From a virus: a stretch of 24,308 nucleotides of DNA. Location of the stretch: positions 1 through 24,308 of the IMG/VR virus record IMGVR_UViG_3300021087_000077; one strand, written 5' to 3'. Shown here in pieces: positions 1-24,308 of this stretch (positions are counted from its first letter, which is position 1; each line of letters begins with the position of its first letter). The notes beneath the pieces were generated by a model, which worked only from the letters and a program-made list of their open reading frames with translations, did no database searches and was not told where the DNA came from. A program made the position numbers and the translations under genes.

Positions 1-487
1 GTGTCGTATAGGGAACCTGATAAATGTTTGGTTGTCTTGCTTGTGCGATATAAGGTTGTTGTCCACTTACAGGACTTCTATAAGTTGCAGGCTGTCTGTT
101 TTGATATGTAAACGGAGTCTGACTATTTACAGGACTTCTATAAGTTCCAGGCTGTCTTGACTGATATGTTCCAGGCTGTCTTGCCTGTGCAATATATGGA
201 TACGTTACTTGCCCTTGTCTAGAATATGTAAATGGTAATCGTCCCTGTCTTACATATATGCCTGGCTGTCTCGCTTGACCAATAGACGGTTGTTGTCCAG
301 CTACAGGACTTCTATAAGTTCCAGGCTGCCTTGCTTGTGCGATATAAGGTGTCTGACTATTTACAGGACTTCTATAAGTTCCAGGCTGTCTCGCATTACC
401 AATAGACGGTTGTTGACCACTTACAGGGTTTCTGTAAGTGTTAGGTTGTCTCGCATTACCAATAGAAGGTTGCTGTCCAATTGCAGG
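1..487 (-). repeat. 60-bp in-frame tandem repeats, array B (partial)
   Basis: Degenerate 60-bp units in frame with the repeat protein. The forward strand shows near-identical blocks beginning at 301, 361 and 421, each containing a TACAGGxxTTCTxTAAGT core. More diverged units extend left to the window edge. A 32-bp block at 114-145 is identical to 1689-1720 in the other array, on the far side of the oxygenase gene. Confidence 0.85.
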
Positions 488-517
488 GTATGGATATGGT
501 TGTTGTCCTATAGGCAT
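1..517 (-). CDS. Pro/Tyr/Gln/Arg-rich repeat protein, partial (3' end outside window)
   Basis: Open from an ATG at 517-515 to the window edge, giving 172 residues with no stop. The protein is almost entirely repeats of about 20 residues (unit like GQQPSIGNARQPGTYRSPVN, then SQTPYIAQARQPGTYRSPVA), encoded by a 60-bp DNA period that is in phase near 301, 361 and 421. I count 16 Arg and no Asp, Glu, Lys, Cys, His or Trp, so the visible part is strongly cationic and low in complexity. The start overlaps the stop of the upstream oxygenase gene as TAATG (519-515), with a G-rich stretch at 525-529 as a possible ribosome site. It is a paralogue of the repeat half of the protein at 1271-2233. A virion appendage or adhesin is likely from context at the end of the baseplate/fibre block, but no known family is recognised and the C-terminal domain is not visible. 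Confidence 0.8.
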   Translation of the reverse strand, partial: MPIGQQPYPYPAIGQQPSIGNARQPNTYRNPVSGQQPSIGNARQPGTYRSPVNSQTPYIAQARQPGTYRSPVAGQQPSIGQARQPGIYVRQGRLPFTYSRQGQVTYPYIAQARQPGTYQSRQPGTYRSPVNSQTPFTYQNRQPATYRSPVSGQQPYIAQARQPNIYQVPYTT

Positions 518-1269
518 TACGCTACCCCCAAATAGTCTACTTGTTTTGCTTGTTTGACTTCATATTTATAGTTATTACTCCAATTATTTGGGTGCGACTC
601 TTTTAAACTCTTAATATGATTTTTCGGGAATACATAACATACGTCCATGTTCCAAGCTATAATACTTTTACGTTCATTCGTTTCCATTTTAGGGGCACGG
701 TGTAATAACCAAGAAGGGAATATAAGCATATCTCCTTCCTCAGCTTTAGGTTGTATAATTTCTTGCGTTTCAGGATTCAAAAATTCTGTAATATACTTTT
801 GATTTGGTACTTCTATAAAATATACTGCTGACCATTGACACCATTGATGATTATCCCAACTGATATAATCTGATTGAAACATTTGGTGATACCACATATG
901 CATAATATTAAATTTATATTCTAAACCAGTAATTTCTGGCTGTATATGAAACCTTGCGTGGTCATGAAATTTATTCTCTACAGCATCTAAGAACATTTTC
1001 TTATATTCTATATGAGGATACCCCTTTACATTCATATCCCATTCATCAATATCTCCACTACCACCAGTATAATCATTAATTGAGTCTTGGTATTGCCAAC
1101 CTGTTGGTAAGATAGGGGAAGAAGGGTGGTTATGCCCATCAAATTTAGTAATTCCTAAATTATAATCTTGATTACCAATTTGAGTAGGTAAAGCGTCAAA
1201 GAAATCTAAAAGACTCTTATTAAGTTCTTTATGATTATCAATCGTATATTTGTATATTAAATTATTCAT
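517..1269 (-). CDS. 2-oxoglutarate/Fe(II)-dependent oxygenase-like protein
   Basis: A 250-residue protein whose C-terminal half has the layout of phage 2OG-Fe(II) oxygenases. A WDNH segment (138-141) lies six residues before SAVYFIEVP, the strand usually seen as SGVYYI after a metal-binding HxH or HxD. It is followed by EGDMLIFPSWLLH with the distal His at 190, then R200 (NERKSIIAWN), which would bind the 2OG carboxylate. The probable iron ligands are D139, H141 and H190; an Asp at the usual first-His position is odd. Such enzymes couple 2OG decarboxylation to hydroxylation of a substrate. The start is one nucleotide after the stop of the repeat gene at 1271, and the stop overlaps the next repeat gene as TAATG, so all three are probably translated together. 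The neighbouring Pro- and Tyr-rich proteins are candidate substrates (inference). T4-like cyanophages commonly carry several such oxygenases of unknown role. Confidence 0.8.
   Translation of the reverse strand: MNNLIYKYTIDNHKELNKSLLDFFDALPTQIGNQDYNLGITKFDGHNHPSSPILPTGWQYQDSINDYTGGSGDIDEWDMNVKGYPHIEYKKMFLDAVENKFHDHARFHIQPEITGLEYKFNIMHMWYHQMFQSDYISWDNHQWCQWSAVYFIEVPNQKYITEFLNPETQEIIQPKAEEGDMLIFPSWLLHRAPKMETNERKSIIAWNMDVCYVFPKNHIKSLKESHPNNWSNNYKYEVKQAKQVDYLGVA
563..570 (-). promoter_or_regulatory. T4-type late promoter box (TATAAATA)
   Basis: Exact TATAAATA on the minus strand, inside the end of the oxygenase gene. Transcription starting just downstream would leave a leader of roughly 40 nt before the repeat gene that starts at 517. 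It could also be chance in an AT-rich coding stretch (it encodes part of NYKYEVK). Confidence 0.4.
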
Positions 1270-1270
1270 G

Positions 1271-2233
1271 TTAACCTAGTAAAGCAAAGTACAAAGATGC
1301 ACCATTACTATTCGGAATATAAATCGGGCTGCCTACAATGGCACCTTGAGATGCCCCAGTATGATGAATACCGCCAGTAACAGTAAAATCTGTGGTTCTT
1401 GTTAATGTAGTATAATTTGAAGAACTTGACCCGATCCGACAAGTTGTCCAGTTAGTGTTAAGACTACTCCAAGATAATTTTAATCCACCACCGTCACGAT
1501 GAGAATAAACAGTTAAACCATCTCCATCTAGACTCAAAGCTGGAGACATATTTGTTGCTTGAAAATAAACACTAATCTTTCCGCCAGGTTCATATCTAGT
1601 AACATCTCCATTCGAAGTGAATGTGTAAATGTAAGGTTGTGTCCCTGTTGCTTGATAGGTAAATGGCGACCTGTGATTATATGTAAATGGAGTCTGACTA
1701 TTTACAGGACTTCTATAAGTGAACGGAGTCCTGTGATTATATGTAAATGGAGTCTGACTATTTACAGGATTTCTATAAGTTCCAGGCTGTCTTGCCTGAT
1801 AGTTAAACGGAGTCTGACTATTTACAGGATTTCTATAAGTGAACGGAGTCCTGTGTTGATAGGTAAATGGAGTCTGACTATTCGCATTGTAAGGATACGG
1901 TTGTTGGTCGCTAGCAGCATACGGATACGTTGCTTGAGCTTGTCGTGCATATGTAAATGGAGTCTGACTATTAGCAATATATGGAGACTGACTGTTTACA
2001 GGATTTCTGTAAGTGTTAGGTTGTCTTGCGTTTGCGATATAAGGTGTCTGACTATTTACAGGATTTCTATAAGTGAACGGTGACCTGTGAGCGTAAGTGA
2101 ACGGAGACTGCTGACTTGCATTTCCTTGTGCATCATATTGTGCAGTAATAGGAGCAGTTCCAATCGCAGGTTGTCTCGCAATATACTGTTGTTGAAAACT
2201 AGTACCAGTGTTTATAAATATTTCTTTAGACAT
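1271..2233 (-). CDS. Tyr/Pro-rich repeat protein with C-terminal globular domain
   Basis: 320 residues. After a short N-terminus (1-40), residues 41-203 form a repeat tract. The basic unit is [TSQ]P[FY]xY followed by 2-3 residues, arranged in a 20-residue super-unit such as TPFTYNHRTPFTYRNPVNSQ. The tract has one acidic residue (D109), no Lys and about 12 Arg. Residues 204-320 look like a compact beta-rich domain (Gly, Ser, Thr and aromatic residues, ending SLYFALLG) with no family I recognise. The start is 9 bp after the fibre-like gene and has no clear ribosome site, so it may depend on coupling. The stop is one nucleotide before the oxygenase ATG. It is probably a late virion protein at the distal end of the baseplate/fibre block, perhaps an appendage or adhesin with the C-terminal domain as a tip. 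The function is not known. Confidence 0.75.
   Translation of the reverse strand: MSKEIFINTGTSFQQQYIARQPAIGTAPITAQYDAQGNASQQSPFTYAHRSPFTYRNPVNSQTPYIANARQPNTYRNPVNSQSPYIANSQTPFTYARQAQATYPYAASDQQPYPYNANSQTPFTYQHRTPFTYRNPVNSQTPFNYQARQPGTYRNPVNSQTPFTYNHRTPFTYRSPVNSQTPFTYNHRSPFTYQATGTQPYIYTFTSNGDVTRYEPGGKISVYFQATNMSPALSLDGDGLTVYSHRDGGGLKLSWSSLNTNWTTCRIGSSSSNYTTLTRTTDFTVTGGIHHTGASQGAIVGSPIYIPNSNGASLYFALLG
1625..2113 (-). repeat. 60-bp in-frame tandem repeats, array A
   Basis: DNA repeats of exactly 60 bp are clearest at 1681, 1741, 1801 and 1861. Each contains GGAGTCTGACTATT; the first three continue as TACAGGAxTTCTATAAGT, while the 1861 copy diverges after ACTATT. Further left-right copies are shuffled and diverged. 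Synonymous positions are largely conserved too, which suggests recent duplication or gene conversion rather than only protein-level selection. Confidence 0.9.
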
Positions 2234-2242
2234 AACATAATC

Positions 2243-3478
2243 TTATATGACGAACCATAAGTGTCCTGTCGCAGTACTACCAACACCGCCTGGTGCTGAA
2301 TTTACAGTTTCGTAATCGAGTTCAATTTTTCCACTGTCAATAGTTAGTCCGTTTGCATGGTCTGTTTTTATTACTCCACTAGAACTGTTATAATCTATAC
2401 CGTCTCCACCTGACAATGCGCCTCTAGCATCTGCTTGTGTAAATGTTGCAGCTGGGTTTGAGTTTGTCCATGAACCGCCTCCTACAGTAGTCCAAGATAA
2501 TACTTGTCCCGAAGAGGGTGTTGCACTTGCACTTACGTTTGCTAAATTCTGAAGACTGTGTCCAGTTATAGCTGCAGTTGTCGAAGAAGTTGTCGCATTA
2601 CCTGTTAAGGCACCAACGAATGTTGTTGAGGTTACACTGGTCAGACCTGTAAAAGTTGTCGCAGTAGCACCCAAAGCAACTGTAGTTGAACCTATAGTAA
2701 CGTCATCGTTTGCTAATCCGCTGTTTGGTATATTTTGAAAAGTGTTATTCGAACCACTCAGTGTTTTATTGGTCACTGTTTGAGTAGAGTTTAAGTAAAC
2801 ACCATTTGTTACCGTGTCTGCATTACCGTTTAAGTCTCCAACAAATCGTCCACTTCCACTTGTAGTGACACTCTTATTGTTTGCAAATAACATATCACCT
2901 TCTGAGTATGTCTTACCTGCAAGTTGAATAGTGTATCCACTTTGTAGTTCTACTGTTTGGTTGGGAGAACCATCTCCATTTAAAATAATACCTGCATCAT
3001 TAAGGTTATAAATTGTTTCAGCAGCTGTTTCTGTCCAGTGTCCACCACCACCAGCAGTACCATCAGAAGTCCCTAAGTATGAACCAGTAAATGCATAGAC
3101 AATAACAATATCACCTGCACTCGCAGCTGCAGTCAAAACCATATTTGTATAATTTCCTGCAGTATCAGCACCAGTAATGTTAAAGTTTGTTCCTTCTATT
3201 AAATGAACACCATTTTTAAATACTTGAAGTCTATCTTTTCTTAATTTAAGGTGGTTTCCTGCACTATCAGCACCAGTAAATGTTGTTTGAGCTGCAGTTG
3301 CAGTATAAACAAACTCTTGAAAGAAGAATGCTTTATCTTCTAAACTATTAAGTGCATCAATTACTGTTGCAGTATTAGTTGTTCGTAGGCCAGTCTTGTC
3401 CCCTACATCTATTGCAAGTTCGTTGTACTTCTTTCTGAAGTCTTCTATTGTACTGAATTGGTCTACTGTTTTAGCCAT
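2243..3478 (-). CDS. Tail-fibre-like virion protein
   Basis: 411 residues. The N-terminal part (1-50) is helical. Residues 55-130 form a beta module of the kind seen in phage fibres (tVFxNGV...GxxFxIT...VLTAAxxAGDIVxVYAF). Residues 205-300 carry strings typical of marine phage fibres: GDLNGNADTVTNG, then TVTNKTLSG, IPNSGLAND and TTFVGALTGNA. Residues 315-400 have GQVLSWTT and LSGGDGIDYNSSSG, also common in fibre proteins, and the chain ends GHLWFVI. The start ATG lies inside the end of the preceding small gene (ATGGCTAA, 8-bp overlap), so translation is probably coupled. The role is probably host contact or a fibre subunit attached near the baseplate. No receptor specificity can be read from it, and no chaperone or intramolecular protease motif is evident. 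Confidence 0.8.
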   Translation of the reverse strand: MAKTVDQFSTIEDFRKKYNELAIDVGDKTGLRTTNTATVIDALNSLEDKAFFFQEFVYTATAAQTTFTGADSAGNHLKLRKDRLQVFKNGVHLIEGTNFNITGADTAGNYTNMVLTAAASAGDIVIVYAFTGSYLGTSDGTAGGGGHWTETAAETIYNLNDAGIILNGDGSPNQTVELQSGYTIQLAGKTYSEGDMLFANNKSVTTSGSGRFVGDLNGNADTVTNGVYLNSTQTVTNKTLSGSNNTFQNIPNSGLANDDVTIGSTTVALGATATTFTGLTSVTSTTFVGALTGNATTSSTTAAITGHSLQNLANVSASATPSSGQVLSWTTVGGGSWTNSNPAATFTQADARGALSGGDGIDYNSSSGVIKTDHANGLTIDSGKIELDYETVNSAPGGVGSTATGHLWFVI

Positions 3479-3695
3479 TTACCTTCTCTATTAATGTATG
3501 TAATAAATTTTTAATTTCACTTACTTCATCCTTTAATGTATTTATCTCGTTCTTCTGAACCTTAAATGTTTCTCTTCTTCTTTTATGTAGTTCATAAGAA
3601 CTCATATCGTTACTTACTATTGCAGTTGAACTCTCATCTCTAAGTAAATTTGAGTGTCCCTCTACTTGAATATACCGAGTCTTAACTGTTGCCAT
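3471..3695 (-). CDS. Small coiled-coil virion-associated protein
   Basis: 74 residues starting MATVKTRYIQVEGHSNLLRD. The N-terminal half resembles a small conserved protein found next to the DUF4815 gene in T4-like marine phages (recalled, not searched). The C-terminal half, from about residue 38 to 72, is a charged heptad-rich helix likely to form a coiled coil. I chose the ATG at 3695-3693 because it overlaps the stop of the giant upstream gene as TAATG and removes an atypical MYCDCI extension that would start at 3713. Its end overlaps the following fibre gene. It may link or trimerise fibre or baseplate parts, but that is inference. Confidence 0.75.
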   Translation of the reverse strand: MATVKTRYIQVEGHSNLLRDESSTAIVSNDMSSYELHKRRRETFKVQKNEINTLKDEVSEIKNLLHTLIEKVNG

Positions 3696-6600
3696 TATGC
3701 AATCGCAATACACCTAAGTGCAGATACCATTGGTACTACTGATGTATTTGTTCCTTGTCCTACTATTTTAATTGAGAATGCACTGAACTCGTTTAAGTCG
3801 TCTGTAGTGAACTCATATTCTTTAAAGTTTCTCGCATCTGCTTCTGTTGTTGTATCAGGAGCACCTGTAGTGTTGAAATACTTCCAACCCAAATCATCAA
3901 ACGGTGTTTCGTCATCATTATTAAGAACTTTATATAAAACTTTTAATTCTGTTGTTGGTGGTCTAAAGAAGTCTGCTGTTACTCTCAGTCCTTGTGCAGG
4001 AGTCTTTAAAGACACTTTTCTAGTGATGTATGTCATAACATTACTATCACCGTCAGGTTGCGTAGAATCGATATATGTGGTTCCTGTAGGTACATCTGAA
4101 GAACTATCAATATTATTGATTCTGTTCATAATACCTAAACCACCAATTGTTGCAACATCTATAACAGGTGATATATTAGGATTATTGGAATATAATTGCA
4201 GTCCAACTTCAAATGATTTAACACCACTCATGTTGTTCGTTTCATTAATTGGTGATGCAATCACACTTGGGTGCGAGAACCATGAGTTATCATTTAACGT
4301 AATGGGTTTTGATGTAGTGCCTTTAGTGTAAACTGTTCCACTTATAGAACCTTCAGGTGAATACATTGGAGTAGTTTTAACTGTTGCACTTATCTTAGTT
4401 CCTTGTGCAGAAATATTAGGTATCATTGTGTGTAGTGTATCAAAGTAAAAATCTCTTGTTGCTGTAACACCACCAACAACTATTTGTTGATTGTAAGTGG
4501 CACTGTCAGAATCATCATCTTTAGCCCATTCCCTTTCTCCACCACCTACTGTTGATGCAGTTGCAGTGTAACCAGTTTTAAAGTTGTATGCAGACAATGA
4601 AGGAGTTACGCAGAATGTATCTATTCCGATATTCTTCAATGCATTGAATGATGCGTTTATAGCGTCAACTGGCATTCCACCTAGTGTATCACCAACTGAA
4701 TTTATTGCAACAGCTAAATCACAAGCACCATTATAGTTTGTACATACTGCGTTGTTATCAGTTGTTTTGTATCCTGAGCCAGGATTTGTGATTTTTGTTA
4801 CAATAGATGAACCTGAACTTGATACTACAATTTCAACCGTCATACCCGAACCTGATCCACCTGTAACTGCAGGAGTATATGTTCCGTCTGCAGGAGTTCC
4901 GCCACTGTTTGTTGCAGTTATTGTTAATACTGAACCTGTAGTGTCCCCTTTTACATTTGCAATTGTAGTGCTTGAACTAGTGTGATACATACCGTGTGAG
5001 TAAGCATAAACTTTAACATAGTCTTGACCTGAGAATGTTTGTATTGGATTATCTTGTATTATCTGAGTAGGTATGGCCGCATTGTCAAAAGAGACATAAG
5101 GAATCTTAGTTGTATCAAATACACATCGTTTCAAATGGAATTTTAAGTCGTCTGTTTGTTCTGCAGTCCATGTACTGTTATTTTGTGATTTAAACAATGA
5201 ACCTGCGTATGGTTGTTCTGCGATTGTTTGTCCTGTTGCAAGGTCTTTCTCACCCATTCTTGATACAAAACAGTTGTACGAATCTGAGTTAGTGTAAACT
5301 ACGAAACAATACTCGACCCCATCGTCCAAGTATACAGGTGATTCGAAAGTAAATGTTGTTGCAGTTGAACCATCTGTTGAAGTGTTGACATCAGCAGGAT
5401 TCTTTGTTATAGTAGAGAATGGTACTACTACATTTGCAGGATAACCATTATGCATTGTTCTGATTTCTACAGAAACAGGCAAGGTGTCATCTTTAGTTTG
5501 GAAGTATAAGTCTACTGAAGACATAAACATACCACCAGTTGAATCTATTAAGAATGATTGTGCAAGTGGGTCTCTCCAACCTCTCATTTCTCTGAAATCC
5601 ATCCATCTATCAGGTTCCCATAAATCCATTTCATCAAGAGCTCTGCCTGGGCCACTAGGTGGGGCAGGCGGGAACCCACCACCTGTAACTGGATCAGGTT
5701 CCGTTGTATCAACTGGAATTGGTGGTGCATCTTCGTCTACTGGGTTTACGTTTATTGATTCCCCTCTTGAAATTATGTCTCTTTGTTCATTCATTTGTTC
5801 GTAAACAACTCTACCATTTCTTGTAGAAGTAATTTCGGTTTGAGACGATTGCAATAGTCCTTGTGCTTGATAAACTTCAGCACAAGCAGATGCAGGGTTA
5901 GGTAAGTTATAAAAACTTGAAGTTACTCTCATTTCTCTCATACCAGTTGCAAAGCTTTGCGTAGGATTATTAGGTAATTCAAAGTATGCTCTTATTCTAC
6001 CTGCTCCATCTGTTTTACAATGTGAACCAACTGAGGTTCCATTGTCTTGTGAATATGTTGTACTGAAAGGTCTAACATATGCATTTACATCTATACTATC
6101 AAAGAAGAAGTAATGGTTTGTGTTTGGTTTTAAGTTTTCACCGTCAAGTGTAATTGTTCTTGCTCTACAGAAAGGAATAAGAGTAACACTTACTATTCTA
6201 TCCCCTCTAGTTTCAACAAAGTCCTCTACGACACTTGTTGTTACACCTGTTCTTGTTTGTGTTTCTACAGTTTCAGTAATCTCTCTAGTTACTTCTTCAC
6301 CTGCTTGCCACTCACCACCTTGTGTTGGGTCTCCTGACCAAGAACCATTTGAAGTTGACTGAACTTCAGTTGATACTACAGTAGGTTCTCCGACCCATGT
6401 TGTTTGCCATGCGTTCCAAACTGTTCCTAATGAATTTTCTACTGTAGACTTAATTGCATCAAAGTTACCTTCTCTGTTAATTCTTACTTCAGGAAGTTGT
6501 GTAGTGTCATGCCATATATCTGTTGCAGGCGATAACTTAAGTGAACCCATGAATGAGAATACACTATAAGGGTTAACATTACTTATTCTAGAAGCTTTAT

Positions 6601-9600
6601 CTGCGTGTACAAAGGTTGATTCTGTATATGGTAGTGTAATTAAATCACCAGTCTTCTGATAACTGGTAGAAGAAGAAGTGTTTAACTCAATGTCAAAGAA
6701 TGATTGATAAGATTGTGGTCTCATTGCACCCGCTTTAACATCTATCGCACATTCGTAATCAGGGTGGGTTACATCACCAACCCTATGTCCTCTGAAGTTA
6801 TCCACTAGGAAACCTGATTTAAATCTATCAAATCCGTCTCCATCTAAAATCTGTTTTGTTTGAGTGTCTCTTTCTAGTAAAGATAGAGAAGTAACTCTTT
6901 CTAGGTTAGTAACCCTGTTATTAATTCTACCAATATCACTCATGGTAAATCTACGGTGGTCTTTAGACCTAATTCTTATGTTCTTTAAATTCTTTGTGAA
7001 AGGTGGAATGTAAAGGTCAAACATTTCAATACTGTCATCGACTGATTTTGGTTTAGTTGGTGATAATGCAGGTGTTCCTTCCGATATTTGGAACTTACCT
7101 GATTTATGTAAGAACACTTTATCATATCTACCAACGTAGAATGATATATCACCCACCACACTTGACCCTGATACTGGCATATCGTTTGTGTTTGTATTAG
7201 TCTCAGCAATACCTGTTCTTGCACCTAAGAAACTTCTACCTGTAGTATACCCGAATGGTGAGTAAACAGCACCGTTAGTGCTATGTGATAGGTCTACTGG
7301 GTTTGTTACGTCTTGTGCGTTGTTAGAACCAAAAGTAGTTGTTCCAATAATTTGTCCTACAACTGGTCTAAAGTCAACACAATCTGAAAGTTCAAATGTT
7401 CCATCAGGTTCTAAACCACCTAAGTCCACTCTACTTGGTGAATATACTGGTATATCTTTATATTCTATCGCATTATATGAAGATACATCAAAGTAATCTC
7501 CTGCACCTGAAGGTGTGAAATAATCAAATACTATTAGAATTTTATTATTTGGTTTTGGAGCTCCAGTCTTTAATGTTAATTTCCCAATGTCATAGTATCC
7601 GTCTCTTTGACCATTGTCAAAGAAGTATCTTGACATAATATTTTGTCCACCTGCAGTTACATTACTTAATGTTGCAATTGCATTTGAAGTCTGACCAACC
7701 ACATTTTCAGTATTTACTAATGTTCCTGAGATATAGTAGAAGTATGTTGTTCCACCAGTTGCAATAATAATTGCGTGTGCGTTAGAAGTTTGACCTATAA
7801 CAGTTTCATAGTTTACAAAAGAACCTGAAGAAACTGTAAATGTTGCACTTGGTGGTAATGGTGTAGTTGCACCACCTGTTGCTTCATAAATTCCTCGAAT
7901 CTTATGTACGTCTGCAACACCTAGTGATATTTCTTCATCGTCATATGCAGTTCCGTAGTATCCATTGGCAACCCTATTACTTTCTACTCCAAGACATCTT
8001 GCACTTCTTAATGTCTTACTTCTTGAAACTGGGTCTACAACATTTGCAGTATATGTAATCTTAAGAACTGCATCATTATTGTTTACGTTTATATTACTAA
8101 CTGCTAATGTTTGACCTGAACCACCACCTGAACCACTTACGTTTGTGGTCATATCTTCTATGTTTAGAAGGTCTCCTTTAGAGAAACTTCCACCAGCTTT
8201 CTCTTCTGCAACTGCGATTGTAAAGTTATCAGTATTTAAAGCAGCAAAAGTTCCGTTACTAATTGAAATTGAGAAAGCACCTGAACCAATCTCTACAGTT
8301 GTTTGTCTTCTTATTTGTATTGATTCACCATTGTGGGTTTTAACCCAATCTCTTGGCCATGATGCAATTGCAGCTGTTTGGTCTTGATTGAATACTCTTA
8401 CCCTTCTTCGTGTACAATTTGCGTTGGTAAGGTTATTACCAGTTCCACCAATAGTAGCGGCTATATCACTTGTTATTGATGCAACCACTCTTTCAACAGG
8501 CGGAACTGCCCCATCCATAATGATGTCGCCTTCTTTAAGTTGTGTAGTAAATTTTGTTCCGAAACCTGTAAGAGCAGTATTACCAGTAATAGTACAACTA
8601 CCTGTTAGTGTATTGTCTTGGTCTGCATAAATGTCTGCAGTAAAGATTTCTCTTGCACCATTAAGAGGTGTTTGTGTAACTGACCTTGCACGGTCAATAT
8701 TATATGTTCTAACTGCAGTAACGTTTGCGATTACAGCAGTATCGTTTTTTCCGACTGCTGATATAGCATCTGCAGCTGTAAATGTTCCTACAACGTCATG
8801 AACTAATATAGATGCAGCTCCAGCGGAAGCTGCAACTGCGACTATCCCTGTTGCACCTGAAATAGAACCTACAACCTTATCACCTACAGCAAAAGCTGCA
8901 GTTGCAGTTGTACCTGTAATCTTTGTAAACATCTTAATATCGAAAAGGTACAGTTGGTGTCTAGATGCATCAGTATAAATTCCTGAAGAAGATGTACCAG
9001 TATCTAAATCGATATTTCTTACTCTTGCAAGTCCAATCTGACCTGAAGTAGGTTTAGTTCCACCTACAGGACTGGTCACTGGAATTGTAGAATCCCATAT
9101 CTCTATTGGTTTAAATGGTTCAGTACTATCTTCTCCACCCTCATTTCCAAACTCAGGAAGTGAGTGTGCATTTTTAATCTTAATGTAATTACCTATTCTA
9201 ACAGGAGTATTTGCGTTGTCTAAGCTTGTTGCATCTCTTGCTTTCTTAAATGCAATTGTTGATGTTCCAACTTTATCAATCTCATATCCTTTAACATATG
9301 CTTTACCTGGCGACACTTGCATAACAAATCTATCTTCAGTTCCACCATTTACTTTAGTGTAGAAACCTCTGTTTGTAGTGTCGTCTAAGTGTTCTCTTAA
9401 ACTATGCGTGAATTGTTGTGTAACGAAATCACCACTCGCATCGAATGTTCTTCGTGCCATTGTGTTTTCGATTGCACCGTAAATTGGTTTGTTGATTGCG
9501 ATTTCAATAATACCTTTATTGACTCGAATCAATTCAACGAAATCTGTATCGTCTGTAGTAGTAAGTGAGTACTTACTTAATGCTAACTCTATTTTTAATC

Positions 9601-10375
9601 TATCTGCACCTGAAGAGTTCTCGTTTGAAGTACCTTGTGAATTATCTAATAGAGAAGTATCAGATACTTCACTGATTAGTGATTCTTTAATAGTAAGACC
9701 TATTCTATATGAAGGAGCTCCTGAATATTTTTCTAAGATAAGTTCTTGTGCTGGAACCTTGATAAAGAATCCTCTTATGAATATAATACCTTCTTTGATA
9801 TTTGCAACAGAACCTAAACCATTTGGGTTGTCTGCATCTGTTTTTGCTTTAACTTCGAACTCATTTTTATTTGCTGTAACAACACTAGGTGTTCCAGTTG
9901 CACCCAAAGTAACCTCTTGTATTTCTTCTACAGGTGTAAATGTGAATGAGTTTTTAGTATCTGTTCCTTGTCTTACATATTTTACAAAAAGAGTAAGTGC
10001 ATCATCTGAAGTTTCTGCAGACGTTGTCATAACTTGTGCAACAACACCTGAAGTTTTTCCTTGATAATATTTTCCTACTGATGCAGTTCTATATGTTTCT
10101 GAGTTTGCATCACCTTCGGCATTTGGGTTTGCAGATTTAACCTTTACATAATAGAGTTCTAAATCAAGTCCTGATTGACAACCTTGAACAATAGACCCTT
10201 CTTTGAATATATGGTCTCCAAATCTTTCGATTTGGTTTTGAAGGATAGATTGGGATTGTATTAATTCACGAGACTGTAACGGTCTACCTGAACGATATAA
10301 TACCTTATGGAAGTTCTTGTCTTCCGAAAAATCGTCATAATAGGGGGATACATTTAAATCTGTCTTTTCAGTCAT
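3695..10375 (-). CDS. Giant DUF4815-type virion structural protein
   Basis: 2226 residues, the largest gene here. The N-terminus (about 8-63) has the signature NVSPYYDDF, then LQSRELIQSQSILQNQIERFG and HIFKEGS, which I recognise as the DUF4815 start of T4-like marine phage structural proteins. A second conserved block near 1135-1200 reads FTMSDIGRINNRVTNLERV, then LDGDGFDRFKSGFLVDNF. Residues about 848-912 hold two tandem copies of a small beta module (ETVIGQTSNAHA and ENVVGQTSNAIA). A Pro/Asp-rich hinge lies near 1545-1580, followed by DPLAQSFLIDSTGGMF at about 1604 and its conserved C-terminal region. An inserted GSGY module sits near 1865. In position it takes the place of the T4 gp9-gp12 group, so it probably forms the outer wedge or a fibre attachment, though the exact structural role is not established here. 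AAGGA precedes the ATG by 4 nt. Confidence 0.85.
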   Translation of the reverse strand: MTEKTDLNVSPYYDDFSEDKNFHKVLYRSGRPLQSRELIQSQSILQNQIERFGDHIFKEGSIVQGCQSGLDLELYYVKVKSANPNAEGDANSETYRTASVGKYYQGKTSGVVAQVMTTSAETSDDALTLFVKYVRQGTDTKNSFTFTPVEEIQEVTLGATGTPSVVTANKNEFEVKAKTDADNPNGLGSVANIKEGIIFIRGFFIKVPAQELILEKYSGAPSYRIGLTIKESLISEVSDTSLLDNSQGTSNENSSGADRLKIELALSKYSLTTTDDTDFVELIRVNKGIIEIAINKPIYGAIENTMARRTFDASGDFVTQQFTHSLREHLDDTTNRGFYTKVNGGTEDRFVMQVSPGKAYVKGYEIDKVGTSTIAFKKARDATSLDNANTPVRIGNYIKIKNAHSLPEFGNEGGEDSTEPFKPIEIWDSTIPVTSPVGGTKPTSGQIGLARVRNIDLDTGTSSSGIYTDASRHQLYLFDIKMFTKITGTTATAAFAVGDKVVGSISGATGIVAVAASAGAASILVHDVVGTFTAADAISAVGKNDTAVIANVTAVRTYNIDRARSVTQTPLNGAREIFTADIYADQDNTLTGSCTITGNTALTGFGTKFTTQLKEGDIIMDGAVPPVERVVASITSDIAATIGGTGNNLTNANCTRRRVRVFNQDQTAAIASWPRDWVKTHNGESIQIRRQTTVEIGSGAFSISISNGTFAALNTDNFTIAVAEEKAGGSFSKGDLLNIEDMTTNVSGSGGGSGQTLAVSNINVNNNDAVLKITYTANVVDPVSRSKTLRSARCLGVESNRVANGYYGTAYDDEEISLGVADVHKIRGIYEATGGATTPLPPSATFTVSSGSFVNYETVIGQTSNAHAIIIATGGTTYFYYISGTLVNTENVVGQTSNAIATLSNVTAGGQNIMSRYFFDNGQRDGYYDIGKLTLKTGAPKPNNKILIVFDYFTPSGAGDYFDVSSYNAIEYKDIPVYSPSRVDLGGLEPDGTFELSDCVDFRPVVGQIIGTTTFGSNNAQDVTNPVDLSHSTNGAVYSPFGYTTGRSFLGARTGIAETNTNTNDMPVSGSSVVGDISFYVGRYDKVFLHKSGKFQISEGTPALSPTKPKSVDDSIEMFDLYIPPFTKNLKNIRIRSKDHRRFTMSDIGRINNRVTNLERVTSLSLLERDTQTKQILDGDGFDRFKSGFLVDNFRGHRVGDVTHPDYECAIDVKAGAMRPQSYQSFFDIELNTSSSTSYQKTGDLITLPYTESTFVHADKASRISNVNPYSVFSFMGSLKLSPATDIWHDTTQLPEVRINREGNFDAIKSTVENSLGTVWNAWQTTWVGEPTVVSTEVQSTSNGSWSGDPTQGGEWQAGEEVTREITETVETQTRTGVTTSVVEDFVETRGDRIVSVTLIPFCRARTITLDGENLKPNTNHYFFFDSIDVNAYVRPFSTTYSQDNGTSVGSHCKTDGAGRIRAYFELPNNPTQSFATGMREMRVTSSFYNLPNPASACAEVYQAQGLLQSSQTEITSTRNGRVVYEQMNEQRDIISRGESINVNPVDEDAPPIPVDTTEPDPVTGGGFPPAPPSGPGRALDEMDLWEPDRWMDFREMRGWRDPLAQSFLIDSTGGMFMSSVDLYFQTKDDTLPVSVEIRTMHNGYPANVVVPFSTITKNPADVNTSTDGSTATTFTFESPVYLDDGVEYCFVVYTNSDSYNCFVSRMGEKDLATGQTIAEQPYAGSLFKSQNNSTWTAEQTDDLKFHLKRCVFDTTKIPYVSFDNAAIPTQIIQDNPIQTFSGQDYVKVYAYSHGMYHTSSSTTIANVKGDTTGSVLTITATNSGGTPADGTYTPAVTGGSGSGMTVEIVVSSSGSSIVTKITNPGSGYKTTDNNAVCTNYNGACDLAVAINSVGDTLGGMPVDAINASFNALKNIGIDTFCVTPSLSAYNFKTGYTATASTVGGGEREWAKDDDSDSATYNQQIVVGGVTATRDFYFDTLHTMIPNISAQGTKISATVKTTPMYSPEGSISGTVYTKGTTSKPITLNDNSWFSHPSVIASPINETNNMSGVKSFEVGLQLYSNNPNISPVIDVATIGGLGIMNRINNIDSSSDVPTGTTYIDSTQPDGDSNVMTYITRKVSLKTPAQGLRVTADFFRPPTTELKVLYKVLNNDDETPFDDLGWKYFNTTGAPDTTTEADARNFKEYEFTTDDLNEFSAFSIKIVGQGTNTSVVPMVSALRCIAIA

Positions 10376-10402
10376 ATTCCTTAACTCTAAATTTTAGTTA
10401 AC

Positions 10403-10419
10403 AGGGGATTTACTCCCCT
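10403..10419 (-). other. GC hairpin between gp8 gene and DUF4815 gene
   Basis: A perfect 6-bp stem AGGGGA/TCCCCT with a 5-nt loop lies 4 bp after the gp8 stop. No U-tract follows on the minus strand, so it is not a standard terminator. A second AT-rich inverted repeat (TTAACT/AGTTAA, about 10381-10400) lies directly before the ribosome site of the giant gene. The pair could mark mRNA processing or modulate translation of the giant protein. Confidence 0.45.
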
Positions 10420-10423
10420 ATAA

Positions 10424-11896
10424 TTACATTTCAATGATTAACTTAATGTCTTCGATTTGGTCTGCCGCTCTTGTTACTGCACCCCTATTCTCGATATACA
10501 TTATCTGTCCTGAATTTTTTACTAATTCAGGGAAGGCTGCATTCACACTTGATACAGTTCCTTTGTTTGAACTTCCCAAGAAAACATTATTTGTAGCTGC
10601 AAAGTTACTAAATCCACCTGCACTATCAGCGATAGGTATATGAGAAACTACATTTCCAGTAATAGAAACTATTCGAGAATTTTTAACACCTGATGCATCT
10701 GCGTTTGCACTTCTAATAACATCGTCAACCGATAAGCCTGATGCATCTGATACAGTCATTTGGTGATAAGCTGCTAGTGAAGTTGCAGTCGCAACTGTTG
10801 TTCCAGTTGAGAATGGGTCTTGAAGTAAACCAATTCGTCTGAAGTCGTTATCAGTTGGGAAATCTCCACCACCTTCACCGAACTCTAATCTTGAGTTTAC
10901 GATAACGTGGTTTCCACCCATTTCTTGTATTGGGTCTGCACCGTGTCCGTATTGAGGTGATATTACAACTTTAACTGTTGCACCATTACCACCACCAATT
11001 CCTGATAATCCTGTCGTAGTTGTTGCAATTATTATTTGTGCTTCTGTATATCCTGTTCCAAAAGCTGCATTTGTTCCTGTAAATGTAACGTGGGTTACTT
11101 TACCACCTGCGATAACAACAGTTGCTTTACCACCTGAACCATTACCGACTACTGCAACTTCGTTATAAGTGTTGTTATTGTAACCTGAACCTTCATTGGT
11201 AACAATTGCGTGGTGACAACCACCATTTACTGCACCATTCTCAACGTCCCATTGTGAAGAACCGTCATTTGTTGCAGTTGTTCCTAATGCACCACTAGCA
11301 CCGTCTACTGTAGCCAATGCACCGATTGTTTTAACTGGGATAAAGTCATTAGTTACGAATTTAATTGTATCTGAGGCAGTTACAGTATACATATATTTCC
11401 AAAGGTAACCATACATGGTAGCACCAGTGTCTGAGGTTTCAACTAATGCAGTTGCACTGGTTCCTGTTGGTTTAACAGTTGATGCTACAGTTGTACCACC
11501 AGTTGCTCTTCCTGTTCGAATACATTTATAAACATGATACTCATCAGTCATTACATAGAATCTTGATGCGTATAAAGATGTTGCAGAAGTAGAACTAGAT
11601 GTGTTAGATGCACTAATGTCATGTGCATACTCATCATACTTAACTCCTGAAGTCCAATCGTATCTTGTTAATCCATGTGACACATCAGCAGTACCAACTT
11701 TTTTCAATGCAGTCATGTCTGCCCATGCATCAACTTCCTCTGAAGTTCCGTTAACTGGTGTTGGTGGTGAAGTGTCTGTCGGCCACGAATGTGAACGTCC
11801 TATAAACACATATGTTGAAGAAGCACTTTCTCCAAAATCTTCTTTGAATTGTTTAGCGTTATGTACTCTAAACTTTTCGGTAATAATTGCTGCCAT
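10424..11896 (-). CDS. 8: Baseplate wedge subunit gp8
   Basis: 490 residues. The ends match T4 gp8 as I recall it. The N-terminus has IITEKFRVHNAKQF and YVFIGRSHSWP (T4: VTSKFRTEKMLNF, ITFGRSEPW). GYLWKYMYTV at 163-172 corresponds to GYVWEYLFEI. The C-terminus ELVKNSGQIMYIENR then DQIEDIKLIIEM parallels T4 GEMIYMENR and DQTEEINILF. T4 gp8 is about 334 residues; the extra length is mainly a Gly-rich beta insertion at about 190-320 (GSGY at 236-239, TGY at 281-283) and another at about 365-450. gp8 is a dimeric wedge component that joins gp7 and gp10 in T4. The start has a good AGGAGA site at 11905-11910 with 8-nt spacing and late promoter boxes just upstream. Confidence 0.92.
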   Translation of the reverse strand: MAAIITEKFRVHNAKQFKEDFGESASSTYVFIGRSHSWPTDTSPPTPVNGTSEEVDAWADMTALKKVGTADVSHGLTRYDWTSGVKYDEYAHDISASNTSSSTSATSLYASRFYVMTDEYHVYKCIRTGRATGGTTVASTVKPTGTSATALVETSDTGATMYGYLWKYMYTVTASDTIKFVTNDFIPVKTIGALATVDGASGALGTTATNDGSSQWDVENGAVNGGCHHAIVTNEGSGYNNNTYNEVAVVGNGSGGKATVVIAGGKVTHVTFTGTNAAFGTGYTEAQIIIATTTTGLSGIGGGNGATVKVVISPQYGHGADPIQEMGGNHVIVNSRLEFGEGGGDFPTDNDFRRIGLLQDPFSTGTTVATATSLAAYHQMTVSDASGLSVDDVIRSANADASGVKNSRIVSITGNVVSHIPIADSAGGFSNFAATNNVFLGSSNKGTVSSVNAAFPELVKNSGQIMYIENRGAVTRAADQIEDIKLIIEM

Positions 11897-11914
11897 TTTT
11901 CTAATCTCCTCAGA

Positions 11915-11922
11915 TATTTATA
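11915..11922 (-). promoter_or_regulatory. TATAAATA box nearest the gp8 gene
   Basis: Exact T4-type late promoter box on the minus strand in the gp7-gp8 gap. It is so close to the gp8 ribosome site (11905-11910) that a transcript starting from it would begin at or inside that site. The more distal box is therefore the better candidate. Confidence 0.45.
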
Positions 11923-11926
11923 ATAC

Positions 11927-11934
11927 TATTTATG
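11927..11934 (-). promoter_or_regulatory. Late-promoter-like box CATAAATA
   Basis: One mismatch from TATAAATA, lying between two exact boxes in the same 58-bp gap. It may be a spare or degenerate late promoter, or chance in an AT-rich spacer. Confidence 0.3.
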
Positions 11935-11943
11935 CATTATTGT

Positions 11944-11951
11944 TATTTATA
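11944..11951 (-). promoter_or_regulatory. Distal TATAAATA late promoter for gp8
   Basis: Exact TATAAATA on the minus strand, 4 bp after the gp7 stop. Transcription starting about 6 nt downstream would give a leader of about 40 nt containing the full AGGAGA site of the gp8 gene. It is the best-placed late promoter in the window and would boost expression of gp8 and the giant gene behind it. Confidence 0.6.
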
Positions 11952-11954
11952 ACA

Positions 11955-14900
11955 TTAGGCAGACTTAATGTATGCGCTATATGTAATATTTGTTCTTTTT
12001 CTTTCTTGGTTTTCAAATTCAGGGATAAACATATTCGGATAATACTCTGTTAAATCCTGCATTCTCAATCCTTCAGGTTTTGAATCCTCTCTCATTAGGA
12101 ACGAACTACCTGCACTATTGTAATCCGATTCACCGAAAGGTATTCCGTCTTCTAATGCAATGTCATCTCCATGTGTTCCTGAATTGCTTGCAGTTCCATT
12201 TTCCTGTTTAAATAGATATGCAATGTTATAAGTCTGTTGACCTGTAATAGTATTTAGTGAACGAAAAGTACTTCCAAAAGGAACATATGAAGTTATTCCA
12301 ACCTCTGACATATCCTCTTGAATAAAGACTTGTTCTGTTTCAGATACTACTCTATCTCCGTCTTCATAATATAAACCACCACTTTCTAATTCTATACTTC
12401 TTTCTGTTGTGAAGTGTGTTATTTCTAAAGTTGTGGTTGCATCTTCTAAACATATTAAATCACTTCCGTCTTCACCTAAAATTCTTTCACCAAACTCTCC
12501 TTGATGATATACATTTTCTGCAAGTCTGTCGTCCATTCTTAAATAATTTGGTACAGGTTCGTCTAATATCAAACCACCGTCTTCTAATATTAAGTCTTCT
12601 TCAACTGGTGTGTTTATCTGAATAACCTTGCCTTGGTCTCTAGGTCGTTGTTCATTTTCTATGACCAACCAATCATAATCTTTATTTGCAATGTTCAATA
12701 CTGACATCACGTTGTCTAGTCTTGGTGAACTCTGAGCTCCATATACAGTTGCAAAGGAATTAATAACATTAATGTTCCAATGACGACTTCTCATCATAGA
12801 GTCGTACATTTCTGTTCCTTCACCAGTCTGAATACCGTCAACCATTGCGAATGATGATACTGCGTTACCTGTTCTTGGGTCGGTGTTATATGCAGGTTGT
12901 CCTGCCTCTCTTAATAAAGCGAATACGTCAAGTGCTGTTATAAAATCTTCGCAGTCAACAGTACTTCCGTCTTCCATTAAGAGACCATGATTATCTTCTA
13001 ATAATATGTTTTCTGCAATTGTGTATATCTTAGTAGTAGTTCTCTTATATGTAATCGCTCCTTGTTCGGGTGCTTCTTCTAATACTATATTATGTCTCAT
13101 GTCATAATGCGACAATTCAGAAGTTGGGTTTCCGTCCTCGTCTAATACATATGTTTCATGAGAACTTTCTAACATTATTTCTGAGACATCGTCTCTCAGT
13201 AAACTTTCTTCACCTTCTAAAGAAAAATTATATGATGGTTCTGCATTAATAACAATAACAGGTCTGAATGTAGAAGTCATTGCACTGTCTATATTTTTTT
13301 GAATCGCAACTTCACCAAATACAATATGGCCTGCAGGGTGAAGTAAGTCTTTTACAATACCTCTCCATTTGTTAATTGACTCTCCGACCTTGACAACGTA
13401 TGAGTGAGTTTGATATAGTAGACCGTCTTGGATTCTTGATGCGTTTGCGTTAAGTGTTCCATAATCTCCGACTATTTGTTCTTCGATTATACCTTCACCT
13501 GCGTACAATCCTCTACCGTCAAAGTTATTTCCCTTTATAGTATAGAATGAATCAGCTGCGTTGAATGTAACTTTCTCGTTGTCATAGAACTGACCGTCTA
13601 AATCTCTATAAGTTAGAATGTGTCTATCTGCATCATATGAAACAACTTTTGCAGTAGTTCCTGATAGGGTTCCAGTAATAACCAAATCCCTTAATAGATT
13701 GGCACTAGGTGTCTTAATGAGTATATTAAAATATGAACTCGAAGAAACTAAACCATCATAATTAAAGTGATTGCCTTGGTCTGTAATGTTTATTGAACCA
13801 ACACCACCAATATCATCTGAGTATGCGAATAGTTTTGCACCTGTTCCTGAAGATACATTATGTTGAACAATTGTTCCTGTAACTGCTGATGGATTAGCAG
13901 TAATAACTTCACCGACAGCAAAAACACCAGTGTGGGTTGGAAGTCTTTTAATTATAAGTCTATTGTTTTCTGTATCAATACTAGAGATAGTTCCTTTTGC
14001 AGTACTCGTACCACCTGTAACAACTTCCCCTGCTGTAAATCCTGAAACATCACTTAAGTAAATATAACCGCCTGGAAAAACTTTTGGTATCTCTGTAAAT
14101 CTTCCACCGTCTCTCATTAAGATACTTCTTATTCTTCCGTCATCTGAATTATAGTCAACAACACTTCCGTCTTCGTATGTAACTCTGTTGTATTCAGTAT
14201 AAAGTTCTACTAATTGACCAGCTGTCAATGCAGTTTGGAATGTGACTCTATCATTTTGCCAAGTGTAATCTGTAGTAGGTGTTTTTAATACTCCGTCAAC
14301 ATATACATCTACTGAGTTGTCATTGAATATAATGTAATGACTATTATCGTCTTTGACTCCTGGCCCACCAATAAGTGTTTTACCTGAAGACGGGTTATTA
14401 ATCATAGCTGCAGTCACAGTAATTTCATAATGTCCAAATACAGACCCACCTTCTAGTAACATTTCATCACCAGTAGAACCAATAATTGCCTCTGCGTTAC
14501 CACCGACTCCGTCTTCGAAGACAATCATATCTCCTGCTTCGTAATTTATGCCTGGCGTTTCAATCATAATCTCTTTGATTGAACCTTCAGTTAAACCATT
14601 AACTTTTGATTTTGTTTCTACTGTATCTGTATCTAATTTAGAACCAGTAATATTGATTAAGTGGTTTAATGAGTATAATGAACCATAAGGATTTGGATTT
14701 GTTTCTAATAATAATCCTGCACCGTCTTCTAAAAGCAAATCACCGTCATCATCATGTTGTAGATAAGTTGAAGAACCTGTAATCACGTCTGATATGATAC
14801 CGTTGACTGTTCCAGTTAGGGTTGTTATACCGTCACGGTCAAGTATTTTAATTGTTGAACCTTCAGTAAAAGTTCCAACATGATTGTTCATAATCTCTAA

Positions 14901-15800
14901 ACTGTATAGTCCAACAGTTGCATTATCAACAAAAACGTTTTCTATAACTGCTTGTGCTTCTATTGTAATTCCAGTAGATGCGTCATATTGGGTTATCTTA
15001 TCGTTTGCTTCAGGAATACCATTTGGTATGTTAACTCTCATTCTTCTCTGTTGAGAGTATCCTGATTCACTCACATGAATTGTTTCATCAATAGGGTGTC
15101 TTATTGTTGCATCTTGTTGATACAATATTCTCATTAAGAATTGTACTGATTCTGCAGTACCTTTTTTCTTATAGAGGTCTTTAATATTTTTTATTGTTAA
15201 TCGTTTATTTTTTACAGATGCCAAATCGATTGAAGGCATAAAGTCTTGTTGGAAGTAATCTAAGAAATCTTCTGTAGTTTTATCAATATCAGAATAGTCT
15301 AGTAGTCTATTACTTGCAAGAATACTATTTTCTTTATAAGATTTAACTACTGCAGTTTGGTTAGATTTTCTTCCTGTAACCGTCTCACTTGATGCGAAAC
15401 CATTACCTGAAATAGATTTGAGGTATAGTGTATTGCCGTTGATTACCTCAATTTTCGCAACGGACTTACTTGTATTACCGACAAGATACTCTCCTACTTC
15501 TAAAGGGTCTGCATCAGCATCAGGGTTATTCGAGGTTCTCTCGTATAAGATTTTTGATGAATCTTCATCGGGCGAAGGCGATACGGTAGCGCTCTCATAG
15601 AGAGCACTACCAGTACCATCTTCTAGTTGTAAACTGTCTATATCGCTTTGACTTGAAAGTACTAATACTTCCGCCTCAAGAAACTCAAAATATGCTTTTA
15701 GGAATGCTTCAAATGCAGGTGATTCTTCTCGTAAATACTCAGGGAGCAACGATGGAATCCTGTATGAGAGTCTATCCTTAAGATATTTGTCATGCGACAT
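11955..15800 (-). CDS. 7: Baseplate wedge initiator gp7 homologue, rearranged and LEDG-decorated
   Basis: 1281 residues. The N-terminal block (SLLPEYLREESPAFEAFLKAYF, about 17-38, here split: PEYLREESPAFEAF then LKAYFEFLEAE) and about 195-235 (RLTIKNIKDLYKKKGTAESV, then FLMRILYQQ) match a region I recall from the C-terminal third of T4 gp7 (YSTKGIEASYKFLFKVLYNEE). A later segment WRGIVKDLLHPAGHIVFG matches T4 VIRFVHPVGFGF. gp7 is the central wedge protein that nucleates wedge assembly in T4. Unlike T4, the homology begins at the very N-terminus. The rest carries many short beta motifs with the core LEDG (for example near residues 58, 358, 940, 1070, 1112, 1145 and 1215) plus GE-V-G and GINY modules. 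AGGAAA precedes the ATG. Confident as a gp7-type protein; the extra modules are of unknown role. Confidence 0.8.
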   Translation of the reverse strand: MSHDKYLKDRLSYRIPSLLPEYLREESPAFEAFLKAYFEFLEAEVLVLSSQSDIDSLQLEDGTGSALYESATVSPSPDEDSSKILYERTSNNPDADADPLEVGEYLVGNTSKSVAKIEVINGNTLYLKSISGNGFASSETVTGRKSNQTAVVKSYKENSILASNRLLDYSDIDKTTEDFLDYFQQDFMPSIDLASVKNKRLTIKNIKDLYKKKGTAESVQFLMRILYQQDATIRHPIDETIHVSESGYSQQRRMRVNIPNGIPEANDKITQYDASTGITIEAQAVIENVFVDNATVGLYSLEIMNNHVGTFTEGSTIKILDRDGITTLTGTVNGIISDVITGSSTYLQHDDDGDLLLEDGAGLLLETNPNPYGSLYSLNHLINITGSKLDTDTVETKSKVNGLTEGSIKEIMIETPGINYEAGDMIVFEDGVGGNAEAIIGSTGDEMLLEGGSVFGHYEITVTAAMINNPSSGKTLIGGPGVKDDNSHYIIFNDNSVDVYVDGVLKTPTTDYTWQNDRVTFQTALTAGQLVELYTEYNRVTYEDGSVVDYNSDDGRIRSILMRDGGRFTEIPKVFPGGYIYLSDVSGFTAGEVVTGGTSTAKGTISSIDTENNRLIIKRLPTHTGVFAVGEVITANPSAVTGTIVQHNVSSGTGAKLFAYSDDIGGVGSINITDQGNHFNYDGLVSSSSYFNILIKTPSANLLRDLVITGTLSGTTAKVVSYDADRHILTYRDLDGQFYDNEKVTFNAADSFYTIKGNNFDGRGLYAGEGIIEEQIVGDYGTLNANASRIQDGLLYQTHSYVVKVGESINKWRGIVKDLLHPAGHIVFGEVAIQKNIDSAMTSTFRPVIVINAEPSYNFSLEGEESLLRDDVSEIMLESSHETYVLDEDGNPTSELSHYDMRHNIVLEEAPEQGAITYKRTTTKIYTIAENILLEDNHGLLMEDGSTVDCEDFITALDVFALLREAGQPAYNTDPRTGNAVSSFAMVDGIQTGEGTEMYDSMMRSRHWNINVINSFATVYGAQSSPRLDNVMSVLNIANKDYDWLVIENEQRPRDQGKVIQINTPVEEDLILEDGGLILDEPVPNYLRMDDRLAENVYHQGEFGERILGEDGSDLICLEDATTTLEITHFTTERSIELESGGLYYEDGDRVVSETEQVFIQEDMSEVGITSYVPFGSTFRSLNTITGQQTYNIAYLFKQENGTASNSGTHGDDIALEDGIPFGESDYNSAGSSFLMREDSKPEGLRMQDLTEYYPNMFIPEFENQERKRTNITYSAYIKSA

Positions 15801-15817
15801 ATTAGTTTCCTATACTA

Positions 15818-16285
15818 TTAACTGATTGTTGAACCAGTGTTGGAAAGTATAAACCATTTGCTTCCGTTCCAATACAGAATCGCAGTTTCACCGATAGCAT
15901 TGAACAATATTGTATCAAAACTAGCTGAAGCTGGACTTGTAATAGTAACAGTCGCAGTATGACCACTTCCATGTACTGAAGAACAATACATGACTTTCAA
16001 TTGACCAGTATCTGTACCGTTATCAAGTGTAGGTGTGATGTTACCTGAAGCTGCTGAGAGACTGAAATCAGTCGCAAAGGAACTTGCAAGGTTAGTCGCA
16101 CTTGTTGATACAACAGTAATATCGTCAACTGCTAAGTGAGTTGGGATATTTTCAAATATCTGACCAATGGTCATTTTTTTGTTTACAGGTGTGCCGCCTG
16201 GATTGTCCACAATGTGTAACAAATCATCTGCACCGATGTCAGCGTCTGCTACTTGTGTTAATGCACTTATTTTCTTATCTGCCAT
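15818..16285 (-). CDS. Small virion protein of unknown function between gp6 and gp7
   Basis: 155 residues. The N-terminus (KISALTQVADADIGADDLLHI then VNKKMTIGQIFENIP) resembles the start of many phage fibre and head-decoration proteins, where it serves as an attachment segment. Residues 50-155 form a Ser/Thr-rich beta domain ending GETAILYWNGSKWFILSNTG, a strand pair also common in phage surface proteins. It has the strongest ribosome site of the block (AGGAGA at 16294-16299, 8-nt spacing) after an 83-bp gap containing a hairpin, so it is probably made in high copy. T4 has no gene at this position. A decoration or fibre-tip role is plausible, but I cannot assign a family. Confidence 0.65.
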   Translation of the reverse strand: MADKKISALTQVADADIGADDLLHIVDNPGGTPVNKKMTIGQIFENIPTHLAVDDITVVSTSATNLASSFATDFSLSAASGNITPTLDNGTDTGQLKVMYCSSVHGSGHTATVTITSPASASFDTILFNAIGETAILYWNGSKWFILSNTGSTIS

Positions 16286-16326
16286 TTTTGTTTTCTCCTA
16301 TAAAAACCAAGTTAATGGGATGCTAC

Positions 16327-16353
16327 TCTGAGCATGGAACCTACCATCTCAGA
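16327..16353 (-). other. Hairpin in the gp6-155-residue-protein gap
   Basis: A 10-bp stem with one bulged base (TCTGAG + ATGG paired with CCAT + CTCAGA) and a 6-nt loop. There is no U-tract on either strand, so a classical intrinsic terminator is unlikely. Possible roles are RNA processing, stabilising the downstream message or partial attenuation after gp6. This 83-bp gap (16286-16368) is the longest intergenic stretch in the window and has no exact TATAAATA box. Confidence 0.5.
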
Positions 16354-16368
16354 CCACCTTATACATAA

Positions 16369-18240
16369 TTAATATGTAGAGGAAGACGTAGATTTAAAAC
16401 CTACACCTGCACTACTTTCACCACTTGCGATGGTGTCTACTTCACCGACAACCTTAACATCGGAAGTCGAAATATCAATTAAGATACCTCGTGTCGCAAC
16501 AACATCGTTTCCGTTAGGTATCATGGTGAAGTCAATCGTTGAGTCAACATTAACGGTAGACGTTATGTTAATCGCATTGATTGTAATTAGTCCTGTCGAA
16601 TAGTCAATTGTTCCTGCAGTACTATTCGTATAAATTCTTGTTGACCCTGAGAGATAATATTCTCTTAAGGTTCCTTTTCCGTCATCATCAAAGTAATGGA
16701 TATTGGTTGCATCTCCTAATGAGTAGAAACCAGTTGTAGTTGTTATACCACCATTATCTGCGTTATAACCTGCAGTAGGGTTATAGAATCCATTTCCAAA
16801 TGTGTTAATGTATCCTAGCAATTGGCCAGGCCTAACTTCCATTTTCTTACTAAGTCTTACATTCGTGGTATTACTTAGTATCGCAGAATTAGACTCGTCA
16901 ATTGCATTAACTAAGTTTGAATGTCTAAACACGGAATCGAAGTTTGTTAGATTTGTTGTATCAAACTTACTAATTGCATTAGACACCACTGTTTCTAATT
17001 CTCCTGAAGATAAAGTAGTTGCCCTTTCGTTGTATTTGAAAGTTGTAGATAAAAGAATCTTAATAATTTCTGCATCTACAATTTCAGGTCTTACTGTTAA
17101 CATATTTAATGCATTTAATCTAGACTTGATTGCAGACTTTTCTGAACCTGAAAGATAATCTGAGTTTAATGGTTTGATTGCAAGGAATACTTTTCCGTAT
17201 TGTGGTGGGTCATTATCTTCACCACCCCACACTGCAACTGCATCTGCATTTGGATAATACTCTTTAACCTTTGCTTTGTAGTCATTAAGTGTTACCAATC
17301 TATTTTGTGAAGTATAGAACTTTGTTGCTTTAAACTTTATTGAATCTATATCTTCTTTCTCTGTACCACCTTGTGCGTTAGAAGTTGTCGTGATAGTAGA
17401 ATGTGTATAACCATTTACTGCACTTATTTGTGAGAACGTTTTAATACCATTACAATGAACCGTATCAACTATAATGTAGGTTGCAGTAATAACGTCTCCG
17501 TCTTTAAGAGCGGCACCTAGTGTTCCGTCACCAAAGTAAATCTCTACGAATCCATCTTCGTTTTCTTGCGTGTAATAAACTTCAGAAGTTGTTTTAATGT
17601 CTGATACGTCTGTTGCTTCAGTATATGAAGATGCTATTCCATCTGAGTTAACTGATATTTGTAATTTTGACTTATCAATTCTTGAGTTAGACAGTACAAA
17701 TTTTGGATTCATTGTTTGACTATCAAATATAAATTGGTCTGTTGCATATGTTCCTTGTACTAAATCAACACTTGCGTAGTTATATGTTGAACCATTCTGA
17801 GATGGTTTGACTGTATTAGGAACTACAAAGTTATAGTTAATACCATCAAAATTTGTTTCAAAAATACTTCCTCTTTCCAATTGCATTTCACTAACTGTCG
17901 GATAGCTTCCATCTACATTTCTAACGTTATTGATTGCAATGTCCACGATTGCAGCTGCACACTTTTCTGTCGCAGGTACGAATCCTAAATCCTTTGCACG
18001 AGACACTACGTTCTTTCTGATTTGGGCAGAATCTAAGAACAGTTCACTACCTGCAATGTTTGTATTTACTGCACCAATATGTGATGCATATGCGAGTAGG
18101 TCTACTAGTACCGACATAGTAGAACCTTCAAAGTTATAGTCTTTTAATTTATCTTGACCTTGTAGATATGCTTTTAGATTTTCTCCAATATCATCAAAGT
18201 CTAAATCGGTAACGTTTATTTGTGAACTCTTAATTGCCAT
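16369..18240 (-). CDS. 6: Baseplate wedge subunit gp6
   Basis: 623 residues, against about 660 in T4. The N-terminal LKAYLQGQDKLKDYNFEGS, then VLVDLLAYASH, matches T4 gp6 (LIEWLNGQNEFLDYDFEGS). Downstream blocks also follow T4 order: RKNVVSRAKDLGFVP, then EIYFGDGTLG, FYTSQNRLVTLNDYKAKVKEY and VFLAIKPLNSDYLS. gp6 belongs to the baseplate J-like family; dimers form the ring that ties wedges together around the hub and drives the sheath trigger. The gene starts one nucleotide after the gp25 stop (TAAAATG), so the two are coupled. The C-terminal 120 residues are Gly/Asn/Thr-rich and less T4-like. Confidence 0.93.
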   Translation of the reverse strand: MAIKSSQINVTDLDFDDIGENLKAYLQGQDKLKDYNFEGSTMSVLVDLLAYASHIGAVNTNIAGSELFLDSAQIRKNVVSRAKDLGFVPATEKCAAAIVDIAINNVRNVDGSYPTVSEMQLERGSIFETNFDGINYNFVVPNTVKPSQNGSTYNYASVDLVQGTYATDQFIFDSQTMNPKFVLSNSRIDKSKLQISVNSDGIASSYTEATDVSDIKTTSEVYYTQENEDGFVEIYFGDGTLGAALKDGDVITATYIIVDTVHCNGIKTFSQISAVNGYTHSTITTTSNAQGGTEKEDIDSIKFKATKFYTSQNRLVTLNDYKAKVKEYYPNADAVAVWGGEDNDPPQYGKVFLAIKPLNSDYLSGSEKSAIKSRLNALNMLTVRPEIVDAEIIKILLSTTFKYNERATTLSSGELETVVSNAISKFDTTNLTNFDSVFRHSNLVNAIDESNSAILSNTTNVRLSKKMEVRPGQLLGYINTFGNGFYNPTAGYNADNGGITTTTGFYSLGDATNIHYFDDDGKGTLREYYLSGSTRIYTNSTAGTIDYSTGLITINAINITSTVNVDSTIDFTMIPNGNDVVATRGILIDISTSDVKVVGEVDTIASGESSAGVGFKSTSSSTY

Positions 18241-18241
18241 T

Positions 18242-18664
18242 TTATCTTGCCCTTGTTAATGTCATTTCTATTGCTTGGTTAGCAACACCGTTTTTAATTG
18301 AATAGTGTACTTGTAGACTTACTTCATTTCTATCTACTCCATTGATACTCACCCTGACTCTATGGATTCTTGGTTCAAATGTAGTTAACATGGAAACAAG
18401 TCTCTGTTTTACTTTTCTAATTCTTCTATCTGAAGTTAGTTCAAAAAGCAATTCTCTTATTGACCCACCAAAGTTTGGTTTGAATGGTCTTTCATAATGA
18501 TTAGTTAATATAATGTTCTTAACAGCCCTTTTTACTGCTTCTGCATCGGTTCTCACAACAACATCGCCAGTCTGAGGGTGTTTTTTAAAAAGCAAGTCTA
18601 AATCTGCATATGCTTTTTCTGAGATTGCAGTCTGTTTACTAGTATTGGTTATATCTATTGCCAT
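18242..18664 (-). CDS. 25: Baseplate wedge subunit gp25 (GPW/gp25 family)
   Basis: 140 residues, normal length for the family (T4 gp25 is about 132). It has RAVKNIILTNHYERPFKPNF then GGSIRELLFEL, followed by FEPRIHRVRV, the conserved EPR motif with its preceding helix. The family is also present in P2 gpW and in type VI secretion TssE; gp25 binds gp6 and templates sheath assembly. AGGAG lies 16 nt before the ATG, which is long, and a TATAAATA box sits between them, so the true control of initiation is unclear. It directly precedes the gp6 gene as in many contractile systems. Confidence 0.95.
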   Translation of the reverse strand: MAIDITNTSKQTAISEKAYADLDLLFKKHPQTGDVVVRTDAEAVKRAVKNIILTNHYERPFKPNFGGSIRELLFELTSDRRIRKVKQRLVSMLTTFEPRIHRVRVSINGVDRNEVSLQVHYSIKNGVANQAIEMTLTRAR

Positions 18665-18669
18665 ATATC

Positions 18670-18677
18670 TATTTATA
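18670..18677 (-). promoter_or_regulatory. TATAAATA box before gp25
   Basis: Exact T4-type late promoter box on the minus strand in the 30-bp gap before gp25. A transcript starting at the usual distance would begin at or next to the gp25 ATG, giving a leaderless message, so it may be non-functional or may serve mainly gp6 and later genes. Confidence 0.35.
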
Positions 18678-18694
18678 CTTCTCCTACAACTAAA

Positions 18695-20638
18695 TTAAAT
18701 CTTAATTATAGAAACAGACGCTCCTTCTATCGGTGCTGTATCAAATGTTACCGTGTTGCCAAAAATTGTTACTCCACTTCCGTGTTCGTATTCAGTGACA
18801 AGTGGATCGCCTGCGTTAGGTTGCCCTTCAGGAATTTTTCCTGCTGTTACAAATGCGTGAACTGTTCCTGTTCCACTACTAACAGAATATTCTGTTTCTT
18901 CTCCATCTCCTGTTGCAAATGAACTTCCCTCGTCACTTGAAAGGTACGGGACTCCATCCAAAACCACAGTGTTATCTGAAATAGGTTTAGTGTCTTTCTT
19001 AGTTTCTACTACAACTGCAGTTATAACACCTGCAATCGCTGGAATTTTTAAATCAATACTCATAGGCATACCGATTAGTTTTAGGAAGTCACACCATGTT
19101 AGGAACATTATCTCAAAAATTGAACCCAGTCCTATTGCACTAAGAAACTTCTTAACTATCTTAACCCAATCAAACATTATCTTCTTATGCCAATTCATTT
19201 TGAAGTCTTCTAGTGCTAAAAGGATTTCTGAAATTTCTTCTTCGATTGAGGCCGTAGTCGATTCTATATCAACACCTAAAATATCTTTTATACTAAAACC
19301 AAAAATACTGAGTCCTAGTACCTTTTCTCTAATTAGACTTCTAAACTTGCCACCTTCTTCTAATAACTTATTTTCTAAATCCTTTTTCTCTAGTCGTAAT
19401 TCCTCTAACTCTTCCAATTTTTTAAAATAATCTTCATCAGATATATCAGGGTCTGCTAATTCCTCTTTTAGTTTATCCATTTTATCATTTAGTTTACCAA
19501 TATCTGTTTGTAAACTTTCTTTTAGTTCTTCCCACTCGTCTTTTAGAGTCTGTATAGCAGAGTTTACTATTTTCGCAATATCCATACTCATAATGTCGGT
19601 CAGAAGTTGAATAGGTGTATCAGGTAAACCTAACAGTTTCCAAATTTTATCAAAGATACCGATTAATTCTTGGAAAATTGCCATCATCGTATTCTGCACA
19701 TACTTCTTAATTTGAGTTTTGATGTAGTTGTAAATTATCTTTGCCTTTGCCTTATTATCAACTACACCATACTCACCATCAAATTGTCTGAACTCTTCGG
19801 GAACCAGTTGCCAAAATTTATCAATAAATTTATCTTTTAGTTCAGAGATGTCACCAATATCTCCCATTAAGGCTTTCTTCTTTTCAGCTAATGCTTCCAA
19901 CTCTTCCGTTTTCTTTATATGGTCTTCCATACTAATGTCGGGGTCTGCTAATTCTTCTACTAGTTTGTCTATCTCCTCACTAATCTTTTTTATTTCTTTG
20001 AACTTCTCTGCTATTTCTAAATCAAAACTCTTACCTGAAATTTGGTCTATCAACTCTTGTTTATACGCAGGAGAGGTAATCAGTTTTAGGATATCAATCT
20101 GTATTCCCAAAATTGGAACTGAAAAATTAAAGGGAACTATAGAAGAAATGATTTCTGCAATCTTTGTGGGAATGTATGTGTGAAACTCTTGAAGTAATTC
20201 TTCAAAGGCATCTCGTGCCTCTTTTTGCCAGTCACGATTTGGGCCTTCTTTATTCCAATATGGAGATAGTATATCTGCAAGTGTATCAACAAACTCTTCA
20301 ACAGTTTCTGAAACCTCATTAACCTGTTCTTGTATTACACCTTCGATTTGAGTCTTGATAAAATTTTCTTTATCATCTATCTCTTCTAATATTGCAGCTG
20401 TTTCTTCTTCTGTTAAGTCGGGGTCTTTTAATTTCTCGTATAAGTCTGCAATTTCCTTTTTCCTTTCTGCCTTCATCTCTAGGACTTTTCCCTGCATTTG
20501 GCCAGGGATTGCAGCCATTTTATTAAATGCGTTTACGATTTCGTCTTTTGTGGGTAAGGAAAATATATCCCCTTCAGGACACGCTAGTGCTGAGGGAATT
20601 TCTGCCTCTACGGGTTTAACTTCACTTGTTTCAGTCAT
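18695..20638 (-). CDS. Triplicated coiled-coil tail protein, possible tape-measure-like or hub protein
   Basis: 647 residues, no family recognised. Three units spaced about 160 residues apart share a charged helix, a DPD turn and a second helix: KDPDLTEEET at 71, ADPDISMEDH at 231 and ADPDISDEDY at 395. After each comes a hydrophobic helical stretch with short amphipathic strings (FNFSVPILGIQIDILKLI at about 170, IGIFDKIWKLLGLPDTPIQL at 326, FLKLIGMPMSIDL at 518). Residues 550-647 form a separate beta domain (FATGDGEETEYSV ... VTFDTAPIEGASVSIIKI) of the type found in phage fibres. The gene sits between gp5 and gp25, two nucleotides after the gp5 stop. T4 gp29, the tape measure, is about 590 residues, so size fits, but a fibre-like tail is unusual for one. 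Alternatives are a hub connector or a spike-associated protein. Being a tail protein is likely; the specific role is inference. Confidence 0.7.
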   Translation of the reverse strand: MTETSEVKPVEAEIPSALACPEGDIFSLPTKDEIVNAFNKMAAIPGQMQGKVLEMKAERKKEIADLYEKLKDPDLTEEETAAILEEIDDKENFIKTQIEGVIQEQVNEVSETVEEFVDTLADILSPYWNKEGPNRDWQKEARDAFEELLQEFHTYIPTKIAEIISSIVPFNFSVPILGIQIDILKLITSPAYKQELIDQISGKSFDLEIAEKFKEIKKISEEIDKLVEELADPDISMEDHIKKTEELEALAEKKKALMGDIGDISELKDKFIDKFWQLVPEEFRQFDGEYGVVDNKAKAKIIYNYIKTQIKKYVQNTMMAIFQELIGIFDKIWKLLGLPDTPIQLLTDIMSMDIAKIVNSAIQTLKDEWEELKESLQTDIGKLNDKMDKLKEELADPDISDEDYFKKLEELEELRLEKKDLENKLLEEGGKFRSLIREKVLGLSIFGFSIKDILGVDIESTTASIEEEISEILLALEDFKMNWHKKIMFDWVKIVKKFLSAIGLGSIFEIMFLTWCDFLKLIGMPMSIDLKIPAIAGVITAVVVETKKDTKPISDNTVVLDGVPYLSSDEGSSFATGDGEETEYSVSSGTGTVHAFVTAGKIPEGQPNAGDPLVTEYEHGSGVTIFGNTVTFDTAPIEGASVSIIKI

Positions 20639-20640
20639 AA

Positions 20641-21777
20641 TTATGAGTTCGGTTTAAATTCAGGTGCTAAGACCTTCACGTGCTCTGCAGCTGATAAGGT
20701 TAGTTTTTTACCAACTTCAATGTCAAGATTTCCATTTATATCAATCTTACCGTCACTAAGAGATTTGAGTTCTAGTTTTCCTATGGTTTCAATTTTTGCA
20801 TCACCAAGAACTTTAATCTCAACCTTTCCACCAATAAACACTTCTTCGTTTCTACAAATAATAGTGTAGTTGTCATTAACAACTCTAGTTACCTGAGAAC
20901 CATCAGGGTGAATCTCCTGAAAGGTTCCTGACCTATGTGCTATTGCAAGTCTTTCAGCACCCATTGTATCGTCCATTTCTAAAACATGACCCGACTCTGA
21001 CTGTAAAACTTTGTTGTAAGGGTAGACTGGTTTTGCAGGAGATTTTATTTCCTTTTTACTAAGAAGTCTATCTTTTGGTATGGTTCTTTCTTTCAATAAT
21101 TCAGCAATATCAACTTCATCATCACTTCCAGCAAGTTTAGCTAAATCTGACTTGTCCGTGTATAAAGGATAAAAGGGTAAATTATCTTCAGTTATTTCAG
21201 TGTCCGTTATTGTAGAACCTACTCCTGTATATTTAATATCCAAAGTGAATAATGGTCGTGGGGTATCGTCTGCAAGTAGTCCTACTCCAGCAGTAAGACC
21301 AAAGTTCCTTTTACTAGCGTGGTCTGGCTCTGCCCCATCGGGTGTTCCGTCATAAGTTGTGTCTGCAGATGCAATTCCCGTTATACCACCAACGGTCATT
21401 TCCTTATCCCCATGTGTAGTTAACCGTCTTGGGTCATTGAACCCCTTTTCAACCTGTCTTTTGATTTTTTTACCAAGTGCATCTATTTTGTAACCACCTG
21501 CAGGTATTCCTGCAGTAGAACCAATGACCACTGGTTGTTGACATTTTTTTCCGTCTCTAAAAAATAGAATTACCGTAGACCCTTCTACGAGTCCGTGTTG
21601 AGTTCCGAATCCTGATAACCCTGCAGAAGTTGTTGGTAACATAACTTGAGCCCATGGCAAGTCAGGTGATGCAATTTTCTGTTTATCATCTGTATGGATT
21701 CCATGTACACGAACACGAACTCTACCAACCTTTAAAGGGTCTTGTCTATCTTCAACTATTCCGTAATATATTTCCAT
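20641..21777 (-). CDS. 5: gp5-like baseplate spike protein lacking a lysozyme domain
   Basis: 378 residues from the ATG at 21777-21775. The upstream in-frame ATG at 21813 would overlap the hub gene by 35 bp, whereas this start is one nucleotide after its stop. The N-terminal 95 residues (YYGIVEDRQDPLKVGRVRVR, then DLPWAQVMLPTTSAG and GSTVILFFRDG) are the OB-fold of gp5/VgrG spikes. The C-terminal 130 residues (SGHVLEMDDTMGAERLAIAH, then GSQVTRVVNDNYTI, then short repeats GGKVEIKVLG, GDAKIETIG) form the trimeric beta-helix that ends in the puncturing needle. T4 gp5 has a lysozyme domain between these two; the 150-residue middle here is low in complexity and shows no lysozyme motif. The protein presumably forms the cell-puncturing spike with the hub protein encoded just before it. 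Confidence 0.88.
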   Translation of the reverse strand: MEIYYGIVEDRQDPLKVGRVRVRVHGIHTDDKQKIASPDLPWAQVMLPTTSAGLSGFGTQHGLVEGSTVILFFRDGKKCQQPVVIGSTAGIPAGGYKIDALGKKIKRQVEKGFNDPRRLTTHGDKEMTVGGITGIASADTTYDGTPDGAEPDHASKRNFGLTAGVGLLADDTPRPLFTLDIKYTGVGSTITDTEITEDNLPFYPLYTDKSDLAKLAGSDDEVDIAELLKERTIPKDRLLSKKEIKSPAKPVYPYNKVLQSESGHVLEMDDTMGAERLAIAHRSGTFQEIHPDGSQVTRVVNDNYTIICRNEEVFIGGKVEIKVLGDAKIETIGKLELKSLSDGKIDINGNLDIEVGKKLTLSAAEHVKVLAPEFKPNS

Positions 21778-21778
21778 G

Positions 21779-23347
21779 TTAGTCCGCCTCATAGCTGCCA
21801 TCAGATTTCTCAATAAGAGTTTCTATTTCTTCTAATGTAATTTCTTTTGCAAAACTTTCTTTAATACATTCTAATTGTAGAGACCCGTAAAATCCAGGCA
21901 CTTGAAGATTACCAGTAAGACATGAATCTACAACTAAGTACCTATTATCATTTATTGGATCTGTATTGTCCTCACCTCTTGTTACTTCAGGTTCGGGGAT
22001 ATTCATTTTAATAACATCACCTGCTGATATATCAGTTCTTATTGGTAAAATTACAACGACTCTATGTTGTTTCATTATTTCTTTCAATGCAATTCTTTCT
22101 AATTTAGAATTGTCTTTAATCTTATTTCCTTTAAATGCTTCACTAGATTCGAATGTGTTGTTATCAAAATCATGATTAGTATTGTAATCATAGGTAACTA
22201 AAGAGTCAGGTATTTTGTTGGGATATTGCATTCCTGCATAGTTAAGTTCTTTTACTGGTGGGCTCGCCATTTCCTGCCAATCGATGTCTCCTGTTGTACG
22301 TGCTAAAAATATACTTTTTTCACTTTCATCAGTTCTTATTAAAGGAACTGCATCTTCTGAAACATGACTACCATCTTTTCTATTGAAGGTTTCTAATATA
22401 TCATATATATTAACCGATTCTATTTTTGTAATTGGGTCATATACTTTCTGAGTTGATGCATAAGCACCTGCAACTGTTCCTCTTAAGGTATCAAAAAGTT
22501 GAGGTTTATCTATAGTTAATATTTGTAAATCTTTTGTTCCACCCACTGTATCAACTTCTCCTGCACCAACTTCCAGACCAAGTTCCTTTACCACTTTGGC
22601 CTCTTCTCTCTCTTTACTTTCGACTCCTGCTGTTCCACACATACTTGATAAAGATTGCCATTTAAAGTTATCTCTAAATGTTTGATAAAGAAACATTGAG
22701 TTTCTCCATGAACCTGATTTATTATCAGCATTCTCAGTAACCCAATCTAAAAAAGTGTCTGCTCTCCAATTAGGAATTACAAATTGGTTGTTTTCTGATT
22801 TTGTATGTTCAAAGTGACCAAAAAATTTTTCTTTCCCTTCAGGGCTTATGCCATTAAACCATGCCTGCCCATTTCCCTGTCCCATATCCCAAAAAGCTGC
22901 CGACATCATCTCAGTATAAGAACCCCTGTAGACCTTACTGAGTCTAGTTGTATTTGCTACAAACATCAGTGGGTCGCATAACTTCATTTCATATGTTTGA
23001 GTACCTGCTCTAGGTCTTTGTACGTTGTTGAGTTTATATACTCTAAATATCTTCTCAAGTTCTTGGTCTATTTCATCTCTTTCAGTGCTTATATGAACAC
23101 GAATATGTTCTTGTCCAGTAAAACGATAATTTTTTATTAGGTTTACACTATCTATAAGAGTTATATCTCCTGTAACAAATTTAGAATTAATACTTTCATA
23201 CAGACTGAACCCTGCTGTAATTGACTGTATATCAATCGACTTACCGTCACCATTTACTAAGTGAACGGCTTTTAAATTGAAAGCTTGGTGTGGTGTTGTT
23301 ACGTCTCCCTCAGGCAACTCGACTGGTGTTGTAGAAACTTCTGTCAT
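21779..23347 (-). CDS. gp27-like baseplate hub protein
   Basis: 522 residues. The N-terminal 130 residues (SITAGFSLYESINSKFVTGD then HIRVHISTE and FRVYKLNNVQ) have the strand pattern and position of the first tail-tube-like domain of the gp27/gpD hub family. Residues 180-230 (NNQFVIPNWRADTFLDWVTE then NSMFLYQTF) and the C-terminal 100 residues (VVVILPIRTDISAGDVIKMN then NRYLVVDSCL) fit the later hub domains, which end with a barrel over the spike. It lies directly before the gp5-like spike gene, one nucleotide apart, which matches the gp27-gp5 partnership in the hub. Sequence likeness to T4 gp27 is weak by eye and T4 gp27 is shorter (about 391 residues), so the call leans on pattern plus context. 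A ribosome site TAGGAATAGGG lies upstream. Confidence 0.7.
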   Translation of the reverse strand: MTEVSTTPVELPEGDVTTPHQAFNLKAVHLVNGDGKSIDIQSITAGFSLYESINSKFVTGDITLIDSVNLIKNYRFTGQEHIRVHISTERDEIDQELEKIFRVYKLNNVQRPRAGTQTYEMKLCDPLMFVANTTRLSKVYRGSYTEMMSAAFWDMGQGNGQAWFNGISPEGKEKFFGHFEHTKSENNQFVIPNWRADTFLDWVTENADNKSGSWRNSMFLYQTFRDNFKWQSLSSMCGTAGVESKEREEAKVVKELGLEVGAGEVDTVGGTKDLQILTIDKPQLFDTLRGTVAGAYASTQKVYDPITKIESVNIYDILETFNRKDGSHVSEDAVPLIRTDESEKSIFLARTTGDIDWQEMASPPVKELNYAGMQYPNKIPDSLVTYDYNTNHDFDNNTFESSEAFKGNKIKDNSKLERIALKEIMKQHRVVVILPIRTDISAGDVIKMNIPEPEVTRGEDNTDPINDNRYLVVDSCLTGNLQVPGFYGSLQLECIKESFAKEITLEEIETLIEKSDGSYEAD

Positions 23348-23362
23348 GATATAACCCTATTC

Positions 23363-24217
23363 CTAACCATTACTCATTAATCTTTCAAACTCTCTTAATA
23401 CAGAAGTTATTTTTGAAGGAGAAATAATTTTAATTAATCTTTTCTTCTCATTCTCTTCATATTCTTCAGTATAATATGTAACTGGGCTCCACCCCGAACC
23501 ACCATAAGTTCGCCTGTTTCCTGTTGAGTCAACGTAATGGTGGACTCCGTCTTTTGCATCTGAAACTGAATCTACTGTAAAAGAAAGATTAGTTCCATCA
23601 ATGATTTCTTGTTGCCACTGTTCGAATGCAGTCCTATCGTCAGGTATCTCTTCATTTTCTAACTTTGCAGTAGAAAGCTTTGTACTAGAAACCATAACGT
23701 CAGTTGCTTCAATAATATCACCTTGAACAACTAAACGATTGAATGTTGGGTCAACAGATTGCACACTTACTTCTTTAGTTCCTGATGTAAGTGTCTCTCC
23801 GATTAGAATCTTGTTGTCGTGTTTCCAACCGAGAGGATTACTACTGTTAACCAGTTTAGTGTCATAGGTAGGTGTTGTAACTATATCACTAGAATTTACT
23901 ACAATTAGATTTTGTCCTTGATACTTTTCTGCGATATAATTTTCAAAAACCTCGAAGTCCATAAACCAGTCATAGTAATTCTCAAAGTCATTAACTAAAA
24001 AGAAAGTCCAATGTAAATCACCGTCACCATATAGTTTACTTGCAACCACATCAGGTCGGTCTCCTTCCATGACTTCATAAGTTTGATATTCAACTATTGA
24101 GTTAAGAGCTGAAGATTCTACTTTTGCTTTGCGAAAGAAATCTTTAATCCTAACAACTTTTCCTGTATTAAGGGTGTACTGTAAAGTAGGGAAATTTTTA
24201 AATAATTGAGTAGCCAT
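23363..24217 (-). CDS. 53: Baseplate wedge subunit gp53
   Basis: 284 residues, longer than T4 gp53 (about 196). Residues 45-80 (YQTYEVMEGDRPDVVASKLY then GDLHWTFFLVND) match the LysM-like core of gp53 (T4: RPEELANAIYGNPQLYWVLL). The C-terminus ENEKKRLIKIISPSKITSVL matches T4 ENEKLRQIKIIAKSDINSFM. The extra length lies between, at about 110-245, and includes a GE-LTSGT-VSVQSVD beta module similar to modules in gp7 and the giant protein. gp53 joins adjacent wedges to complete the baseplate ring. It precedes the hub and spike genes in this late block and starts 1 nt after the stop of the partial gene upstream. Confidence 0.92.
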   Translation of the reverse strand: MATQLFKNFPTLQYTLNTGKVVRIKDFFRKAKVESSALNSIVEYQTYEVMEGDRPDVVASKLYGDGDLHWTFFLVNDFENYYDWFMDFEVFENYIAEKYQGQNLIVVNSSDIVTTPTYDTKLVNSSNPLGWKHDNKILIGETLTSGTKEVSVQSVDPTFNRLVVQGDIIEATDVMVSSTKLSTAKLENEEIPDDRTAFEQWQQEIIDGTNLSFTVDSVSDAKDGVHHYVDSTGNRRTYGGSGWSPVTYYTEEYEENEKKRLIKIISPSKITSVLREFERLMSNG

Positions 24218-24218
24218 T

Positions 24219-24308
24219 TTATACGTTTGCCTCTGGATTTACACTATCCATACCACCTATGTCTTTACCATAAGCTGATATCCTTTGATAACTCTCTTGA
24301 GTTAATAG
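24219..24308 (-). CDS. C-terminal end of an unidentified gene, partial
   Basis: An open frame enters from the right edge and ends at TAA (24221-24219), one nucleotide before the gp53 start. The 29 visible residues (LLTQESYQRISAYGKDIGGM, then DSVNPEANV) are too few to assign a family. The same strand and close spacing suggest membership in the same late operon. In T4 the gene before 53 is gene 4, but I see no resemblance to gp4 here. Confidence 0.6.
   Translation of the reverse strand, partial: LLTQESYQRISAYGKDIGGMDSVNPEANV

Follow-up and report, generated by a model that had tools for sequence, protein, structure and literature searches.

In this study, we find that a 647-aa protein encoded next to gp5 is probably the tip protein of the central spike, docked on the end of the gp5 needle; in this bacterial virus a helical protein probably caps the needle tip, where close relatives use quite different structures. 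Read from the sequences, the case is made by the position of the gene, its exclusion of two other finishes of the needle, a recurrent change of tip, an altered gp5 end and hairpins that are optional among relatives. The window analysed is the whole 24,308-base virus contig, in which no tRNA was found. Its minus strand carries a T4-like tail module with gp53, a hub protein in the gp27 position, gp5, the gene of interest, gp25, gp6, more wedge proteins and gp8, and the gp5-like gene ends 2 bases upstream of the 647-aa gene. The first-pass annotation was right in calling this location between gp5 and gp25 unlike T4. After gp8, positions 3695-10375 of the window encode a 2226-aa protein, and at the equivalent place phage C48C1 has a 1661-aa protein with a very strong match to PHROG 358 (function unknown). 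The features referred to below are as follows.

18695..20638, minus strand: 647-aa protein, proposed spike-tip cap (stop codon included); ORF with ATG start
20641..21813, minus strand: gp5-like spike protein with OB domain and beta-helix; PHROG 430 (E 4e-76), Pfam Gp5_OB
20644..20658, minus strand: final gp5 residues FKPNS, proposed docking end, without HxH apex
18242..18664, minus strand: gp25-like wedge protein, downstream edge of the slot; PHROG and Pfam profiles
16369..18240, minus strand: gp6-like wedge protein, basis of the trees; PHROG match
21779..23347, minus strand: hub-like tail protein in the gp27 position; PHROG 350
23363..24217, minus strand: gp53-like wedge protein; PHROG and Pfam profiles
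20267..20509, minus strand: predicted helical hairpin 1, residues 44-124 (AlphaFold2); DPD at 20417-20425
20147..20230, minus strand: core long helix 1, residues 137-164, with a conserved W-Q-K-E stretch (alignment and AlphaFold2)
19805..20032, minus strand: predicted helical hairpin 2, residues 203-278 (AlphaFold2); DPD at 19937-19945
19655..19756, minus strand: core long helix 2, residues 295-328 (alignment and AlphaFold2)
19316..19579, minus strand: predicted helical hairpin 3, residues 354-441 (AlphaFold2); DPD at 19445-19453
19157..19246, minus strand: core long helix 3, residues 465-494 (alignment and AlphaFold2)
18698..18970, minus strand: C-terminal beta domain, residues 557-647, missing from short relatives (AlphaFold2, Foldseek and alignment)

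The description of the chain as three helical hairpins with DPD turns followed by a fibre-type beta domain was borne out. DPD occurs at residues 72, 232 and 396 (spacing 160 and 164), and the AlphaFold2 model (mean pLDDT 79.6, pTM 0.65; alignment of 38 rows, 37 of them relatives) places one DPD in the turn of each of three long antiparallel hairpins (H44-69/H77-124, H203-230/H237-278 and H354-394/H401-441), ending in an all-beta part of about 90 residues which probably resembles the N-terminal domain of T7-type tail fibres. Local alignment of the thirds of the protein gave a score of 126 for the second against the third (top of 500 shuffles, 69), 75 for the first against the second (equalled by one of 500 shuffles) and 61 for the first against the third (equalled by two of 500); the DPD hairpins are thus more alike than expected by chance, clearly where units 2 and 3 are concerned and marginally in unit 1. 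With the hairpins taken out, profile comparison of the units gave probabilities of 59% (units 2-3), 26% (1-3) and 3% (1-2), equalled by 1, 0 and 2 of 60 column shuffles, respectively. The internal triplication proposed at first agrees with the hairpins, within these limits, and with the predicted topology, a helical hairpin plus a long helix repeated three times, whereas a true triplication of the core is partly supported, being backed weakly by the sequence profiles. Core residues C20, C516 and H153, examined by eye with a metal site in mind, are conserved.

Relatives are scarce among named phages. A tblastn search of 50,697 phage records with the 647-aa protein returned a single record, that of C48C1 (Kyanoviridae), whose homologue of 451 aa (29% identity) lies at the equivalent gene place; this homologue, used as query against named phage records, returned only itself, and our literature search found nothing on phage C48C1. 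An IMG/VR scan with a four-row alignment yielded 107 relatives, and the analysis went on with the best 80 loci. The 38 non-redundant complete family proteins range from 360 to 864 aa, and in their alignment the core spans are near-constant (72-76, 67-72 and 77-79 aa) and the hairpin spans vary (38-337, 8-100 and 36-108 aa), down to a 360-aa member (locus L083) in which the hairpins are cut down to short stubs. DPD is present in hairpin 1 of one row, hairpin 2 of seven and hairpin 3 of eight, and all three occur together in 1 of the 38 rows, the window protein itself, so that the recurring DPD turn, true of this protein, is not a family trait. By this alignment the constant part is a helical core of about 360 aa, to which long hairpins, DPD turns and beta domain are added as accessories, and the hairpins behave as inserts.

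The three hairpins may be packed side by side, since their lengths tend to rise and fall together (Spearman 0.66-0.82, n = 36 with the two tip-insert rows dropped, kinship not corrected for). At L035:3182-5203 all three are long, with spans of 92, 100 and 108 aa, as if extended together; hairpins 2 and 3 are the longest of the 38 rows and hairpin 1 is the longest without a tip insert. In proteins of the L051/L055 types hairpin 1 is extended at its tip by 258 residues, in place of the mere turn seen in L047, which is otherwise similar; the insert is carried by L051:5250-7835 and, by length, likewise by L052, L053, L055 and L056, whereas L047-L050, which are shorter, do not have it. For L051 and L055, Pfam gave no match above cut-off. 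The insert does not look coiled-coil-like by eye, and its size suits an exposed tip better than the tail lumen.

The 647-aa protein has no convincing match in Pfam, PHROGs, the PDB or viral fold models. The best Foldseek E values were 0.11 against the PDB and, against viral models, 0.013 (whole chain) and 0.31 (core), none of which we take as kinship; VIA gave best Z scores of 10.9 (single hairpins, whole model) and 4.9 (core), the level of common helical arrangements and no sign of kinship, and sequence profiles against the PDB returned apolipoprotein-like and similar helical noise alone (best E 0.03). Foldseek also matched T7-like fibre proteins, including that of P-SSP7, with probability 1.00 but E values of 0.02-0.3 over 80-95 columns; to judge by match length and kind, in a table without ranges, these matches most likely belong to the C-terminal domain. 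Residues 554-647 had no Pfam match at E up to 1, the T7 fibre N-terminal domain PF03906 included. The family core is absent from 48 gp6-bearing records and five named phages, and in 3 of these 53 records an ORF matches the C-terminal end of the profile alone.

The slot that holds the 647-aa gene is where other T4-like phages keep a PAAR protein. PF05488 at E up to 0.1 detected PAAR in S-CAM1, Melnitz-3 and Syn33 (S-CAM1 alone above the curated cut-off) and a purpose-built profile detected it in P-SSM7, in each case between gp5 and gp25 or immediately before gp25; in Vibrio phage D507 it lies far from gp6. By the same PF05488 threshold, PAAR was found in none of 66 records bearing the 647-aa family (16 + 50) and in 38 of 48 gp6-bearing records that had not been selected by the family, 31 of them above the curated cut-off. 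With the purpose-built profile, no match was obtained even at E 10 among the ORFs of the 80 target loci (best 80 of 107), the window and nearly all of C48C1, nor at E up to 1 in 23 family-bearing records searched whole, which include the complete phage C48C1; at the latter threshold the profile was positive in all five named phages without the family and in one of five further records without it, the four negatives being short. The 647-aa protein had no PAAR match at E up to 1, and the window record had none either. PAAR proteins fold as a beta-cone, and the predicted models of the present protein are helical save for short beta hairpins and the C-terminal domain, with no such cone.

For the PAAR count, 48 of 80 gp6 loci had enough upstream DNA. 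Ten of the 48 lacked PAAR by the script's profile and ten by PF05488, the two lists differing by one, as the script missed PAAR in L162 and PF05488 missed it in L169. The slots of the ten PF05488-negative loci were read individually. Other slot proteins, partly helical or proline-rich by eye and belonging to phages in which PAAR was not recognised, were seen at L137:504-1784, L166:134-1216 and L172:5821-6435. L172 and L245 have a gp5 with HxH plus an ORF in the slot (204 and 161 aa, respectively), and at L160:1-843 the PAAR match lies inside the gp5 frame itself. The gp5 end at L152:348-1463 resembles the PAAR-fused end of L160 by eye and may be a PAAR fusion below threshold.

An exclusion between the family and PAAR alone, with one or two origins, was considered and given up: in the gp6 sampling (window and C48C1 queries, at least 1.5 kb upstream; 13 loci dropped for lacking upstream DNA), 18 of the 69 loci (68 + 1) had the family, one had PAAR and 50 had neither. 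When twelve of these 'neither' slots were read, most had gp5 followed directly by gp25, with gp5 ending in an HxH tail, so that the pattern became a three-way one. In the HxH class, [TSK]HxH lies 17-41 residues from the gp5 end and the median distance from gp5 to gp25 is 24 bases. HxH is described as the iron-binding apex motif of the P2 gpV, phi92 and R-pyocin spikes in PMC6116203 and PMC11448403. It is also present in tail fibres, according to PMC6116203 and PMC11705849, and the motif alone is therefore no proof of an apex.

We scored every locus in which gp5 and gp25 are both visible (156 loci) for the 647-aa family, PAAR and a terminal HxH in gp5. The family alone was found in 84, PAAR in 18 and the gp5 HxH alone in 50; none had two finishes, and four had none by script. 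The PAAR locus L165 had been flagged for an HxH that is internal, not terminal. L234, one of the four script-negative loci, has an HxH tail behind a broken gp5 frame; the others, L152, L156 and L168, have no recognised tip, and a tip may therefore be dispensable or be of further kinds. In no family locus (0 of 84) does gp5 have HxH among its final 60 residues. The family gene lies inside the gp5-gp25 slot in 84 of 84 loci and PAAR in 17 of 18, the eighteenth being L160. By source, the window gp6 query contributed 68 loci (17 family, one PAAR and 49 HxH, plus L234), mixed-phage gp6 queries 20 (no family, 16 PAAR, one HxH and three with none), the family itself as query 67, all positive by construction, and named or own records four (three family and one PAAR); three loci occur in two sources and a few contigs are counted twice. 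Of the 84 family loci, 67 were recruited through the family protein itself, and most of the 84 are related.

The end of gp5 differs with the finish. Among distinct gp5 ends, -NS closes 28 of 39 in the family class, 0 of 18 in the PAAR class and 0 of 22 in the HxH class, and 8 of the 18 PAAR-class ends close with -LN. Between the gp5 stop and the start of the family gene the distance is -4 to +14 bases in 72 of 78 loci and 212-247 bases in the other six, with a small ORF in between where inspected. In L068, L069 and L072, gp25 lies about 5 kb from the family gene, with extra DNA between. In C48C1 (L002:18881-19468, L089:42739-43188), gp5 is short, at 196 aa, and about 28 kb from it a separate gene encodes a gp5-type lysozyme piece.

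The change of tip is recurrent. In a gp6 tree (quick IQ-TREE run on 71 non-redundant rows, with SH-aLRT as the sole support measure and a warning on long branches meeting), the family needs at least four changes (gains or losses), all four of them imposed by branches with good support, and for the three tip states the number is six; in an earlier gp6 tree without the close sample, two changes were needed and one origin was possible. The sister rows L252 (HxH) and L251 (PAAR) have gp5 proteins that are nearly the same up to the outer shaft, and near them L246 and L062 have the family protein, with a gp5 that stops short in -KLNS. L250 and L252 differ from L251 in having an HxH tail and an empty slot, as against a PAAR protein in the slot, on nearly the same gp5.

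Since the 647-aa protein replaces both PAAR and the self-made apex, adjoins gp5 and is accompanied by a changed gp5 end, it most simply sits on the end of gp5, and from this we would infer its binding to gp5, its stoichiometry, its exposure on the virion and its role in piercing. One copy or a few would dock, through the helical core of about 360 aa, where the trimeric gp5 needle ends bluntly, and three units per chain would suit a three-fold needle. As a PAAR protein does, one chain of three alike helical units could then meet the three-fold gp5. In T4 the ratio gp5C:gp5.4 at the needle end is 3:1, as given in PMC7600766. The three coiled-coil hairpins, side by side, might form an adjustable stalk or collar, leaving the hairpin tips and the fibre-type C-terminal domain exposed, and when the sheath contracts the protein would be at the front of the needle as it passes the cell envelope. 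It is possible, though here we are more tentative than about the location at the tip, that this is a third and unrelated kind of tip, in which one three-unit helical chain caps the three-fold gp5, that T4-like phages swap HxH, PAAR and helical tips as cassettes, and that the hairpins and end domains are adjustable outer parts which may suit different envelopes.

The first-pass annotation had pointed elsewhere, to a tape measure whose unit count sets tail length or to a hub connector. Weak PHROG matches to tape-measure families over the helical part (best E 0.001) speak for the former, which is nevertheless hardly credible, as relatives have a separate candidate gene after gp51, some members have stub hairpins, the L051/L055 types carry 258 aa inserted at the tip of hairpin 1, and the slot excludes other spike tips. 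We accordingly rejected the 647-aa protein as tape measure. The idea presupposed that no separate tape-measure gene exists; a tape-measure-like one is present in relatives, and the window contig stops before the gp51-side region in which it sits. We located gp51 in 27 target loci (among the best 80 of 107), and in 18 of these the first ORF of at least 150 aa beyond gp51 has hydrophobic segments (15 complete, 479-703 aa), the remaining nine having less than 800 bases left. Of ten such ORFs tested, five match PHROGs that bear the name tape measure (best E 4e-10), whereas for the other five there was no PHROG match; the five sequences inspected have a charged, helical-looking N-terminal part, and the C48C1 equivalent is annotated 'peptidase'. 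A probable tape-measure gene thus lies soon after gp51 at L012:4488-6590, L019:426-2396, L052:1849-3921 and equivalents. With the usual helix rise of 1.5 angstroms per residue, a post-gp51 protein of 657-703 aa would reach about 1,000 angstroms, comparable to the A-1(L) tape measure, which has at least 689 residues for a 1045-angstrom tail (PMC10966104).

The hub connector fares better, in that the hub is the right part of the tail, but the evidence shifts the protein to the tip of the central spike. A related proposal is a hub or inner-baseplate brace, on the side of the spike or at the hub-wedge joint, which needs a plain-ended gp5 and involves no capping; the gene slot within the baseplate operon, a beta domain and tip inserts that fit a scaffold, and the six LysM gp16 proteins that fill the hub-wedge gap in A-1(L) (PMC10966104) all agree with it, and we consider it unlikely mainly for what it leaves unexplained by itself, namely the joint absence of PAAR and HxH and the -NS end of gp5. 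A protein carried at the tip and delivered by the spike, acting for example on the inner membrane after piercing, is a more doubtful proposition still. It is compatible with the tip location, long hairpins of a similar kind occur in many unrelated helical proteins, pore formers among them, and hydrophobic windows begin at residues 160, 494 and 525; however, at 1.6-1.7 on the Kyte-Doolittle scale these windows are borderline, AlphaFold2 does not make long membrane-type helices of the two that lie in the third unit, and the structural matches are generic coiled coils. Finally, the C-terminal T7-type domain, in view of the Foldseek matches and of the same profile end in records without the core, might hold a receptor-binding fibre at the spike or hub, but short relatives, C48C1 included, lack the beta domain, and as the main role of the family this seems very improbable.

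Contractile injection machines need some finish to their needle, and the HxH metal apex and PAAR are two well-described answers. In literature on PAAR tips, the HxH apex and T4-like cyanophage tape measures (mostly without subscription journals), we found no description of a helical tip protein. If the present reading is true, a third, helical tip among close relatives would be a natural experiment on what spike tips must do, would explain a family, nameless in Pfam and PHROGs, of which public virus contigs hold more than a hundred relatives, and would offer a new tip for engineered injection systems.

Among known systems, the PAAR tips (T4 gp5.4, PF05488) share with the 647-aa family the slot after gp5, the mutual exclusion and, as proposed, the same trimeric needle end. 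In contrast to them, the family lacks PAAR sequence, has a predicted helical core instead of a beta cone, bears optional coiled-coil hairpins and, at 360-864 aa against about 100 aa, is about three to eight times larger. On profile searches and predicted fold class the 647-aa protein is not a PAAR protein; it would nonetheless work like one if the tip location holds. The HxH apex of P2 gpV, phi92 and R-type pyocin is another finish of the same needle, and an HxH end is found in near neighbours without the family, but it is part of the spike chain, whereas the 647-aa protein is separate. Tape-measure proteins have similarly long helices and a weak profile similarity; they differ in that relatives have a separate candidate gene for that function, and in that the hairpins of the 647-aa family are optional and some are decorated at the tip. 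The N-terminal domain of T7 gp17 is the likely fold of the C-terminal domain, which in this family is an optional end domain, below Pfam detection. In type VI secretion, PIPY (DUF4150) with its DUF2169 partner is likewise a non-canonical tip on a gp5-like VgrG spike, as described in PMC11883445, yet PIPY still has a PAAR-like fold, whereas the 647-aa protein is predicted to be helical.
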